From a virus: a DNA stretch of 64,000 nt. The position numbers were made by a program, and so were the translations under genes. The stretch lies in IMG/VR virus record IMGVR_UViG_3300008108_000087, positions 1 to 64,000 of that record, one strand, 5' to 3'. The stretch's first letter is position 1. Each line of letters opens with the position of its first letter. Of the stretch, positions 1-64,000 are shown piece by piece. Below the pieces are notes generated by a model, which had not been told where the DNA came from, did no database searches, and saw only the letters and a program-made list of their open reading frames with translations.

Positions 1-1833
1 AGAACCAAATAAACCACTACAATAATCTGGTGCAGTACTACCTGAACTAATTAAAAAATTAGTTGAAGTGGTTGAGGTTACTGTTGGTGTGGGCGTTGCT
101 GTTGGTGTAGGTGTAACTGTAGGGGTTGGTGTTGATTGAGGTAATATTTGATCTCCAAGAGCTCTATATAATACTTCTACTGTCCATGTTCCTGAAGCAA
201 TTGTTGCATTTAATTTACCAGTTCCAGATACATTGAATCCTACTGCTGTTGTATTTCCTAAATCAATTGTAGTTGTTTCATTATATGAAGAATTTGTACC
301 ATCCCAAACACTCATTATCGCCCCACCTCTCATATTACTTCCACTTTTGATAACATAATCAAAAAATGCACCGTCAAAAGTACTTAAATCAAATATTTCT
401 GTGTTACTTGAAATTGTAGTTCCAGTTGAACATATTTTAGCATTATTAATTGTTAAACAACCAGCGATTGTTTGTGCACCAGTTAATGTGTTTGACCCTG
501 TGGTTGCAAACCCATAGTTTGTGATTTGGGTGCTACTACTAACAATACCACTACCAGTAAGATTAATATTAGTAATATCAATTGAACCTGAAATAATGTG
601 CCCACCCTTAGCTACGTTCAAATGACCCGCAACAGGTGTTGAAAAATAAACTTCAATTGTATCAGAATCTATAGATCTAATTTCTTGTGGGAAGATTATC
701 TTTCTATTGTTGTTATAAACAGTAACAATAGGATAATCCGTACCCATATTATGGGATACCGACCAAGTGGTTGCTGCACTAAATTGTTGTGTCATTCCAC
801 CAGGACCAGTACCTAAAGAAGCTATTGCTCTACCGCTTTGTGCAGATGGAAAAGTTATCGTTGCGCTATCGGAATTTACAGCAGTTATTTGTGATGGAAT
901 AATTACATTATCATTCGTATCAAAAATTTGAAAAATAGGATATTTTTGACCTAAGTTGTGGTTAAATGTCCAAGTTGTACTAGGGGTTGTTTGATTTAAC
1001 TCTGCATATGCTCCATCACCAGCACCGCCTCCACTACCACCAGCACCAGCATTTAAAGCAAATGCAGCTGTTAATGCATATGATGCACTCAATACCGTCA
1101 TTGAAGACGTTTGACTTGAGTATACAACACTTGATGTAAAATTATCTAATGCTGTAATATGTTCGTTTACTGACCCGCTAAATAAACCAAATGAGGTTGT
1201 GAAAGAATTGAATGCTCCAGTTAATGAATTTAAAGATCCAGTAATGTTTTCAATTCTTGTATTTAAAGATGACGAAAGATTGGTAGTACTGAATTTTAAT
1301 TCTTTTGTGTATCCATTTGTGTTCGTATCTGTATTTGATACTGTGATATCAACACCCCCATCACCAATAACTTCAAAAGCATCTGATCCGGTTGCTCTAA
1401 GCATACCAGAACCAGAAACAAATATATCCCTAAAGTGAGAACCAATTGAAATGAATGCGGTGCCTGGTGCAGATTCACTAACGTTTAAACCGGTACCGTC
1501 GTCAAATTGTAACTTTGTGAACGCTTTATCATATGTGTTACCATCAACATCAGATCCGGTAATAACAAATGGGACACTTGTTAAACCAGAAGCATTACCA
1601 ATAAATGAACCCGAAATCACTGATGCAGATATTGCACCAACTAAACTAATTGAACCTGTATTAACGGTATTTGTAACTACTAATTCTTGTACTGAGGGTC
1701 CACCGGAGCCAGAAACGGCCATAAAGACTTTACCGTCTGTGGTATTAAGCGCTAATTCTCCAAGTTGTAAGTTAGTGTTCGTTGGTTTTTGACCAGATAC
1801 ACTACTTCTACGTAGTTTTACTATTTGTGCCAT
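1..1833 (-). CDS. Tail fibre protein (C-terminus beyond the window)
   Basis: The frame is open for 611 codons from ATG at 1833 to the window edge, so the C-terminus is missing. The N-terminus (MAQIVKLRRSS, then LQLGELALNTTDGKVF) is the type seen in phage tail fibres, and its MAQI(V/I)K.RR start is shared with the fibre gene starting at 4713. Two tandem copies of a fibre domain (TWTFNHNLG..YPIFQIFD and TWSVSHNMG..YPIVTVYN) lie near residues 320-430. A Thr-Pro-rich linker begins near residue 565, followed by a new module cut by the edge. A GAGGG ribosome-binding site precedes the start. Likely a receptor-facing tail fibre; the exact position in the virion is not known. Confidence 0.8.
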   Translation of the reverse strand, partial: MAQIVKLRRSSVSGQKPTNTNLQLGELALNTTDGKVFMAVSGSGGPSVQELVVTNTVNTGSISLVGAISASVISGSFIGNASGLTSVPFVITGSDVDGNTYDKAFTKLQFDDGTGLNVSESAPGTAFISIGSHFRDIFVSGSGMLRATGSDAFEVIGDGGVDITVSNTDTNTNGYTKELKFSTTNLSSSLNTRIENITGSLNSLTGAFNSFTTSFGLFSGSVNEHITALDNFTSSVVYSSQTSSMTVLSASYALTAAFALNAGAGGSGGGAGDGAYAELNQTTPSTTWTFNHNLGQKYPIFQIFDTNDNVIIPSQITAVNSDSATITFPSAQSGRAIASLGTGPGGMTQQFSAATTWSVSHNMGTDYPIVTVYNNNRKIIFPQEIRSIDSDTIEVYFSTPVAGHLNVAKGGHIISGSIDITNINLTGSGIVSSSTQITNYGFATTGSNTLTGAQTIAGCLTINNAKICSTGTTISSNTEIFDLSTFDGAFFDYVIKSGSNMRGGAIMSVWDGTNSSYNETTTIDLGNTTAVGFNVSGTGKLNATIASGTWTVEVLYRALGDQILPQSTPTPTVTPTPTATPTPTVTSTTSTNFLISSGSTAPDYCSGLFGS

Positions 1834-1896
1834 ATATATGGGTCCCTCAAAATTGTTGTGGTATATACCACCGTTAATAACCTATGTAGGTCTTAC

Positions 1897-1904
1897 TATA
1901 AATA
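1897..1904 (-). promoter_or_regulatory. TATTTATA motif, candidate phage promoter
   Basis: Coding-strand TATTTATA lies 63 nt upstream of the fibre gene starting at 1833, just after the terminator of the upstream gene. It belongs to a recurrent set in this window and may allow the fibre gene to be transcribed on its own. Confidence 0.4.
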
Positions 1905-1930
1905 CATAAAAGTTATGATTATGTAAATAA

Positions 1931-1958
1931 AAAAGGGAGGTTTTTATACCTCCCTTTT
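1931..1958 (-). terminator. Intrinsic terminator after the 1979-3385 gene
   Basis: A perfect 10-bp stem (AAAAGGGAGG with CCTCCCTTTT) with an 8-nt loop is followed on the minus strand by a T-rich tract. It lies 20 nt past the stop at 1979. It is nearly symmetric, so it could also work on the plus strand. Confidence 0.75.
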
Positions 1959-1978
1959 TATTATTCCCAAATAAACGC

Positions 1979-3385
1979 TTAGTACGTTCCGCCATCAATC
2001 ACTGTAGAAAACGCTAACGCTCCAGTAGAATTTTTATAGCCCAATAAACCATCTAATACGTCTGTTGTTTCTGTTGTTGAAACAAAACCAACAATATTAG
2101 CAGAGTTTCTGAACATGATAGCAGATGTTTTAGTTCCGTTATCGGTTCCACCTGAATATGATAATGTGAAATTACCACTAATCAATGCATCACCTGTTCC
2201 AGAGTCGATTGTAAATTTATTTGTATTGAATGCTAATGTTGTACCAAGATAAGTCAACAAGCTATCTGAAATATGATCATCACCTGTTGCAATTGGAATG
2301 TGACCAACTGTTAATCCTGTCTCATCACCCAATGATCCACTGTTTTTAGGTCCCGCAATAAATCTTGCAGAAGCATATGCTGAACCAGAAGGGTTCGAAT
2401 ATAACCACACATTATTCACAGCATCCCATAAAAGTGATCCAGTTGCACCGGCATTTGAACCAGAATCGTGTACTGTTATACCACCAAATCTTTCAAATGG
2501 TGCATATGTGTTTAAGTTAATAATATTTGTTCCCAAATCAACTTGTGAAGAAGAGATGTTAACATAGCTAGATGTTCCTAATAATTCTAAGTTACCTGAA
2601 ACATATAAATTCCCATGAACAACTGCATTATCTGTAACATCAAGAGAACCTGAAATTCCTAAACTACCTGTAATTCCTAAATCAACATTTTCAAGTCTCA
2701 AGCTTCCGGTGTTATCTAATAACACTTTGTGAGTCAAGCCAGATGAAATATCATATGTTGAAAAATTAACGCTACCACTATTAACATTAAGATAGTTAAC
2801 ACCCGATTCACTATTGTCTGTTTTTAGTTGTATACTTAAACTTGATGTACTTTCTAATACTATGTCTCCAGCGGTTGTAATATCTAAGTTACCCGCGCCA
2901 TAATCGGAAATATGATTAACAAACAATGTATCACCACCAACTAAACTAACATTATTGTCAAAAGATGTTACACCAGAAACACTTAAAGAATCTTTTAGTG
3001 TTGCTGAACCGGTAACGTCTAATGTTGAGTTAATTGTAGTAGCCCCTTTTAATTCTGTAGATGAGTTTACTGTTAAAGTACTTTCTAATGTTGTTGTTCC
3101 TGATACTGATAAGCTGTCTTTTAGTGTTGCTGAACCTGTTACAGTTAATGTAGAATTCATTCCTACCGCACCTCTTAGTTCTGATGAACCAGTGACTAAC
3201 AATGTACCATCTATAACTGTTGTACCAGTCATAGAAACACCGCTAGTATTAGCTAAGAACTTTCTGTGCCATGTTGTACCATCAAATTCAGCAATATTGA
3301 ATCCGCCCGTACCACTGTTTCTCGAATCAAAAACAAACTCAGCACCACCTCTTTGAGATGGGGTTGCATAATTGTTACCAAACAT
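1979..3385 (-). CDS. Tail fibre shaft protein, possibly the C-terminal part of a split gene
   Basis: A 468-residue, Gly/Ser/Thr-rich beta-repeat protein. Residues about 55-140 carry repeats of the type TLTVTGSATLKDSLSVSG, typical of trimeric fibre shafts. Later it has the same GTNIIxLN..F GGI.V.DSGS..G.TGSLLWD block found in the 4759-5496 fibre protein, so the two are paralogous. The ATG at 3385 has no close Shine-Dalgarno sequence, and the frame stays open upstream to about 3454 (reading ..IYGFYDGSNILGSYYQ), overlapping the end of the 3400-4713 gene in the -1 frame. It may therefore be the C-terminal half of one longer fibre gene. It ends just before a terminator. Confidence 0.75.
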   Translation of the reverse strand: MFGNNYATPSQRGGAEFVFDSRNSGTGGFNIAEFDGTTWHRKFLANTSGVSMTGTTVIDGTLLVTGSSELRGAVGMNSTLTVTGSATLKDSLSVSGTTTLESTLTVNSSTELKGATTINSTLDVTGSATLKDSLSVSGVTSFDNNVSLVGGDTLFVNHISDYGAGNLDITTAGDIVLESTSSLSIQLKTDNSESGVNYLNVNSGSVNFSTYDISSGLTHKVLLDNTGSLRLENVDLGITGSLGISGSLDVTDNAVVHGNLYVSGNLELLGTSSYVNISSSQVDLGTNIINLNTYAPFERFGGITVHDSGSNAGATGSLLWDAVNNVWLYSNPSGSAYASARFIAGPKNSGSLGDETGLTVGHIPIATGDDHISDSLLTYLGTTLAFNTNKFTIDSGTGDALISGNFTLSYSGGTDNGTKTSAIMFRNSANIVGFVSTTETTDVLDGLLGYKNSTGALAFSTVIDGGTY

Positions 3386-3399
3386 TTGGTAATATGAAC

Positions 3400-4713
3400 C
3401 TAAAATGTTTGAGCCATCATAGAAACCGTATATTGTGTTGTCGGTGTGATTGTATTAGTATTATCATCTATTTTTAAGAAATTACTATCATCACCGAAGA
3501 AGCTATATGCAGCATTACCTTTGATATGAATATCAGATGGTGCGGTATTATAAATTCTAAAATCTCTAGAATCATTAAGATCTGGTTTCAAATATAGTGA
3601 ACCGGTACCTTGAATATTAGTTACTTCAAGTGCACCAGATAAATTTAAATTGCCGTTATCAAAAGTTAAACCACTGTAGTCCGTTAATAAACCGTTTGTG
3701 CCAGCAACAACTAATCTTTTTTCTGTTAATTGATCATTATATATCGATCCAGATATTACTACTTGATCGCCAGCGCCTTGTCCTAAATAAGATGAACCGC
3801 TTACAACTAAGTCTTCAAATACTGTGATACCATCAAGTGATATTGATTGTGCTTCTAATATATTAACATAAGCAGTTCCACTAACATGTAGGTTTCTCCA
3901 GTTTTTACTTGAAGAACCTAAGTCGAATGAATTGTGTACAATTGGTAATATTGATGAACTAACCTCACCACCAAATTGAATAATATCTGTTGTTTGGTTA
4001 CCGATTGTGATGTTACCACCTAAAGTGATGTCACCAGTTACTTCAATAGAACCTGTTTGATATGTGTTACCTGTTATATGTAAATCGTTACCTAAGAAAG
4101 TTTGACCGCTAACAGTTAGGGTTCCACCAGTTAAATTAGTAACCGTACCGTATGTACTTGTAAAAGTTGATCCAGTTAAGTTTGTAAAATTACCATTACT
4201 TCCGGTTAAAGAAGTGATGTTTGAATTCGTACTTACGAATGTTGTACCAGTTAGATTTGTAAAATTACCATTACTTCCGGTTAAAGAAGTGATGTTAGCA
4301 TTGGTACTACTTAAGGTTGTACCAGTAACATTAGTAATATTTGCATTACTACCGGTAAGTGAAGTAATTGTAACATTACTAATAGTGTTACCTTCAATGT
4401 TACCAGTAAAATCTAATCTACTGTTACCATCTTTACTAAGAATATAAAGAGATTTATTTCCCGAAGCATAAAATGGTGTACCATCGATTACTGAACCATG
4501 TGATCCAACTGTGATTGTTGGGGCTGCAGCACCTTGATAAATCTTGGAAATCGGTCTATAAGCACCTGCAATACCTTCAGTTTCACCAACAAAAAGAAAC
4601 GGACCGTTAAGGTCTCCGATTGATCCTGTGGCTACAACAAGTTCAGAAATTCTGGCTGTAACATCTTTTAATTGGGTTATACTACCTCTCCTGTGTTTAA
4701 TTATTTGTGCCAT
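3400..4713 (-). CDS. Tail fibre protein with repeated LTGSN units
   Basis: A 437-residue fibre protein starting MAQIIKHRRGS, paralogous at its N-terminus to the fibre gene starting at 1833. Residues about 120-200 are tandem 25-residue repeats (NITSLTGSNGNFTNLTG), followed by shaft blocks such as TYQTGSIEVTGDITLGGN. The start has an A/G-rich ribosome-binding site (AAAGAAAG) and a TATTTATA motif 25 nt upstream. The C-terminus ends abruptly (VSMMAQTF) in a region where the -1 frame continues into the next gene; adding one T to the TTTT at the stop would fuse the two into a protein of about 911 residues. Confidence 0.8.
   Translation of the reverse strand: MAQIIKHRRGSITQLKDVTARISELVVATGSIGDLNGPFLFVGETEGIAGAYRPISKIYQGAAAPTITVGSHGSVIDGTPFYASGNKSLYILSKDGNSRLDFTGNIEGNTISNVTITSLTGSNANITNVTGTTLSSTNANITSLTGSNGNFTNLTGTTFVSTNSNITSLTGSNGNFTNLTGSTFTSTYGTVTNLTGGTLTVSGQTFLGNDLHITGNTYQTGSIEVTGDITLGGNITIGNQTTDIIQFGGEVSSSILPIVHNSFDLGSSSKNWRNLHVSGTAYVNILEAQSISLDGITVFEDLVVSGSSYLGQGAGDQVVISGSIYNDQLTEKRLVVAGTNGLLTDYSGLTFDNGNLNLSGALEVTNIQGTGSLYLKPDLNDSRDFRIYNTAPSDIHIKGNAAYSFFGDDSNFLKIDDNTNTITPTTQYTVSMMAQTF
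4181..4296 (-). repeat. 75-nt-period direct repeat inside a fibre gene
   Basis: A 41-nt block at 4181-4221 recurs exactly at 4256-4296, an offset of 75 nt or 25 codons. It encodes the repeated LTGSNGNFTNLTG units of the fibre shaft. Such in-frame direct repeats can change copy number by recombination. Confidence 0.85.
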
Positions 4714-4738
4714 CTTTCTTTTTTAATAGTTTTATTTA

Positions 4739-4746
4739 TATAAATA
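4739..4746 (-). promoter_or_regulatory. TATTTATA motif, candidate phage promoter
   Basis: Coding-strand TATTTATA is 25 nt upstream of the start at 4713. The overlapping sequence also holds the reverse orientation (TATAAATA on the coding strand at 4733-4740), so direction cannot be judged from this site alone. Confidence 0.4.
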
Positions 4747-4758
4747 CTTTATTTTTAA

Positions 4759-5496
4759 TTAGAAAAAACCGTCGCCACAGTCAATAACCGAATTTTTGTT
4801 ACGGTCACTTAACGAACCTAGATTTTCTATAGTTAATGACGCAGATACTATGTGACTATTAACAATATTCTTAACAATTGCCATAGCACCTGATACCGTC
4901 AAAGTATCTTTATTATGATCTGTCTGTACCAATGTTGTCCCCCCTTCTACTTTAAGATCACCAAGAATTCTAACAGACCCACTCATTAATATTGTTGTAC
5001 CATCGTCAGAAACCCTGGAATCAATTAAAGTTCCATCCTGACCGGTCTTAAGTAGATAATTTGCGGTTCCAGTACCACCTAATAAAATAGGTTGCTCACT
5101 TCCTAAAGGCCCAGCTATCCATCTATCATTAAGTGAGTCCCATAAAAATGAGCCAGAAATTGTATTTGGGGCGGTGGGGTCTTTTATTAACAAACCGCCA
5201 AAAGAAGCTGCAGTACCATTTAATTCAACAATATTGTCACCGATCGTAACAACATTTGATTCTACTGCGGTTGTTGTACCCTTAACGGTTAAATTACCAC
5301 TAACTACAAGGTTACCTGGAATATCCAAGTCGCCACCAACAACTAATGATCCCGAAGCATATAAATTTTTAGCATATACGGCTTCCAAATAATTTGAGCC
5401 GGTTCCACCCAATACTACCAATGAAGCCGATCCACTCGAATTTAATGGAACGTTCTGGGTGTCAATCTGTAACCAATTTATCTGTTGTAGAGGCAT
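4759..5496 (-). CDS. Short tail fibre / fibre-associated structural protein
   Basis: A 245-residue beta-rich protein. An N-terminal PLQQINWLQIDT segment leads into shaft-like repeats (LVVGGDLDIPGNLVVSGNLTVKG) near residues 50-75. The block IGDNIVELNG..ASFGGLLIKDP..SGSFLWDS near residues 85-130 is shared with the 1979-3385 fibre protein. The C-terminus ends in a polar tail (RNKNSVIDCGDGFF). It forms a run with two other fibre genes and probably belongs to the same tail-fibre set. No obvious Shine-Dalgarno sequence precedes the ATG; a TATTTATG variant of the promoter-like motif lies 19 nt upstream. Confidence 0.75.
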   Translation of the reverse strand: MPLQQINWLQIDTQNVPLNSSGSASLVVLGGTGSNYLEAVYAKNLYASGSLVVGGDLDIPGNLVVSGNLTVKGTTTAVESNVVTIGDNIVELNGTAASFGGLLIKDPTAPNTISGSFLWDSLNDRWIAGPLGSEQPILLGGTGTANYLLKTGQDGTLIDSRVSDDGTTILMSGSVRILGDLKVEGGTTLVQTDHNKDTLTVSGAMAIVKNIVNSHIVSASLTIENLGSLSDRNKNSVIDCGDGFF

Positions 5497-5515
5497 GTAA
5501 AAGTAAAGTCTTTTA

Positions 5516-5523
5516 CATAAATA
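5516..5523 (-). promoter_or_regulatory. TATTTATG motif, candidate phage promoter
   Basis: A one-base variant of the recurrent TATTTATA motif, on the coding strand 19 nt upstream of the start at 5496 and just downstream of the glutaredoxin-gene terminator. Confidence 0.35.
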
Positions 5524-5548
5524 CTTTTATTATGGTTCTTCGCATAAA

Positions 5549-5575
5549 AAAGGGGATTTTTTTTGAATCCCCTTT
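5549..5575 (-). terminator. Intrinsic terminator after the glutaredoxin gene
   Basis: A 10-bp perfect stem (AAAGGGGATT with AATCCCCTTT) with a 7-nt loop is followed on the minus strand by a T-tract. It separates the NusG-AAA-thioredoxin-glutaredoxin operon from the tail-fibre genes. Confidence 0.8.
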
Positions 5576-5584
5576 GAACTTTTT

Positions 5585-5857
5585 TTACAGATATTTTTTT
5601 ATTTTTTCTATTGCCTCTTCTTTTGTTTGAAAATCACGGCCAGCTACGAATATTGGGCCGGATAAGGTTTCTGGGTCTTGTAAATAAACAGTGGGTAAAG
5701 CATCCACCTTTGTTAACTTAACAACCTCATCATAAATTTTTCTACTTTTACTTACTTCAAACTCTTCATATGATATGCCTTGTTTGATTAATTCGTCTTT
5801 GAGAAATTTACAATGTGAACAACCGTTAAGTGTAAAAATATTTACAGAATATGCCAT
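5585..5857 (-). CDS. Glutaredoxin-like protein
   Basis: A 90-residue single-domain thioredoxin-fold protein. The active site GCSHCKF (CxxC, near residue 13) follows a first beta strand (YSVNIFTL), and the cis-proline motif (ALPTVYL) is near residue 54, as in glutaredoxins. The length fits the family. It is translated one base after the thioredoxin gene. In T4-like phages glutaredoxin (NrdC) supplies electrons to phage ribonucleotide reductase, and this window encodes class Ia NrdA/NrdB, so the same role is likely. A disulfide role in virion protein folding cannot be excluded. Confidence 0.85.
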   Translation of the reverse strand: MAYSVNIFTLNGCSHCKFLKDELIKQGISYEEFEVSKSRKIYDEVVKLTKVDALPTVYLQDPETLSGPIFVAGRDFQTKEEAIEKIKKYL

Positions 5858-5858
5858 T

Positions 5859-6164
5859 TTACAAATTATTTAAAATTTCTTTATAGAAACTATCCGAATT
5901 CGCTCCGGTAGATCTATCGATTAATTCAGCCCCTTTATATATCATCACGGTAGGTACCGATCTAATACCAACTTTTACTGCGTGATCCATATTTTCATCC
6001 ACATCAACCGAAACAAACTTTGCATTTGGATATTCTGACTGTAAATCACTAAGTCTTGGCATTAATGATTTACACGGACCACACCATTTAGCAAAATAAT
6101 CAACCAATACAACTTGGTCTCCTGTTAATAATTGTTCTACTACTTCTCCTGTAACGTTTTCCAT
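5859..6164 (-). CDS. Thioredoxin
   Basis: A complete 101-residue thioredoxin. The canonical active site KWCGPCK lies near residues 26-32 and the cis-proline segment RSVPTVMIYKG near residues 67-77. It is a cytoplasmic disulfide reductant. It sits 3 nt from the AAA+ ATPase gene upstream and 1 nt from the glutaredoxin gene downstream, so the three are cotranscribed. The most likely partner is the phage NrdA, whose C-terminus carries a CxxC pair (CEGCGS) of the kind reduced by thioredoxin or glutaredoxin. Confidence 0.93.
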   Translation of the reverse strand: MENVTGEVVEQLLTGDQVVLVDYFAKWCGPCKSLMPRLSDLQSEYPNAKFVSVDVDENMDHAVKVGIRSVPTVMIYKGAELIDRSTGANSDSFYKEILNNL

Positions 6165-6167
6165 AAT

Positions 6168-7238
6168 TTAAAATCCTATTTTACTTGTTTTTTTATCTGA
6201 TGATTTATGAACCTCCACATCTACATTATATATATCTGCTAGTACCATTCCTTCTGATGAAACGTAATCTTTTTTCAGATGTTTTAATAATTTATTGGTT
6301 TCCTCTAGTGTTAGCTTTTCGAACTTATGCTCAACGATAAGTCTCCCCTTTCTTAATAAAGCTTGGTCAATCCTTTCTCGTTTCATATTAAATGTGGCGA
6401 TCACTTGAATGTTTAAGCAATCACCTAAAATACCATCTGTTAAGTTTAATAAATTAGATACCCCGGCTGCAGAGCCATTACCTTCTCTATCAGAAATAAC
6501 CCTCTCAGCATCTTCGATAATCAAGATTGTATTTCTATGATCCATTAAAAATGGGATAATATTTGGTTCAGATAACATCTCAGCCATGGATGGTGGGATA
6601 AATAAAATATCCTTTTCTTTAATAAGTTTTGTTAGATACTTTATATAAGATGTTTTTCCGGTACCTGGTTCACCATGTAGTAAAATAATACCTTTATCAT
6701 TTGGTTTATTTAATCTTTTAACCATGATATCATGAACGTTCTTGAATTCTTTACCATAATTTAAAACTAAATCAATATCCGGAATTGCTAAATCATATTC
6801 CTCTGTATCTAAGTGTCCCATATCACTTTTTATCAAATTGATATTGGCTTTCTTTTTGTTTTTTGCAAATTTATTAATCTCATTGAAATTCATTTGTTCG
6901 TCCAGTTGTCCCTCTCTTATATCATAAAAGAATGTTAGGGTTAACAAGGGATTTTTTTCTGTTGTTTTACCATGTGAAAACATGATAAATAACTTTTTTT
7001 CATAATTTACGAACAAGCGTTCAGATGAATTCATTTCTCTGCTTGATAATTCTATTCTTGATAGTTCGATAAAATTATGATCCTTAAAATAAGGTATAAT
7101 TTCGTGAGAATAGGTTTGTCTATACGAATGTTTGGATGGGATAGTATTAAAGTGAATCAAATATAATTGTTCAACTGGCGCTTCATTCCCATAAGATGTT
7201 TCGTATAAATTATAATGTTGGGGATATTGTACGTTCAT
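6168..7238 (-). CDS. AAA+ ATPase
   Basis: A 356-residue protein with a unique N-terminal half (about 170 residues, no recognised domain) and a C-terminal AAA+ domain. Walker A is GEPGTGKT (189-196), Walker B is ILIIEDAE (238-245), sensor 1 is in ATFN (about 281-284), and arginines in LLRKGRL (about 295-300) are in arginine-finger position. The arrangement resembles single-domain BCS1/Cdc48-type AAA proteins more than clamp loaders. The substrate is unknown; a remodelling or chaperone role is plausible. It lies in an operon with NusG upstream and thioredoxin downstream. Confidence 0.85.
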   Translation of the reverse strand: MNVQYPQHYNLYETSYGNEAPVEQLYLIHFNTIPSKHSYRQTYSHEIIPYFKDHNFIELSRIELSSREMNSSERLFVNYEKKLFIMFSHGKTTEKNPLLTLTFFYDIREGQLDEQMNFNEINKFAKNKKKANINLIKSDMGHLDTEEYDLAIPDIDLVLNYGKEFKNVHDIMVKRLNKPNDKGIILLHGEPGTGKTSYIKYLTKLIKEKDILFIPPSMAEMLSEPNIIPFLMDHRNTILIIEDAERVISDREGNGSAAGVSNLLNLTDGILGDCLNIQVIATFNMKRERIDQALLRKGRLIVEHKFEKLTLEETNKLLKHLKKDYVSSEGMVLADIYNVDVEVHKSSDKKTSKIGF

Positions 7239-7276
7239 GTATTAAATATACACGAAAAAAATGACAAATCAAAACA

Positions 7277-7570
7277 TTAATTCATTGAAATTGGTGGGTA
7301 ATTTTCGAAAAACATAAATAACCCATCTGCACTATAGAATACTTTTTGTTTACTGATTGTAACAGCTAAAATTGTTTTTCTCAATAACTCAAATTGTTCT
7401 TGTGTTAATTCCGGTTGCCCATTTTTCTCAAAATTTTTTTCTGAAATTAGAGCTAAGTGTTTGTAAAATTCTTCTGCATCTGAATTACCAATGAAATAAG
7501 TTTTGGCTTCTTCATTTGTGGTTAAATAATTTTTAACCTTTTGTAGATAAACAAGAACCTCGGTATCCAT
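7277..7570 (-). CDS. Hypothetical protein
   Basis: A 97-residue, mostly helical acidic protein with no family I recognise. Its start codon overlaps the stop of the nusG gene by one base (TAATG), indicating translational coupling, and it is followed 38 nt later by the AAA+ ATPase gene. Coupling to nusG suggests related expression timing, not function. No membrane segment or cysteine motif is visible. Confidence 0.75.
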   Translation of the reverse strand: MDTEVLVYLQKVKNYLTTNEEAKTYFIGNSDAEEFYKHLALISEKNFEKNGQPELTQEQFELLRKTILAVTISKQKVFYSADGLFMFFENYPPISMN

Positions 7571-8094
7571 TAATAAACTTTTGATATTTGTTCTAAATTA
7601 ACCTCAACAACAGTGTCTCGGCCAAAAACCTTAACGTTTAGTTGTACTTTATCATTATAAATATTGCTAACAACCCCGTTAAATGATGTAAATGGACCGT
7701 CATTGATAACAACGCTTTCACCTAGAATGAATTTGACAGTTTTGTTTTCTTTGTGTTTTTCTAAAACATCGTCTTTCAATATTTTGTTAATATCATCCTC
7801 ACTCATTCTTCTCGGTCTTTTATCACCAAGCATACCCATAACCGCTGGGCTGGCTGCAATTGTTTTCAATTGGTCTTCTGTTAATTGATTTTGAGATTCA
7901 AAGTAAAGATACCCATTATATATTACTTTCTCCCTTAGAACTTTCTTTTTTCTAACTACAACGAATTCTTTTTCCATTGGGCAAACAAATCGATCAATGA
8001 AATTTATTTTACCCAACCCAATTTGAGTGTTGAATTGTTCATTTAGTTGTCTTTCTTTACCTGGGGTAACTTTTATTACATACCACTTGGACAT
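7570..8094 (-). CDS. nusG: NusG-family transcription elongation factor
   Basis: A 174-residue protein with the two NusG domains. An N-terminal NGN domain starts SKWYVIKVTPGKERQLNEQF and includes YLYFES near residue 67. A C-terminal KOW domain, near residues 125-174, contains GESVVINDGPFTSFNGVVSNIY and ends with the usual VEVNLEQISKVY. NusG binds RNA polymerase and affects pausing, antitermination and coupling to translation. The complete domain order suggests it can substitute for or compete with host NusG on polymerase. It is the first gene leftward from the divergent region at 8095-8216, 26 nt after a TATTTATA motif. Confidence 0.92.
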   Translation of the reverse strand: MSKWYVIKVTPGKERQLNEQFNTQIGLGKINFIDRFVCPMEKEFVVVRKKKVLREKVIYNGYLYFESQNQLTEDQLKTIAASPAVMGMLGDKRPRRMSEDDINKILKDDVLEKHKENKTVKFILGESVVINDGPFTSFNGVVSNIYNDKVQLNVKVFGRDTVVEVNLEQISKVY

Positions 8095-8120
8095 ATTATT
8101 TTTTTTTTAATCTGAATTAT

Positions 8121-8128
8121 TATAAATA
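8121..8128 (-). promoter_or_regulatory. TATTTATA motif, leftward candidate promoter
   Basis: Minus-strand TATTTATA lies 26 nt upstream of nusG. Together with the plus-strand copy at 8202-8209 it makes a divergent pair: each gene has the motif in its own coding orientation. Confidence 0.5.
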
Positions 8129-8201
8129 TTTATTTTTCACCTAATCATTAATATACGTATTATTTTTAAAATAAGCAAATGTTTGGTTTTTGACCTTTTT
8201 T

Positions 8202-8209
8202 TATTTATA
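8202..8209 (+). promoter_or_regulatory. TATTTATA motif, rightward candidate promoter
   Basis: Plus-strand TATTTATA ends 7 nt before the ATG at 8217, the start of the only rightward genes in the window. Because the orientation flips with gene direction, this copy is the best argument that the motif is directional. Confidence 0.5.
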
Positions 8210-8216
8210 TTTAGTT

Positions 8217-8369
8217 ATGGGTTGCTCAAATTGTAAAAAGAAAAACACATACCTGGATGAAAAGGAAAAACAAATGTCCGGGGTTAATAATGCTGTTATA
8301 GGCTTTGTGATTATCTGGTCACTATTGGCTTTATATGGTCTATACTCTTTAATTATGTTGCTAGTATGA
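8217..8369 (+). CDS. Small CxxC membrane protein (50 residues)
   Basis: ATG at 8217, TGA at 8367-8369. The N-terminus MGCSNCKKKN carries a CxxC pair, followed by a charged stretch (DEKEKQ) and one strong transmembrane helix (from about residue 26 to 48, VIGFVIIWSLLALYG). Its stop overlaps the next start (ATGA, 4 nt), typical of translational coupling and good evidence that this short frame is real. Similar small CxxC/transmembrane proteins are common in Bacteroidota phages, but I know no assigned function. The CxxC could bind metal or be redox active. Confidence 0.75.
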   Translation: MGCSNCKKKNTYLDEKEKQMSGVNNAVIGFVIIWSLLALYGLYSLIMLLV

Positions 8370-9016
8370 GTAAGAATCCAAAATACATGATTATAGTAAT
8401 ACTGAATAAAAAAAGAAAAAAAGTATTATATAAAAGCAATAAAAGGACCACCATCAACGAATATTGGAGAGAGTGTAAAAGCCAAAAGAAACCAATTTAT
8501 TGTGCTGAAAACAGAGGGAGATCCAGAGCTAAGCTACATTTTCATTTAATGCTAGTCTATCCAAATAATAGATGGGCTAAAAATGATGAGAAGTTTCACG
8601 TTAAAGACGCATTGGGCAGATATCAAGAGGTTTTCATTGAACATGATGATTATAGAATTAAAGAGGTTATTCCTTGGTGGGAACCCGAAAAAATCTATGA
8701 TTTTCAGCAAAAGAAACACATTTATTTTGAAGAGATGTTTGATATAATTAACAAGGTTACTGAACATGCACAGATATTCACATTGAATAATAAAATCTTT
8801 TTACAGATTGATGATGATGTGACTGTTTATAAAAATAAGAACTTAAACGACACTCAAAGATTATTTACTATTCTTCAATCGGAGCTATTAAAAAAGAAAA
8901 GAACAAACTTTATGTTTGTTAAAGATGTTACTTCTTATCAAAGAAGGTTGTTGTATGATTTGTTGGAGCCTAAAGGGTTTTCAAGAAACGAGCTGTTTAG
9001 GCATTACTCATATTAA
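8366..9016 (+). CDS. Hypothetical protein, the longer rightward gene
   Basis: A 216-residue basic protein, coupled by a 4-nt overlap to the small membrane protein upstream. It is rich in Lys/Arg and aromatic residues, with stretches such as NKRTTINEYWRECK and HFHLMLVYPNNRWA. No catalytic motif or known family is recognised. It converges on the leftward gene ending at 8997 with a 20-nt tail overlap. This pair is the only coding on the plus strand, which suggests different expression timing from the flanking leftward operons. Confidence 0.8.
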   Translation: MSKNPKYMIIVILNKKRKKVLYKSNKRTTINEYWRECKSQKKPIYCAENRGRSRAKLHFHLMLVYPNNRWAKNDEKFHVKDALGRYQEVFIEHDDYRIKEVIPWWEPEKIYDFQQKKHIYFEEMFDIINKVTEHAQIFTLNNKIFLQIDDDVTVYKNKNLNDTQRLFTILQSELLKKKRTNFMFVKDVTSYQRRLLYDLLEPKGFSRNELFRHYSY

Positions 9017-9236
9017 AGACGATATTCACATCGCCGATTTTCACATTAAAAGTATCTTGTGGTTTACCTGTAACAAATCTAACTTTAGATTCTACTATTT
9101 TATATATTCTATAAAATTCTCTTTCTGGTAGTTCTAGAATTATTGTTTGGCTTTTAGATTCTACATTTATTTTTTCTAATAAGTCGGATATAATCGCTAA
9201 CTGATTGAATAAATCACCCTTTTTTTCCATATCCAA
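8997..9236 (-). CDS. Small hypothetical protein
   Basis: A 79-residue protein with no recognised family, predicted mixed alpha/beta (an N-terminal helix, then TIILELPEREFYRIYKIVESKVRF). It overlaps the upstream gene by 23 nt if the first ATG is used, or 17 nt from the second Met (MEKKGD). Its end overlaps the convergent gene by 20 nt. Real because of sensible composition and position in a tightly packed run; function unknown. Confidence 0.6.
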   Translation of the reverse strand: MDMEKKGDLFNQLAIISDLLEKINVESKSQTIILELPEREFYRIYKIVESKVRFVTGKPQDTFNVKIGDVNIVFNMSNA

Positions 9237-9417
9237 AAATTATTAATATCTTATCCCATATAGATATTTTCTTTTTTGGTTTTTCAACAAACATCTGGGA
9301 TTTATCAAGCGCCTTAATTTCTTTTACCAGATTTTTTTTGTGTTCCAGGATCTCCTTGCTGTCCTTCTCCATCTCTTTCGAGAGCCAGCTTATGCCCTGT
9401 TGCAATCTCTTGTCCAT
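9214..9417 (-). CDS. Small basic coiled-coil protein
   Basis: A 67-residue Lys/Glu-rich protein with a likely helix over residues 10-45 (KEMEKDSKEILEHKKNLVKEI) and a hydrophobic C-terminal patch (ISIWDKILIIFGYGKKG). A good ribosome-binding site (GGAAGAAA) precedes the ATG. It overlaps the last 104 nt of the 9314-9790 gene in another frame. The overlapped stretch has more natural composition in this frame than in the other, so this gene is probably real. Function unknown. Confidence 0.6.
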   Translation of the reverse strand: MDKRLQQGISWLSKEMEKDSKEILEHKKNLVKEIKALDKSQMFVEKPKKKISIWDKILIIFGYGKKG

Positions 9418-9790
9418 TTTCTTCCGGTATAAAATTTATTTCCTTCAATTTATTAAGAGACTCGTGTTTAAATAAAATTTCAAGTTCCTTAACCTTTTCT
9501 CTGAACAATCTTTCTTTTTCTTCAAGCTCAATGTTATACTTGATAATTTCTTCAGCACAAATTCTTGCTGTATCATAACCATCTTGTGTTGCAATAGATA
9601 TAAGTGATATAAGTTGACTTTTATCATTTTTATCTTGAACCTTAACTTGTAATGACTTGTATTGAGAGACAATACCCTGAACATTTTCTAATTTCCATGT
9701 TGTAGGTATTCTTAAATCTAAACTAACGTTTTCCTGGATTTCTCTTAAAGAGAAAAAATATGGTCTTAAACTTGATATTAATTCGTACAC
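9314..9790 (-). CDS. Hypothetical helical protein
   Basis: A 158-residue protein that looks mainly alpha-helical, with a probable coiled coil at residues 85-120 (EIIKYNIELEEKERLFREKVKELEIL). The last 35 residues (from about ENGQEIATG to GKRN) are unusually rich in Gly/Gln/Arg and lie over the start of the 9214-9417 gene in a different frame, so this tail has probably been shaped by overlap. No known family. Confidence 0.65.
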   Translation of the reverse strand: MYELISSLRPYFFSLREIQENVSLDLRIPTTWKLENVQGIVSQYKSLQVKVQDKNDKSQLISLISIATQDGYDTARICAEEIIKYNIELEEKERLFREKVKELEILFKHESLNKLKEINFIPEENGQEIATGHKLALERDGEGQQGDPGTQKKSGKRN

Positions 9791-9972
9791 TATATTGTAA
9801 TTAAAAATGTTATTATATAAGCAACTGAAACATAAATAAAAATCTCAGTAACTTTGTTTATTGTCATTGGTTTTGGATTTTCATCCCTTAGCGTTATAAA
9901 AAATTCTATTGCATATCTCAGCAAAAAAATAATACTAAAAATAAAAAAGAATATACTAATTACCTTGATCAT
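9790..9972 (-). CDS. Small two-helix membrane protein
   Basis: A 60-residue protein with two hydrophobic segments (residues about 4-28 and 42-60) joined by a short polar loop (RDENPKPMTINK). Probably an inner-membrane protein. Holin-like topology is possible, but no family is recognised and small membrane proteins of unknown role are common in large phages. It overlaps the Hc1 gene by 17 nt at its start and the 9314-9790 gene by 1 nt at its end. Confidence 0.6.
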   Translation of the reverse strand: MIKVISIFFFIFSIIFLLRYAIEFFITLRDENPKPMTINKVTEIFIYVSVAYIITFLITI

Positions 9973-10144
9973 GTCTTTTGATTTCGTCTAATATTTCTTT
10001 TCTATAAACACCAATGAGAGCCTTAAGCTCTTGTGCATGTTTTCTTGCGCGGATAGATGCGCTTCGATTTCCCTTATGAAAAACTTTCTGGGTATCGACG
10101 GACATTTTCTCCACCAAATCTTTTATTTTCTTTAAAGTTTCCAT
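9956..10144 (-). CDS. Histone H1-like (Hc1 family) nucleoid protein
   Basis: A 62-residue basic helical protein. The pattern KIKDLVEKM...DTQKVFHKGNRSASIRARKHAQELKALI..YRKEIL closely follows the Hc1-like proteins of Bacteroidota, which share the V-x-KFY-x-KGN-xAAGTR-x-RKxxQELK core over a similar length. Those proteins bind DNA in the host nucleoid. Here it may compact or protect phage DNA, or compete on host DNA. It has its own TATTTATA motif 25 nt upstream. The family call is by pattern memory and fairly secure; the function in the phage is inferred. Confidence 0.8.
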   Translation of the reverse strand: METLKKIKDLVEKMSVDTQKVFHKGNRSASIRARKHAQELKALIGVYRKEILDEIKRHDQGN

Positions 10145-10169
10145 TTTTCAGATATTTTACCTAATGCAA

Positions 10170-10177
10170 TATAAATA
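10170..10177 (-). promoter_or_regulatory. TATTTATA motif, candidate phage promoter
   Basis: Coding-strand copy 25 nt upstream of the Hc1 gene start at 10144. Confidence 0.4.
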
Positions 10178-10193
10178 AAAATATCCGTTTTTC

Positions 10194-10223
10194 AAAGTGA
10201 AAAACAAGATTTTTTTTCACTTT
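10194..10223 (-). terminator. AT-rich hairpin over a stop codon, possible terminator
   Basis: A perfect 11-bp stem (AAAGTGAAAAA with TTTTTCACTTT) with an 8-nt loop includes the stop codon of the 10217-10675 gene. There is no clean T-tract after it on the minus strand, so terminator activity is uncertain. Confidence 0.35.
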
Positions 10224-10675
10224 TTGATATTTGCTTCCAGAATTTTATAAATTTCAGTAAGCATATCCAGTTCAGATCTGGTTTTCCTGTAGTTAAATTG
10301 AAATAGTTTTGTAAAATACTCTTTGATTCTATTATTAACGTTGTTTTCATTTATATAGAACGCTTCATAGAAAAAATTCCAAAGATAATCGTGGTGTTGA
10401 CCGGTTTCTTTAAACTTAATTGATTCTTTTTCAAAGCTTTGTATAACTTTCTTCCAGCACCAATTAAAATGATTCTTTTGTTCTTGTTCTGTCACAATAA
10501 CATCCGATCCAAGATATGTTTCTTCAATAATATCATATAAGCTAACAGCAAAATCATGAAATAATTCTGTTTTTTCACGAATAATGTTGTACGCTTTATA
10601 CCAAACTTCGATTTGATTACGGAAATTTTCGGAAGCGATAAACTCTAAATAACTTTCGTCCTTTTTCATATTCAT
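10217..10675 (-). CDS. Hypothetical protein
   Basis: A 152-residue, predominantly helical, aromatic-rich protein (NHFNWCWKKVIQSFEKESIKF near residues 69-90). No family recognised. The start could be Met1 or Met3; Met1 is given. It sits alone between the Hc1 gene and the virion-candidate block, 45 nt downstream of the 10721-11998 gene, and ends in an AT-rich hairpin. Confidence 0.75.
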   Translation of the reverse strand: MNMKKDESYLEFIASENFRNQIEVWYKAYNIIREKTELFHDFAVSLYDIIEETYLGSDVIVTEQEQKNHFNWCWKKVIQSFEKESIKFKETGQHHDYLWNFFYEAFYINENNVNNRIKEYFTKLFQFNYRKTRSELDMLTEIYKILEANIKK

Positions 10676-10720
10676 AATATACCTTTAATATAAGGATAAA
10701 AGAATAGAAAAAAAAGAGAG

Positions 10721-11998
10721 TTACTGAGTTTTCTTATTGTAAGATGCCATCTGTTTCATTCTCTGAATTTCTTCAGAAATAACCTTTTTAGATGTCTCCT
10801 CAGATTCGTTAACTGCCTTTGTAGGTTGTGCATCTTTGTTGTACATTGGCATATTCTCTTCTTCTTTATCTTTTCTCTTTACCTTTTTAATGATTTTTTC
10901 ACCTAATTTGCTTGGAATAACATTAGCGGCATCATGGGAATTTCCCATTTTTGAATCACCTTTTAATGCCATTGCATGTCTTTCTTGTGCTTCTTTAGAA
11001 GGATCAACATCATAGATTAAATCCTCTAAACCACCACCTCTGTGATCTGCTACTTCTTCAGATTCGTCTTCATCAGCTCTTCTAGCTTTAACTTCACCAC
11101 CAACTTGATGAGGAAACTCTGGGTTATCGTTACCATCAAAATTTAGATATTCTTTAATTTTCTTTTCTACATCAGATAATGCTTCATCATTTTGTGAACC
11201 ACTTTCTTTATGTGCTTTTTGGAACGTTTCTAAACCTGGAACAGCTTCATTAACCATTTTCTTAATAAGGTTAACTAATTGAGATTCAGATAAACGAATT
11301 TTATCTTTTGATTCATTCATCATTGGACCGCATTCACACATTTCTTTACCACATTTTTCACATGTTCCTTCTTCTTTCATATAGTTATCGCCACATTCCA
11401 TGCAATCACTTTCTTCTTCAACATCAAATTCTTTTCCGTCAACAGTAAAACTATCATCACCAGATTCTTTTGCTTTTGCTAAGGCTCCAGTGAAAGCGTT
11501 ACCTTCTTTAGGTTCTACTTTTTTTACTCTTATCTTTGATTTTAGTTCTGGCATATCATAATCATCCAAAATTTCGAAAACACGGTTTGCTGGGATTTTC
11601 TCGCCATACATTTCACATAATTCCATTAAATCGTCTTCAGCGTCTAAAACCCACTCGCCGGCTTTTTTAGCTAATTTCATTACTTGAGCCATAGTGAAGT
11701 AGCCCTTGTGTTCTGTTTCATTGATATTTTCCATGCTTTCTAATTTTTCTGACATTGTGTCTAATTCTTCAAAAGATAATTTTTTACCTTTTTCAATTAT
11801 TAATTCTTGATCTGGGTGTTCCTTTTTGTAAACCTCTAAAGCTTTTTCAGCTTCTTCTTCGGTTTCAAATTGTTCAATAGGTTCACCCTCTTTATTTTTT
11901 ATAATAAAAACTTCTTCTGAAATGTTTTCCAGAATAGCTTGTTTTATCTCTCTGTTGATTGATTCTTTTATAATATTTTTTAAATCTTCAGTTTTCAT
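10721..11998 (-). CDS. Acidic virion- or scaffold-like protein with zinc-finger motif
   Basis: A 425-residue, highly charged, low-hydrophobicity protein. The N-terminus is a helix (KTEDLKNIIKESINREIKQ). A four-pair cysteine cluster near residues 195-225 (CMECG, CEKCG, CEC) is probably zinc binding. Near residue 236 it has the motif IRLSESQLVNLIKKMVNE, a short helix motif recurring in structural or internal proteins of large marine T4-like phages. The disordered C-terminal half ends with EEIQRMKQM. Composition fits a scaffold or internal virion protein rather than an enzyme. It begins 1 nt after the stop of the 12000-13178 gene. Confidence 0.6.
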   Translation of the reverse strand: MKTEDLKNIIKESINREIKQAILENISEEVFIIKNKEGEPIEQFETEEEAEKALEVYKKEHPDQELIIEKGKKLSFEELDTMSEKLESMENINETEHKGYFTMAQVMKLAKKAGEWVLDAEDDLMELCEMYGEKIPANRVFEILDDYDMPELKSKIRVKKVEPKEGNAFTGALAKAKESGDDSFTVDGKEFDVEEESDCMECGDNYMKEEGTCEKCGKEMCECGPMMNESKDKIRLSESQLVNLIKKMVNEAVPGLETFQKAHKESGSQNDEALSDVEKKIKEYLNFDGNDNPEFPHQVGGEVKARRADEDESEEVADHRGGGLEDLIYDVDPSKEAQERHAMALKGDSKMGNSHDAANVIPSKLGEKIIKKVKRKDKEEENMPMYNKDAQPTKAVNESEETSKKVISEEIQRMKQMASYNKKTQ

Positions 11999-11999
11999 A

Positions 12000-13178
12000 T
12001 CAAATAAATATCTGTTTAAGTTGATTTGATACTAATTTTTCCACTTCTCTAACTGGTAAACCGTATTTTTTTGCTGTTTCTTGAATTGCGTTTTTAATTT
12101 CTTCTGTTTCTAGTAACTCTAGGGCACTCATATCACCTTGATTGCAATATGGATATTTTTTGCATTTGTCAGCAATTTTAACAAATTTACCACCTGGGCC
12201 TCCCCATTTTGGGAATTTCTTATCCTTAACAGCTCTACCTTTATAGATAGTATCCGGACCTCCAATACTTAAAGGGTTCTTTCTACCCTTTGTTCCACCA
12301 AACAACGGAACATCAAAAGCACCAGAAGAACTACCATCAGTTACTTCATCGATCTCTTGTTCCTGTTCAGTCATATTATGTATTTTAGTTATGTGTTTTT
12401 TCTTTATAACACCACCGAAAGCAGGACCTTCAAATGATCCAGAAGAGTCTCCTCCTGTCATTTCTTTTGCTTCAATCTTTTTTAATTTAGTATAATACGT
12501 AGGATCTTCCCACAGATGGTCCATAGCGATTTCTTTCGCTTTTTCTTTGTCATCTGTGTGTTCCATCTCAACCTTCATACCCATGTGTAGTTGTTTTCTT
12601 AAAGAATCCATCATATTCTTAATATGATAGTAGTTTTTTGCATCATGTTTTTTTGCAATCTGCGCCAGCGATTTATCATCTGCTAAACCACCTTTTAGTT
12701 CTTCGGACTCACTAACATTTTTCTTTCTACCCTGGCAATGTGCTTTTTGGCTGAAGCCTTTTGGGTTATTGCAATCAATTGATTTTTTATATTTTTCGGA
12801 CCATTTTTCTTTCAGTTCAGACTTTTGTTTTGTTAGGTCAATTACCCACAATTTAGCATTTATGCCGTTTTCAAGCAATCCAGCTAATCTTGTGTTACCG
12901 CCTAATAAGTCATAATCATCATCCGCAAATTTAACTGCGATCGGTATTTCAACCTCCCCTTTTGCAAACGCTTCTTCAAATCTTTTTCTTTTGTCTTCTT
13001 CTAATGAATCGTAATCTAAATTAACATTGTTTAATACGTCTTCAATCTTATCAAAACTAATGATAGTATAATTTTTAGTTGCAATATCTAGCCAACCTTT
13101 CTTACCCATTTTTTCAAATTCACGGTAACGAAGGGCTTCCATCCATTCTTCATCAAAATTCGGCTTAGTATATTTCAT
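12000..13178 (-). CDS. ParB-like domain plus DUF5661-like multi-domain protein
   Basis: A 392-residue protein that looks assembled from pieces. Residues about 50-115 resemble a ParB/sulfiredoxin-like core (EIPIAVKFADDDYDLLGGNTRL). Next comes SIDCNNPKGFSQKAHC, a short motif found in phage structural proteins. Residues about 160-240 fit DUF5661 (LHMGMKVEMEHTDDKEKAKEIAMDHLWE). Two related Gly/Ser motifs follow (GGDSSGSFEGPAFGG and DGSSSGAFDVPLFGG), then a Cys/Lys-rich end. Neighbours suggest a virion or capsid-assembly role. The ParB-like core could be a nuclease or purely structural; I cannot decide. Confidence 0.6.
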   Translation of the reverse strand: MKYTKPNFDEEWMEALRYREFEKMGKKGWLDIATKNYTIISFDKIEDVLNNVNLDYDSLEEDKRKRFEEAFAKGEVEIPIAVKFADDDYDLLGGNTRLAGLLENGINAKLWVIDLTKQKSELKEKWSEKYKKSIDCNNPKGFSQKAHCQGRKKNVSESEELKGGLADDKSLAQIAKKHDAKNYYHIKNMMDSLRKQLHMGMKVEMEHTDDKEKAKEIAMDHLWEDPTYYTKLKKIEAKEMTGGDSSGSFEGPAFGGVIKKKHITKIHNMTEQEQEIDEVTDGSSSGAFDVPLFGGTKGRKNPLSIGGPDTIYKGRAVKDKKFPKWGGPGGKFVKIADKCKKYPYCNQGDMSALELLETEEIKNAIQETAKKYGLPVREVEKLVSNQLKQIFI

Positions 13179-13418
13179 TTACTTAACGTTTTTCAATGCA
13201 CTAACCCAGAAGTTGTTTCTGGTCCATAGTGTCTTGTATAGCTCAACAACAACTTTAGTGGCTAGATCGACAATTTTATCATCTATCTTTTTAGTCCCTA
13301 ATTCTTTTTGGATTATTTTAACCACAATGTCGTGAGCTTTAGTTGTATCAAGGAAATCTTTAACTTCCTTTTTTACAATTTTCTCAACTTCTTTTTTATC
13401 ATCGTTTGTTAAAGCCAT
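13179..13418 (-). CDS. Small helical protein, probable virion-associated
   Basis: A 79-residue Lys-rich helical protein (NDDKKEVEKIVKKEVKDFLDTTK) with a Trp-containing end (LYKTLWTRNNFWVSALKNVK). Similar short proteins lie beside capsid and scaffold genes in marine T4-like phages. It abuts the 12000-13178 gene (no gap) and follows the 13421-13918 gene by 2 nt, so it belongs to the same operon. Confidence 0.65.
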   Translation of the reverse strand: MALTNDDKKEVEKIVKKEVKDFLDTTKAHDIVVKIIQKELGTKKIDDKIVDLATKVVVELYKTLWTRNNFWVSALKNVK

Positions 13419-13420
13419 TA

Positions 13421-13918
13421 TTAATTATTTTTTCTATTATTCATTATTTCTATTACAACATCATCAAAGCTGTGTTTGAATTTCTCAAGCTTACTGATTA
13501 TTTCTACAGTATCTTGTTCTATTTTTAACATATTCGCATTGATATATAAACCCCCATTGTTACCAGCAATAAAGACAAATCCAAGATCTTCCTCGATGCT
13601 ACCATCTAATCTAACATTGTCCACATAGATATTAAAACCTTCCTCAAAGTTGGCAAGTTCGCTAACCTGAGATTTAAAGTTTTGAATCAACTGATTCAAT
13701 GAATTTTTCTCTTCGTCTGATAAGGACAGGTCTTCTTGGTCTGTGCTGTGTATCTTTACTTCAACATTATCGTTTAAAACCAGATTGAACATTTCCTGGC
13801 TTTCTTCTTCTTTTAGGACTTTCTTTGATTGTACGTTTTCATTAAGATTTCTCATAGTATTGAGCATCTTTTTTGTAAAATCATATCCTAGGTTCTGCTT
13901 CTGTGACATTTTCTTCAA
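13421..13918 (-). CDS. Hypothetical protein
   Basis: A 165-residue acidic protein: a helical N-terminus ([23 protein letters not shown]) and a mixed alpha/beta remainder (IYVDNVRLDGSIEEDLGFVFIAG). No family recognised. The ATG overlaps the end of the amidase-like gene by 38 nt. A TATTTATA occurs at 13952-13959, 33 nt upstream, but inside the amidase-like coding region. Position suggests a virion-associated role. Confidence 0.65.
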   Translation of the reverse strand: MKKMSQKQNLGYDFTKKMLNTMRNLNENVQSKKVLKEEESQEMFNLVLNDNVEVKIHSTDQEDLSLSDEEKNSLNQLIQNFKSQVSELANFEEGFNIYVDNVRLDGSIEEDLGFVFIAGNNGGLYINANMLKIEQDTVEIISKLEKFKHSFDDVVIEIMNNRKNN

Positions 13919-14504
13919 AAATATTAAAATTAAATGATGGGTTTATATCTGTATAAATATCGGAGAAATTTGATTTACTGACTATCCCATTGAAGTTTTT
14001 AGCATTCTCGAAATATCCTGAAGATGGTACTATTTGATAGGGTATATCATAGTGTGCGCATAATAGTAACGATAGGTTAGATAAGGCTGTTAATTGCTCC
14101 TTTGTATACACATCCCAGTAAAAATACCCTCTCCATCCTCTAAGATGAGGCTCACCTCTATAAACATCGTTAATCCAGTTGCTATAGGTACCCATAATAG
14201 TATTCCTATTTAACCAGCCTAGATTCTCAATAGCGATCTTAATTTGCTTTTTGTCTATGGAAGCATCACCAAATGTTTTGGTCATGTAATCGGGCTCTAT
14301 TAGCTTATAAACCTTACCCGTCTTTGTGATACAGAAATGGGGAATATCTTCATATTTACCATTTCTTCTATATTTGAGCATTTTAATGAAATCATCAAAT
14401 CTTCTTTTGGTATCATATAGAAGGATTTGTGTTTTCTTATATTTTCTTTTTTTGTAATTTAATTCGTTAAGATTAAAAACTTCTGCGTCTAGAATTTCTA
14501 ACAT
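13881..14504 (-). CDS. Amidase_2-fold protein lacking zinc ligands
   Basis: A 207-residue protein that aligns by eye with T7 lysozyme-type N-acetylmuramoyl-L-alanine amidases: [17 protein letters not shown] matches the YHFIIKRDGTV strand pair, [10 protein letters not shown] matches the SIGVCLVGG strand, [20 protein letters not shown] matches the long helix, and INPSFNF matches the CPSFD end motif. The three T7 zinc ligands (His17, His122, Cys130) fall on Tyr, Val/Ser and Asn here, and the catalytic Tyr46 falls on Pro. So it is probably an inactive fold kept for binding or structure. The start overlaps the end of the upstream Thr-Pro-rich frame by 32 nt. Confidence 0.6.
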
Positions 14505-14796
14505 TTCTCTGGAATGTTTTATTTCCGATTATTGGTTCTTCGGGTTCAGGTTCAATAATACCATCTTCCCAATATAAATCATCTGGTGTTTCGCTTGGTG
14601 TTGGCGTCGGTTCCAGAGTCTCTGTAGGGGTTTCGGTTGCCGTTGGTGTCGGTGTTTCTGTAAAAGTATGTGTTGGGGTTGGTGTCTCCGTAACTGTGAA
14701 TGTTGGTGTCGCAGTTGGGGTTGGACTAGGTGTTGGTGTTGGTACTATTTCTTGAATGTACAATGGTGTTTCTGTAGCGGAAGGTGTCGTTATGAT
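14473..14796 (-). CDS. Thr-Pro-rich -1-frame extension of the membrane protein gene
   Basis: This frame encodes [17 protein letters not shown], then about 50 residues of T/P/E/S repeats ([16 protein letters not shown]) and an acidic-then-basic tail ([14 protein letters not shown], ending RRRSF). It has no ATG; the only in-frame alternative start is a TTG at 14763. Its upper end meets the A10 tract at the end of the 14790-16037 gene, in the -1 frame relative to that gene. The simplest reading is that it is expressed as a frameshift or slippage extension, giving a product of about 521 residues. Thr-Pro linkers of this kind are used in several other genes of this phage. Confidence 0.6.
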
Positions 14797-16037
14797 TTTT
14801 TTTTTAAATCATCATCCTTTTCTTGGATATGATCTCTCCAGAAACTATCATTGTTTATTTCTTGAAATTCTTCCTCTACGGGTATTGAATCATCAATATT
14901 ATATTTTGGAGCCTCTTCTGGAACAGGTATCGGTTCCGGTATAAATTCTTCAAAATCACCAGAATCTTGCACACTTTCTTCAGAAACAGAATTGTTGAAA
15001 TTTAGTTCCTCTTCTTCTTGAGATGGAGTGTATTCTACAGGCGCTACTTCATGAACTTGCATTTCGTCATCAACATAGAAATTTCTTTCGATAGGCTCTT
15101 CTTCATTTACTGTATCAAATTTTCTTTCCCACTCATCCATAAACATTTCTCTAACCTCTTCATCAGATAACGCTGGTGTAATTGGTTCGCTATTAAATGG
15201 TAATTCATCGTCGCCAATTAATTCTTCATTTGTTAACCCTCCCCAATCTTCATCATATAAACCTAATTCTTGATCTTTTTGCATGATCTCAGAAATAAGC
15301 TCTGCTTGCTTTTCTTTAGTGAGTTCTTCTTTTACTTCCGGCTGTTCATCAGAAGCTATTGTTGCTTTCTCCATATACTTTTTTGCAGCCTCTTTCAAAA
15401 CTTCATTAGGTTCTGGTGGGTTAGACAAGTATCTTTCAAGTATCTCTAAATCTCTTTCTGTTAGTTTAAGTCTTAGAGATTCGTTAGCCAAATCACTATT
15501 AACAATATTGTTCTGTATTTTTTCATCTACACTTTCATTAGTGCTTTCTTTTAATCTATCTTCTTCTGTAAATTTAACCAACATATGTAAGAAAGATAAA
15601 GATATTATTGGTAACATACCACCAGAAAAAAGAGCTAGAAATCTTTTATGACCAACAAAATCTGTTGGTTCAACACCCATGAATTCTAATAAAGGGGCAA
15701 CAAGATCTACCCAGTCTTTAAAAGATTGTGAATTGATATCAATAAATGAATAAGCAAAAAATATGTTACCAATAAATTGAACTAGTGTAACGATAGCGAA
15801 TGGGAAATATACCTTTTTACCCATGTCTGCCGATATTGCAGCTAATGCAGACAACGCAGCAATTTCAATACCTATTGAAAGATATACGGCCCAGCTAACT
15901 GGATTTGATATACCATACCATTTTGTAACGTGTGATATTGATACAATTGCTACAGTAATGATCGGTACTAAAAACGCAGCAATGATTAGCGTTTTATAAT
16001 TTTTATTTATCCAATGTTTCATTTTAAAATTTCGCAA
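14790..16037 (-). CDS. Four-helix membrane protein with long acidic tail
   Basis: A 415-residue protein. Four hydrophobic helices lie at about residues 15-36, 46-70, 77-98 and 128-152 (for example [20 protein letters not shown]). The remaining 250 residues are acidic and probably disordered, with many Glu/Pro stretches ([13 protein letters not shown]). The start may be Met1 (overlapping the upstream gene by 14 nt) or Met6 (MKHWINK, at 16022). The C-terminus in this frame is DDDLKKKS, encoded over an A10 run 3 nt before the stop, which makes a -1 shift into the Thr-Pro-rich frame likely. Function unknown; possibly a membrane-anchored effector or superinfection/lysis protein. Confidence 0.7.
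14796..14808 (-). other. A10 slippery tract for -1 frameshift or transcriptional slippage
   Basis: On the coding strand the sequence is TTT followed by ten A, then TCATAA. In the zero frame it reads TTA AAA AAA AAA TCA TAA. It contains the A AAA AAA heptamer used in -1 ribosomal frameshifting, and runs of nine or more A are also known to cause polymerase slippage. Either a -1 shift or one extra A leads into the Thr-Pro-rich frame. Confidence 0.55.
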
Positions 16038-16317
16038 GCTCTTTTTCTAATTCTACAACTTCTTGGTCAATTTTTGTTTGACGTTGAACATCTAGAATTT
16101 TTCGGTCTGTTGCTTGGATCATTCTTTTTTCAGATTTCAGACCTTCGATTTGTAAAACAATATTTAATTCTTTTTTTGTATAAGTAGAATCTCTCATTGC
16201 TTTAATCTCATTTTTAATGTTTTTTATTTCTCTACTATCGCTACAACTTTTAAAAAAAGTTAGTAACACAACAGTAAACACAACAACAGTAAAATTATTC
16301 TCAATAAACTTTTTCAT
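16024..16317 (-). CDS. Small membrane-anchored coiled-coil protein
   Basis: A 97-residue protein with one N-terminal transmembrane helix (FTVVVFTVVLLTFF) followed by SCSDS and a long helical, probably coiled-coil region (residues about 30-97). Topology would place the coiled coil outside the cytoplasm. It is 3 nt downstream of the sigma gene and overlaps the next gene by 14 nt. It resembles Rz-type proteins only in general topology, so the function is open. Confidence 0.65.
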   Translation of the reverse strand: MKKFIENNFTVVVFTVVLLTFFKSCSDSREIKNIKNEIKAMRDSTYTKKELNIVLQIEGLKSEKRMIQATDRKILDVQRQTKIDQEVVELEKELAKF

Positions 16318-16320
16318 ATA

Positions 16321-17130
16321 TTATAAATATTTTAAGAGTGAAAAGCTCTCGTTTCTGAGCTTCTTTATTGCTTTATCCTTTAATTGTCTAATTCTTTCTT
16401 TGGTGCATCCAAATTCTTCACCAAGGTCATCAAGGTTCTTTTCTGTACCAGTTAATCCAAAATAACCCTCTATGATGGCGCTTTCTCTTTCATCTAAAAA
16501 AGACATCATGTATTTGATTCTGTGTTTTAAATCTTCAGTACTATTAGCTAAATCTTCAGGAGATACTGCATTTGGATTTGCAATAATTTCAAGAAGAGTG
16601 TCCCCTTCTTCATTTATTTCTCTAAATAAATCTATGGTTGTTGGTATTCCTGTTAATGGGATCTCACTGTATTCAACATAAAAACTATCTTCTTGTGAAG
16701 CTTCTGCTTTTTTTAATTTTTGCGCTTCTTGGATAACGTTAGATGGAACTCTAATCGTTCTTGCATATTCATTTAATGCGTAAAGAATTTGTTGCTTAAT
16801 CCACCACACAGCATAGGAAATAAATTTGAATCCTGATGATATATCATAACGCTCAATTGCTTTTATCAAACCTATATTTCCTTCCGATATTAAATCAGAA
16901 ACATCAAGTCCTTGATTTTGGTATCCTTTAGCAATCGATATAACGAATCTAAGATTACCCTTAACAACTTCGTCAATTAGTTTTTGACGTTCTGATTTTG
17001 TTAAAATTTCATCTTTTAACTGCGAAAAGATTTCGTTTTCTCTTTCATGAGAAATAACTGGAATTTTTTTGAGATCCTTGATGTAGTAGTTGATCTCTTC
17101 TGTTTTGATGATTGGAGCGGTCTTCTTCAT
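16321..17130 (-). CDS. RNA polymerase sigma-70 family factor
   Basis: A 269-residue sigma factor with region 1.2 (residues about 12-40), region 2 (about 48-120, with DVSDLISEGNIGLIKAIERYD and the promoter-binding FKFISYAVWWIKQQI), region 3 (about 122-195) and region 4 with its helix-turn-helix (about 210-262, GCTKERIRQLKDKAIKKLRN). Region 1.1 is absent, as in Bacteroidota primary sigma factors of about 287 residues, which it resembles closely. It should direct host RNA polymerase to a phage promoter class. The repeated TATTTATA motif is an obvious candidate target, but this link is inference. Confidence 0.93.
   Translation of the reverse strand: MKKTAPIIKTEEINYYIKDLKKIPVISHERENEIFSQLKDEILTKSERQKLIDEVVKGNLRFVISIAKGYQNQGLDVSDLISEGNIGLIKAIERYDISSGFKFISYAVWWIKQQILYALNEYARTIRVPSNVIQEAQKLKKAEASQEDSFYVEYSEIPLTGIPTTIDLFREINEEGDTLLEIIANPNAVSPEDLANSTEDLKHRIKYMMSFLDERESAIIEGYFGLTGTEKNLDDLGEEFGCTKERIRQLKDKAIKKLRNESFSLLKYL
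16322..16329 (-). promoter_or_regulatory. TATTTATA motif at the end of the sigma gene
   Basis: A coding-strand copy overlapping the last codons and stop of the sigma gene, ending 4 nt before the ATG at 16317. Confidence 0.3.
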
Positions 17131-17170
17131 TTTGTAAAAGGTTTGTTAAGCTAAAATACGGAAAAAAAAC

Positions 17171-17611
17171 CTATTTACCAAATTCGTCAAGAAATTTTTT
17201 TTCATCTTCCGTTAAACTATCTACCCCAAAATCTTGAATCTTTTCAAGAATCTCATCTAGGTCGAATTTTTTGTCTAACTTTCTGATTGTAATCTTAAAC
17301 GCATCATGTGAGGATTCCTGTGGTTTAAACATGAACTCTCTAAGTGCTTCCGGTATTTCAGCCCAAATTAAATCATTTTTTTCAAAAATAAAATAGAATT
17401 TAATTTGTTCAATCTCCAAAGTTTTTTTAAGATCACTTATTAATGTTTCTTTGTCTTTCTCTGTGTCAAAAATTATAATACAATTACCCAAACTTTCTAT
17501 TACGTATTTAATTCCCGCCTCTGTAACCTGATTAAAATGCTCCATACAGAAGAATTCTAAGTCTTCGTGGTCTTCAAATGATCCGTAAATGAAAAGGATA
17601 TATGATTTCAT
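17171..17611 (-). CDS. Hypothetical protein
   Basis: A 146-residue acidic protein with an alpha/beta N-terminal half (KSYILFIYGSFEDHEDLEFF, then NCIIIFDTEKD and KFYFIFEKNDLIW) and a C-terminal helical tail (LDEILEKIQDFGVDSLTEDEKKFLDEFGK region). The tail resembles short motifs found at the ends of several Bacteroidota membrane proteins. No function assigned. It lies 40 nt upstream of the sigma gene and may be expressed with it. Confidence 0.7.
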   Translation of the reverse strand: MKSYILFIYGSFEDHEDLEFFCMEHFNQVTEAGIKYVIESLGNCIIIFDTEKDKETLISDLKKTLEIEQIKFYFIFEKNDLIWAEIPEALREFMFKPQESSHDAFKITIRKLDKKFDLDEILEKIQDFGVDSLTEDEKKFLDEFGK

Positions 17612-17642
17612 AAAAAGATAAGCAATAAAAAAAGAAATAGTT

Positions 17643-18290
17643 TTATTTCTTTTTCTTTAGATTTATTTTCCAATATACACCGCCACCGATGTATGGTTGG
17701 AATTCGCCACTTAAACCGTTTACAACCGTATTGTTAACGCCAGTCGACACTTTGTATAATCTATCGCTTTTATCTTTTAAAATCAACCCTAAACCCATAA
17801 GCCTAACCACATTTGGTTTGTCAAAATTGGCATCAAACCCAAAGAATAGTTGTGTTTTCTTCGGTTCTGGGGTGTAAATTGTATCTTTAATTACTTTTTG
17901 TTTAACTTTTGCATCAAAAGACCTAGACAAAACTTTATTTTGACTAATTGTCTCGTTTAATGCTATGGTACCCAATCCATTAGGTAGTGTTAAGGTTTCT
18001 TTAACCTCATTTTTCACATAAAAATCTTTAAGAATAGCTGCGGTATCAACCGGCATAAGCAGTGTATCGTGAATCGGGTATGGTATTTGAACCTCGTAAG
18101 GTACCTCGACTTCAACCTCAACCAGTGAATCAACCATTAAGGTATCATGCACTGGATAAGGTATTGAGTCAATTATTTGATGATACTTAGTTCTGTTTGG
18201 CATAATACCCCTTGGATTTACTGCAACAATTACAGTTGAAGCTAATAATAGCAGAATAATTATGTTTCTAACGTCTAAGTATTTTTTCAT
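17643..18290 (-). CDS. Membrane-anchored protein with PYPVHDTL repeats
   Basis: A 215-residue protein with an N-terminal membrane anchor (NIIILLLLASTVIVAV), a linker with two related repeats (IPYPVHDTLMVDS and IPYPIHDTLLMPV) flanking a VEVEVEVPYEV stretch, and a C-terminal beta-rich domain (TQLFFGFDANFD and GEFQPYIGGGVYWKINL). The end resembles an outer-membrane-like beta hairpin region. Probably in the cell envelope. It follows the 18293-18709 gene by 2 nt, in a run of envelope proteins that may serve lysis. Confidence 0.65.
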   Translation of the reverse strand: MKKYLDVRNIIILLLLASTVIVAVNPRGIMPNRTKYHQIIDSIPYPVHDTLMVDSLVEVEVEVPYEVQIPYPIHDTLLMPVDTAAILKDFYVKNEVKETLTLPNGLGTIALNETISQNKVLSRSFDAKVKQKVIKDTIYTPEPKKTQLFFGFDANFDKPNVVRLMGLGLILKDKSDRLYKVSTGVNNTVVNGLSGEFQPYIGGGVYWKINLKKKK

Positions 18291-18292
18291 TT

Positions 18293-18709
18293 TTATTTAA
18301 TTAATAATGCGGATGTTGCTAATACACCAACAAAAGATCCTACTTTATATAAAAAGGTCTTTCTTCTTTGTCCTTTAAGTTCTTTTAATAAACTTTCTGA
18401 TTTTTGTCTTTCTAGATTAAATTGCTCATCTTTTTTAACGATGATCAACTCTAGATTTGATATTTTTTGATCTTTAAGCGTGTCTTTTTCCTTAAAAAGT
18501 TTGATCTGATCATCCTTTAGACCGATAACTTTATTTAAATCTAACACCTCGGCTTTTGCACCGTCTCCGCTAATGAGATCTTTAATAACCAATTTAGCAA
18601 CAGGTACTTTTAACGGCACTATTGTATCAATTTTTGTTATTGTAACGGTCTGTGAAAAACTTTTCGAGGTCAGAAAAATTATAGTTGTTAACAGAATCAA
18701 TTTTTTCAT
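18293..18709 (-). CDS. Exported coiled-coil protein with C-terminal membrane helix, spanin-like
   Basis: A 138-residue protein with a cleavable-looking signal peptide (KKLILLTTIIFLTSKSFSQ), a beta-rich segment, a coiled coil (residues about 65-110, DQIKLFKEKDTLKDQKISNLE) and a hydrophobic C-terminal helix (SFVGVLATSALLI). Its first 83 nt lie inside the end of the 18627-18971 gene in another frame. Overlapping pairs of small envelope proteins with coiled coils are typical of spanins, but no lipobox is present, so the call is tentative. Confidence 0.6.
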   Translation of the reverse strand: MKKLILLTTIIFLTSKSFSQTVTITKIDTIVPLKVPVAKLVIKDLISGDGAKAEVLDLNKVIGLKDDQIKLFKEKDTLKDQKISNLELIIVKKDEQFNLERQKSESLLKELKGQRRKTFLYKVGSFVGVLATSALLIK

Positions 18710-18971
18710 CGGTTTGCTTTTTAATAATTGTTATGTTTTTAGTAACGCTGTTGATGTCTCCATCGATGTTATCGATTTCTTTATCGATAGTTAGAATTTG
18801 TTGAGTGAGTGCTGTATTGACGTCTTGTATAGAATCGATCTCGTTTTGGATTGAATCTATTTTAGCATTATACCCAGCAACATCAGTTCTAATACCTTGT
18901 CCCTGAAAAATGCTGTATGCCGCCAAACAAGCTATAATACCCAATAAAATGTTTTGCTTGTTTATTTTCAT
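18627..18971 (-). CDS. Membrane-anchored periplasmic coiled-coil protein, inner-spanin-like
   Basis: I take the start at 18971 (MKINKQN), not the upstream in-frame ATG at 19064. It has an AAGGA ribosome-binding site, a TATTTATA motif 15 nt upstream, and follows a terminator hairpin; the longer version would read through both. The 114-residue product has one N-terminal membrane helix (ILLGIIACLAAYSIF), a coiled coil (NAKIDSIQNEIDSIQDVN and following) and the end SDLEKFFTDRY. This topology fits an inner-membrane spanin. It overlaps the next gene by 83 nt. Confidence 0.65.
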   Translation of the reverse strand: MKINKQNILLGIIACLAAYSIFQGQGIRTDVAGYNAKIDSIQNEIDSIQDVNTALTQQILTIDKEIDNIDGDINSVTKNITIIKKQTDEKIDSVNNYNFSDLEKFFTDRYNNKN

Positions 18972-18986
18972 AAAAATCCTTTTTCC

Positions 18987-18994
18987 TATAAATA
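18987..18994 (-). promoter_or_regulatory. TATTTATA motif, candidate phage promoter
   Basis: A coding-strand copy lying between the terminator hairpin at 18999-19019 and the start at 18971, 15 nt before the ATG. Confidence 0.5.
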
Positions 18995-18998
18995 CAAA

Positions 18999-19019
18999 GA
19001 GGTCGCAAAAAGCGACCTC
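18999..19019 (-). terminator. GC-rich hairpin, probable terminator
   Basis: A perfect 8-bp stem (GAGGTCGC with GCGACCTC) and a 5-nt loop, 27 nt past the stop at 19046. It is followed by only TTTG, so termination may be partial. It lies directly upstream of a TATTTATA motif. Confidence 0.55.
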
Positions 19020-19045
19020 AAAGCAAGACCTTGTGATTAGTTTAT

Positions 19046-19843
19046 TTAGTATTTTGTTCCGCAATGTGGGCAGAACTTATGGTTATCTTTTTTACGTTTT
19101 GCGCCACACTCTGTGCAATAAACGACCAAATCCTCGCTGATAAGAGGCTTTGTAGATAATGGTTTTATTTTCCACCATTGTGTCAAATCTGGGTATGAAT
19201 TAAATTCCGTATTATCAGATGTGAATTGTTGGCTTGACGTTGAACCTTTTTCAACCCTACCAGTCTCTAAATTTTGACTCGGCGTTGCCCCACTATTATA
19301 AAAAGCGGTAGATGATGTTAGTGTTGAGTTTATCCCACCGGTATTTGTTGATGTGTAAATAAGGGGAGATCCTGTTGTGTAGGTTATTGTTCCACCATTT
19401 AAAAATGTATCACTAGTTCTAGTTGTATAACTGTTACCACTAAAAGTAGTTGTTACAAAATTGGTAATTGGCCAAGTATTTGGTGACTTCTGCTTATAAA
19501 ATTTTATAGTCACGTCACCGTTGTCTTCTATCGCTTTTTGAACTTCTTTGTTTTGCCCATCAACAAAATAAGTTTGAAAGACAAATTTTCTGGCTTCATT
19601 TAAATAGCGTTCTAAAAATACTCTTTCGGCTGGACGAAGTACAATCCCCGATCCAATAGATTCACCATTTATTTCAATGGTGGCTAGTATTTTCATTTTG
19701 TATGGATTATAAAGTTCGATTTCGAACTCATCACCGTTTTTGAGGTATACGGTGTCTATGTGCTGTTTTAATCTTTGTTTACCCTTGGTAATAAAAGACT
19801 GCGGTACAGCAATACCGCTGTTGATTGAAATTTTTCTATTCAT
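19046..19843 (-). CDS. Zinc-ribbon structural-type protein
   Basis: A 265-residue protein. The N-terminal domain (about 1-120) contains FEIELYNPYKMKILATIEI and GSGIVLRPAERVFLERYL, a conserved pattern in proteins of large phages and some giant viruses, where it is of unknown function and often virion-linked. The middle (about 120-215) is Ser/Thr-rich and probably disordered. The C-terminus is a zinc ribbon (CTECG, then CPHCG). Its ribosome-binding site lies within an extended inverted repeat, so translation may be regulated by the leader at 19844-19958. Confidence 0.7.
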   Translation of the reverse strand: MNRKISINSGIAVPQSFITKGKQRLKQHIDTVYLKNGDEFEIELYNPYKMKILATIEINGESIGSGIVLRPAERVFLERYLNEARKFVFQTYFVDGQNKEVQKAIEDNGDVTIKFYKQKSPNTWPITNFVTTTFSGNSYTTRTSDTFLNGGTITYTTGSPLIYTSTNTGGINSTLTSSTAFYNSGATPSQNLETGRVEKGSTSSQQFTSDNTEFNSYPDLTQWWKIKPLSTKPLISEDLVVYCTECGAKRKKDNHKFCPHCGTKY

Positions 19844-19958
19844 TTTCCTTATATTTTTTTTGTATTTGAATCCGAATTTGCTGGTATCAATTCCAACTCT
19901 AATGCCTCAAGGACACTTCCGATTCAACCACAAGGTCTAATATTAAATATAAGGAAAA
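19843..19958 (-). promoter_or_regulatory. Structured leader that can hide the ribosome-binding site
   Basis: The arms TTTTCCTTATATTT (19843-19856) and AAATATAAGGAAAA (19945-19958) are a perfect 14-bp inverted repeat. On the transcript the 3' arm holds the AAGGA ribosome-binding site and the A of the AUG at 19843. Inside are a second stem (19866-19876 with 19917-19927, one mismatch in 11) and a small third hairpin (19880-19884 with 19893-19897). It is a candidate cis-regulatory RNA. It could also be a DNA operator. Confidence 0.6.
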
Positions 19959-19974
19959 TTTTTAAATAAAAAAA

Positions 19975-19994
19975 GGGAAGTCAAAAAACTTCCC
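19975..19994 (-). terminator. Intrinsic terminator after clpP
   Basis: A 7-bp stem (GGGAAGT with ACTTCCC) with a 6-nt loop, followed on the minus strand by seven T. It lies 22 nt after the clpP stop. Confidence 0.8.
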
Positions 19995-20016
19995 ATTTTA
20001 AACACTAACCACTAAT

Positions 20017-20682
20017 TTATTTTTTCTTTTTGACTATTTCATCAATAATCCCATAAGCCAATGCATCATCAGCAGAAAGCCACAGATCTCTAGAAGCATC
20101 TTGCATTACTTGTTTTCCGTCTTTGTCACAATACCCACCTAACAAATCAAAAAGCAAATTATTAAGCTTCTCCCATTCAATCATATCGATTTTCGCATCT
20201 TGAATGTTCCCATGGAATCCTCCACTAGACTGGTGTAACATTGTACGTGAAAATCTAAGTGACCCTCTTTTACCTTTTGTACCAGCACCTAAAAGGATTG
20301 ATCCCATAGATGCAGCCATCCCAGTATTAATTGTTCTGATATCTGAATTAATGTATTCCATAACATCAACCATAGATAAACCAGATTTTACTGAACCACC
20401 CGGACTATCAATATGCATTGTGATATCATTGTTATCTAGACTATCTAAGAACATTAATTGCGCTTGAACAATTGTTGACATATGATCATTTACTTCACCA
20501 GCGACCCAAATGATTCTTTCCATCATAAGTCTACTGAACACATCCATCACAGTAACATTAAGGGACCTCTCCTCAAGAATATATGGTGTCAAACTATTTT
20601 CAATGTTTTTGTTAAAACGATGTAAATCTAATGAACCAATACCTCTGTCTTTCGCATAAAGACTAAAATCTTTTGTAATCAT
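20017..20682 (-). CDS. clpP: ClpP-like serine protease
   Basis: A 221-residue ClpP/crotonase-fold protease. The triad is visible: Ser125 in GMAASMGS, His150 in TMLHQSSGG, and Asp199 in ASRDLWLSADDALAYGIID. The oxyanion GG is in DSPGGSVKSG (about 93-101). The length is close to bacterial ClpP plus a short N-terminal extension. Phage ClpP-fold proteases often serve in prohead maturation, but this one is far from any capsid gene in the window and lies beside gp46, so it may instead act with host ClpX-type unfoldases. A TATTTATA motif is 23 nt upstream and a terminator follows, so it is a single-gene unit. Confidence 0.9.
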   Translation of the reverse strand: MITKDFSLYAKDRGIGSLDLHRFNKNIENSLTPYILEERSLNVTVMDVFSRLMMERIIWVAGEVNDHMSTIVQAQLMFLDSLDNNDITMHIDSPGGSVKSGLSMVDVMEYINSDIRTINTGMAASMGSILLGAGTKGKRGSLRFSRTMLHQSSGGFHGNIQDAKIDMIEWEKLNNLLFDLLGGYCDKDGKQVMQDASRDLWLSADDALAYGIIDEIVKKKK

Positions 20683-20705
20683 AATTCTTTGTTGTTTAAT
20701 ACAAA

Positions 20706-20713
20706 TATAAATA
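20706..20713 (-). promoter_or_regulatory. TATTTATA motif, candidate clpP promoter
   Basis: A coding-strand copy 23 nt before the clpP start, in the 43-nt gap after the gp46 gene. Confidence 0.45.
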
Positions 20714-20725
20714 AAATTTGTGGTA

Positions 20726-23059
20726 TTAAGAAATTTTTGTTGTTACATAATCAATAGACGAGACATTCTCTTCTTTTTTGATCATAATCAAATTGTCAGA
20801 CCAGTTTCTGATCAATGGATTGTGCGATATTACAAAAATATGCTCGAAATAGTTTTTAATTTTCTTAAAGAATTCACCAACCATCTCCAAGTTCTCATCA
20901 GCTATTTTACCAAACACTTCATCCATAACAACAATATTTGGTTTTGGTAATGATGATACTTTTGTAAGTACACTTCTTAATGCTAAAGAAGATATTGTTC
21001 TTTCATACCCAGAACCAGCATTTAATGGCTTAACAACTCTAGTTTCAGAATCAATCATAATAAACTCTAATTCGTTCTTATCGTTTATATTTAATTCTAA
21101 AACAAAGTAGCAACTGTCAGAAAGTAATCTACTCAATTCTTGATTAATAAGTGGTATCATGTTTTTCAAAATTGTTTTTGAAATACCATTTTTACCATAA
21201 GTCATCAAATAAACCTTAAATACACCTTGAAGTTCTTCCTCTGCTTTAATCTTTGTTATCAATTCGTTGTAGGTTTTAATTTTATCCTCCATCGTCGTGA
21301 TATTGATTTTGTTTCTTTCAATTGTTGAATTCGAAACACGGATATCAGCATTTACAGTTTCCAATCTAGTTCTTAACGAAAGAAGTTCGGCATCTATTTT
21401 TTGATTCTCATCAAGCTTCTTTTTATTATTCTCGTAATTATCTAGCTTAGTTTGTTTAACATTAATCTCCAAATCTTTTTGATCTACTTCAAGCTCGTAT
21501 CTTGCTTTACGCAGTTTATTTCTTTCGTAGTTATCAAACTCAGATTTAAGGGAATCAAATCCATCCGATTGTACTTTTAATTCATCAAGTTCTTTTTGAT
21601 TTGAATCAACTTGAGAACTAATTTCTTTAATCTCTTTCTTTAAACTTTCAATCTCATCTGTATGATCAACTTCGTCTAAGGCTCTCTTACAGGTTGGACA
21701 TATCTTTCCCTCTTCAAGTTGTTTTATTAACTTTTCTTTTTCACCTTTAGTGTGCTTACACGCAACAATAACCGAATACACATCACCCATTTTTTCTTTT
21801 AGGTCTTTGTGTTCATCTTCGCTGTAATATTTGGATGGTTCTTTCACATCTACAGCTTCTGCGTTTCTTTTGCTTGTTGCTTTTTGTGTGTTTAATTCTT
21901 CGATCTCTCGTTGAAGTGCAACGGGATTCGTTTTAATTAGTTCCTGATCAATATCATTTGATCTCAAGCCAAGAATATAGTCTCTTCTATCCTCCAATTC
22001 TTTTAACTTATTACCATAGTCGGTTAAAAGATTTGTATGCTCAAAGATTTGATCTTTAGAATTTTCAATGCTTTCATTACTAGCTTCAATATCAGCTTCT
22101 AATTGTGCGATATTATGAGTATTGCTAATTAATTTTCTAGACCAATCATTATAGATTTCTTTACAAATCTCTTCCTTTTGCTTTAGATTTTCTAAACCCA
22201 AAAACTTAGTTAAGATTTGACCTCTCGCTGTTGGCTTAGATTCAATTAATTCTTCTAGATTATAACCAGTAGTTAAAATTGTAGAAAGAAAATCTTCTTG
22301 CGTTCCGATCGCTGATTCAATAAACGTCTCAGTTTCTCTTCTTTGTTCTCCTGTTAAATTCTCAAGTTCACCATCTTCCTTTTCTTTATAGAATTCTAAT
22401 TCGCTTTTTACAGAGTATTCGCCGGATCTACCTTTCTTTCTGGTTAATGTTCTGGAGATAACATAATTTTCTCCATCAATTGTTATATGTCCTTTTACAA
22501 CAACTTCATCTTCGTCGGTAAATTTATTGAAAACCTCGCCGTTTGTTTTTGTTTTAGTTGTTGTATTAAAGAATAAAAACATTAATAGATCAACACTTGA
22601 AGTTGACTTACCACCAAAGTTTCTAGGATTTGATTCAATAACACTAATACCATTCAATTCGGTAAAATCAATACTGTTGTTTTTACCAAAAGAAAGAAAG
22701 TTTGAGAACTCAACTTTCTTAATAAACCATTTATTGTATCTTACTTTATTCTCATTGATTTTATCTATTTGAGAATTAACACGATTGTCTAATCTATCTA
22801 ACAGCTCCCACTTAACATTAACCTTATTTTCGGTTAGAAAATCTTTCATTAACGTTTTTTGGTACTGATGGTCTAATATACTATCAGTAACCTCTAGAGT
22901 CTTCAGCTTTGTATTTTGCTTCTGACTTAAGGTTTTTGTAACAACTTGTACATGTGTTGTGTTGTACTTATTTTGAAAGTACGTTTTAACACGTTTAATT
23001 CTTTCTGGGGTAAAGTTCTCAGCAACGTCTTCCCACTCAACTTTAATAAAAGGATTCAT
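20726..23059 (-). CDS. 46: gp46-like recombination endonuclease subunit (SbcC/Rad50 family)
   Basis: A 777-residue SMC-like ATPase. The ATPase N-lobe begins near residue 115 (KKVEFSNFLSFGKNNSIDF), so there is a roughly 115-residue N-terminal extension not seen in T4 gp46. The P-loop is NPRNFGGKST (about 144-153), with Pro at the usual first Gly. Long coiled coils flank a zinc hook (KICPTCKRAL, mid-protein). The C-lobe has the signature LNAGSGYERTISSLALRS, Walker B IVVMDEVFG and the H-loop VISHN. With gp47 it resects DNA ends for recombination-dependent replication. It is separated from the gp47 gene by two small genes. Confidence 0.9.
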   Translation of the reverse strand: MNPFIKVEWEDVAENFTPERIKRVKTYFQNKYNTTHVQVVTKTLSQKQNTKLKTLEVTDSILDHQYQKTLMKDFLTENKVNVKWELLDRLDNRVNSQIDKINENKVRYNKWFIKKVEFSNFLSFGKNNSIDFTELNGISVIESNPRNFGGKSTSSVDLLMFLFFNTTTKTKTNGEVFNKFTDEDEVVVKGHITIDGENYVISRTLTRKKGRSGEYSVKSELEFYKEKEDGELENLTGEQRRETETFIESAIGTQEDFLSTILTTGYNLEELIESKPTARGQILTKFLGLENLKQKEEICKEIYNDWSRKLISNTHNIAQLEADIEASNESIENSKDQIFEHTNLLTDYGNKLKELEDRRDYILGLRSNDIDQELIKTNPVALQREIEELNTQKATSKRNAEAVDVKEPSKYYSEDEHKDLKEKMGDVYSVIVACKHTKGEKEKLIKQLEEGKICPTCKRALDEVDHTDEIESLKKEIKEISSQVDSNQKELDELKVQSDGFDSLKSEFDNYERNKLRKARYELEVDQKDLEINVKQTKLDNYENNKKKLDENQKIDAELLSLRTRLETVNADIRVSNSTIERNKINITTMEDKIKTYNELITKIKAEEELQGVFKVYLMTYGKNGISKTILKNMIPLINQELSRLLSDSCYFVLELNINDKNELEFIMIDSETRVVKPLNAGSGYERTISSLALRSVLTKVSSLPKPNIVVMDEVFGKIADENLEMVGEFFKKIKNYFEHIFVISHNPLIRNWSDNLIMIKKEENVSSIDYVTTKIS

Positions 23060-23104
23060 ATCTGTTAAAGATAATGTTTTTGTTTTGAAATTAAAAATTT
23101 TCTT

Positions 23105-23419
23105 TTACTTAATTCTACTTTCTTCAAAAAATTCTATGACACCATTAATTGCCCAAACGATTCCGCAGGTAAACATACCATCGAAGAAAACACCAAATAG
23201 CCAATTAACATCTAGAAATTTTTCAGTTAATCCACCCAAAAGAATTGACATAAAGAAACCAACCCAAGTAGATGTACACATCATGCAGCTAATTAGATCA
23301 CCAAAGAATTTAGATTTCTTTTTAATCCAAGCTCGTTGGTTTTCAAAAATTGATCCGTAAACTAAAATAGTGGTCATACCGTAACCCATAAATGCCCACA
23401 AGATTAAAACTGATACCAT
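23105..23419 (-). CDS. Small multi-helix membrane protein
   Basis: A 104-residue protein with three likely transmembrane helices and a cysteine pair in the middle (LISCMMCTSTWVGFFMS). The pattern C-x2-C...W-x-G-F resembles DUF1360-type small membrane proteins, but this is only a weak similarity. It lies between gp46 and the repeat protein gene, and shares an operon with recombination genes without evident functional link. Confidence 0.6.
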   Translation of the reverse strand: MVSVLILWAFMGYGMTTILVYGSIFENQRAWIKKKSKFFGDLISCMMCTSTWVGFFMSILLGGLTEKFLDVNWLFGVFFDGMFTCGIVWAINGVIEFFEESRIK

Positions 23420-23429
23420 AATTTAAATT

Positions 23430-23930
23430 TTATTCGTCATATAGATTATTCAAGTCGCTACCCTTTAGATATTTCGCTTTATTCATTTTTTCTAAAGCGG
23501 TTGTTATCTTGGTTAGTTCGTCTTTTAATTTATCATTTTCCAGCTTTAAAGCTTTAACTTCATCATCATTAACAACCACCTTTTCAATAGGTACTTCTTT
23601 AATTACTTCTTTGATGATTACTTGTTTTTCGCCTTTAACTTGTACTGGAACTTCTTTAATTACCTCAACAATTTTCTCAACAGGAACCTCTTTAATTATT
23701 TCAACTGTTTTTATAACTTCAACAATCTTTTCAACAGGAACTTCCTTAATCACTTCTTTGATTACCTCTACTTCTTTTCCTTTTGCTGTTGTTGGTGTTT
23801 CACCATATTTTTCTATGGTGAATCCTCTTTGAAATATTTTTTTAGCTGTTCCTTCGATGTCTGTAATATTGTTAAGCTCACAATACCTTACAAATTCATC
23901 ATCCAGCGTTAACGAGTTCTTCTTTTTCAT
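23430..23930 (-). CDS. Repeat protein with EVIKEVPVEKIVEV units
   Basis: A 166-residue protein. Residues about 1-45 form a small globular region, residues about 52-120 are tandem copies of a unit like VIKEVPVEKIVEV (four or five imperfect copies), and the C-terminus is a coiled coil (KALKLENDKLKDELTKI). Such KEVPV repeats occur in many filamentous or cell-surface proteins and say little about function. Its first 32 nt overlap the end of the gp47 gene. Confidence 0.65.
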   Translation of the reverse strand: MKKKNSLTLDDEFVRYCELNNITDIEGTAKKIFQRGFTIEKYGETPTTAKGKEVEVIKEVIKEVPVEKIVEVIKTVEIIKEVPVEKIVEVIKEVPVQVKGEKQVIIKEVIKEVPIEKVVVNDDEVKALKLENDKLKDELTKITTALEKMNKAKYLKGSDLNNLYDE

Positions 23931-24714
23931 CTTGAATATCGTTTATATCTGAAATGGTGAAATGCATATATGGTTGATTATTTGGCAAATCAAAGAAATC
24001 ATACTTTTTTGTCACCATATCAAATATCCCATAACCATGATGTTTAACTGTTTCACCAAAGTTTTGTTGAATAAGAGAACCAATCATAACCGCTAATCCA
24101 CCACCAGGTAATTTAAATGTTTGTCTTTTATGAATATCACCACATAAAAGTAAATCTAATCCAACAAAGTTTAAACGATCATACCCATCTTCAAATTTAA
24201 AGCCAAGATCTGTTGACATACCTTGTATTGGTCCGTGAAACAAACCAATTTTATAACGACCGTCTGCTTTAAAATCTGGTCTTTCATTGTGTTGGTACAA
24301 TGAATATACAACCCAATCAACATCTTCATCTTCATACACACCTTTGTCTTTTAGATAAACAATATTTTTATTGTCTATTAATTCTACAACCGGTGTTATA
24401 CTATCTAATCGTTGCATATTATTTTCTAAGAAATCGTGGTTTCCCGGAATAATAACAACCTTACCATAACTAGAAAGTTTATTTAAAAACCAACTGGTTA
24501 ACATTAGTTGTTCGTTTGAAATATTGATTTTCTGATGTGCAATATCGCCAGCAATAACAATACGAATCTCATCCCATTTAACACCTTCAGATGTCCATTG
24601 TGCACTATGTTCTCTAATTTCTTCAATTAGCTTTTCAAATTGCTCTTTATACAAATCATGTAATTGAATTGTTCTGATGTGTAAATCTGCAATGTGTACA
24701 ATTTTTTTAATCAT
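23899..24714 (-). CDS. 47: gp47-like recombination nuclease subunit (SbcD/Mre11 family)
   Basis: A 271-residue calcineurin-like phosphoesterase with the Mre11 metal-binding motifs in order: HIADLHI (near residue 10), VIAGDIAH (53), IIPGNHDF (90), GLFHGP (157) and LLCGDIHKRQ (188). The length is close to the catalytic core of the family. It works with the gp46-like ATPase in end resection and recombination-primed replication. The start is 1 nt from the upstream nuclease gene stop. Confidence 0.92.
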   Translation of the reverse strand: MIKKIVHIADLHIRTIQLHDLYKEQFEKLIEEIREHSAQWTSEGVKWDEIRIVIAGDIAHQKINISNEQLMLTSWFLNKLSSYGKVVIIPGNHDFLENNMQRLDSITPVVELIDNKNIVYLKDKGVYEDEDVDWVVYSLYQHNERPDFKADGRYKIGLFHGPIQGMSTDLGFKFEDGYDRLNFVGLDLLLCGDIHKRQTFKLPGGGLAVMIGSLIQQNFGETVKHHGYGIFDMVTKKYDFFDLPNNQPYMHFTISDINDIQDEKEELVNAG

Positions 24715-24715
24715 T

Positions 24716-25477
24716 TTATTTTGAGTTTAACATGTCGATAATCTCTTTTCTCATGTCTGCACATTTGAAAACTTTGTAATTGTCATTACCTTCAAAAAAC
24801 CAAACGAAATATAGATCCCCTATCTTTAAGTTTGTGTTCTTTTCGATAATATATTTGTATAGACTTGTTTGAAGACTATATGTATTATATTCACATTCAT
24901 CTAAATGTGAGATTGGTCTTTTAAATCTATTTCCATAATCACTCTTCATGTTTATGGCTTTGTTTGTTTTCCAGTCCCAGATTTGAATCTGATTGCTTTT
25001 CTTGTTCCAGAATAGTTGGTCTACCATTCCACATATACCTAATTCAGCATCGCCAATTACAAATTCGCTTTTTAAAGGTATTAAATTTGCTTTACTATCG
25101 TTATAGAATCTATCAAATAGTTTTACACATTTGTCATATGCTGGTTTAACAATGTCTTCACCAAACCTGTTAACAGCTGGTGACGAATCGTATGGAAATA
25201 TTTTATTATTCCAATGGTTTTCAGCATAATCATGCACTGCGCTTCCTTTGATGGTGCTATAATCTCTTTTGTGATCCCATTCGGCTAATACCTCTTCTTT
25301 AACAAGACCGTGTTTATTTGCATATCTTTCAGCTTGACCATCGCTGTCAAATTTGTTTTTAAACTTTCCAATAAAAGTGGTGGCAGATGTTAATAATTGA
25401 TCTTCAATATAATAGTGATGTGGTTCATCATGATATTTGATGTGATCAAACTTGTTTAATTCTAATAGTAAATCCAT
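24716..25477 (-). CDS. PD-(D/E)XK (RecB-family) nuclease
   Basis: A 253-residue nuclease. Motifs in order: KGSAVHDYAE (near residue 77, the RecB-family HxxxE), ICGMVDQLF (near residue 147, the metal-binding Asp), QIWDWKTNK (near residue 165, D-x-K) and YSLQTSLYKYI (near residue 200, QxxxY). These are the RecB/Cas4-like exonuclease motifs. It lies between the primase and gp47 genes with 1-nt gaps, so a role in phage recombination or DNA processing is likely. No Cas4 iron-sulfur cysteines are evident. Confidence 0.88.
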   Translation of the reverse strand: MDLLLELNKFDHIKYHDEPHHYYIEDQLLTSATTFIGKFKNKFDSDGQAERYANKHGLVKEEVLAEWDHKRDYSTIKGSAVHDYAENHWNNKIFPYDSSPAVNRFGEDIVKPAYDKCVKLFDRFYNDSKANLIPLKSEFVIGDAELGICGMVDQLFWNKKSNQIQIWDWKTNKAINMKSDYGNRFKRPISHLDECEYNTYSLQTSLYKYIIEKNTNLKIGDLYFVWFFEGNDNYKVFKCADMRKEIIDMLNSK

Positions 25478-25478
25478 A

Positions 25479-26417
25479 TTAATCTAATTGTAGTTTTTCT
25501 AAATTTTCAAAATCACCTTTTAAGTCAGCAATATCTTTGTCTATAGGCATTTTAACAACCCACACTTTACCAAACAATTTTCCTGTATTCAGTTTATGGT
25601 AAAGTCTTTGTGCATCTTCCCAGGCGTCACCATCTAATACAATCACAATCTCTTTTGCGTTTGCATAAAGCTTTGAGTAAAGAAACTCACCCATAACCTT
25701 ACCTAGCATTGCTATTGAGTTATCAACAAATATACTGTCAAAAACCCCTTCAACAAGATAAATCGTTCTATTCCAATCTATTAGGTGTTCATTGAAAATA
25801 ATAATTTCTTTTTGAACATCTGGGTTTTTATATTTCATTTTGGTCTTTGGTAAATAAGACCTGGCAATAAAATAATTGAGTTTTCTGTTTACATCATAAG
25901 ATGGAATTATGATTCTATTTGCAAATAAACCATCATGTGCAAACCCTATATTATGTTTATTAACCATATCATCTGTTATATTCCTACTTCTGATATAGTT
26001 GTATGCTTGCCTGTAATGATGTGTGAGTTTTAACCCCATACTTGCTCCTGAAAATGGAATAAACTCATTTGGGAGTTTAGCTATTTTAGTGATTTTCTGC
26101 GGTTGTTCAACGTCTTCTGGGCGCATTAACTCATAAAACTGTAGTTGCTTTTTTGTGCCATATTTTTTTATGAGTTTGTAAAGATTTCCGTGGGTTTCGT
26201 GAGTTTCACCACAAGACCAACATTTGTAAACCCCCATTCTATAGTTGATTTCCAGGTTCCCTTTACCATCACCTTCATCCAATCCTTTAATTTCATAGGA
26301 ACAAACAGGGCAATCAAAAGATATTTGACCTTTATAGTCATTATGCATCTTGTAGTTACCAAGAATATCCTCTAAAAGTTCAACAATTTGGTCGAAATCG
26401 GTGTCTGTTGCGGTCAT
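25479..26417 (-). CDS. DnaG-type primase
   Basis: A 312-residue primase with an N-terminal zinc-binding domain (C36-x2-C39 in FDCPVCS and C66-x2-C69 in YKCWSCG) and a TOPRIM domain (YLVEGVFDSI near residue 215 and IVIVLDGDAWEDA near residue 250). It is shorter than cellular DnaG and lacks an obvious helicase-binding C-terminal domain, as is usual for phage primases such as T4 gp61. It should work with the DnaB-type helicase at 60362-61753. Confidence 0.88.
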   Translation of the reverse strand: MTATDTDFDQIVELLEDILGNYKMHNDYKGQISFDCPVCSYEIKGLDEGDGKGNLEINYRMGVYKCWSCGETHETHGNLYKLIKKYGTKKQLQFYELMRPEDVEQPQKITKIAKLPNEFIPFSGASMGLKLTHHYRQAYNYIRSRNITDDMVNKHNIGFAHDGLFANRIIIPSYDVNRKLNYFIARSYLPKTKMKYKNPDVQKEIIIFNEHLIDWNRTIYLVEGVFDSIFVDNSIAMLGKVMGEFLYSKLYANAKEIVIVLDGDAWEDAQRLYHKLNTGKLFGKVWVVKMPIDKDIADLKGDFENLEKLQLD

Positions 26418-26454
26418 ATTTTAAATATAAGTAAAAAAAACCGTAAAAAAAAAT

Positions 26455-26478
26455 CCCCAGAGACACCACCCTCTGGGG
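26455..26478 (-). terminator. Strong intrinsic terminator
   Basis: An 8-bp GC-rich stem (CCCCAGAG with CTCTGGGG) and 8-nt loop are followed on the minus strand by A then nine T. It ends the transcript of the 26550-26756 gene. The surrounding 26418-26549 gap holds no other gene I can see. Confidence 0.9.
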
Positions 26479-26549
26479 AACCAACCAAAATGTAAATAAA
26501 TTTACATTCCCGCCTACATTATTAAATATAACACAAATAATAACATTTA

Positions 26550-26756
26550 TCAAACATTAGTTGCCATTTTTTCTTTAGTCTTCTTTTCTTTGATAATTCC
26601 AACAGGATAATAAGTAATTTGATCAATAGTAATTGAATTTATTTTATATCCTGTGTTTGGGTTTGTAACATTAATTCTTTTACTGATACTGGTATCATAA
26701 ATAACATTTTCAAGTACTACTTTTCCGTCGACCATTCTTTTAATTGTTTTTTCCAT
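26550..26756 (-). CDS. Small hypothetical protein
   Basis: A 68-residue protein, probably beta-rich (KVVLENVIYDTSISKRINV), with a Lys-rich end. No family recognised. It lies 2 nt after the RuvC gene and before a strong terminator, so it is the last gene of that transcript. Confidence 0.65.
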   Translation of the reverse strand: MEKTIKRMVDGKVVLENVIYDTSISKRINVTNPNTGYKINSITIDQITYYPVGIIKEKKTKEKMATNV

Positions 26757-26758
26757 TT

Positions 26759-27361
26759 TTAATCGTTTTCTTTTATCATGTTTATATATCCTATAACAGC
26801 TGTTGCAGCATCAGCCATATCATAGTTCTCTTTTTTTAAGTTACCTGTTTTACCATATAACCATTTTACTTCTGTACACACAGCGTTAACATGTTCCCAG
26901 ATAACGTGTTTTTTATCTATATCTTTTGGATAACCGCCGAACAATACGTTCTTACCTTTACCATTGTCACCAACTAAATCTGGAAATGCAAACTTTCTAG
27001 CGTTGTATGTTGAAATAAATGTTGGTACAATCTCTAACACATCATAAACCGCTTTACAGATCATGGTATTATAACGAAGTAGTGTACCTACTGTGTAGAT
27101 ATTATTGGAATTTAATAACGGCTCTTCAATAATAACTTTTACAATACCTAGATTCTTATATGCTTCTAGATGCTTTTTAAAAGCGTCAGCCTTTTTTATT
27201 AATTCTTCTAATTTATCTTCAGGTTGTGGTTTTATTTTTGGGGAAAAATGTGTTAATTCTAATAACTTTTTTCCAGTAAGGTCAAATAAAGCCCACCCAA
27301 TTGTCTTGGTTGAAATATCTAAACCAAGAATCTTCGATTTGTTTTTGAATTTAAGGTCCAT
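26759..27361 (-). CDS. ruvC: RuvC-like Holliday junction resolvase
   Basis: A 200-residue RNase H-fold protein with RuvC-type acidic residues: Asp in ILGLDISTKTIGWAL (near residue 15), Glu in VIIEEPL (near residue 79) and Asp residues in NYDMADAATAVIG (near residue 181). It should cut four-way junctions before packaging. In T4 this job is done by gp49 (endonuclease VII), a different fold, so the resolvase has been replaced by a RuvC type. It follows the 27401-29509 structural gene. Confidence 0.88.
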   Translation of the reverse strand: MDLKFKNKSKILGLDISTKTIGWALFDLTGKKLLELTHFSPKIKPQPEDKLEELIKKADAFKKHLEAYKNLGIVKVIIEEPLLNSNNIYTVGTLLRYNTMICKAVYDVLEIVPTFISTYNARKFAFPDLVGDNGKGKNVLFGGYPKDIDKKHVIWEHVNAVCTEVKWLYGKTGNLKKENYDMADAATAVIGYINMIKEND

Positions 27362-27400
27362 AAAACAAATAATAAGAAAAAATAAATCTATAGTAAAGTC

Positions 27401-29509
27401 TTAGAAATCAATTCTAACGGAAAATACCTGGTTACCTGTTCTTTCTAACGGTTTAGCTAATTTAGCTGTAACTAAAGGCTCTTTATTTTCATTTAATAAT
27501 GCTACCTCTGTTATTCTTTTTGGTTGCCCAGTAACATATGTTGGGTTCTGGCTTGTTAAGAATTGTGTTCCAGGTAGATTAACCATGAAATTTAAAACCT
27601 CTACGTCAGTTGCCCTTGTTAATTGAACTGCACCTGGGAAAGGTTGTGAATCTCCAAACTGTGGTAATGTTGGTTGATCGATATTTGGTAATGGGCCAAG
27701 ATAATTTTCTATATCATATGTAGGTGCAGTAATGGCACTATCATACATATCTCCGGTGATAACAAATTGGTAACCACACATATTTGTTTTAGAAATAAGG
27801 TTACCGACAGTGTGTCCAGATATTTGTGTTGTTAAGTCAATAATTTTCCATCCGTCTGATGATGGTGGATTACCTGTTTGTACAACTTGAACTAATGCAT
27901 AAAATTTATTTGCTGTAAACCCGGTAAAATATGATGAATTACTTAAAAATTTAAAATCACCGGTTTCAAATCTAAAACCAATATTTGAATTTGTTGTTCC
28001 TGTGATCTTTCCATAATAGTTACAATGCATACCATTTCTATAGGTGTCACCAGTGTATTGGAACATATATGTAACCCAAGCGGTTTCTCCTGTAAGAACT
28101 ACTGGATCTAAATCATAGAATGTCGGTAAATCTAATGGCACTGTGTTGAATCTAGGTGCTGGTAATGTATATTTTCTATTTGTTTTATATTCTAATACGG
28201 CCACCAATTCTTGGTCATCAAATACAATAATTTTTTTATCAACAAATACTTTACCAACACGAATACCTTGTTCGTCTAATAAAAATCTAAACTTAAGATT
28301 GTTTGTGTTTGGTTTAGTATTTTTTGCTGATGAAACATAATAATCAGTTGTATCCATCACAAATTTTGCGCCGATTGTTGTTCCGGTATTTCTGTGATAA
28401 AAAATAAAAGGAATATAAACTTCAAAATGATTAACATCAGAAACTAAATCATCTGGATCGTATGTGTAATATTCTTCATCTGTTTCGCTCCCAATATAAT
28501 CATCATATTTAAAAAATCTTTCTGGATCATTAACAATGTCACCTAATTCTGAATAATGAATAACCGCAATACATCTTTGATCTTCTGGTTTTACATCTAT
28601 TCTTTCTCCAAATGAGTTAGTATATGATGTTGGATTAGAAATCGTCCCACCAGTTAAATTTGTAAATGTTTGGCCGGTAGAGGTATAACCTAAGTATTCT
28701 TTTAATGATGCGAACTGTGTTCCAGTATAACCACTTAATGCTTCATCTGATGCGTCTAATCCAGCTGGTTTTTGTGTCCATATTGTTTCTAGTGTCCATG
28801 GATCGTGTTGTGCTAGATTGTCAACTGGTAATGGTGAACAAACCGTAGAGCCTGTTGGTGCTTCTGGGTATTCTAAACTACATCTATTGCAAATAACTTG
28901 TGCATATCCGGTCTCCGCTGAAAGATTTGGCATCGGTCTGTCAAATGTTAATTCTGTAGGACTAACATTTGTGATTTTATAAACTAAGCTTTGTGATGTC
29001 CCACTTATAACATAATTTTGACTAACAAATTGATTCTTAAATACTAATGTTACGAATTCACACTGTGAATAACCTGTAGCATTAGGAACTGATAAAATAT
29101 TAGTTCCATCAACTTCTGATAATGATATTTCTTTAACTAAGCATTCAACAGTGGTTCCAGTACAAACATCACTATCATATGGTCTATAGTTTGTAACGAA
29201 TCCAGCTGGGCCCATTGCATTTTTTAATGTGGTTGTTATTGATTGTTCAACAGCGTTACCATAGTTGATTGTATCTGTACCTGTTAATAGATAGGGATAC
29301 TTCACATGTTGATCTCCATCCATAGGCGCCAATACCCTTTGTCTTGGTGTTGTGCCTGCCCCGGTAAATCCACTAAAAGTATAATCAAATTCAGAATCGC
29401 CAACCTGAAAATATTTTATAACAAAATTACCTTCAGCGATAGATTTTCTACCCTTTCTGGTTATTCTTGCTGATAAGAATTCTGAATTACTGCTATCTAA
29501 AAAGCTCAT
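27401..29509 (-). CDS. Large tail/baseplate structural protein
   Basis: A 702-residue protein. The N-terminus (SFLDSSNSEFLSARITRKG, then FVIKYFQVGDSEFDY) matches a pattern I associate with virion proteins of large Bacteroidota myophages. The rest is beta-rich with many Thr/Gly, short hydrophobic strands and repeated FTG/TG turns. No enzymatic motif. It lies at the end of the adhesin array and the baseplate genes, so it is probably a tail or baseplate component. The start at 29509 follows GTATAAATG and lacks a clear ribosome-binding site. Confidence 0.7.
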   Translation of the reverse strand: MSFLDSSNSEFLSARITRKGRKSIAEGNFVIKYFQVGDSEFDYTFSGFTGAGTTPRQRVLAPMDGDQHVKYPYLLTGTDTINYGNAVEQSITTTLKNAMGPAGFVTNYRPYDSDVCTGTTVECLVKEISLSEVDGTNILSVPNATGYSQCEFVTLVFKNQFVSQNYVISGTSQSLVYKITNVSPTELTFDRPMPNLSAETGYAQVICNRCSLEYPEAPTGSTVCSPLPVDNLAQHDPWTLETIWTQKPAGLDASDEALSGYTGTQFASLKEYLGYTSTGQTFTNLTGGTISNPTSYTNSFGERIDVKPEDQRCIAVIHYSELGDIVNDPERFFKYDDYIGSETDEEYYTYDPDDLVSDVNHFEVYIPFIFYHRNTGTTIGAKFVMDTTDYYVSSAKNTKPNTNNLKFRFLLDEQGIRVGKVFVDKKIIVFDDQELVAVLEYKTNRKYTLPAPRFNTVPLDLPTFYDLDPVVLTGETAWVTYMFQYTGDTYRNGMHCNYYGKITGTTNSNIGFRFETGDFKFLSNSSYFTGFTANKFYALVQVVQTGNPPSSDGWKIIDLTTQISGHTVGNLISKTNMCGYQFVITGDMYDSAITAPTYDIENYLGPLPNIDQPTLPQFGDSQPFPGAVQLTRATDVEVLNFMVNLPGTQFLTSQNPTYVTGQPKRITEVALLNENKEPLVTAKLAKPLERTGNQVFSVRIDF

Positions 29510-29532
29510 TTATACTTATTTATTTTAATCAT

Positions 29533-30753
29533 TTATGCTTCACTAGGCCCACCAGGTCCACCTGAACAACTATCATTACCTACTGATATAATACCACCAT
29601 TTGAATCTACTCTTATAAATTTATATGTACCTCCATCATATAATAAATCACCATTAGGATTTGTTGTTGTTGGGGTATTTTGCGCACTTTGGTTTTCTGA
29701 TTCAGTTATATATGCCATTCTTGTTACATTACCTAATGACCAAGAACCCGCAACAGGTGTTGTTAAACCATAATCACTATAGATTGTTGTAGTACCTGGT
29801 GTTAAAATTGCGTCAGTTGTATAGAATGGTGAGTTAATTAGATAACCTTGTCCACCTGAACCAAAATTATTACAATAAGTTGTTGATATATTAGTGTCCA
29901 TGACTTCTTCTGCTCTGTAGTATACATAAACTGTTGTTGGTGTTACTGTTGGTGTTAACGTCGGAACACCAAGACATTGTATACTTACCTCCCAATAGTC
30001 ATTTACGTCATTTGGCGCAGCTAACATTGGTGCTGTTAATACATCTATGTAATATGTTTGGGTGTTATCATATGTTATTGTTAATGTTATTGGGCCAGTT
30101 TGAGTTGGGTACCAATAATCATTTGAATCATAACCAGATGAATTACCAAACCATCCTGTACTTTCAATAATTGTTAAATCTGTTCTAATTGAAATATTGT
30201 TTGGTCTATCGTTTGCTGTACACGTAAAATTAATTAGCGATCCGTTAGCCACCCCTGTAAAATCTAGTTGACGATCAGGGTAATTATAAATCGTTGGCCC
30301 AGTATATTCACCTGTTACAGTAGAACTACATCCTGGCAAGCTAGTAGGGGTTATTGTTGTTGTTGGTGTAATTGTTGGTGTAACGGTAGTAGTAGTTGTT
30401 GTTGGTGTAATTGTTGGATCAACGGTAGTTGGTGTGGTAGTTGTTGTTGGTGTTATTGTTGGGGTAACAGTGGTAGAAGTTGTTGTTGGTGTTGGTGTTA
30501 CACCTGGTATTCCAGTTATTGAAATACATTGTGTTGTACCAGAACAATCTCCGCCGTCCACTTTAACAAATAAACTAACCGTTCCATCAGGTATTGATGA
30601 AATTGTTTTTGGAAAACTAGATACCGCTTGTGATGTTACTAGACTTGTACAGCCACTTCCACAAGACGCACCTGTACATCCTGATATTGAAACGGTTTGT
30701 CCTGTGATTCCGTTTCCTACTGTTCCTAAATTTACTGAAGCGTTAAATGCCAT
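29533..30753 (-). CDS. Modular tail adhesin with Thr-Pro linker
   Basis: A 406-residue protein. Residues 1 to about 85 form a small cysteine-containing beta domain (ISGCTGASCGSGC). Residues about 88-145 are a Thr/Pro linker (TPTITPTTTTTPTT). A distal Ig-like beta domain follows (FTGVANGSLINFTC and onwards), then a short second TPT linker and a Tyr/Ser/Gly-rich C-terminal domain. The head-linker-module plan is shared by four neighbouring genes. It is probably displayed on the tail for host binding. A TATTTATA motif ends only 4 nt before the ATG. Confidence 0.65.
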   Translation of the reverse strand: MAFNASVNLGTVGNGITGQTVSISGCTGASCGSGCTSLVTSQAVSSFPKTISSIPDGTVSLFVKVDGGDCSGTTQCISITGIPGVTPTPTTTSTTVTPTITPTTTTTPTTVDPTITPTTTTTTVTPTITPTTTITPTSLPGCSSTVTGEYTGPTIYNYPDRQLDFTGVANGSLINFTCTANDRPNNISIRTDLTIIESTGWFGNSSGYDSNDYWYPTQTGPITLTITYDNTQTYYIDVLTAPMLAAPNDVNDYWEVSIQCLGVPTLTPTVTPTTVYVYYRAEEVMDTNISTTYCNNFGSGGQGYLINSPFYTTDAILTPGTTTIYSDYGLTTPVAGSWSLGNVTRMAYITESENQSAQNTPTTTNPNGDLLYDGGTYKFIRVDSNGGIISVGNDSCSGGPGGPSEA

Positions 30754-30757
30754 ATGT

Positions 30758-30765
30758 TATAAATA
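30758..30765 (-). promoter_or_regulatory. TATTTATA motif, 4 nt before the start
   Basis: A coding-strand copy so close to the ATG at 30753 that, if it is a -10 element, the mRNA would start at or within the first codon (leaderless). Confidence 0.4.
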
Positions 30766-30782
30766 TTAATTCTTTTATTTTA

Positions 30783-31667
30783 TTATACTGGACACCCAAT
30801 AGGTATATTGTTATTAGCTCTTAATGTCACAGATACATGTAAAGGTGTTGGTGATGGTGTGTAATCCTCTTCTCCAAGCAGATTGTCAATCGGGCTACTT
30901 AAATGTAATTCTGATGTTCCAATAATATCACAAACTCTATATCTTATAATATTACCCGATCCACTAGCCCACATCCCTCTAATTGTATATGGTAATAAAC
31001 TTTCTAAAACATATATAGTTCCACTTCTTGATCCTCCAGCAGATGTGGTTTCATCTAATAATGTTGCACCATTTTTATCTAAGATAACTAATCGTCCACC
31101 AGAATCTGCACCTATAACCCAATCAATTCTTGCTGATGTAGTTGTTGTAGTTGTTGTTGGTGTTGTAGTTGTTGTTGGTGTTGTAGTTGTTGTTGGTGTT
31201 GGCGTTATTATAACATTATATTCAGACGATCCTCCAGTAAAAGTACAATCTGCAGGGGTTGTTGTTGGTGTTGGGCTTGGGGTAATGATTTGATCGCTAA
31301 TAGCAGAACCACCGCTAAATCTACAATCAATATAATTCGATGTACCTCCAGTAAATAAGCAACAATTTATACAATTATCATAAACCTCCTCATGATTTGT
31401 GAAAATATTTTCAATCACATAACCTCCGGTTACTGTATCTAAAATTTTAAACCAATATTGTGTACTATAGGACGCTCCACTAAAAATAATAGGGTTTGTG
31501 TTGTAATATGATCCATCAGAACTTGCTTGATAAGTTGTACCAGAATTTGGATAATATGTATACCCGGTTGTGACCACAGATTCATTACCTGCGGTGGGCC
31601 CAGTTTTATATAATAACTTAAATGGGTTTGGTGAAACAATACCTTTTAATTTTAGATTTAATCCCAT
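30783..31667 (-). CDS. Modular tail adhesin with Thr-Pro linker
   Basis: I take the start at 31667 (MGLNLKLKG); the in-frame ATG at 31682 would place a TATTTATG promoter-like motif inside the coding region. The 294-residue product has an N-terminal beta domain (about 1-100), a Cys-rich patch (DNCINCCLF), a Thr/Pro linker (about 125-190) and a distal beta domain with Gly-rich turns (ADSGGRLVILDKNGATLLDE), ending in CPV. It has the same overall plan as the neighbouring adhesins. No enzymatic motif is visible. Confidence 0.65.
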   Translation of the reverse strand: MGLNLKLKGIVSPNPFKLLYKTGPTAGNESVVTTGYTYYPNSGTTYQASSDGSYYNTNPIIFSGASYSTQYWFKILDTVTGGYVIENIFTNHEEVYDNCINCCLFTGGTSNYIDCRFSGGSAISDQIITPSPTPTTTPADCTFTGGSSEYNVIITPTPTTTTTPTTTTTPTTTTTTTSARIDWVIGADSGGRLVILDKNGATLLDETTSAGGSRSGTIYVLESLLPYTIRGMWASGSGNIIRYRVCDIIGTSELHLSSPIDNLLGEEDYTPSPTPLHVSVTLRANNNIPIGCPV

Positions 31668-31671
31668 ACTA

Positions 31672-31679
31672 CATAAATA
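31672..31679 (-). promoter_or_regulatory. TATTTATG motif, 4 nt before the start
   Basis: A variant of the recurrent motif, 4 nt before ATG 31667. A second, exact copy lies at 31694-31701 directly after the terminator T-tract. Confidence 0.4.
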
Positions 31680-31693
31680 CAACTCTTATAAAA

Positions 31694-31701
31694 TATAAAT
31701 A
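31694..31701 (-). promoter_or_regulatory. TATTTATA motif after a terminator
   Basis: An exact coding-strand copy that overlaps the end of the T-tract of the terminator at 31703-31728, 26 nt before the start at 31667. Confidence 0.45.
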
Positions 31702-31702
31702 A

Positions 31703-31728
31703 AAAACCCCTCGTTTTGAAGGGGTTTT
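31703..31728 (-). terminator. Intrinsic terminator after the 31752-32312 gene
   Basis: A 9-bp stem (AAAACCCCT with AGGGGTTTT) with an 8-nt loop is followed on the minus strand by a T-tract that runs into a TATTTATA motif. Confidence 0.8.
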
Positions 31729-31751
31729 AAAATATAATATTAAATTAGTTT

Positions 31752-32312
31752 TTAATTACCAATTAAACATGTTCCATTAGTTGTACAAGGTGTTCCGTCA
31801 TTTGACCATAACCACTCTGTTGTAATTTCTACACCACCTTGAACCCAAACAGGTGTACTATAAGCTCCACTAAATGAAACACATAAACCAGCTGTGATTG
31901 TACTATTACCGTTATCCATTGATTCAATGTTACTTAATAAAACTGTTTGGACGGTACCGTCATAATCTCTATATCTTACATATAAATCACCTGGTGGTGG
32001 ATTAGTTGTACTGTATGTTACAGTCCAACATTCTGCTGTTACACTTGATGTAGTTGTCGGCGTTGGTGTTGGTTGGGATGGGAAAGCTTCCCATTGCTGG
32101 GTATTTGTACAAATTCCGGTACTTGCGATTGTACCACCAGTTGTGAGATCACTAATACCAGTAATTGTATGTCCGGTTAATAATTGTTCCTTTGTTACCC
32201 CTGTTGCTAATTCTGTGGTAACATTACCGCTGGTTGTTCCTGAAATATTAAAAGGCCCAGCAACATATGTTGCGCCAGAATATTGATTTTGTAATGTGAA
32301 TGTAACTATCAT
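31752..32312 (-). CDS. Small modular tail adhesin
   Basis: A 186-residue protein: an N-terminal beta domain (about 1-85, IVTFTLQNQYSGATYVAGPF), a short Pro/Thr linker ([10 protein letters not shown]) and a C-terminal domain of about 85 residues (ECWTVTY..DLYVRYRDYDGTVQTVLL..CLIGN). The C-terminal domain is clearly paralogous to the end of the adjacent 32366-37345 giant adhesin, so it arose by duplication or recombination. It sits between a TATTTATA motif and a terminator, so it is its own transcription unit. Confidence 0.7.
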   Translation of the reverse strand: MIVTFTLQNQYSGATYVAGPFNISGTTSGNVTTELATGVTKEQLLTGHTITGISDLTTGGTIASTGICTNTQQWEAFPSQPTPTPTTTSSVTAECWTVTYSTTNPPPGDLYVRYRDYDGTVQTVLLSNIESMDNGNSTITAGLCVSFSGAYSTPVWVQGGVEITTEWLWSNDGTPCTTNGTCLIGN

Positions 32313-32327
32313 TGTTTTTTCTTTTTG

Positions 32328-32335
32328 TATAAATA
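32328..32335 (-). promoter_or_regulatory. TATTTATA motif, candidate phage promoter
   Basis: A coding-strand copy 15 nt before the start at 32312, with an A/G-rich ribosome-binding stretch (AAAAAGAAAAAA) between. Confidence 0.5.
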
Positions 32336-32365
32336 TTTGTTTATTTGAAATTGTTTATAATTTTT

Positions 32366-35300
32366 TTATACGCTACCTATTAGACATACACCATCAGATT
32401 CACAAATTCCACCTTGGGTCCAACTATCAAAACAAGTAACTTCAACACCACCTTGTACACAAACTGGTGTAGAATATGATGATCCAGGTTTAACACAAAT
32501 ACCTACAGTATATGTACCATTACCATTATCCATGGTCGCTAAATTCTGAATTAATACTGTTTGTACCGTATCTGTAACGTCTCTATATCTTACATATAAA
32601 TCATTTGGTATTGTTACGTAAGTCATTGTATAACAATATCCTGGAGCATCCCCATCAGTTAAAACTGTTAAACCACTTGTTGTTATACAACCATTTGTAT
32701 CAGTAACTTCAAGACAATATCCACCAGATGTTAAACCTGTTATTGATCTTGTTGGGTTACTAGACGCAACACTATAATATTCTGCCACTATATCTCCACC
32801 GCAAGTTGTATATGGTGAGCTAGTGTCCTTATATAATCTATATGTCTTAGGCCACACACCACCACTAGAACTAATATCAAGGCTTCCAGCTGATGGGGAA
32901 TAAAATCCAGGATTAACTGCATTATTAATTGTTGCATATTGTTGTGATGGTTCTGATATGTATACACCATATGTCGCCTCACACTGATTATAGTCTTTAA
33001 GGTACACCGTATAACTTCCAGAAGTTAAATTATTAAATGTTGCTGTTGGAACACCATTAACCAAATTGAATAAGTAATAGTCTGAGAAATCACCAGTCAA
33101 TGAAACTGTTAATTGTCCACTATTACCACTAGTTGGGTTTGTTATTGTTATTGAACCATTAGAACCACCGTAACAAGATATATTAGAATGCGTTATTGTT
33201 GCGCTTGGTGCCGCCTTACTTAAATTAGTGTTTTGATTAGACGATTCACATCCGTTTCCGTCTTTAACTCTAACAGTATATGTTGCTGAGTATAAGCCAG
33301 TAAAGCTATTACTTGATTGCCATGTTGATCCTCCATTAATAGAATATTGATATGAGCCAGCACCACCACTTGCAATTACTGTTATTGAACCATTTGTACT
33401 ATCATAACAAGTTGGATATACCACATTTGTATAGAATGATACTGCACTTGGAACCGTAATTGAAGTTGTGTATGTTTGAACACAATTTGAACCGTCCTTA
33501 ACATAAATAGTATATGAACCATCACCCAAACTAGCGTACGCCTGTGGTAAATTTCCATATGTGCCACCAGCGTTTAATTTAGATTGATAAGTACCACCGT
33601 TACCACCTGTTCCAGAATTAACTGAAATACTACCTGTTCCTCCAACACAAGTTGGATTAAAAATTGATATTGTTGCGTTTGGTGCAGATTTAGATAAAGT
33701 TTGTGTTGTTGCAGCAACACAATTATTAGCGTCTTTAGCATATAATACATATGTTCCAGTACCTAAACTACTAAATGTTGCACTTGCCTGATAGTTTGTA
33801 CCATCTTTTGAATATGTTTTTGTTCCAGTACCACCAGACGCGGATAATGTTATAGAACCATCAGCACCATCCCAACACGTTGGATTTGTTGCTGAATTAA
33901 CACTTACTGTTAATGCAGATGGCTCAGTAATTACATAGGTATATGATGCTTTACAATTTGTTGCATCTTTTATATATAACGTATAGTTTCCTGGTGATAA
34001 ATCACTGAAAATCTTTTGTACTGTGTAGTAAGTAATATCATTAAGAGATACTGTATATGGTCCATTATTACCACCACTTGCGCCAACAACATTTAATGAG
34101 CCGGTACCGCCATTACAATAAGCATTTGTTTGATTTACAACTGGTGTTGGAGCGGATTTTGTTACACTTACAGTCGCACTAGAAGATTGACATCCATTAC
34201 CATCTTTTGATTTAACGGTATAAACACCAGAACTTAAATTGGTAAACACACCACTACTTTGCCACGTTGACCCATTATCTTTAGAATATTCATAACCGCC
34301 TCCAGATCCGCCTGAAGCACTTAGTGTGAACCCTGCATTAGTGCTATTCCAACAAGTTGGATATTGTAATCCAGATGAACTAACAGTAACTTGAGTTGGT
34401 TGTGTTATTGTTACAGCATATGTATTTTCACAACCAGCGCTATCTTTTACATAAATAGTATATGAACCAGCCGATAAAGAAGAATAGGTTCTAGAGGTAG
34501 TTAATACTTGATAAGTTCCGCCCGAATTTAATTTTGTTGAGTATGGACCACCTTGGCCTCCTGATAAATCAGAAACAACTATTGATCCATCGCTACCGCC
34601 ATTACATGTTACATTTGTTTGTGATACTGTTGCGGTTACTTGTGTTCTATCTAAACCTATTGTGTTTGTTCTTACACAACCGGCACTATCTTTTACATAA
34701 ATTGTATATGTCCCATTACCTAAATTGCTGAAGGTTGTACCGGTTTGATATGTGGAACCATCTTTAGAATAGGTATATCCAGAGCCTGTACCTCCAGAAG
34801 CTGATGTTACGGTAATCGAACCATCTGTACTTCCTATACAAGTTGGATTTGTTCTAGATAATGTTGAACTAACTATAGTTGGCTCAGTCACTGTTACTAC
34901 ACTACTATTACCAACTTCACCATATGAATCTTTAGCATATAAAATATATGAACCAGCGGTTAACCCACTGAAAACATTTGACGCTTGATAATTTGTACCA
35001 TCTTTTGAATATGTATAACTTGCAGTACCTCCAGTAACCCCAGAAACAGTAATAACACCGTTTGAGCCACCATTACATGTTACATTAGTTGTGGTTGATA
35101 CACCAACCGTTAAAGTTACGTTAGTAATTGAAATTACAATCGATTTATCATATGTTAATCCTCCAGCATCTGTTGCTCTAACTCTAATTGTATAACTTGA
35201 TTGTGTTTCAAAATCAAATACCGCGGCACTTCTTAATGTTGTTCCTGAAATTGAAAAACTTGAATTTCCTGGATATGATGATGTGTCAACTAAGGCATAG

Positions 35301-37345
35301 GTAAAGGTGTCGCCAGCATCTGGATCAGATGAACTAAATGTCCCTATTGTTGTACCAGTTGGTACATTTTCTGAAATTGAAACTGAACTTAGAGAAATAT
35401 TTGTTGGTGCTTCGTTAACATTGGTTACTGAGATTGCAAATACTTGATCAAATGTTAAACCACCGGCATCTGTTGATCTAATCTTTATTGAATATGAAGA
35501 TTTTGTTTCTAAATCAAATATTGCCGCAGATTTTAAAGATGCTCCAGTAATAGTAAAACTAGAGTTATCTGGATAATTTGCTAAATCAACTAAAGTGTAT
35601 GTAAATGTGTCACCAGCATCTGGATCTGTTGTTGATAGTGTTCCAATTGTTGTACCGGTTGCAGAATTTTCTGCTATTGTATTTGATGATAATGAAATAG
35701 CTGTTGGTGTTTCATTAGCATTTGTTATCGATATTGTTAATGTTTTATCAAATGTTAATCCACCTGAATCGGTTGATCGGACTCTTATTGTATAAGAACT
35801 TTTTGTTTCAAAATTAAATACTGCTGCAGATTTTAGTGTTATACCACTAATACTAAAACTAGAGTTATCTGGATAATTTGCTAAATCAACTAAACTGTAT
35901 GTAAATGTACCGCCGTCTGGGTCAGTTGTTGAAAATGTTCCAATGGTTGTTCCTGTTGCCACATTTTCCTCAATTGATAATGAACTTAAACCAATATTTG
36001 TTGGTGCTTCATTAACATTACTAACATAGATATATAATGTACCATCATAAGTTAACCCACCTTGATCTGTTACTCTAATTTTAATTAAATATTCATTTTT
36101 TACCTCATAATTAAAGACAGCAGCTGATCTGAGTGTTGATCCACTTATGATAAAGCTGTTGTTGTCAGGATAAGTTATAGTATCTCTAAGTGCATAAGTA
36201 AATGTATTTCCAGAATCATTGTCTAATCCACTTAAAATACCAACAGTTGTTCCTGTTGCTGAATTTTCTGGGATAGTATCATTAGAAATACTAAAACCAT
36301 ATGGTGCTTCATTAACATTTGTTACATAAGCTGTTAACACACCTTCAAATGTTAAAGAATTAGAATCTGTTGCTCGAACTTTAATTGGATATGAATTTTG
36401 GATTTCATAATCAAAAATTTCAGCAGACTTTAAAACCCCTCCACTAGTTAATGTGAATTTATTATTATTTGGATAAGATAATGAATCTATAAATTCGTAT
36501 GTAAATGTATCACCACTATCAGGATCAAGCGCTGTTATTGTACCAACAGTTGTTCCTGTGGGTGAATTTTCCGGAATACTTCCGTTTAAATTTAAACCAT
36601 ATGGCGCTTCATTAATATTTGTTACATTAATTGTAAACGCTTTATCATAAAATAATCCACCGGCATCGGTTGATTTTATGATTATACTGTATGATGATTT
36701 ATTCTCGTAATCAAAAATTGCGGATGTTCTTAAATCAGAACCATCTATGTTAAAAGATGCCGCATCCCCAGTTGATTGTATGGAATAAGTATGTGTGTCG
36801 CCTAAATCAACATCATTAGTACTTAAAGTTCCAACAATTGTGTTTATTGGGCTGTTTTCATTTACTGTATTATTGCTTAAATTAATATCTACTGGTGCAG
36901 AATTTGTTGGGGTCGGGGTTGATGTAGATGTTGGCGTTGGTGTCGCTATAACCGCAATAGTGTCTATTAAAAATTCACAATTAGGGGTATAGGTTGATGT
37001 TGGTGTAAGAGTAATAGTTGGAGTGTTGGTTGGTGTTTCGGTTGGTGTTGCTGTAAGTGTTGGTGTTGAAGTTGGTGTGGCAGTTGGTGTTGGTGTTGGT
37101 AAAATTAAATCGTCACCAATTAAACAATATGGATCTGTGTTATATAAGATTATTTTATATGCATTATCAGGTACAGAAACTAACACACCGTTTATATCTG
37201 TTAAATCTGAATATGTTATTCCTGTTGCGGGTAATGACGTTGAAACCACCGTAGCAATATTCAACGGATCAACAACATCATAATAAATGTTGTATGGCCC
37301 TGGTGCCGTTCCTGAAGATATTGTTACTGTGAATTGTTTTGCCAT
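32366..37345 (-). CDS. Giant tail adhesin with cadherin-like and SprB repeats
   Basis: A 1659-residue protein. Order: a head domain (about 1-85, FTVTISSGTAPGPYNIYYD), a Thr-Pro linker with one CEFLID cassette (about 85-150), six cadherin-like repeats with the T(I/V)xENSxTGTTVGT start and NVNEAP end (about 150-745), then ten SprB-like repeats of about 70-80 residues (TCNGGSNGVITV...AGSYILYAKD), and a C-terminal domain paralogous to the 31752-32312 protein. SprB repeats are known from the Flavobacterium gliding adhesin. Probably a long, extended host-binding fibre. There is no signal peptide, as expected for a virion protein assembled in the cytoplasm. Confidence 0.8.
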   Translation of the reverse strand: MAKQFTVTISSGTAPGPYNIYYDVVDPLNIATVVSTSLPATGITYSDLTDINGVLVSVPDNAYKIILYNTDPYCLIGDDLILPTPTPTATPTSTPTLTATPTETPTNTPTITLTPTSTYTPNCEFLIDTIAVIATPTPTSTSTPTPTNSAPVDINLSNNTVNENSPINTIVGTLSTNDVDLGDTHTYSIQSTGDAASFNIDGSDLRTSAIFDYENKSSYSIIIKSTDAGGLFYDKAFTINVTNINEAPYGLNLNGSIPENSPTGTTVGTITALDPDSGDTFTYEFIDSLSYPNNNKFTLTSGGVLKSAEIFDYEIQNSYPIKVRATDSNSLTFEGVLTAYVTNVNEAPYGFSISNDTIPENSATGTTVGILSGLDNDSGNTFTYALRDTITYPDNNSFIISGSTLRSAAVFNYEVKNEYLIKIRVTDQGGLTYDGTLYIYVSNVNEAPTNIGLSSLSIEENVATGTTIGTFSTTDPDGGTFTYSLVDLANYPDNSSFSISGITLKSAAVFNFETKSSYTIRVRSTDSGGLTFDKTLTISITNANETPTAISLSSNTIAENSATGTTIGTLSTTDPDAGDTFTYTLVDLANYPDNSSFTITGASLKSAAIFDLETKSSYSIKIRSTDAGGLTFDQVFAISVTNVNEAPTNISLSSVSISENVPTGTTIGTFSSSDPDAGDTFTYALVDTSSYPGNSSFSISGTTLRSAAVFDFETQSSYTIRVRATDAGGLTYDKSIVISITNVTLTVGVSTTTNVTCNGGSNGVITVSGVTGGTASYTYSKDGTNYQASNVFSGLTAGSYILYAKDSYGEVGNSSVVTVTEPTIVSSTLSRTNPTCIGSTDGSITVTSASGGTGSGYTYSKDGSTYQTGTTFSNLGNGTYTIYVKDSAGCVRTNTIGLDRTQVTATVSQTNVTCNGGSDGSIVVSDLSGGQGGPYSTKLNSGGTYQVLTTSRTYSSLSAGSYTIYVKDSAGCENTYAVTITQPTQVTVSSSGLQYPTCWNSTNAGFTLSASGGSGGGYEYSKDNGSTWQSSGVFTNLSSGVYTVKSKDGNGCQSSSATVSVTKSAPTPVVNQTNAYCNGGTGSLNVVGASGGNNGPYTVSLNDITYYTVQKIFSDLSPGNYTLYIKDATNCKASYTYVITEPSALTVSVNSATNPTCWDGADGSITLSASGGTGTKTYSKDGTNYQASATFSSLGTGTYVLYAKDANNCVAATTQTLSKSAPNATISIFNPTCVGGTGSISVNSGTGGNGGTYQSKLNAGGTYGNLPQAYASLGDGSYTIYVKDGSNCVQTYTTSITVPSAVSFYTNVVYPTCYDSTNGSITVIASGGAGSYQYSINGGSTWQSSNSFTGLYSATYTVRVKDGNGCESSNQNTNLSKAAPSATITHSNISCYGGSNGSITITNPTSGNSGQLTVSLTGDFSDYYLFNLVNGVPTATFNNLTSGSYTVYLKDYNQCEATYGVYISEPSQQYATINNAVNPGFYSPSAGSLDISSSGGVWPKTYRLYKDTSSPYTTCGGDIVAEYYSVASSNPTRSITGLTSGGYCLEVTDTNGCITTSGLTVLTDGDAPGYCYTMTYVTIPNDLYVRYRDVTDTVQTVLIQNLATMDNGNGTYTVGICVKPGSSYSTPVCVQGGVEVTCFDSWTQGGICESDGVCLIGSV
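36895..37110 (-). repeat. Thr-Pro linker minisatellite with one CEFLID cassette
   Basis: On the plus strand this reads as repeated GTTGGTGT-type hexamer blocks; on the coding strand it encodes TPTPTxTP repeats around one NCEFLIDTIAVIATPTPT cassette. Confidence 0.8.
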
Positions 37346-37364
37346 TATTTTATATAATTATTCA

Positions 37365-39731
37365 TTAACTTTGATTACACGGGTTTAAATTATATCCCAA
37401 TGTGTTTAGTGCTGTTATTATTTGATCCGCATAATATTGAGCGGTTGAACCCGCTGTGACATTTGAAATGTAGGTTATTTCACTCTTATCAGATAGACCG
37501 TTTGTTCCTGAGTATGCACCGGTTCCATCTTTAACCGCCACCAAGAATTGTCTAAATCCATCATATGAATTTGGACCCGTATTAACTCTAAACACAATAC
37601 CTCTATAATAACTGCTATTAGGAACATTGTCAAGCGTTGATCTTAAGCCGCTTATATCAGTATCATACGTTCCTGTTCTGACACTGGTATTAAATGAGCT
37701 ACCATCAGCAGCGTATGGAGAAGATTCGTCTTGGAATACTAAGTTTATAACTTTGGTTATACCAGCTGTTGTTCCTGTTGTGTTCAATACGTACATTGTT
37801 CTTTCAGTACCACCAGATTTACTTGAGAAGTTGCTTACCGTTACGTTTTGATCATATGTGTTATAATCATTATTGTAGAATTGAACGAGACAATCTCTTA
37901 AAATAGTATCTCTCATACTTTGTAATGGTGATAGTGTTGAGTTCATTGAGCCGCTATCGTCAAACCAAATATTAATTTCAGTGTTTTCATCAACAACTAA
38001 TGGGGTACCTAATGCAGCCTCAAACACACAATCAGGTGTGTATGTTGATGTTGGTGTTGCGGTTGGTGTTTCAGTTACAGTTGGTGTTGGTGTTTCAGTT
38101 GATGTAGATGTTGGTGTCTCAGTCAACGTTGGTGTTGGTGTCGATGTAGGTGTGGGTGTAGTAATTAAAGCCACTGTGTCAATTACAAACTCACAATTTG
38201 GTGTATAAGTAATTGTAGGTGTTTCTGTTACTGTAGGTGTTTCAGTAGATGTTACGGTTGGTGTTACTGTTGGTGTTGATGTTGGGGTAGGCGTACTAAT
38301 TACTGCCACTGTATCAATTATAAATTCACAGTTTGGTGTATATGTTTCAGTTGGTGTAATTGTAATTGTTGGGGTATCTGTTGCTGTTGGTGTCTCAGTT
38401 GCTGTTGGGGTTGGGGTTACTGTTGGTGTTGCAGTTGATGTTGGTGTTGGGGTATATATTGTACCACAATCTACGTACTCAATCTTTTTACATACAGGAT
38501 TTTCTGGATCAGTGGTGTCTAAAGTATAACCAGCTGGACAGCTATAGTTTGTGCAGAATCCCTCACCCGCCAAAGGTCCACCAGGTAAGTAATCACCTGT
38601 TGAGAACATTATATTTAATTCACTTGCATTGGTTACCCCAGTCAATGTTGCTAGTGTATCGTCATATACCTCAGCAGCAAACGATCCCACACTACTTCTA
38701 TTCCAGTTTTCAATTTCAACAATATTTGGACCTGCTTCTAGTGTTACTGGATATATGTGGTAGAATCTAAAATTATCTACTGGTGAGTTATCTGCTTGAT
38801 TTATTAATGTTACAGAATTTATTTTAACTGTAATATCATTATCACCAGCCACGCCGATATAATATGTTTTTGTTGTAGTTAAATTGAATGTTGCACAGAA
38901 ACTAACGTAATCAGGATAATTTGGATTTGGCCATGTCGTGTTACCATCAACCCAAACGTTAATTTGATTCATTCTACCAGCCCAGAATGATTCGTTAGGT
39001 GTTGTATCTGGGCTACCATATGCCGTTGTATAACCAGAATATGCTAAGTTACCACTTATCGAATTTCCAACAGTATTGTAGTCATTTTCATTGTATATCT
39101 TAACACCATACATTCCGTATGCTGAGTTACTACCACCATCACCAACTAACAAGTTTTCAATTGATGTTGGGGTTGATGTTAATACTCTATAACATGCACC
39201 CCCATCATTTGTGGCTGTAAATCCTTCAGGACAATCACATGTTGGTGTTATAGTAGGTGTTTCGGTTACTGTTGAAGTAGAGGTAGGTGTTGGTGTTGCA
39301 ACAATAGCATCAATATTAATAATAAACTCACAACTATCTGATGATGTTGTTGTTGGTGTTTCAGTAGATGTTACAGTTGGCGTTAAAGTTGGTGTTGGTG
39401 TTGCTATAACCGCGTTGATATCTATTACAAACTCGCAACTATCCGATGATGTTGTTGTTGGTGTTTCAGTTGGTGTAATTGTTATCGTCGGGGTTGAGGT
39501 TGGTGTTGGGGTTACTCCTGGAACTATTTCTAGGTTACAGACAAACCCTTCAAGTTCATTTTTAAAATTAAAATCGTATGTACCGTAGTAATAATCTGAG
39601 GTCCAAAAATAAGGTATAAGTACGTTGGTTCCGATGGTAACAGCTGTTCCTCCGCTATATGGATGAAAAACAACATCAGCATAATAACCGTTGTATAAAC
39701 CAGATGCACTATATAATCTTATTGTTGCCAT
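37365..39731 (-). CDS. Tail adhesin with CEFVID cassettes and a vWA-like domain
   Basis: A 788-residue protein. Order: a head domain (about 1-75), a Thr-Pro region with two CEF(V/I)I cassettes (about 75-165), a Cys-rich turn (CDCPEGFTATND), a beta domain with lectin/PA14-like features (about 170-400: WVDGNTTWPNPNYPD, KTYYIGVAGDND), a second Thr-Pro region with two more cassettes (about 425-560), and a C-terminal von Willebrand A-like domain (about 575-788) whose MIDAS motif is WFDDSGSMNS. vWA domains bind ligands through a metal ion, so this end is a likely receptor-binding tip. Confidence 0.75.
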   Translation of the reverse strand: MATIRLYSASGLYNGYYADVVFHPYSGGTAVTIGTNVLIPYFWTSDYYYGTYDFNFKNELEGFVCNLEIVPGVTPTPTSTPTITITPTETPTTTSSDSCEFVIDINAVIATPTPTLTPTVTSTETPTTTSSDSCEFIINIDAIVATPTPTSTSTVTETPTITPTCDCPEGFTATNDGGACYRVLTSTPTSIENLLVGDGGSNSAYGMYGVKIYNENDYNTVGNSISGNLAYSGYTTAYGSPDTTPNESFWAGRMNQINVWVDGNTTWPNPNYPDYVSFCATFNLTTTKTYYIGVAGDNDITVKINSVTLINQADNSPVDNFRFYHIYPVTLEAGPNIVEIENWNRSSVGSFAAEVYDDTLATLTGVTNASELNIMFSTGDYLPGGPLAGEGFCTNYSCPAGYTLDTTDPENPVCKKIEYVDCGTIYTPTPTSTATPTVTPTPTATETPTATDTPTITITPTETYTPNCEFIIDTVAVISTPTPTSTPTVTPTVTSTETPTVTETPTITYTPNCEFVIDTVALITTPTPTSTPTPTLTETPTSTSTETPTPTVTETPTATPTSTYTPDCVFEAALGTPLVVDENTEINIWFDDSGSMNSTLSPLQSMRDTILRDCLVQFYNNDYNTYDQNVTVSNFSSKSGGTERTMYVLNTTGTTAGITKVINLVFQDESSPYAADGSSFNTSVRTGTYDTDISGLRSTLDNVPNSSYYRGIVFRVNTGPNSYDGFRQFLVAVKDGTGAYSGTNGLSDKSEITYISNVTAGSTAQYYADQIITALNTLGYNLNPCNQS
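38025..38470 (-). repeat. Thr-Pro minisatellite with two CEF(V/I)ID cassettes
   Basis: Contains [18 protein letters not shown] and [18 protein letters not shown] plus a diverged DCVFEAALGTP, each flanked by TPT repeats. The DNA is a GTTGGTGT-type minisatellite on the plus strand. Confidence 0.85.
39240..39540 (-). repeat. Thr-Pro minisatellite with two CEF(V/I)I cassettes
   Basis: Contains [18 protein letters not shown] and SCEFIINIDAIVATPTPT, each preceded by ETPTTTSSD. These are closest to the [18 protein letters not shown] cassette of the 40348-45402 gene. Confidence 0.85.
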
Positions 39732-39734
39732 TTA

Positions 39735-40325
39735 TTATATTTGAGTTAATGTTGCTATTACTGATGGCACTGACGGACCAATAGTTGGGGTCAGTGATGT
39801 TATTTGTATATTACTATCTGTTGTTGCCCAAGCAATTTCAACATAATCACCGCTATTTAAGTTGGGGTATATTATGTTCCAAGCAGCAACAACATATTCA
39901 CCGTTATTGGCGAAAGTTATTACTGTATTAGAGCTTGTAATAGATGTACCATTTTTCTTAAACCATATATAGAAATTTTCCGTTGTTCCACCTTGTACTC
40001 TATATAATTGAGCAGAGAATTGTAAATTATACGATCCTGGGTTACTAACAATCATTTGTGATCCATTAGCCCATGTACACCCATTTGTTGCATCAAGACT
40101 ATTAAATGTCATTAAATGCTCAGTATTTGTAGTTCCTGTTTGAATCACGGAACTACTATATGAACCAAAAAATCTTGTTGTGCCACTTGTTATAACACCA
40201 GAAAATAAATCTTCATGTGTTATAGCAGCAGAATCATATGGACCATTTCCTTGAGCCATATAAAATAACGATCCGCTTGTTGGGGTTGTTAATCGTTGTA
40301 ATTCTGAAATTCTAGTTATACTCAT
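39735..40325 (-). CDS. Jelly-roll tail protein of the C1q-like type
   Basis: A 196-residue protein. The N-terminus (ISELQRLTTPTSGSLFYMAQG) is followed from about residue 70 by a jelly-roll domain with the pattern SYNLQFSAQLYRVQGGTTENFYIWFKKNG...YVVAAWNIIYPNLNSGDYVEI and the end IPSVIATLTQI (here VPSVIATLTQI). This pattern is frequent in marine phage tail-fibre and receptor-binding proteins and resembles C1q/TNF trimers. It lies between the giant baseplate-adhesin fusion and the vWA adhesin, consistent with a trimeric fibre tip or cap. Confidence 0.75.
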   Translation of the reverse strand: MSITRISELQRLTTPTSGSLFYMAQGNGPYDSAAITHEDLFSGVITSGTTRFFGSYSSSVIQTGTTNTEHLMTFNSLDATNGCTWANGSQMIVSNPGSYNLQFSAQLYRVQGGTTENFYIWFKKNGTSITSSNTVITFANNGEYVVAAWNIIYPNLNSGDYVEIAWATTDSNIQITSLTPTIGPSVPSVIATLTQI

Positions 40326-40347
40326 TTTATTTAAATATTTTTTTTAT

Positions 40348-43300
40348 TTATTCTTCTATTAATATGTCAGTATTATTTTCATCCACAATAAAACTTGCAC
40401 CACTTTCAAGAATTATCCCTTGAGAACTTTCAACAATTTCATAAGTCATATCACAAGATCCCTCTGTAAATGTAATTGTTGGTGTCGAAGTTATTGTTGG
40501 CGTTGTGGTAGAGGTTGGTGTAGGTGTTGATATAACTGAATTAATATCTATTACAAATTCACAACTATCTGATGATGTTGTTGTTGGTGTTTCAGTTATA
40601 GTTGGTGTAGCTGTTTCTGTTGGTGTTGGTGTTGCAATAATTGCAATTGTATCAATTATAAAATCACAATTAGATGTAAAAGTTGATGTTGGCGTTATAG
40701 TAACACTTGGTGTCGGTGTTGCAATTGTTGCGACTGTATCAATAACAAATTCACAATTTGGTGTGTATGTCGATGTCGGCGTTATAGTGACGCTCGGTGT
40801 TGGGGTTGCAATTGTTGCAACTGTATCAATAACAAATTCACAATTTGGTGTTGATGTTGATGTCGGTGTTATAGTGATACTTGGTGTCGGAGTGGGAATT
40901 ACAGCAACTGTATCAATTACAAATTCACAATTTGGTGTTGATGTTGAAGTTGTTGTTGGTGTAGGTGTTAGCGTCACAACATTTGTATCAATTACAAATT
41001 CACAATTTGGTGTTGTTGTTACTGTTGGTGTACTAGTTGGCGTCTCTGTTACAGTAGGCGTACCAGTGTTTGTTGATGTATTTGTAGGTGTACTAGTTGG
41101 TGTCTCAGTCAACGTTGGTGTTGGTGTCGATGTAGGTGTATTTGTAGCGGTTGGTGTGCTAGTTATGGTAGGTGTACTGGTAGATGTATTTGTTGGTGTA
41201 GGTGTAGATGTTGGACTTGGGGTTACTATTGGATATGTGCTACCACAAGGTACGGCCGGGGTTATAACACCACATTCAGTTGTATAATTTCTTACAGGAT
41301 CTTCAATTTCAGTTTTACAACATTGATTATCAATATAATATTGACTTAAGCTCATATTAAGTCTATTAAACTTAGTATATGAGTGTTGTATTAATACTTG
41401 TGTTCCATCATTACCATTAAACAATATTAGGTTTTGAGGTTGTGTTCCTGTTATATTAATGTTATAATAAAGATTATTTTCACAGTAATTTAAATTAACT
41501 GAAATAACCTCTAATAATTCACCTTTTTCTGTAATTAAAAAATCACCAGTATCATAATAATCTGATGGATAATAACAACAAGGCTCCTCCGGTGTTTCTG
41601 GTTTTAATTGCAAAAACTCTGGAGATCTAGAATCAAAAAAGTAACCATCTCGTTTAGATACCCTATATGTTGCTTCATCAACCTCTTTATTTGTGTAAAC
41701 ACGTAGTTTTGTTGTTGGTAAAACTTCAATAACAACCTGTTGACCGTTTGAGGTCATACCTATTATTTCACTTTTCTTTACAGATCCTAAACAATCAATA
41801 TCGCTAATTGTATGCGTTGAATAATCATATGAAAAAGAATAATCATTGTTTTCACTAGCATATTCAAACATGCTTGATGAAAGTGTGGTGCATGATAAGT
41901 ATGTTGCACCTAATATGACATTTCCATTAACTAAATCTTTAACATCTTTCTTAACAAGAGTTCCAGCAGCTAAATAACTAGTAATATTTGCTGGTGTTGT
42001 AGATGAATTAATTGTAGCACCACTAACAACAATAACTTTAGTATTGTGTTTTAAACCATAATTGTATGTGTTTCTATATTGTACTTTTGGTACTAATGTA
42101 TAGCCAGTGTTAACAACTAACGGTAAATCAGGCACTTCAGATGGGTATTCTACATATCTTAATGCTAGTCCTTCTATTTTTACTTTTTTATCACAGTTTG
42201 CTGCATCAGTAAAAATTAAATCAATAACCTCATCTTCTCTTACATTACTAAGTTTGAACTTACAATTTTCTCCAACAATTTGGAAGAAACTTGTATCTGT
42301 ATAAGTTGGGTGGTATCCTGTACTGATGTTATTTCCTGGTGTACAATTTCTTTGAACATATACACCCCATCCACTATCGTTACCAGATTGAACAGTAACA
42401 CCTGTTAAGCTAACAATAACATCTGTTGCAACTTTACAAGTTGGATAACCAGAATAAACATCACAAGACGCATCAAATGATAAATCTAAATGACATTTTG
42501 GCTCAGTATATTTGTAATCAACATCAAAATAAAAATCTAAATTATCTTTTACTAAACATTCTCCAGAAGAGTTTGTGTGTGCAATAAATTTAACTTTTTC
42601 AACACCATTATTATCTGTGAAAAATTCATAAGATATTAATTGTGTTTTTCCTGACAATATAGCATTTCCAGGAACATATGAAGGGGTATTGAATGCACTA
42701 TATTGTGTTTCTGTTTGATTAATTTGTTCAACAAGAGATGCTATGGCGTTTTTCCAAGCGGCTTTTATTGTTGTTAAATTTAAATTAATCCAATTTTTAT
42801 ATTCACAAATAAGTGGTATTTTAGATGTTGAGGAAGTTAGTACACTACAACTTTCCACAGCAGTAAAACCAGTACCAAATAAGGTACTGCCGGTTAAAAC
42901 TACTTGTGTCGTTCCACTATAATCAGTACCGTCAATATCAATATGTAAAGTAAATGTTACACCACTAAATTCAATTAAACCTCTTAGATTATCTGGATCT
43001 CCAATTATTGTTTCAAGATCTTCTTCAATTACTGTTTCAAATTCTGGATATAAATTTTCTACAATCTCTAATGGTTTACATGGTTTTCTATATGAAAACT
43101 TGGGTCTACCAAAAACATTGTTTTCAATTAAATTACCCCCCATCCATAATGTTGTTGATGGTATAATTTGTTCTAAAACATTTGACCAATATGGGCTCAT
43201 CTGATTAACAAAATCAGATGTTGATATTATATCATAAGTTGTATAACCAGATGCTACTAATTGATTTATATAATCCTGATAAACATCCTCTAAAGCAATA

Positions 43301-45402
43301 TAATTCTTCTTATATCTTATTATATTTGAATTAGTTATTTGATTTGAGAAGGTATTTTCTAAATATTGTGCAAAAGTTACACCAGTTTGTGGTGGTAGAC
43401 TATTTGTGCCAAAAGTTACTTCAAGTTCTCTAGATTTTCTCCAAATATCATAGTTAACAGCATTTGCTGCAGATACGAATACGTTTATGTTTTTTCTATT
43501 AAGAATTAAATTTGAAAGAGCTTCGTCTTCTAAGATTTGTCCTTGCTGATTATCAATTTCACTTTTTATTGTGAAACCATAATCTAAGCCAGGTAATGTT
43601 CTGTAATTATCAAAAAACTCTTCACCATAAGAATATGGTTTTGCTGTTGTTAATAGCGTTTTAGTTCTTCCGGTTAATACTGAATTTTCAGTATCAAGGA
43701 CATCGGAAGATCTATGATCTAAGCTAACATTTGCCCAGCCAGACCCCATTTGGAAGAAAACATTTTCTTGATTTGTTGTTGGAGCTTTAGGTAATAATGT
43801 TGTTTCGTCGATGGGGTAATCGGTTAGTTGATTATTTGTTGTTAACCCTGTTAAAGAAGAAACGGTATAAGTGTATGTATCACTATTAAATGTTACACTA
43901 TTACTAACATTAATATTATTTAATGTGTTATTTAGATCATCTAAAGTAGATGGAGGTAACGCACTGGTTACTTTATAAACATATTCGTTTATTTTCACCA
44001 TTGGATCTGGCGCACCGATAAACTTTAAGAAAAATTCAATACTACTTCTAGTGCCTTTTGATTTATATATAAATGCTAGATTAACTAATAACCTTCTATA
44101 GAATTCAAGTTCGGCTTCTACTAAATTTTTACCAATAGCTTGTCCATTGTAAACAGTGGAAGAAGCTTTATATATTTGTTCTTCTAAACTTTTTTGATCA
44201 AATAAATTAATGGTATTAAGACCTAGTGTATTTGCTAAGTTTTTAAGAAAAACATCTGGGATATTATCAATTGCGTCATAAGAAACATTTCTCATGTTCG
44301 CGATATTGTCAATATAAGATTTTACTTTATCGAAGCTCTGACCATATAATTGAAATATCTTATCAATTTTTTGATCCTCTGTGTCAAATTCAAATAATTG
44401 CGGCGCAACAAGAAATCTTGTAACTAAATTGGATTTATAGTTATCAATTTCAGTTGCTAAGTCACTTAAACGTGTTAGATATTCCTCGAACTTAAGACCG
44501 GTAATTTGAATGTTGTACCCATCTTTTGATGTTGGCCAGTTAACTAATATGGAAATCAGTTCTGTTTTTGTTTCGTCTAAACTAGTTCTAGGAACCGTAA
44601 ACCCAGCTTGATATATTGGGTATGTTTCTCGATTTAATAATGTTTGTTCTAAATCGTCTAAACCTAAATAAAATTCTTCAACAACACTGTCATTTGGTCT
44701 TAAAATAAAACTATCTGAATATGTTGCACCAGTAAATGGTTTACCATCAACAACAAGTGTTATTTGGTTAAACTGATCTGGCTGTACGTAACTTGTTACA
44801 GCATAAGTTTTATCCTCTATTACAATACAATATTTTGTATATGAAGAAAATAAATTTCTTATTTTATTTTCAACTTCAATTAATTGACTTGCTGTTGGTT
44901 CTTTTAATACAATATCAAAAGGATTAAAAAATCTACCAACTTGAGTTTTAAATGTGGTTGTATTAGTTGTTGGATTATGTGTTATATTTTCAGCAGTGTA
45001 ACTGTTAATAGACGCTAAAGCATCTTTGTCAATAAAAATACCGCCGGGAAAATTTTTAGCAATTCTAGCAATAGAGACTCTTATTCTTTCTCTTAATGAT
45101 CCAAAAAGAGACTTAGATGCATCTCTTTTATTTGTATTAAATCTTACTGGTCTTTTTTTACCATCAGATTGTACAACTGTTGTTGGAACATCTTCCTCAA
45201 CCTTAAGATTTTCTAATGTAATAAAATCTGAAAATGGCGCAGTTTGGAATTTTTTTGAGTCTTTCTCTGGGACAATCGTATCAAGAGCGAAGTTCGTATT
45301 AGTCAATTGACTAGTACCGTCGGTAATTTGTCTACCAACGAGACTATCGTTAAACGTATCAAAACCACTAGCCGCCTGACTCGGAACTTTTCTTTTTGCC
45401 AT
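40348..45402 (-). CDS. gpI-like baseplate protein fused to a Thr-Pro/CEFVID adhesin tail
   Basis: A 1684-residue protein. The first about 1430 residues are baseplate-like: [32 protein letters not shown] (near residues 420-460) is the KSKGTR motif of P2 gpI-type tail proteins. Between it and the C-terminus are several beta-rich and Cys-containing domains ([13 protein letters not shown] and others). The C-terminal about 230 residues are Thr-Pro repeats carrying six CEF(V/I)ID cassettes and the end [13 protein letters not shown]. It therefore links the baseplate to a surface-type extended tail. It starts at the end of the 45405-46322 gene with a 2-nt gap. Confidence 0.75.
40500..41230 (-). repeat. 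Thr-Pro minisatellite with six CEF(V/I)ID cassettes
   Basis: The largest cassette array of the window: six copies of the type [18 protein letters not shown] separated by xTITPTSTxTP stretches of about 30 residues. Two neighbouring copies are nearly identical at protein level, a sign of recent duplication or homogenisation. Confidence 0.9.
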
Positions 45403-45404
45403 TA

Positions 45405-46322
45405 TTATTCAGTAATATCGTCAAAGTTTAACGTTTGGTCTATATCAGTCCTTCCCTCACGAATCTCATATAATGTCTCATTAAATTCGTCCTTAACTTC
45501 GTATAGGTTAAACTGTTTATAAATGTTGTTTGAGCCATCATAGATCGTGTAGATACCTGAAGATACCGCCTTACTTTGATTACCATAAAGAGCAAGTGCA
45601 AGCGTAGATGCGTCATGTTCAACCATTTCTACCTCAATCGTAGTTGGATTAAAATAGCTGTTTGTTAGTATAATTTTTTGTAGTGGTTGGCCAATAAATG
45701 GGACAGTATTTGGTTTATTAGTAGGTGCAGAAGATGGGGTGACAGTCAAAAACACTAAGTTTGTTGGTGAGTCTGAATATCTATATCTAACTGATTTTTG
45801 TGTGGTATTTGTTAAGTTTGTTGTTACTGGCTCACAATAAAATGAAGATGTTACAATTTTATAAAAATTTTGGACTTTTTTATTATCAGTAACACTTATA
45901 TATTCTACTCTATATCCAACCAAACCCTGTGGGGCGAATTTAGATCTATCCTCTTGTTCAACGTTTCCAAGATCAATTACAATACCCCTAACTGAAGATA
46001 ATGATGCTAAAACACCACAATCTGTTATTTGTGTTCTTATTTGTTTTGGTCTTACGTGAAGTGTGTATATCCCTAACTCGGAGAATGTGGTACTTTCTAA
46101 TCTTAATGTATACATACCACCCAAAACCTCCACATTTGGAGCGTTTGTATCATCAGTTGTATTTGCATTGTGATATAATGGTGATAAGATAGCTGCCGAA
46201 TCCAACTTTGTTAGTGTTGAATCGGTAGTTGCACCTCTGTCCGCAGCATAGTGAAGTAGTATTTCTACATCTTCTGGTGATACATCCGCTGGTCTTATTG
46301 TTCCGTAACTTCCTACTGCCAT
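45405..46322 (-). CDS. Baseplate/tail structural protein
   Basis: A 305-residue beta-rich protein (SYGTIRPADVSPEDVEILLHY at the start; LGIYTLHVRPKQI near residue 85). No enzymatic motif or family I can name. It lies between the gpI-like protein and the PKD-containing protein, 2 nt from the former, so it is a baseplate-region structural gene. A TATTTATT variant lies 11 nt before the start. Confidence 0.65.
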   Translation of the reverse strand: MAVGSYGTIRPADVSPEDVEILLHYAADRGATTDSTLTKLDSAAILSPLYHNANTTDDTNAPNVEVLGGMYTLRLESTTFSELGIYTLHVRPKQIRTQITDCGVLASLSSVRGIVIDLGNVEQEDRSKFAPQGLVGYRVEYISVTDNKKVQNFYKIVTSSFYCEPVTTNLTNTTQKSVRYRYSDSPTNLVFLTVTPSSAPTNKPNTVPFIGQPLQKIILTNSYFNPTTIEVEMVEHDASTLALALYGNQSKAVSSGIYTIYDGSNNIYKQFNLYEVKDEFNETLYEIREGRTDIDQTLNFDDITE

Positions 46323-46333
46323 AGCATTTTAAT

Positions 46334-46341
46334 AATAAATA
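46334..46341 (-). promoter_or_regulatory. TATTTATT motif, candidate phage promoter
   Basis: A one-base variant of the recurrent motif, 11 nt upstream of the start at 46322. Confidence 0.3.
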
Positions 46342-46346
46342 TAATT

Positions 46347-47609
46347 TTATTGTTTTTTCACAACGAAAAATCCATTTCCATATATGTCTAATTCGCCAAT
46401 ATTGTCAATTTCCCCTAATCTTAAATTAAATTCAGATACCCCCATCTTACCTCTTTCAACAAATATGTCAGAATAAACCGATGGATCTGAAACAAACCCC
46501 AAAAAATGCTCATTTCTGGTTAACATTTTATTTACCACATACTCTGTAGCAAAATCTGTACTGTTACCTGTTGTAAATCCAGAAGTTCCATTTATAATGT
46601 GGTTTGGCACTTTTCCTGTAACATAGGTTACCCCGTCTGAGCAATCATAATAATCTAAGCCATCAACTGTATATTTTGAACAGCTTAAGGTTGTACCAGG
46701 TAGTGAAGTTGATGTTACACCCGTATAAGCCGTTTGGCCGTATAATTTTTTTTCTATAATTCTACTTTTACCAACAGCAACAAATGTTAAACTTGTTGAC
46801 GATAGTGTTTTTGTTGATCCTGAAGCCGCCACACCATAATCTGTGTATGGGAAGGTAAAAGTAAGGGTACCCAAACTAGTTGGATCACCGATAACTAAAG
46901 GTAGCTTTATTGTCCTTGATAATGTTTGTACTTTCCAAGGGCTATTCATTGTAATTGAAATTACTTTACTACCTGCAGTTGAATATGTTTTGGTTGCGTT
47001 ACCTAAAATTGAAATAGAAGAGGCTGTAGAATCTCCCCAATTAATTTGGAAGGTTGCGTCAACGACTCTTTTTAAAGTATTTGTATTGGTTGTGTTATAA
47101 ACAGTTACGGTGTTTCCAGAAGCTTTATATGTAAAATTACAAAGTTGTTCTACTTGATCGATATCACCATCAAAACCAACCATAACACCTAATTCATCTA
47201 CTTTTGAATCTAGAAGTATTGGTAATTCATAATCTGGATATGCAGCTGATTTATTTTTTCCAATGTTAACCCAAGATGTTCCATTCCATCTATAATAATA
47301 ACCTTTGTCTGTCCACGTTAACGCTTCTGGTTGCTCAACCCAAAACGATGTTTGTGTTGACGGTATTTTATTTAAATTTGAAACAACTAATGATTTATAT
47401 ATTTTACCATTATAATAAATGGTATCTCCAGAGGTGTAAGTGATATCGCTATACCATTTAACATCCATGACTGTTGTTCCACTAGTTGGTACAGTTGTTG
47501 CTGACCATGGAACTAACTGTAGGTTATTATCATACCAATACTGCCCAGCGTTATATAAAACAACCGATAATATATTTTTTTGCAATATTTCGTACTTATA
47601 TTTTCTCAT
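46347..47609 (-). CDS. Structural protein with carbohydrate-binding-like and PKD-like segments
   Basis: A 420-residue protein. Residues about 50-95 (WYSDITYTSGDTIYYNGKIY then FWVE) resemble the Trp/Tyr-rich CBM5/12-type chitin-binding fold. Residues about 180-225 look PKD-like (FQINWGDSTASSISILGNATKTYSTAGSKVISI). A further beta region and a short Cys pair (GLDYYDCSDGVTYV) follow. It may contact surface sugars. It lies 2 nt from the 47612-48445 gene in the baseplate run. Domain calls are by pattern only. Confidence 0.6.
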   Translation of the reverse strand: MRKYKYEILQKNILSVVLYNAGQYWYDNNLQLVPWSATTVPTSGTTVMDVKWYSDITYTSGDTIYYNGKIYKSLVVSNLNKIPSTQTSFWVEQPEALTWTDKGYYYRWNGTSWVNIGKNKSAAYPDYELPILLDSKVDELGVMVGFDGDIDQVEQLCNFTYKASGNTVTVYNTTNTNTLKRVVDATFQINWGDSTASSISILGNATKTYSTAGSKVISITMNSPWKVQTLSRTIKLPLVIGDPTSLGTLTFTFPYTDYGVAASGSTKTLSSTSLTFVAVGKSRIIEKKLYGQTAYTGVTSTSLPGTTLSCSKYTVDGLDYYDCSDGVTYVTGKVPNHIINGTSGFTTGNSTDFATEYVVNKMLTRNEHFLGFVSDPSVYSDIFVERGKMGVSEFNLRLGEIDNIGELDIYGNGFFVVKKQ

Positions 47610-47611
47610 TT

Positions 47612-48445
47612 TTATAATTTAGCCGCAGTACCACTGCCAAAATCACAATCACTTGTAATTCCTCTAGTTATTTTATAGCTATGGTCCGATCTTTTGAATC
47701 TTACTTGATAGTAAACATCATTAATTTCGTCCACAGTATTACTATAATTCATCTCATAAAACTTAACAGGATTTGCTGTTGTACCCACTCTTTCACCATT
47801 TACTAAGCTAGAATTATTTGCTGTTAAATCTTTATTTAAAAATCTCGTAATTGTGCCGTCTTCAGCATTAAAAAATCTAGCAGTCATGTAAAAGGTTAGA
47901 CCGCTAAACACACTATCATCACCAAACCAAAACAAATACATATTTTCGGTGTTTCTGTAGTTGTTACCATTAAATACCGGTACAAAAATGTCTTCTCTTA
48001 AATTTAAGTCGAAAACTTTTTGTCCAAGAGGTATTGATAGGTTTTTAGCAAAAACAAGTTTTTGTGTTTCTCTTTCTCTTGTTGTATAAAATTCTAATCT
48101 AAAGAAACTATTAACGGTGTGTTTTAATAACTTAGCATTTTCTTTTGGGCTTATACCAATTAAATCGTAGTCAAAGCCATTATCATAATCTCTAGGATTT
48201 TGATTATTTAAAAAATAAAACTGATACCAAATGTCACATTGTTTAGTCGATACCCCAGATATTGTCACATCGTAAGGTTCATGAATATATCTAACAGTTT
48301 CATAGTTTTCAACCGGATTAATAATTGATCTAAGAACTTCTTCCTGATAATCTAGGAAATTTTCTTCCCAACCAGCATTTATTCTAAAATCTGTTTCCGG
48401 ATTAAAAACCAAAGATTTACTATCTCTATTATACAATATATTCAT
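47612..48445 (-). CDS. Tail/baseplate structural protein
   Basis: A 277-residue protein with mixed beta structure (NILYNRDSKSLVFNPETDFRI at the start; RLEFYTTRERETQKLVFAKNL mid-protein). No known family and no catalytic motif. It is coupled to its neighbours with gaps of 1-2 nt, and its position between gp6-region and adhesin genes points to a baseplate component. Confidence 0.65.
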   Translation of the reverse strand: MNILYNRDSKSLVFNPETDFRINAGWEENFLDYQEEVLRSIINPVENYETVRYIHEPYDVTISGVSTKQCDIWYQFYFLNNQNPRDYDNGFDYDLIGISPKENAKLLKHTVNSFFRLEFYTTRERETQKLVFAKNLSIPLGQKVFDLNLREDIFVPVFNGNNYRNTENMYLFWFGDDSVFSGLTFYMTARFFNAEDGTITRFLNKDLTANNSSLVNGERVGTTANPVKFYEMNYSNTVDEINDVYYQVRFKRSDHSYKITRGITSDCDFGSGTAAKL

Positions 48446-48446
48446 T

Positions 48447-50213
48447 TTAACAATTTATGTTTGTATTTCCGAACCCTTTAAATCCATCTGATTTATTATT
48501 AAATTCTTTTTCGTTTATAAAATAAAAATTAAAATCTGTTTTAACATAATGCTGTCCATTTACAAATGGAAAGTCGGTGCCATTACCTTCATCATCAACA
48601 AACCCATGATCATATAAATCCCTCCACTTCCATAATCTTTCATCTGGAAAGTATCTGGCATTATCTGGAAGATCTAATATATTGTTAGTATTAAATGTTT
48701 CAATATATGATGAAAGCTGTCTTAGCTTTACTCTATAGTGTGGTTGATATAATAACCCCATTTTATTGTTTGCTGTAGCTCCGCTAAAGCCTGTAACATT
48801 TTCATCTTGACTATGATCAAAAATTGTTGTTGGGTGAACAATTTTATGAAGCGCTTCAGATATGATTCTTTCTTTTAATTCATAAGGATTGTATTCGACA
48901 AATGCACCAGTTAAAATTGTTCCAGTTGGTATTGTGCTACCAGATGTAAAAGTTATTCCACTAATAGTAACAGATGTACCACTAAGTGATGTTTCTTGTG
49001 TTGTTGTTCCACTAAAATGATCATCTATCCAACTATCGTGTAAATGAAATCTATAACCAACCTTTGGTGGATATTCAAAATAACCTGAGCCATTTTTAAA
49101 TAAAACTGTTACATAAACCTCTGTTGGTGTATAACCAAGATTATTTGTTAGGCCAGTTAAAATAAAACTATTTCTAAAATCATATAATAAAGACTCTGGT
49201 CGATTTCTTTCAACTAAAACATCATTATTACCAACACTATCTTCAAATAAAATCTTTTTTTCTTCCTCAAATATTGGTACCTCAAATCCGGCTTTATCTA
49301 AAATATAATCGGTATGTGGGGTTAATATTTTATGTTTATGTACGTAATATGTTGATGTTGTTCCTGATATATTTTTATCATTAATACATCTTTTAATTGT
49401 GATTAATGTTGGTAGGGTTATACCACTAAATTGTTGTCTATTTAAATTTATTACATACTTTGATGAATTGTATTTATCATCCCCTAGGCTTGAAACAGAA
49501 TATGTTTTTCCGCTTACAGCCGAAACAGAAGATATTATAACAAACTCATCTTCACCAATTCCATGTGGGACTGGTGTTATTAATTTATAATTTGTTGCTG
49601 TTGTTTCTACTCTACATGGTATTCCTTTTCCACTAGTAAATGTAATAATATTTGTACCTTCTACTTTGGTTGCCCCACTTAGTGTATACTTCATTGGGTA
49701 ATTAGTATCACCACTGTATACGTAACTCATATAAAGATTCCAGTTATGGTATGGGGCATCCATATTGGATATATTCTGATGTTTATTTCTTGGTTTTGTT
49801 GGTAATGAAAATGTTGGTGTATAAGTGCCGTATGTTGATCCACTAACAGATGGAATGCTAATATCTTGTCTATATGTGTCTCTTCTTATAAATGCAAATT
49901 CATCATATGGAATATATCCTGTATTATCTCCAATATCACCCGCACCGCTTAAATAAAGATATTCAGTTAAATTTTGATAATTACTATCACCCTCATACAT
50001 GTTTCTGAATATCATTCTTAGTTTACCATATATTTTATATTTGTTGCTTTGTGCCCTTTCGTAGCTAAAGTGTTCTTCAAGATCTAAAACAATTGAACGG
50101 TCACCTTCCCTTAACAATTCTTCACTTGTTTCTAAACCAATTCTTGTTGATAGATCAACAGCTGGGGCCTTATGATACCTTAACTCTGGTAATATGATTG
50201 TTTTCTTTTCCAT
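48447..50213 (-). CDS. Tail/baseplate structural protein
   Basis: A 588-residue protein, N-terminal MEKKTIILPELRYHKAPAVD, rich in Tyr/Gly/Ser with many short strands. It has short repeated SGTT/SGAT stretches typical of surface-exposed tail proteins. No family recognised. Its start codon overlaps the stop of the upstream gene by one base, so the two are coupled. Confidence 0.65.
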   Translation of the reverse strand: MEKKTIILPELRYHKAPAVDLSTRIGLETSEELLREGDRSIVLDLEEHFSYERAQSNKYKIYGKLRMIFRNMYEGDSNYQNLTEYLYLSGAGDIGDNTGYIPYDEFAFIRRDTYRQDISIPSVSGSTYGTYTPTFSLPTKPRNKHQNISNMDAPYHNWNLYMSYVYSGDTNYPMKYTLSGATKVEGTNIITFTSGKGIPCRVETTATNYKLITPVPHGIGEDEFVIISSVSAVSGKTYSVSSLGDDKYNSSKYVINLNRQQFSGITLPTLITIKRCINDKNISGTTSTYYVHKHKILTPHTDYILDKAGFEVPIFEEEKKILFEDSVGNNDVLVERNRPESLLYDFRNSFILTGLTNNLGYTPTEVYVTVLFKNGSGYFEYPPKVGYRFHLHDSWIDDHFSGTTTQETSLSGTSVTISGITFTSGSTIPTGTILTGAFVEYNPYELKERIISEALHKIVHPTTIFDHSQDENVTGFSGATANNKMGLLYQPHYRVKLRQLSSYIETFNTNNILDLPDNARYFPDERLWKWRDLYDHGFVDDEGNGTDFPFVNGQHYVKTDFNFYFINEKEFNNKSDGFKGFGNTNINC

Positions 50214-51094
50214 TATTCAGTTGATGGGAATGCACCTTTTGGTCCATAATATTTTATAAATTTATCATAAGCCGTGCTGCCAGGTCTTAATCCGAAATAG
50301 AATTGGAATGGTGTTGATAATACTTGTTTGTTTCCAGAATAGTTTAATGCTGTTTGATAAATAAATGTTTCATTATTGTCTTTTACATATGGTATTGGTG
50401 CAGACCATGCCCCATTAACTACAACATAGATATTTCCAGTTAATGGATTTTTCTGGGTTCCAGTTAAAACATGTAGCCAAAGGTCTCCTTCAACAAATTC
50501 TGTTGCACTTGTTGGTGTTGTTAATCTTATTGCCTCAAATCTTTCTAATGAATCAGGATAGTTACCAACAAGAGAAAACGTATCATGTGTTTTTGTCATT
50601 GGTTTAATTAAATATTCCTCTTCACCATCAGCCATTAAATAATTTGTTGTTGTACTAGTTGTTCCTGATATTGAAACCATTCTTTGTAATTTTTGAACAC
50701 CGATAGCATTTCTGTCCCAAAATTGGTCATCGTTTAAACCAAATCCAGTTGCACCTTTATTCCATAAATAAAAAGGAACTTTTTGTGTAAAATCACCCAA
50801 TCTATTATTTAAACAATATCTAACAAAACTTCCATTTACATCTAATTTAAAATCAATTGGTGTTGGCCCCCATGACGATCCATTTTTAAAATATGTCATA
50901 AACGTTGTATCTTCTGGATCTAAGAATTCACCATTAAACATAAAATAATGTGAACTATCTAAATCAAAAGCTTCAATGCCAGCTTCACAATTTATTGATA
51001 TTAATTGTAAAACATCACCATCCATTACGTAACCATTAAAAGTGTAACCACTATTAGTGAAGAAATCATCAATATTGATCAAAACATATCTCAT
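50213..51094 (-). CDS. Tail/baseplate structural protein
   Basis: I take the start at 51094 (MRYVLINIDDFF), 26 nt inside the end of the upstream gene. An in-frame ATG at 51238 would add 48 residues of poor composition that lie over the upstream coding region. The 293-residue product is beta-rich (YTFNGYVMDGDVLQLISIN; EGDLWLHVLTGTQKNPLTGNIYVVVNG). No family recognised; the position suggests a baseplate or fibre-attachment component. Confidence 0.6.
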   Translation of the reverse strand: MRYVLINIDDFFTNSGYTFNGYVMDGDVLQLISINCEAGIEAFDLDSSHYFMFNGEFLDPEDTTFMTYFKNGSSWGPTPIDFKLDVNGSFVRYCLNNRLGDFTQKVPFYLWNKGATGFGLNDDQFWDRNAIGVQKLQRMVSISGTTSTTTNYLMADGEEEYLIKPMTKTHDTFSLVGNYPDSLERFEAIRLTTPTSATEFVEGDLWLHVLTGTQKNPLTGNIYVVVNGAWSAPIPYVKDNNETFIYQTALNYSGNKQVLSTPFQFYFGLRPGSTAYDKFIKYYGPKGAFPSTE

Positions 51095-54000
51095 CAAAAA
51101 ATTCATCTCTAACACCAACATCATAGAAAGTTGTTGGGTGTAAAAGCTCAACGTACGGTTTTTGTTCATTTGGTTTTTGGCCAATAAATAATTTTGTTGT
51201 TGGATTATAAGGTGTGCTTCTATAATAGAATTTCCCATCTAAAACATTAAAGAAAACTAATTCTCTAGGGTACTTACTACCTCTTTGATTTAAATCTCTT
51301 ATTGTTTTATCATCCCATTTTATTCTATAGTCAAATTTAAAGAAGTATAATAATCCGTGAAGCCAATTCTCTATGAATGAATAATTTGTTACACCACCAC
51401 AGAAGAACAATCCTATCCTTTTTCTTCTATACCATTCTTGTATCATCGATGCATTTTTAGAGCCACCTTCAACAACCGGTATAACAGTAAACACACCGTC
51501 CCTTATTTCTGAATACCCAGATTTTGTTTTTCTATCATAATATGTATTTCCAAGTTTTGACCAAATCACTAGTCTAGGCAAACGACCTGCACCACTAGAA
51601 CCAATGATATCAGCCATAATGGTATAACTTGAATTTGGTTTTGTTGCTGATTCAACATAACCAGATGGGTACGCTGGTGGATATACTGGTGTATATCTAT
51701 CACCATATGTTGATCCTGTTGACCAAAGATATGCTTGAGATATAGATATAGATTCATCATATGCCTTATCATATTTAAAGCAACCCTCTTCAATATTAAA
51801 CACTGCCGCAGGGCTATCTGGATTTATCTTGGGTTTACTTCTATCATAAATTCTAAGTGTAACGTATGTACCTCTATCTGCGTAATTACCTGAACCATTA
51901 TTACCTCCACTATATCCTTCGTAGTTAAAACCAGAAAGCTCAGCCCAACTTCCGTGATTGAAAAATAAACCATTAACAGTTCTACTTGAATACTCTCCAA
52001 CAACATTTACTAAATATGTAACATATGCTGTTCCATAGTTACCTTCACCAGTTGCCCAAGAATCTAAAATACCTTGATTTATAGTATTTGTTGCAAATTT
52101 AATTCTATCCCCAGCCGCAGCATTTGTACTAAATGAAACAGTGAAATCACTTAATGAAACAGATTTTGTTAATGTATCACCACTTGCTGGCGAATATGGT
52201 AGTATATTATCTTTAACTGCCGATACTGCTTCCGCAACAAATCTAGAATTATTTGGGTCATTTGGTATCGGTGTGATAGTATATGTATGTAAACTATTTA
52301 AAATTGTTCTTGTAGCAGAGTTAGTACTACCTGTGATTGCGAAGGTGTTTCCACTCATAAATGAATCGTTCGGATCATAGTCTCTTGCTCTACCACCAGG
52401 AAAAACTGCTGATGTGTTTTCATTTGTATCTGTGTTAAATGAATAAGGTATCACAAATACATTACCTCCCGTAGCACCAATCCCTATAACCTTAAATGTA
52501 ATTTCACCAACAGAACAATAAGTACTAGATAATGATGCACCTAATGTTGCATATTCATCATCAGTAGAACATTCTTCACAATCTGGATACGTTGTTAATG
52601 ATAATGTTTGAGTTCCATTAACTTGTAATCTATGTGCGATATCTTGAAATTGTTCCCCGATTTTAGCGAAAGGTCTCCAGTTAAACGGCCACCCAAAATA
52701 TATTGCATACAATGCCTTACCAATAGTCATAAAAAATCTACCTAGTAATTCAAAAACAAAATTTAATATGATGGCAAATATAAATTGTAAGAATAATAGA
52801 ACTTGTGATAGTAATAGACCAAATTTAGTTCTATTTTTAAATGCAAAGTTTGTTGGTATGTAATTTGCTGTACCTGTACAATCATCTTCAGAGTTCGGTC
52901 TAATTTCTTTTATACCTAAAAATGCGTCTCTTCTGGTTAAACCAAATAAATTTTCTACAGCAGATACTTCATAATGTGATCCTTGAAAGGATGTTGGTGT
53001 GTATACTTTTCCGTAAATAAATTTATAAAAATAATCTTCAGGTATGTCATTATTGTTTGTGCCTAATATCAATTCTTTTTTATGTAATTTTTCTGCCGAT
53101 GTTAGTGGCTCAAGTGTTACACCAGTTGGTACTGGTACATTTATGTAATCTTCAAATACATCTGAAAAAACATATGATGAAATAATAGCTTCACTATATT
53201 CGCTAGCACCGCCAGTACTATACTTATTAAATTCTCTAATATTTGGAACTAAATAAGTTGCAGATGATGTGCCTCTTGCTGAGCCTTCTCCTGATGACCC
53301 GCTTAATTCTAATTTAAGTCTTGCTATTGTTGATGTGGCAACCCCTTTGTTAGGGTCATTTGTTGTTTCTTGTTCACCAAACTCATTTGTATAAACATAA
53401 TCAAGATTCATTGGCATCGTTGCCATTGCTGTTCCATCTTCGTCAATAACCCCTGGATTAAAATATTCTAATTCTGGATATAATGTTACACCATCTGATC
53501 CTATAACTTTCCTACCAGTAAATCTAACCCCCTGTATTTTACCGTCACTTGTTTGTAAATTACATTTATATCCACTTTTTCTTCTAATAACACCACTTCT
53601 TTTAACTGCGTCACCATCTGAATCTGTAACCGCTGAAACCAACATTAAGGATACTGGATCAACTTTAATTCCTAAGTTAGATAAGTCGAAATCTGCCCTG
53701 GTTATTCCTATTTGACACAAATCCATATTTCCCCAAAAAGGAGAAACATCAATAGTTTTATCGAAAGCAACTATTTGTGGTAACCCATCTAAATCGGTAT
53801 CGGATCTGAATTTGAAAAATCTATCAAATTTATTAGCGTCTTCACCTTGTCTTATAAAGTCATATGGTCTAAGTGAAAAACAACCCATATCTGATAAATC
53901 AACATCAATATGTAATTGCTGTTCGCCTAAAGGTATGCCCCAAATCATATAGTCACCAGCATAGTTTGTTTTAGCTGTGAACTTGTAATATTTTTCAAAA

Positions 54001-54407
54001 ACTTCTAATTGTTCTTCTCTACTAAGAATATCGTTTTGGTCTGGGAATGTACCTGTTGGTGTATGCCCAGCATGTTGTTGTCTAGCTGGTAATAGGTTAT
54101 ATCTATAACCATCATCATTTTTATCACTACTAAGTTTGAATGGGTAAAGTGTGGAAATTACTGGATCTTGCTCGTCTTGGTCTGATATTGGTACTAAAAT
54201 GGAAACTCTTGCGTTTGGTATACCTAATCCATTATTTGCTGTTACCCTACCGCAAACAACACCATAGTCAGCACATAATGACGTATAAGCGTCTTGTTGT
54301 GTGAATTTTAAGGATAAAATTTCTAAAAGATCATAATCCTGTTTTAATTCAACAGTTACTTTCTTATCCCCGTTTAAAGTGGTGTTAATTCTGTGCTTTT
54401 GTACCAT
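51069..54407 (-). CDS. Large baseplate protein with a central hydrophobic segment
   Basis: A 1112-residue protein. The N-terminal region has a carboxypeptidase-regulatory-like beta fold (VCGRVTANNGLGIPNARVSI near residue 50 and TNYAGDYMIWGIPLG near residue 145). Residues about 525-575 are a long hydrophobic stretch (LLLSQVLLFLQFIFAIIL, then FFMTIGKALYAIYF) that would span a membrane twice. The remainder is beta-rich with a Cys pair (CEECS) near residue 610. It is directly downstream of gp6 and preceded by a TATTTATA motif 6 nt before the ATG. Probably a large baseplate or tail-tip protein; the hydrophobic core is unusual for one. Confidence 0.7.
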   Translation of the reverse strand: MVQKHRINTTLNGDKKVTVELKQDYDLLEILSLKFTQQDAYTSLCADYGVVCGRVTANNGLGIPNARVSILVPISDQDEQDPVISTLYPFKLSSDKNDDGYRYNLLPARQQHAGHTPTGTFPDQNDILSREEQLEVFEKYYKFTAKTNYAGDYMIWGIPLGEQQLHIDVDLSDMGCFSLRPYDFIRQGEDANKFDRFFKFRSDTDLDGLPQIVAFDKTIDVSPFWGNMDLCQIGITRADFDLSNLGIKVDPVSLMLVSAVTDSDGDAVKRSGVIRRKSGYKCNLQTSDGKIQGVRFTGRKVIGSDGVTLYPELEYFNPGVIDEDGTAMATMPMNLDYVYTNEFGEQETTNDPNKGVATSTIARLKLELSGSSGEGSARGTSSATYLVPNIREFNKYSTGGASEYSEAIISSYVFSDVFEDYINVPVPTGVTLEPLTSAEKLHKKELILGTNNNDIPEDYFYKFIYGKVYTPTSFQGSHYEVSAVENLFGLTRRDAFLGIKEIRPNSEDDCTGTANYIPTNFAFKNRTKFGLLLSQVLLFLQFIFAIILNFVFELLGRFFMTIGKALYAIYFGWPFNWRPFAKIGEQFQDIAHRLQVNGTQTLSLTTYPDCEECSTDDEYATLGASLSSTYCSVGEITFKVIGIGATGGNVFVIPYSFNTDTNENTSAVFPGGRARDYDPNDSFMSGNTFAITGSTNSATRTILNSLHTYTITPIPNDPNNSRFVAEAVSAVKDNILPYSPASGDTLTKSVSLSDFTVSFSTNAAAGDRIKFATNTINQGILDSWATGEGNYGTAYVTYLVNVVGEYSSRTVNGLFFNHGSWAELSGFNYEGYSGGNNGSGNYADRGTYVTLRIYDRSKPKINPDSPAAVFNIEEGCFKYDKAYDESISISQAYLWSTGSTYGDRYTPVYPPAYPSGYVESATKPNSSYTIMADIIGSSGAGRLPRLVIWSKLGNTYYDRKTKSGYSEIRDGVFTVIPVVEGGSKNASMIQEWYRRKRIGLFFCGGVTNYSFIENWLHGLLYFFKFDYRIKWDDKTIRDLNQRGSKYPRELVFFNVLDGKFYYRSTPYNPTTKLFIGQKPNEQKPYVELLHPTTFYDVGVRDEFFDEICFDQY

Positions 54408-54413
54408 ATTAAC

Positions 54414-54421
54414 TATAAATA
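54414..54421 (-). promoter_or_regulatory. TATTTATA motif, 6 nt before the start
   Basis: An exact coding-strand copy in the 60-nt gap between gp6 and the 51069-54407 gene, 6 nt before the ATG. Confidence 0.45.
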
Positions 54422-54467
54422 GAAACTCATCAATTTTCCTATAGAAAAAAGATAAGTAAAAAAGACG

Positions 54468-56300
54468 TTAATATGTAGTCGTGCCTAATGTTTTTACCCT
54501 GATTTTTATATCTTTTTGAGGAAATCTAATCTGGAATATTTGATTAGCTTTCATAAAAATCGTCATATCATTTTGTAAAATTTCTTTTGTAGCTGAATCT
54601 TTGTATGACTGTGAAACCTGTGACGAAGAATATTCGCCACCGATTTTATTGAAAACTCTGACATCAATAACGTTTACAACACCTGGAACATTGTTTACTT
54701 CTTTCATTAATTCACCAACAAATAGTGGGTCTCCCATTTTTCTTTTATCAATAGAAAAATACTCTGTTGTTGATGAGATTACATCTCTTATAACTTCTCC
54801 TTGGTTTTGGTTTTTATCCAATAAAAGGTCAATTTCTAACCCCATATCAATGACTTCACCGCTAACAATATCAATGTAGTCATTTATCATTCTAAACTGA
54901 GAAAGATAGGTTAATATGTTTTGTTTTAGTGTATTAGAAACTACGCTCGTTAAATTACCACTCTCATCATATGACAATAGTTTAACTCTCACTTTGTTGT
55001 CTTCTTCCATAACATTAACCTTTGCTGGAGCCCCATATGTTGATGGCATAGTTTCAATCATTGATTTATAGTCATTTAGTGTGACCGCTCTATTCTGTGC
55101 AGCAAAGTTATATGCAACCATGGCTCTAAGTTCTTCAACAGTTGGTTGATCAGCTCCGCCAACAGCTGGTGTTACGTTAGTTACACTTAAAGATTGTGAA
55201 ACTTGACTATTTGTGTCAGAATTGGGGCCTGTAATAATAAAGTCTGAATTTTCCACATTATTGATGACACCAACCCCAATATTGCTTTCTTTACCTCCAC
55301 CTATTCTGTATTTTATGAATAGTGTTGTTTCTTGTTTTGGAATTGAACCTAGTGAAAGGTTATTTAGATATGATGATAAATTTACTTTTAATTTATCAGT
55401 AATATAATTATCTAGATTATCAAGTGGATCAATATTTCCCGAACCAAATGTTAAAAAGAAATATCCTTCTGGGGTGTATTCTGTAATAAATTTATTTTGT
55501 ACTGTAACATATTCACCAGCTTTAAAATTTGGTCTGTCAGAAACACCAGTTGTACTTGGAACAAACACTTTGTCTTGAACTAGGGATTGAACTTCGTACC
55601 ATTTATTTGGATCACTTATAAACTCACTATAAGCGGGATTACCCGCAAATGTGGTTCCTTCCTTATGAATTACAGCAGAAACACCAAGTACGTTTCTTTC
55701 TGGTAAAAATATCTTTAAAAACGGTTTTTGATCTTGCTGAGTGATAACTTTTCTGAAAATCTTAGTTACACCGTTAACAACAGGTTCTCTTTTTACGATC
55801 GTATAAGAAATTAATCTGTTGTTATTATCAAAGTTTGGTAGTTTTAATCTATTCGGTTCTCCTTTACTATTAAAAGGATTTGAAAAATCAATATCTTCAA
55901 TTGTTTCAAATATTTGACCACCTCCAGAAATTTGTGCGCCAGCTCTTAAAATTCCTTCGTATCTATCATCATCTTTATCACCTCTAACTGGTACATTGAT
56001 ACTAAAATCACACAAAGCCACTGAAGGTCTTAAGCCGGGTATTCTGATACCATATGTTTTTGCAATATGAAATAAAGATTGTCTTTTTTGAGCAAAATCT
56101 AACATTGTTTCTTGCCAAACTCTATCGATATGAAAGTGTAAGTTATCAGAAACCGCCGCGTTCAAATCCAGTAAAACAGAATAAATCGACGCGTCGTTTG
56201 TATTTTGAATAATATCCGGGTAATATTCTTTGGTTAAGTTTACTAGGTCTTGTCTCAAACCAGCAAAATCCCTGTTAGTATATGCTATCTTTTTGCTCAT
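54468..56300 (-). CDS. 6: Baseplate wedge protein, gp6-like (baseplate J family)
   Basis: A 610-residue protein. The start KIAYTNRDFAGLRQDLVNLTKEYYPDI and the helical segment DRVWQETMLDFAQKRQSLFHIAKTYGI are the family's N-terminal features. The central region carries YGAPAKVNVMEED and PTVEELRAMVAYNFAAQNRAVTLNDY, typical of baseplate J/gp6 proteins. It forms the iris of the baseplate wedge in T4 together with gp7/gp8/gp53. It starts 1 nt after gp25, and gp25-gp6 adjacency is a common arrangement in contractile-tail phages. Confidence 0.9.
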   Translation of the reverse strand: MSKKIAYTNRDFAGLRQDLVNLTKEYYPDIIQNTNDASIYSVLLDLNAAVSDNLHFHIDRVWQETMLDFAQKRQSLFHIAKTYGIRIPGLRPSVALCDFSINVPVRGDKDDDRYEGILRAGAQISGGGQIFETIEDIDFSNPFNSKGEPNRLKLPNFDNNNRLISYTIVKREPVVNGVTKIFRKVITQQDQKPFLKIFLPERNVLGVSAVIHKEGTTFAGNPAYSEFISDPNKWYEVQSLVQDKVFVPSTTGVSDRPNFKAGEYVTVQNKFITEYTPEGYFFLTFGSGNIDPLDNLDNYITDKLKVNLSSYLNNLSLGSIPKQETTLFIKYRIGGGKESNIGVGVINNVENSDFIITGPNSDTNSQVSQSLSVTNVTPAVGGADQPTVEELRAMVAYNFAAQNRAVTLNDYKSMIETMPSTYGAPAKVNVMEEDNKVRVKLLSYDESGNLTSVVSNTLKQNILTYLSQFRMINDYIDIVSGEVIDMGLEIDLLLDKNQNQGEVIRDVISSTTEYFSIDKRKMGDPLFVGELMKEVNNVPGVVNVIDVRVFNKIGGEYSSSQVSQSYKDSATKEILQNDMTIFMKANQIFQIRFPQKDIKIRVKTLGTTTY

Positions 56301-56301
56301 A

Positions 56302-56757
56302 TTATATGTTAATAATTACAAAGTCGGAACTAGAAAAAGTTCCATTATTTGTTGTATAATCAATTCTTATTTTGGCAGTATATGGTTTAGTAGAACCGTC
56401 ACCAACTCTAAATAATCTAGTATCCTCATCTTCACTAATACTTGAAGCGCCGTCTTCTGGATCTATATCAGGATTTGTAATTTTTATTGCGTTTATCTCT
56501 AGATTTGGTATATAAATTTTAACAGTTTCTCTAATTTCATCTTCTATACTGCTGTAGGTTATACTATCATTTAAATCAAATATGAATTCATATAACCTTG
56601 TACCGAAGTCAGGTAAAAAATATCTACTTCCTTTTCTAGTTAATAATAAATGAATAAGGTTTGCTCTAACCTCCTCATCTACATTCAATGTCATTCTAGT
56701 ATAGTCACCTAACGTGCTATTTCTAAAAGGAAAATCTATACCATACTTTGTAGCCAT
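56302..56757 (-). CDS. 25: Baseplate wedge protein, gp25-like (GPW/gp25 family)
   Basis: I take the start at 56757 (MATKYGIDFPF) rather than the in-frame ATG at 56844, which would translate through the terminator and promoter motif at 56788-56820. The 151-residue product has the gp25 pattern: GIDFPF at the start, EVRANLIHLLLTRKGSRYFLPDFGT (near residues 30-55) with the R...T.G.R....FG core, and the helix SIEDEIRETVKIYIP. gp25 is a core wedge protein with a lysozyme-unrelated small fold. A 30-residue acidic insertion near the C-terminus (DIDPEDGASSISEDED) is unusual. Confidence 0.9.
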   Translation of the reverse strand: MATKYGIDFPFRNSTLGDYTRMTLNVDEEVRANLIHLLLTRKGSRYFLPDFGTRLYEFIFDLNDSITYSSIEDEIRETVKIYIPNLEINAIKITNPDIDPEDGASSISEDEDTRLFRVGDGSTKPYTAKIRIDYTTNNGTFSSSDFVIINI

Positions 56758-56787
56758 ATCAATAAATATAAACAATACTAAAATGGA

Positions 56788-56795
56788 TATAAATA
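56788..56795 (-). promoter_or_regulatory. TATTTATA motif, candidate promoter of the baseplate operon
   Basis: An exact coding-strand copy that overlaps the end of the terminator T-tract, 30 nt before gp25. A second variant (TATTTATT at 56761-56768) ends 3 nt before the ATG. Confidence 0.5.
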
Positions 56796-56796
56796 A

Positions 56797-56820
56797 AAAA
56801 CCCAACCGAAGTTGGGTTTT
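56797..56820 (-). terminator. UUCG-loop intrinsic terminator after nrdA
   Basis: A perfect 10-bp stem (AAAACCCAAC with GTTGGGTTTT) closing a TTCG tetraloop in C(UUCG)G form on the minus strand, followed by a T-tract. It ends the UvsX-to-NrdA transcription unit. Confidence 0.92.
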
Positions 56821-56828
56821 AGTATTGT

Positions 56829-56907
56829 GACTTGATATTCGCACCCTGTATTGTCAAGTCCTGGATGCTCAAGGTACGCCTTGACGACAGCTAAACTTTG
56901 AGGGCGC
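56829..56907 (-). ncRNA. Hairpin plus H-type pseudoknot downstream of nrdA
   Basis: On the minus-strand transcript, after the nrdA stop: a hairpin UCAAGG-CGUA-CCUUGA (56884-56869), then GCAUCC (56868-56863), GACUUGA (56860-56854), GGGUGC (56846-56841) and UCAAGUC (56835-56829). GCAUCC pairs with GGGUGC and GACUUGA pairs with UCAAGUC, crossing each other as in an H-type pseudoknot. An alternative partner for GGGUGC is GCGCCC at 56907-56902. CUUGA/UCAAG elements are also interchangeable between hairpin and pseudoknot, so two states are possible. It does not match a riboswitch class I recognise. Confidence 0.55.
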
Positions 56908-56918
56908 CACCCATTATC

Positions 56919-59354
56919 TTACGATCCACATCCTTCACATTCAAATGGTGAATCATCTGGCCTACTAGCCATCATTACAACTTCAGGCGTTTCTTCACTT
57001 ATAATAGTATTTTGAGGTGTAGCGTATGCTGTTTGTTGCTTTGGTTGTACTTCAGCAACTGGCTTTACTGTTGAGGTATCTAAACCTAATCCTTTAATTG
57101 GGTCAACAGCAGATCTTGTTCTCAAATAATACATTCCGGTTTTAAGACCTAGCTTCCAACCAAACAAATGAGCCGCGAGTACTTTTGCTTTTGTTGCGTT
57201 ATCGATAAATAAATTCATTGACTGTGATTGATCGATAAAAATACTTCTATTGGCCGCCATTTGTAAAATTCTCTTTTGAGACATTTCCCAAACAGTTTTA
57301 TAAACTTCTTTGATTGGTGTAGGAATTTCTGGAATATTTTGAATAGATCCATTCTCAAGAATTAGTTTCTTTTTCAAATCTTCATTCCATAATCCAATAT
57401 TCATTAAATCTTTAACCAAGTGTTTATTGACAACAATAAATTCTCCACCTAATGTTCTTCTTGAATAAAGATTCGTTGTAAATGGTTCAAATGCTTCGTT
57501 GTTACCTAAAATTTGTGCGGTTGATGCCGTTGGCATTGGTGCAACAAGTAATGAGTTTCTAACACCATACTTTACAACTTCTTTTCTCAAAGATTTCCAA
57601 TCCCATCTTCCTGACATATCTTTATCTGTCTTACCCCACATTTCATATTGAAAAATTCCCTTTTCTATCGGTGAACCAGAAATTGATTCATATGCCCCAA
57701 CTTCTTTTGCAATATCTTTTGATGATGTTACTGCAGCAAAATAAATTGTTTCAAAAATTTCTGTTTGTAGTTTATCCGCCTCTTCACTTTCAAAAGGTAA
57801 TGACAATATACAAAATACATCTGCTAATCCTTGTACACCTAAACCAACTGGTCTATGTTTAAAGTTAGATCTTTTTGTTTCTTCTGTTGGGTAAAAATTC
57901 AAATCAATAACATTATTTAAATTCTTAACAACTTGGTAAGTGTATTCAAATAATAGCTGATGATTAAATTCACCATCTAAAATATATTTTGGTAATGCTA
58001 TTGATGCTAAGTTACAAACAGCTTGTTCAGTTGGTGAACTATATTCAATAATTTCAGTACACAAATTTGAAGATTTAATTGTACCTAAATTCTTTTGATT
58101 TGACTTATAGTTAGCAGCATCTTTGTATAACATATAAGGTGTTCCAGTTTCAATCTGTGCGGTTAATATCGCATCCATTAGTTTTCTAGCTTTGATTGTT
58201 TTTCTGGCTAAACCCTGTTGTTCATATGATTCATACAAACGAGTAAAAGCTTTATCTTCTGGTGTATCATACATGTCAGATAGCCCTGGTGCCTCATCTG
58301 GTGAAAATAAAGACCAATCACCGTCAGATTCAACACGTTGCATAAATAAGTCTGGTGTCCACATTGCTAAAAATAAATCTCTAGCTCTCATCTCTTCTTT
58401 TCCATGATTCTTTCTTAGATCAATAAACTCTAATACATCTGAATGCCATGGCTCAAGATAAATTGCAAATGAACCTTTTCTTTTACCTCCTTGATTAATC
58501 CAACGAGCAACTTCATTGTAAGTTTTCATCATTGGTAGTAAACCATCTGACATTCCGCCGGTGCCTTTAATGTATGCCCCTTTAGCACGAACATCATGAA
58601 CATGTAAGCCAATACCACCAGCCCATTTAGAAATTTTTGCAACATCTTTGATTGTGTCAAATAATCCATCAATATCGTCACCTTTATTTCCAATTAAGAA
58701 ACAAGATGACATTTGTGGTCTGCGTGTTCCAGCATTGAATAATGTTGGTGTCGCGTGCGTATAAAAGTGTTGTGACAAATCATCATAAATTCTTAAAGCC
58801 ATCTGAACATCACCATTACAAATACCAACAGCAACCCTCATGTACATATACTGTGGTCTTTCAACGGTTCTTTCACCAATTTTTAAAAGATATGATCTTT
58901 CTAAGGTTTTGAAGCCAAAATAATCAAAATCAAAATCTCTCGTAATATTGATTGCACCATCAATAATTTCTTTATTATCCATCACGAACTCATATACATC
59001 ATCTGAAATCAGTGTTGATTCCTTTCCAGTCTTTGGTTCAATAAAAGAATGTAATTCTTTAATGGCCTGAGAAAACTTCTTTGGTGTTGTCTTGTGTAAA
59101 TTTGTTACAGCCAATCTCCCCGCTAATTTTGCATAATCAGGATGCGTTGTTGTCATAGATGCCGCAGTTTCTGCCGCTAGTACATCCAACTCTTTAGTTG
59201 TAATCCCATCATAAATTCCTTGCGTAACTTTTAGTGTAATAAATGTAGGATCAACATAATCCATATTAAGGTCATCACAAAGAGCACTAATTCTTTTAGT
59301 GATCTTATCATATCTCATCTCTTCTAACGTTCCGTCTCTTTTTAGTACTTTCAT
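56919..59354 (-). CDS. nrdA: Ribonucleoside-diphosphate reductase, large subunit (class Ia)
   Basis: An 811-residue, full-length enzyme that reduces ribonucleotides to deoxyribonucleotides. An N-terminal ATP-cone (about 1-90) suggests allosteric activity control. Catalytic cysteines are in MSSCFLIGNKGDD (near residue 215), SNLCTEI (near residue 431) and AVCNLASI (near residue 449). The C-terminus ends CEGCGS, the redox pair reduced by thioredoxin/glutaredoxin, both encoded in this window. The frame is uninterrupted, with no intron or intein. It follows nrdB by 15 nt and is the last gene before a structured RNA and a terminator. Confidence 0.97.
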   Translation of the reverse strand: MKVLKRDGTLEEMRYDKITKRISALCDDLNMDYVDPTFITLKVTQGIYDGITTKELDVLAAETAASMTTTHPDYAKLAGRLAVTNLHKTTPKKFSQAIKELHSFIEPKTGKESTLISDDVYEFVMDNKEIIDGAINITRDFDFDYFGFKTLERSYLLKIGERTVERPQYMYMRVAVGICNGDVQMALRIYDDLSQHFYTHATPTLFNAGTRRPQMSSCFLIGNKGDDIDGLFDTIKDVAKISKWAGGIGLHVHDVRAKGAYIKGTGGMSDGLLPMMKTYNEVARWINQGGKRKGSFAIYLEPWHSDVLEFIDLRKNHGKEEMRARDLFLAMWTPDLFMQRVESDGDWSLFSPDEAPGLSDMYDTPEDKAFTRLYESYEQQGLARKTIKARKLMDAILTAQIETGTPYMLYKDAANYKSNQKNLGTIKSSNLCTEIIEYSSPTEQAVCNLASIALPKYILDGEFNHQLLFEYTYQVVKNLNNVIDLNFYPTEETKRSNFKHRPVGLGVQGLADVFCILSLPFESEEADKLQTEIFETIYFAAVTSSKDIAKEVGAYESISGSPIEKGIFQYEMWGKTDKDMSGRWDWKSLRKEVVKYGVRNSLLVAPMPTASTAQILGNNEAFEPFTTNLYSRRTLGGEFIVVNKHLVKDLMNIGLWNEDLKKKLILENGSIQNIPEIPTPIKEVYKTVWEMSQKRILQMAANRSIFIDQSQSMNLFIDNATKAKVLAAHLFGWKLGLKTGMYYLRTRSAVDPIKGLGLDTSTVKPVAEVQPKQQTAYATPQNTIISEETPEVVMMASRPDDSPFECEGCGS

Positions 59355-59369
59355 CTCAAATTATATTTT

Positions 59370-60347
59370 TTAAAATTCTAAATCACCAAATGCTGATTCT
59401 AGATCCTCCGCTTCCGCAGTTTTATTAACACCTGCTTTTTGATACTCAGCAACTCTCTTTTCAAAGAAATTTGTTTTCCCTTGTAGAGCAATATTTTGCA
59501 TAAAATCAAATGGGTTTTCTGAATTGTAAACTTTAGGAACCCCCAAAGCAACCAATAATCTATCTGTAACAAATTCAAGATATTGAGCCATTAAATCTGA
59601 GTTCATACCAATAAGTCTAACTGGTAAGGCTTCAAGAATAAACTCTTTCTCAATTTCTAATGCGCCACAAATAATATCTTTAATTTGCTTTTGTGATAAC
59701 TTGTTTTCAATATGGTGATTAAATAAGTGACATGCAAAATCGCAATGCATACCTTCATCACGAGAAATCAATTCATTAGAAAAGGTTAAACCCGGCATTA
59801 AACCTCTTTTCTTCAACCAGAAAATTGCGCAGAAAGATCCAGAGAAAAAGATACCCTCAACTGCTGCAAAAGCGATAAGTCTTTCGACAAATGTTCCTTT
59901 TTCAATATATCTTAGTGCCCATTCAGCTTTTCTTTTAATAGCTGGAACAGTTTCGATGGCATTAAATAATTTATTTTGTTCTTCCTTATCTTTGATGTAT
60001 GTGTCAATTAACAATGAATAAGTTTCACTATGAATATTTTCCATCATAATCTGAAAACCATAAAACATTTTAGCTTCAGTGTATTGAACAGCATTAACAA
60101 AATTCATTGCTATGTTCTCATTAACAATACCATCAGATGCCGCAAAAAATGCTAATACATGTTTAACAAAGTGTTGTTCGTCTGCGTTTAATTTATTTTC
60201 CCAATCATAAATGTCTTGTCCTAAATCAATCTCTTCAGCAGTCCAAAAACATGCTTCTTGCTGTTTATAAAGCTTCCATAAATCATGGTGCTCGATTGGG
60301 AAAAGGACAAAGCGTCCGGGATTGTCAACTAGAATCTTCTCGGTCAT
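59370..60347 (-). CDS. nrdB: Ribonucleoside-diphosphate reductase, small subunit
   Basis: A 325-residue ferritin-like protein that holds the diiron-tyrosyl radical. Visible features: [18 protein letters not shown] (near residues 32-50), [17 protein letters not shown] with metal ligands and the likely radical Tyr (near residues 102-118), and [22 protein letters not shown] (near residues 190-215). Length and order fit class Ia R2. It is upstream of nrdA, the reverse of the host order, and downstream of the helicase gene. Confidence 0.97.
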
Positions 60348-60361
60348 AGTGTTTGTTTTTT

Positions 60362-61753
60362 TTACTTGTTTAATAATTCTTTTTGTGCTAAATATTCGTT
60401 GTAGATTTTGTTCTTGCGCTGCTTTGCTTCTTCTTCCTTATCGGTTTTGAAACCAAGCAAAGTATTTTGATGGTCAACATCAATTTCAAGAAACTCATTA
60501 TTGAATTTGCAGTTATTGAATACAACACCATCTTTACCGATTCTGGATTTCAATAATGTTAATGTTGCAAGATTCATTTCTTTTTGTTCAATTGTTTTAC
60601 CAATAGACAATACAACGTGTCCAATTTGGGCTTTTTTAATAGATCCACCCATTTGATCTGTGGTTACTACTTCACTCTTAATAGATTCTCTATTACCTTG
60701 GGTAGCAGTCCATATTGCGATATCAAATTCAGATGTCATAGCTTCTAATTGTCTCATAATTGCACCATCTCCCTTCCACTCTTCATTATAATTTGTCTTC
60801 TCAGGGGTGATACAATCAACATAGTCCAAAGTTAGTAAATCTACTCTAAAACCATCAGCTTGCATCTTTCTTAATTTTGATTTAATTTCAGAAATTGTAA
60901 CAGAATCACTAGGTAACTTCAGTAATCTAAGCTCGCCAGTTGATATACTTTTTCTTTCTGTTACAATTTTCTCAACCTCTTCAGCATGTAATGGTTGTTC
61001 TTTTGGAGAAATACCGGTCCAAATGGTAAAATGTTTTCGTTTAATGTTATTAACGTTATCTTCAAAGAAAACTTGAACAACATTGTAACCCTGATTAAAG
61101 GCCTCGTTAGAGAATTTAGTCAATAAAGTTGTTTTACCTGTTCCGGTTGGGGCTAAGACTACCCCAAGTTCGCCTCTTCCCAAACCACCATCCAATAGGT
61201 TGTCAATACCCACAACGCCTGTTGGTATTGGTCTTCTATTATCAGCTTGTAAAGCTAAGCTAATACTATCAAAGATGTCTACTACATCATTATCACTAAC
61301 ACCAACTTGTAGAGCGTCTTGAATTAGTTTCTCAATTTTGTGGTACTCTTCAAATTCACCCTTAGCTGTTATCTCCTCTATTTTCTTGATGGTTTTCTTA
61401 AGAACTTGCTGCTTACAGAAGTTCATAGCTTTGTCCTTAATTAAAGGAATTCCACCCTGATCAATAACGTGGTCTTGTATATTCTTAATGGTATCAATAA
61501 AAGCAGTCCTGGCTGTGTCTGAAACGCTTTCTGATAATATTTTTTGTTCTAATGCGGTATATGAAGGTAGTGTTTCGTATTTTTCATAACACTCCTTAAT
61601 ATTTTGCATAATGAACTTAAACCCATTATTGTCAAAATAGTTTTGATCTATGACCTCAACAATAGTTTCACCGAATTTTCGGTCTTCTATAATAGTTTTT
61701 AATAGTGATATTTGATACGTTTGCCCTAAATGGCCAAAATTTTTCTCGGTCAT
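60362..61753 (-). CDS. 41: Replicative DNA helicase (DnaB/gp41 type)
   Basis: A 463-residue RecA-fold hexameric helicase. A helical N-terminal domain (about 1-165) is followed by the ATPase core with Walker [13 protein letters not shown] (near residue 205), Walker B LLTLDYVD (near residue 306) and the QGNR sensor-like motif (ATQGNRES, near residue 345), then [18 protein letters not shown] typical of DnaB. It unwinds the phage fork with the DnaG-type primase at 25479-26417. Length is close to T4 gp41. Confidence 0.92.
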
Positions 61754-61782
61754 AAAATATATAAGTTATAAAATAAAATAAA

Positions 61783-62226
61783 TTAAAGTTCGTACTGAAG
61801 ATATGTCGTCTCTGGATCGCTTACTGACAAAACTTCAGTTAAATCTGCCAAAATTCTTCTTAATTTTGGTCGAATGTCTACCGCGTATCTAACCTTTGGG
61901 TGGTAATAGTGCGCAGCAAATATTCTTGAAATAAATACATCGTCACCTTGCTTAATTTGCAGTAAAAAATACTGTTCTTCCATCTCTTTAGGATCTTCCA
62001 CAACTTCATTATTCATAAAAAATCCTTGATTTTCGATTAAGTATTCGGAACTTTTTATTTTCAAATCTTCCGAAATTTCTTCACAAATATTTTTTACTTC
62101 ATAATGCAGATTCATAGACTTCCTGGTATAAGGATTATAGTCTTTAACGTTAAAAAATCGCTGGCAGATGATATTGCCGTCTAGTGTAAGTAAAAATTCA
62201 AACTTGTTTTGTTCTTGAATGTTCAT
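61783..62226 (-). CDS. Hypothetical protein
   Basis: A 147-residue acidic protein with N-terminal FEFLLTLDGNIICQRFFNVKDYN and a C-terminal half EEQYFLLQIKQGDDVFISRIF...RYAVDIRPKLRRILADL. The two halves look related (FEFLLTLDGNIICQRFF and YFLLQIKQGDDVFISRIF), suggesting an internal duplication. No family or motif recognised. It lies in the replication operon, 13 nt after the exonuclease gene. Confidence 0.75.
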   Translation of the reverse strand: MNIQEQNKFEFLLTLDGNIICQRFFNVKDYNPYTRKSMNLHYEVKNICEEISEDLKIKSSEYLIENQGFFMNNEVVEDPKEMEEQYFLLQIKQGDDVFISRIFAAHYYHPKVRYAVDIRPKLRRILADLTEVLSVSDPETTYLQYEL

Positions 62227-62238
62227 AAGTCTTAGTTT

Positions 62239-63258
62239 TTATTTAATTTTAAATTTAATTGTATGTTTATTTTTTTCTTTAGTAGTTAGCCTTAGAAAAG
62301 GATTTAGGAATTTTATCCATGCATCATCACTCTTTGGTAAAACAGTGAAAATACCGTCCTCCATCATCATTTTCATAGTATTTTTATAAGAACGCCCTTC
62401 GGTATCAAGATTTTCTTTTATTAAAGAATTAACACCATTTTTGGCTTCTTCGGTTAAAATTGGCTCATCCAAGCAAACCATTTTATTATTTATATCAAAA
62501 AATTCATCACCGAAAACACCGAGCTTAGTAACACCAGTTAAAAAGTTCTGTACCAATTTATTTTCCTTGTCTTCCGAAAATAAAAGATTACCTCTCTCTC
62601 TTGCTTCACTTAAAGTAATTTGCTTTTCTTTTATATCGGGGAAAAGTGAGATTAATCTTTTAATACCCATATTTTTAATACCGAAGATGTTATCAGAAGG
62701 ATCACCACATAAAATTTTAACCAGTTTGACATTTTCAATCAAGATAGTTTCATGATCATAATCAATTATGTCATTCTTCTTATATACTTTTCTGTGTGAT
62801 GGGTTATAGAGCGTTACATTCTCATTTACGAGCTGTGCTAAGTCCCTATCAGATGAGTAGATTATCTTTTTCTCTTTAGGAGAATTTTGTGTGTAGTAGG
62901 CGATGCAATCATCAGATTCACAATACTCGAATTCACCTTGCCTAACATAAAGTTCTTCCAAGTATTGTTTAATCCTAGATCTTTGCCTTTGGTATGAGAA
63001 AACTTCCTCTTCAGTCCTTGTTCTGGACTTTCTGTTCTCTTTGTAATGATGATATATTTTCTTTCTAGATATATGACCATCTTTACCATCCCAGAATACG
63101 CAGATTTTATCAAGTTGATAATTTTCAAACGATCTTCTGAGTGTGTCGATAAAGTGAAATAATCCACCTATATGCTGACCTTTATAAAAATGGTTTTTTA
63201 AACCGTAGAAACCAATGGTTAATAGATTATCTCCATCAACCAACAATGTATTAGACAT
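62239..63258 (-). CDS. 5'-3' exonuclease / FEN-type nuclease (T4 RNase H-like)
   Basis: A 339-residue protein with flap-endonuclease motifs in order: LLVDGDNLLTIGF (near residue 5), CVFWDGKDGHISRKKIY (near residue 52), EYCESDDCIAYY (near residue 111), IIYSSDRDLAQLV (near residue 133) and ILCGDPSDNIFGIKNMGIK (near residue 179, helix-hairpin-helix region). The acidic cluster for two metals is complete. It removes RNA primers or flaps in lagging-strand synthesis, as T4 rnh does. It is 27 nt after the UvsX gene. Confidence 0.92.
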   Translation of the reverse strand: MSNTLLVDGDNLLTIGFYGLKNHFYKGQHIGGLFHFIDTLRRSFENYQLDKICVFWDGKDGHISRKKIYHHYKENRKSRTRTEEEVFSYQRQRSRIKQYLEELYVRQGEFEYCESDDCIAYYTQNSPKEKKIIYSSDRDLAQLVNENVTLYNPSHRKVYKKNDIIDYDHETILIENVKLVKILCGDPSDNIFGIKNMGIKRLISLFPDIKEKQITLSEARERGNLLFSEDKENKLVQNFLTGVTKLGVFGDEFFDINNKMVCLDEPILTEEAKNGVNSLIKENLDTEGRSYKNTMKMMMEDGIFTVLPKSDDAWIKFLNPFLRLTTKEKNKHTIKFKIK

Positions 63259-63285
63259 TTAGTCTAGTCTTTAATAGTTAAACAA

Positions 63286-64000
63286 TCAATCTTCGTTCTC
63301 TTCTTCTGGTATCGGCTCAAACTTTAGTTCTTCAAGATTATCGACTTTTTCATCGAATAATGAGCTAATATAGTCTAAGTTATCCTTTACATAATCCTCT
63401 CTAGATTTTTTCTCTTCTGCAGCTTCTTTTGCTCTCATAAATCCATGAGGTGTAACCATAATTTTACCATCACCAAACTGAATACCGTTTACGTGGTTTT
63501 TCATAACTGTAATTTTACTTCTTGTTGCAACAGTTACAGTTCGCTTATTCTTAGTGATTGAAATTTTTGTTGTACCAGCATTTTTCTCGTTACCAAATCT
63601 GAATACTAATGTTGAATTCAACCAAATAGATTCACCACCCTTAGCTTTGATTTTAGGTTGACCAAATGGATTATCAGGAAGTTCAACCCAAGGTTGGTTA
63701 ACGATAATCAAAGTGTTTGTATGAGCCTTATCTGCTCTTCTAGAGCCAGATATTCTTTGGTTGATACCCATACCAATCTTATCAGATAAAACAGACGCAT
63801 TATGTTGCTTTCCGCCTTTACCTTCCCATGTCATCTTACATGGTACAGAACCAACAGAATCCCATAGGAATAACAAGTCATATGGTAATTCACCTTTTTC
63901 TTGTAAATCAAGCATCTCATTAATAAAATCTGTGATTTGCTCAATATATTCAAAATCGTTTCTAAAAATGAAATCACCAGAATATGTTACTTCTCCAGTT
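63286..64000 (-). CDS. uvsX: UvsX/RecA-type recombinase (N-terminus beyond the window)
   Basis: At least 238 codons in frame; the reading frame is open to the window edge, reading TGEVTYSGDFIFRNDFEYIEQ before the first internal Met at 63915, so the N-terminal part with Walker A is missing. Visible: Walker B LLFLWDSVGS, loop KGGKQHNASVLSDKIGMGINQRI, and a sensor-type VNQPWVELPDNPFGQ. The Gly-rich segment KAKGGESIWLNSTLVFRFG matches the RecA/UvsX beta-sheet end. The C-terminus is acidic, as in UvsX. It catalyses strand exchange in recombination-dependent replication with gp46/gp47. Confidence 0.88.
   Translation of the reverse strand, partial: TGEVTYSGDFIFRNDFEYIEQITDFINEMLDLQEKGELPYDLLFLWDSVGSVPCKMTWEGKGGKQHNASVLSDKIGMGINQRISGSRRADKAHTNTLIIVNQPWVELPDNPFGQPKIKAKGGESIWLNSTLVFRFGNEKNAGTTKISITKNKRTVTVATRSKITVMKNHVNGIQFGDGKIMVTPHGFMRAKEAAEEKKSREDYVKDNLDYISSLFDEKVDNLEELKFEPIPEEENED

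Follow-up and report, generated by a model that had tools for sequence, protein, structure and literature searches.

In the IS630-type transposase gene of Roseiflexus, slippage is enabled by a stem loop that lies 5' adjacent to the motif (Penno et al. 2015, via PMC5009743; this and the other sources cited here are drawn on in excerpt). In Shigella, slippage in spa13 adds a 112-amino-acid extension that overlaps spa32 and affects spa32 expression (PMC5009743). The RNA:DNA hybrid measures 9-10 bp (Atkins et al., PMC5009743), and insertions of a single base prevail at the homopolymers of E. coli and Buchnera, becoming more frequent as runs lengthen (Traverse and Ochman, PMC5574713). Baranov et al. 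(PMC1088944) state that where homologues share a nine-base run of the same length, slippage there is very likely purposeful. From phage infection, a candidate for slippage has been reported in a gene of the host (PMC10986495); among the matches listed from the open-licence literature, none described programmed transcriptional slippage in a gene of a tailed phage.

The locus described here lies in a viral stretch of 64,000 nucleotides (the window; positions 1 to 64,000 of IMG/VR record IMGVR_UViG_3300008108_000087), in which a membrane-protein gene stops shortly after an A10 run and the -1 frame stays open beyond it. With a probability of about 0.7, we read the A9-A11 site of this gene and of its relatives in a family of tailed phages as programmed transcriptional slippage, giving a short and a long form of the membrane protein. 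By comparison of the sequences, the frame transition, the run length and, at most sites, an adjacent hairpin are conserved, and the tail is selected as a pooled set. That the polymerase rather than the ribosome slips, that the tail is coupled to the next gene, and any role at the membrane, we infer.

Sampling of relatives

Viral-contig searches gave 170, 234 and 157 relatives, of which the best 80 were kept in each case; the family counts therefore describe the best-scoring part. Left out before grouping were a locus that starts inside the gene (L027), one that matches only query residues 278-309 (L028), and L029-L034, which belong to the window's own record and a distant phage. Grouping covered 261 loci, window included, or 260 after dropping L232, whose core reads SISHVS. 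These reduce to 87 distinct genes, window included. A single sequence, including its run, is common to as many as 12 contigs; such groups are identical by construction, and no length variant of them turned up.

Among named phages there was one match, LR756500, set aside as distant (identity 31.8%, covering 37% of the query; E 4e-13), and no A-run of at least 8 was found in its gene or the 600 nt beyond. In one scan of bacterial and archaeal genomes, 81 stretches fitted a pattern and none was confirmed as a relative.

Results

Table 1. Features of the proposed slip-site locus and its neighbors in the window
Feature	Position	Strand	Remarks
Downstream gene, Amidase_2-fold protein	13881..14504	-	207 aa; Pfam PF01510, E 1e-6
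Overlap of tail end and downstream start	14473..14504	-	32 nt; downstream ATG at 14504; proposed translational coupling
-1-frame tail	14473..14796	-	107 codons + stop (TAA at 14473)
0-frame membrane-protein gene	14790..16022	-	ATG 16022 to TAA 14790; short form 410 aa
0-frame stop TAA	14790..14792	-	final base 6 nt past A10 run
A10 slippage run	14805-14796	-	A9-A11 across the 43 split genes
RNA hairpin	14807..14834	-	28 nt, -7.3 kcal/mol, ends 1 nt before A-run; proposed nascent-RNA slippage stimulator
Upstream neighbor, 97-aa protein	16024..16317	-	N-terminal hydrophobic segment, then a Cys
Upstream neighbor, phage RNA polymerase sigma factor	16321..17130	-	phrog_351, E 5e-53

The membrane-protein gene (Table 1) ends with GAT GAT GAT TTA AAA AAA AAA TCA TAA, and the short form has the C-terminus KKKS. 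The A10 run, the early stop and an open -1 frame of 107 codons without ATG were all present as the sequence-only reading had stated. That reading had placed the gene at 14790-16037; its stop stands, and its start moves, as 16037 is an upstream TTG and the likely start is the ATG of Table 1. Counted from this ATG, the long form has 409 + 107 = 516 amino acids in place of the approximately 521 residues first proposed. The tail in the window is laid out as a Thr-Pro-rich part, an acidic LYWE box and a basic end, and the +1 frame shuts after 23 codons.

By eye, the conserved core of the membrane protein (~150 amino acids) contains four long hydrophobic helices; the C-terminal part is acidic. An AlphaFold model of the first 216 residues of the protein reached a mean pLDDT of 78. 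As the core fold found no significant match in the PDB (best E 3.1), a holin function or any other role would be a guess.

Runs of A9 on either strand are rarer in the window than expected by chance, with five overlapping matches at three places vs a mean of 15.7 (sd 5.1) in 100 shuffles. The two other runs of at least nine A lie at 8099-8108 (-) and 26445-26453 (+). Neither lies in an open frame of more than 39 codons or has a strong adjacent hairpin (none; -2.6 kcal/mol), and an inverted repeat follows the run at 26445-26453.

The gene is embedded in a recurring order of sigma factor, 97-aa protein, four-helix protein, amidase-fold protein and a further ORF. Neighbors were sought by tblastn with the window proteins at 42 split, 4 in-frame and 40 short loci (kinds defined below). 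The sigma factor was found at 41, 4 and 39 of these, the 97-aa protein at 28, 3 and 40, and the amidase-fold protein at 41, 4 and 39, respectively. The virus record of the window (81,528 bases) carries baseplate-wedge, DnaB-like helicase, SbcC-like and ribonucleotide reductase genes; its DnaB-like helicase matches 64 phage records from many hosts, all at <60% identity.

The 87 distinct genes are of three kinds. Split genes (43), defined by an A-run of at least 9 within 24 nt of the stop, carry an A9-A11 run, followed at 3-15 nt by the end of a 0-frame stop, and have a -1 tail. In-frame genes (four; L041, L044, L050, and L069) carry, in the 0 frame, a tail with a C-terminus of this kind, and seven A9-A10 runs remain ahead of the tail. 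L041, L044, and L050 each have two A9-A10 runs in the C-terminal part, without hairpins of -4 kcal/mol or better. Short genes (40, L212 included) encode 223-304 amino acids in a single frame, with the site absent; an A-run of at least 9 occurs in three of them (L242, L255, and L021). Each short gene overlaps the start of the same downstream gene or adjoins it, with an 8-nt overlap in 34 of 40 (e.g., L108:4710). This overlap in the sister lineage suggests that overlapping the downstream gene may be older than the slip site. In a tree of the core, with bootstrap not fully settled, the short kind was set apart from all others (100/99) and the four in-frame genes were scattered among the split ones. 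The best tree contains four changes between split and in-frame, and well-supported branches force at least two.

Among the split genes, the run was A9 in two, A10 in 33 and A11 in eight; on the 64 split contigs the corresponding numbers were 2, 54, and 8. The conservation of the run in related phages, which had been proposed as a check, is thus borne out by A9-A11 in 43 of the 87 distinct genes. No split gene with a run below 9 is left in the remainder of the 87 best-scoring genes, the other 44 being in-frame or short. Similarly, none of the 87 lacks the run and keeps both frames apart with good start sites, the arrangement named at the outset as speaking against a slip. Three AAA codons alone are not rare, because AAA accounts for 798 of the 969 upstream lysine codons in these genes; in the sequences compared, it is the repeated position, length and stop after the run that are unusual, not the AAA codons as such.

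The longer continuation was the -1 frame in all 43 split genes from the best-scoring relatives. Tail length was 33-152 codons (median 81), with 18 codons in one gene cut by a contig end, and four tails reached only 33-34 codons; the +1 frame spanned 3-39 codons (median 23). Together with the four relatives that have the tail in frame, these continuations uphold a programmed -1 transition at the A-run that adds a tail. Pooled over 22 related pairs, the pN/pS of the tail from run to overlap was 0.40, which points to purifying selection. The tail frame had the lowest pN/pS of the three frames in 15 of the 22 pairs and not in seven; these seven comprised 19-61 compared codons, one with a ratio >1 and one without synonymous changes.

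By pattern match, the commonest shared feature of the tails is a basic C-terminal motif (37/43); an acidic YWE/YLE box occurs in 26/43, and 10/43 are Thr-Pro-rich. Thr-Pro richness is local, and the Thr-Pro linker put forward in the sequence-only reading is not supported as a feature general to the family. Its description of tail addition as "regulated" is not supported as written. GTTGGT-type tandem repeats occur elsewhere in the window at 30356-30498, 37029-37100, 38044-38453, 39265-39470, and 40514-40947. The repeat DNA of the tail is matched at 70-75% identity by 36982-37101 and places within 38062-38450, a likeness that perhaps reflects recombination or shared low-complexity expansion.

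The hairpin 5' of the run was first noticed in an exploratory fold scan and then tested with three controls. In the scan, the upstream 45 nt gave a mean z of -1.77 (15/42 under -2), the downstream 70 nt -0.47 (5/42) and a control region -0.96 (6/42). Across 50 runs (43 split and seven in-frame), the hairpin ending ≤4 nt from the run averaged -4.7 kcal/mol vs -1.3 in synonymous shuffles (Wilcoxon p 2e-8, related sequences counted). For 29 representative sites, <75% identical in the hairpin stretch, the mean was -5.13 vs -0.61 at up to 60 sampled positions per gene; a hairpin of ≤-4 was present in 22 of 29 vs 5.2% of control positions, with gaps of 0-3 nt to the run. When 5' parts were exchanged between representatives, the mean weakened to -1.59, 17.2% still reached ≤-4, and 0 of 5000 permutations were as low as the native mean. 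In the window, the native hairpin was matched by none of 40 synonymous shuffles and at none of up to 60 sampled positions in the same gene.

Of all 43 split sites, 33 reach -4; their hairpins comprise 25 different sequences, and 15 of these directly abut the run. Several pair types are seen at each of six stem levels, and the hairpin is preserved through changes in both arms (22/29 diverged sites). A hairpin of -4 or better was absent at 10 of 43 split sites, at seven of 29 representatives (four with none at all) and at all seven runs of the in-frame genes. Other distinct A-runs of at least 9 in the same loci had an adjacent hairpin in 1 of 43 cases. This was the A9 run of L182, 3008 nt after the gene start, where a hairpin of -4.4 lies within a 209-codon open frame; it is possibly a second slip site.

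The downstream gene matched PF01510 in all 34 aligned members; the model of the protein had a pLDDT of 87, and the best Foldseek hit was the amidase 6ssc (E 7e-6). Read by eye, one alignment column holds His in 11 of the 12 sister sequences and in none of the 22 long-tail ones; in two of the latter a His occupies the next column. The column in question may be part of the catalytic zinc-binding His motif of Amidase_2. The amidase-fold protein seems to have lost this His, yet it adjoins the membrane gene in both lineages. Because the His of the sister lineage is missing, an endolysin or lysis label was considered and withheld.

Measured from the downstream ATG, the ends of all 42 complete tails fall in a range from 21 nt ahead of it to 38 nt beyond it, and 37 of the tails overlap it by 32-38 nt; L071, cut by a contig end, is outside this count. 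From the end of the 0-frame stop to the downstream start, 102-417 nt intervene (median 207, 42 genes; 285 in the window), so that ribosomes on unslipped messages would halt short of that start. Those on slipped messages would finish at the start of the amidase-fold gene or next to it and so reach it. From this arrangement of the sequences, slippage probably determines how much of each membrane-protein form is made relative to the other, and also how much of the downstream protein.

Discussion

On an A-run of this length, the 9-10 bp RNA:DNA hybrid of the polymerase would be wholly rA:dT, and the hairpin just upstream would fold in the exit channel. Realignment of the hybrid would then let a fraction of the messages gain one A (or lose two). 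Unslipped messages would yield the short membrane protein, and messages with one more A would lead into the -1-frame tail, yielding the 516-aa form with its acidic stretch and basic C-terminus. The -1 frame of 43/43 genes is exactly what the insertion of one A produces, and a hairpin abutting a run of hybrid length argues for polymerase slippage rather than ribosomal frameshifting.

The site is laid out like an intrinsic terminator in which A replaces U. At roughly even odds, the site may be a phage terminator-like element, in which a flush hairpin and a hybrid-length A-run replacing the U-run make the polymerase stutter rather than stop, acting as a fixed dosage splitter for the C-terminus of the membrane protein and the translation of the amidase-fold protein.

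Several observations weigh against polymerase slippage. The hairpin-driven case described in PMC5009743 (excerpt) deletes one base, and one insertion or two deletions are needed here. Ten of the 43 split sites and all seven in-frame runs fall below the -4 strength. Runs of such length can also shift ribosomes to -1. Furthermore, the tail frame is not the one with the lowest pN/pS in 7/22 pairs, and four tails have just 33-34 codons.

Programmed -1 ribosomal frameshifting, in which tandem lysyl-tRNAs slip on A AAA AAA(A/G/T/C), a fraction of the ribosomes enters the tail and the hairpin acts in some other way, is the alternative to be considered first, and we judge it unlikely. The slippery heptamer A AAA AAA, part of the sequence-only reading, is indeed there: an X XXY YYZ heptamer lies in the 0 frame at 43/43 sites, which follows from A9-A11 and the phase, and the direction is -1 throughout. 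E. coli dnaX offers a precedent (touched on in PMC5009743). Shine-Dalgarno-like strings (AGGA, GGAG, GAGG, or AGGG) occur ≤18 nt upstream of 22/43 sites and 19/29 representatives, counts given without a background rate, and they are missing at 21/43. A ribosomal mechanism, however, is made less likely by the run being held at 9-11, with none at 7 or 8 among the 87 best-scoring genes, while a heptamer needs only 7. Downstream of the run, no 3' stimulator stood out above the control (mean z -0.47 vs -0.96), in a test that covered stem-loops. With the run in the P and A sites, a hairpin 0-3 nt away would sit inside the ribosome. Both the run length and the position of the hairpin are left unexplained by ribosomal frameshifting.

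Phase variation at the DNA level, whereby mutation of the run length switches the tail on or off between phage genomes, is very improbable. Homopolymers this long are likely hypermutable (PMC1088944, excerpt), and four relatives have the tail in frame. The off-frame is, however, the same in 43/43 split genes. Distinct genes that are alike to 93% or more over a 360-nt core form 16 pairs, and run length is identical within each; where clades differ in length (A9, A11), the flanking bases offset the difference and preserve the frame relation.

There is similarly little chance that the tail is a separate gene translated alone by reinitiation or from an internal start. The window has one TTG 11 codons into the tail, and reinitiation near the stop is possible. 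Against this, six of the 43 tails lack ATG, GTG and TTG, 32 lack ATG, and no start position is shared; the four relatives are fused in one frame, and both the A-run and the hairpin would be left unexplained.

Decay or an assembly error, that is, a homopolymer indel breaking a once continuous gene, could draw on the existence of fused forms and is rejected with near certainty, as is the sequencing error raised at the outset, given a site common to 43 distinct genes on 64 contigs and, for decay and assembly error, a pooled tail pN/pS of 0.40.

If transcriptional slippage is the mechanism, its direction (insertion) differs from that of the hairpin-stimulated slippage in PMC5009743 (excerpt). With run, hairpin and frame readable in dozens of natural variants, the family can serve to test the effect of a hairpin beside an A-run on RNA polymerase. 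For annotation, a gene caller confined to one frame would list the short form and overlook the C-terminus.

Comparison with known systems

The site shares with the Roseiflexus transposase gene a stem loop in the nascent RNA directly 5' of the motif and a transition that yields the longer product, which is functional in Roseiflexus. In contrast, T5C5 loses one C there, whereas a pure A9-A11 run gains one A or loses two here, and the gene is that of a phage membrane protein instead of a transposase. By analogy, the site may work like the Roseiflexus type with another outcome, and we do not file it as a member.

Like spa13/spa32 of Shigella, the phage locus would gain a tail of ~110 amino acids by slippage, the end of which overlaps the start of the next gene, and a coupling as in spa13-spa32 is likely, we infer from this analogy. 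The Shigella genes belong to type III secretion, and no flush hairpin is mentioned for them in the excerpt. As in dnaX of Thermus thermophilus (nine T, PMC5009743), homopolymer slippage would provide two C-terminal forms. The Thermus thermophilus gene is like the four in-frame relatives, in which a slip would give a shorter product; unlike there, the unslipped message specifies the short form in the 43 split genes. IS elements with slippage at 9A/9T (PMC1088944) have a similarly conserved run of ~9 A, used there for orfA-orfB fusion; they encode transposases, and no conserved adjacent hairpin is mentioned in the excerpt.

The frameshifts of E. coli dnaX and of phage tail-assembly chaperones are likewise -1, and they share lysine-type codons (dnaX) or the phage setting (chaperone) with this site. 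Those sites have a 7-nt heptamer with other stimulators, and not A9-A11 with a flush 5' hairpin. Judged by its sequence features, the site is best read as a phage-borne variant of programmed transcriptional slippage.
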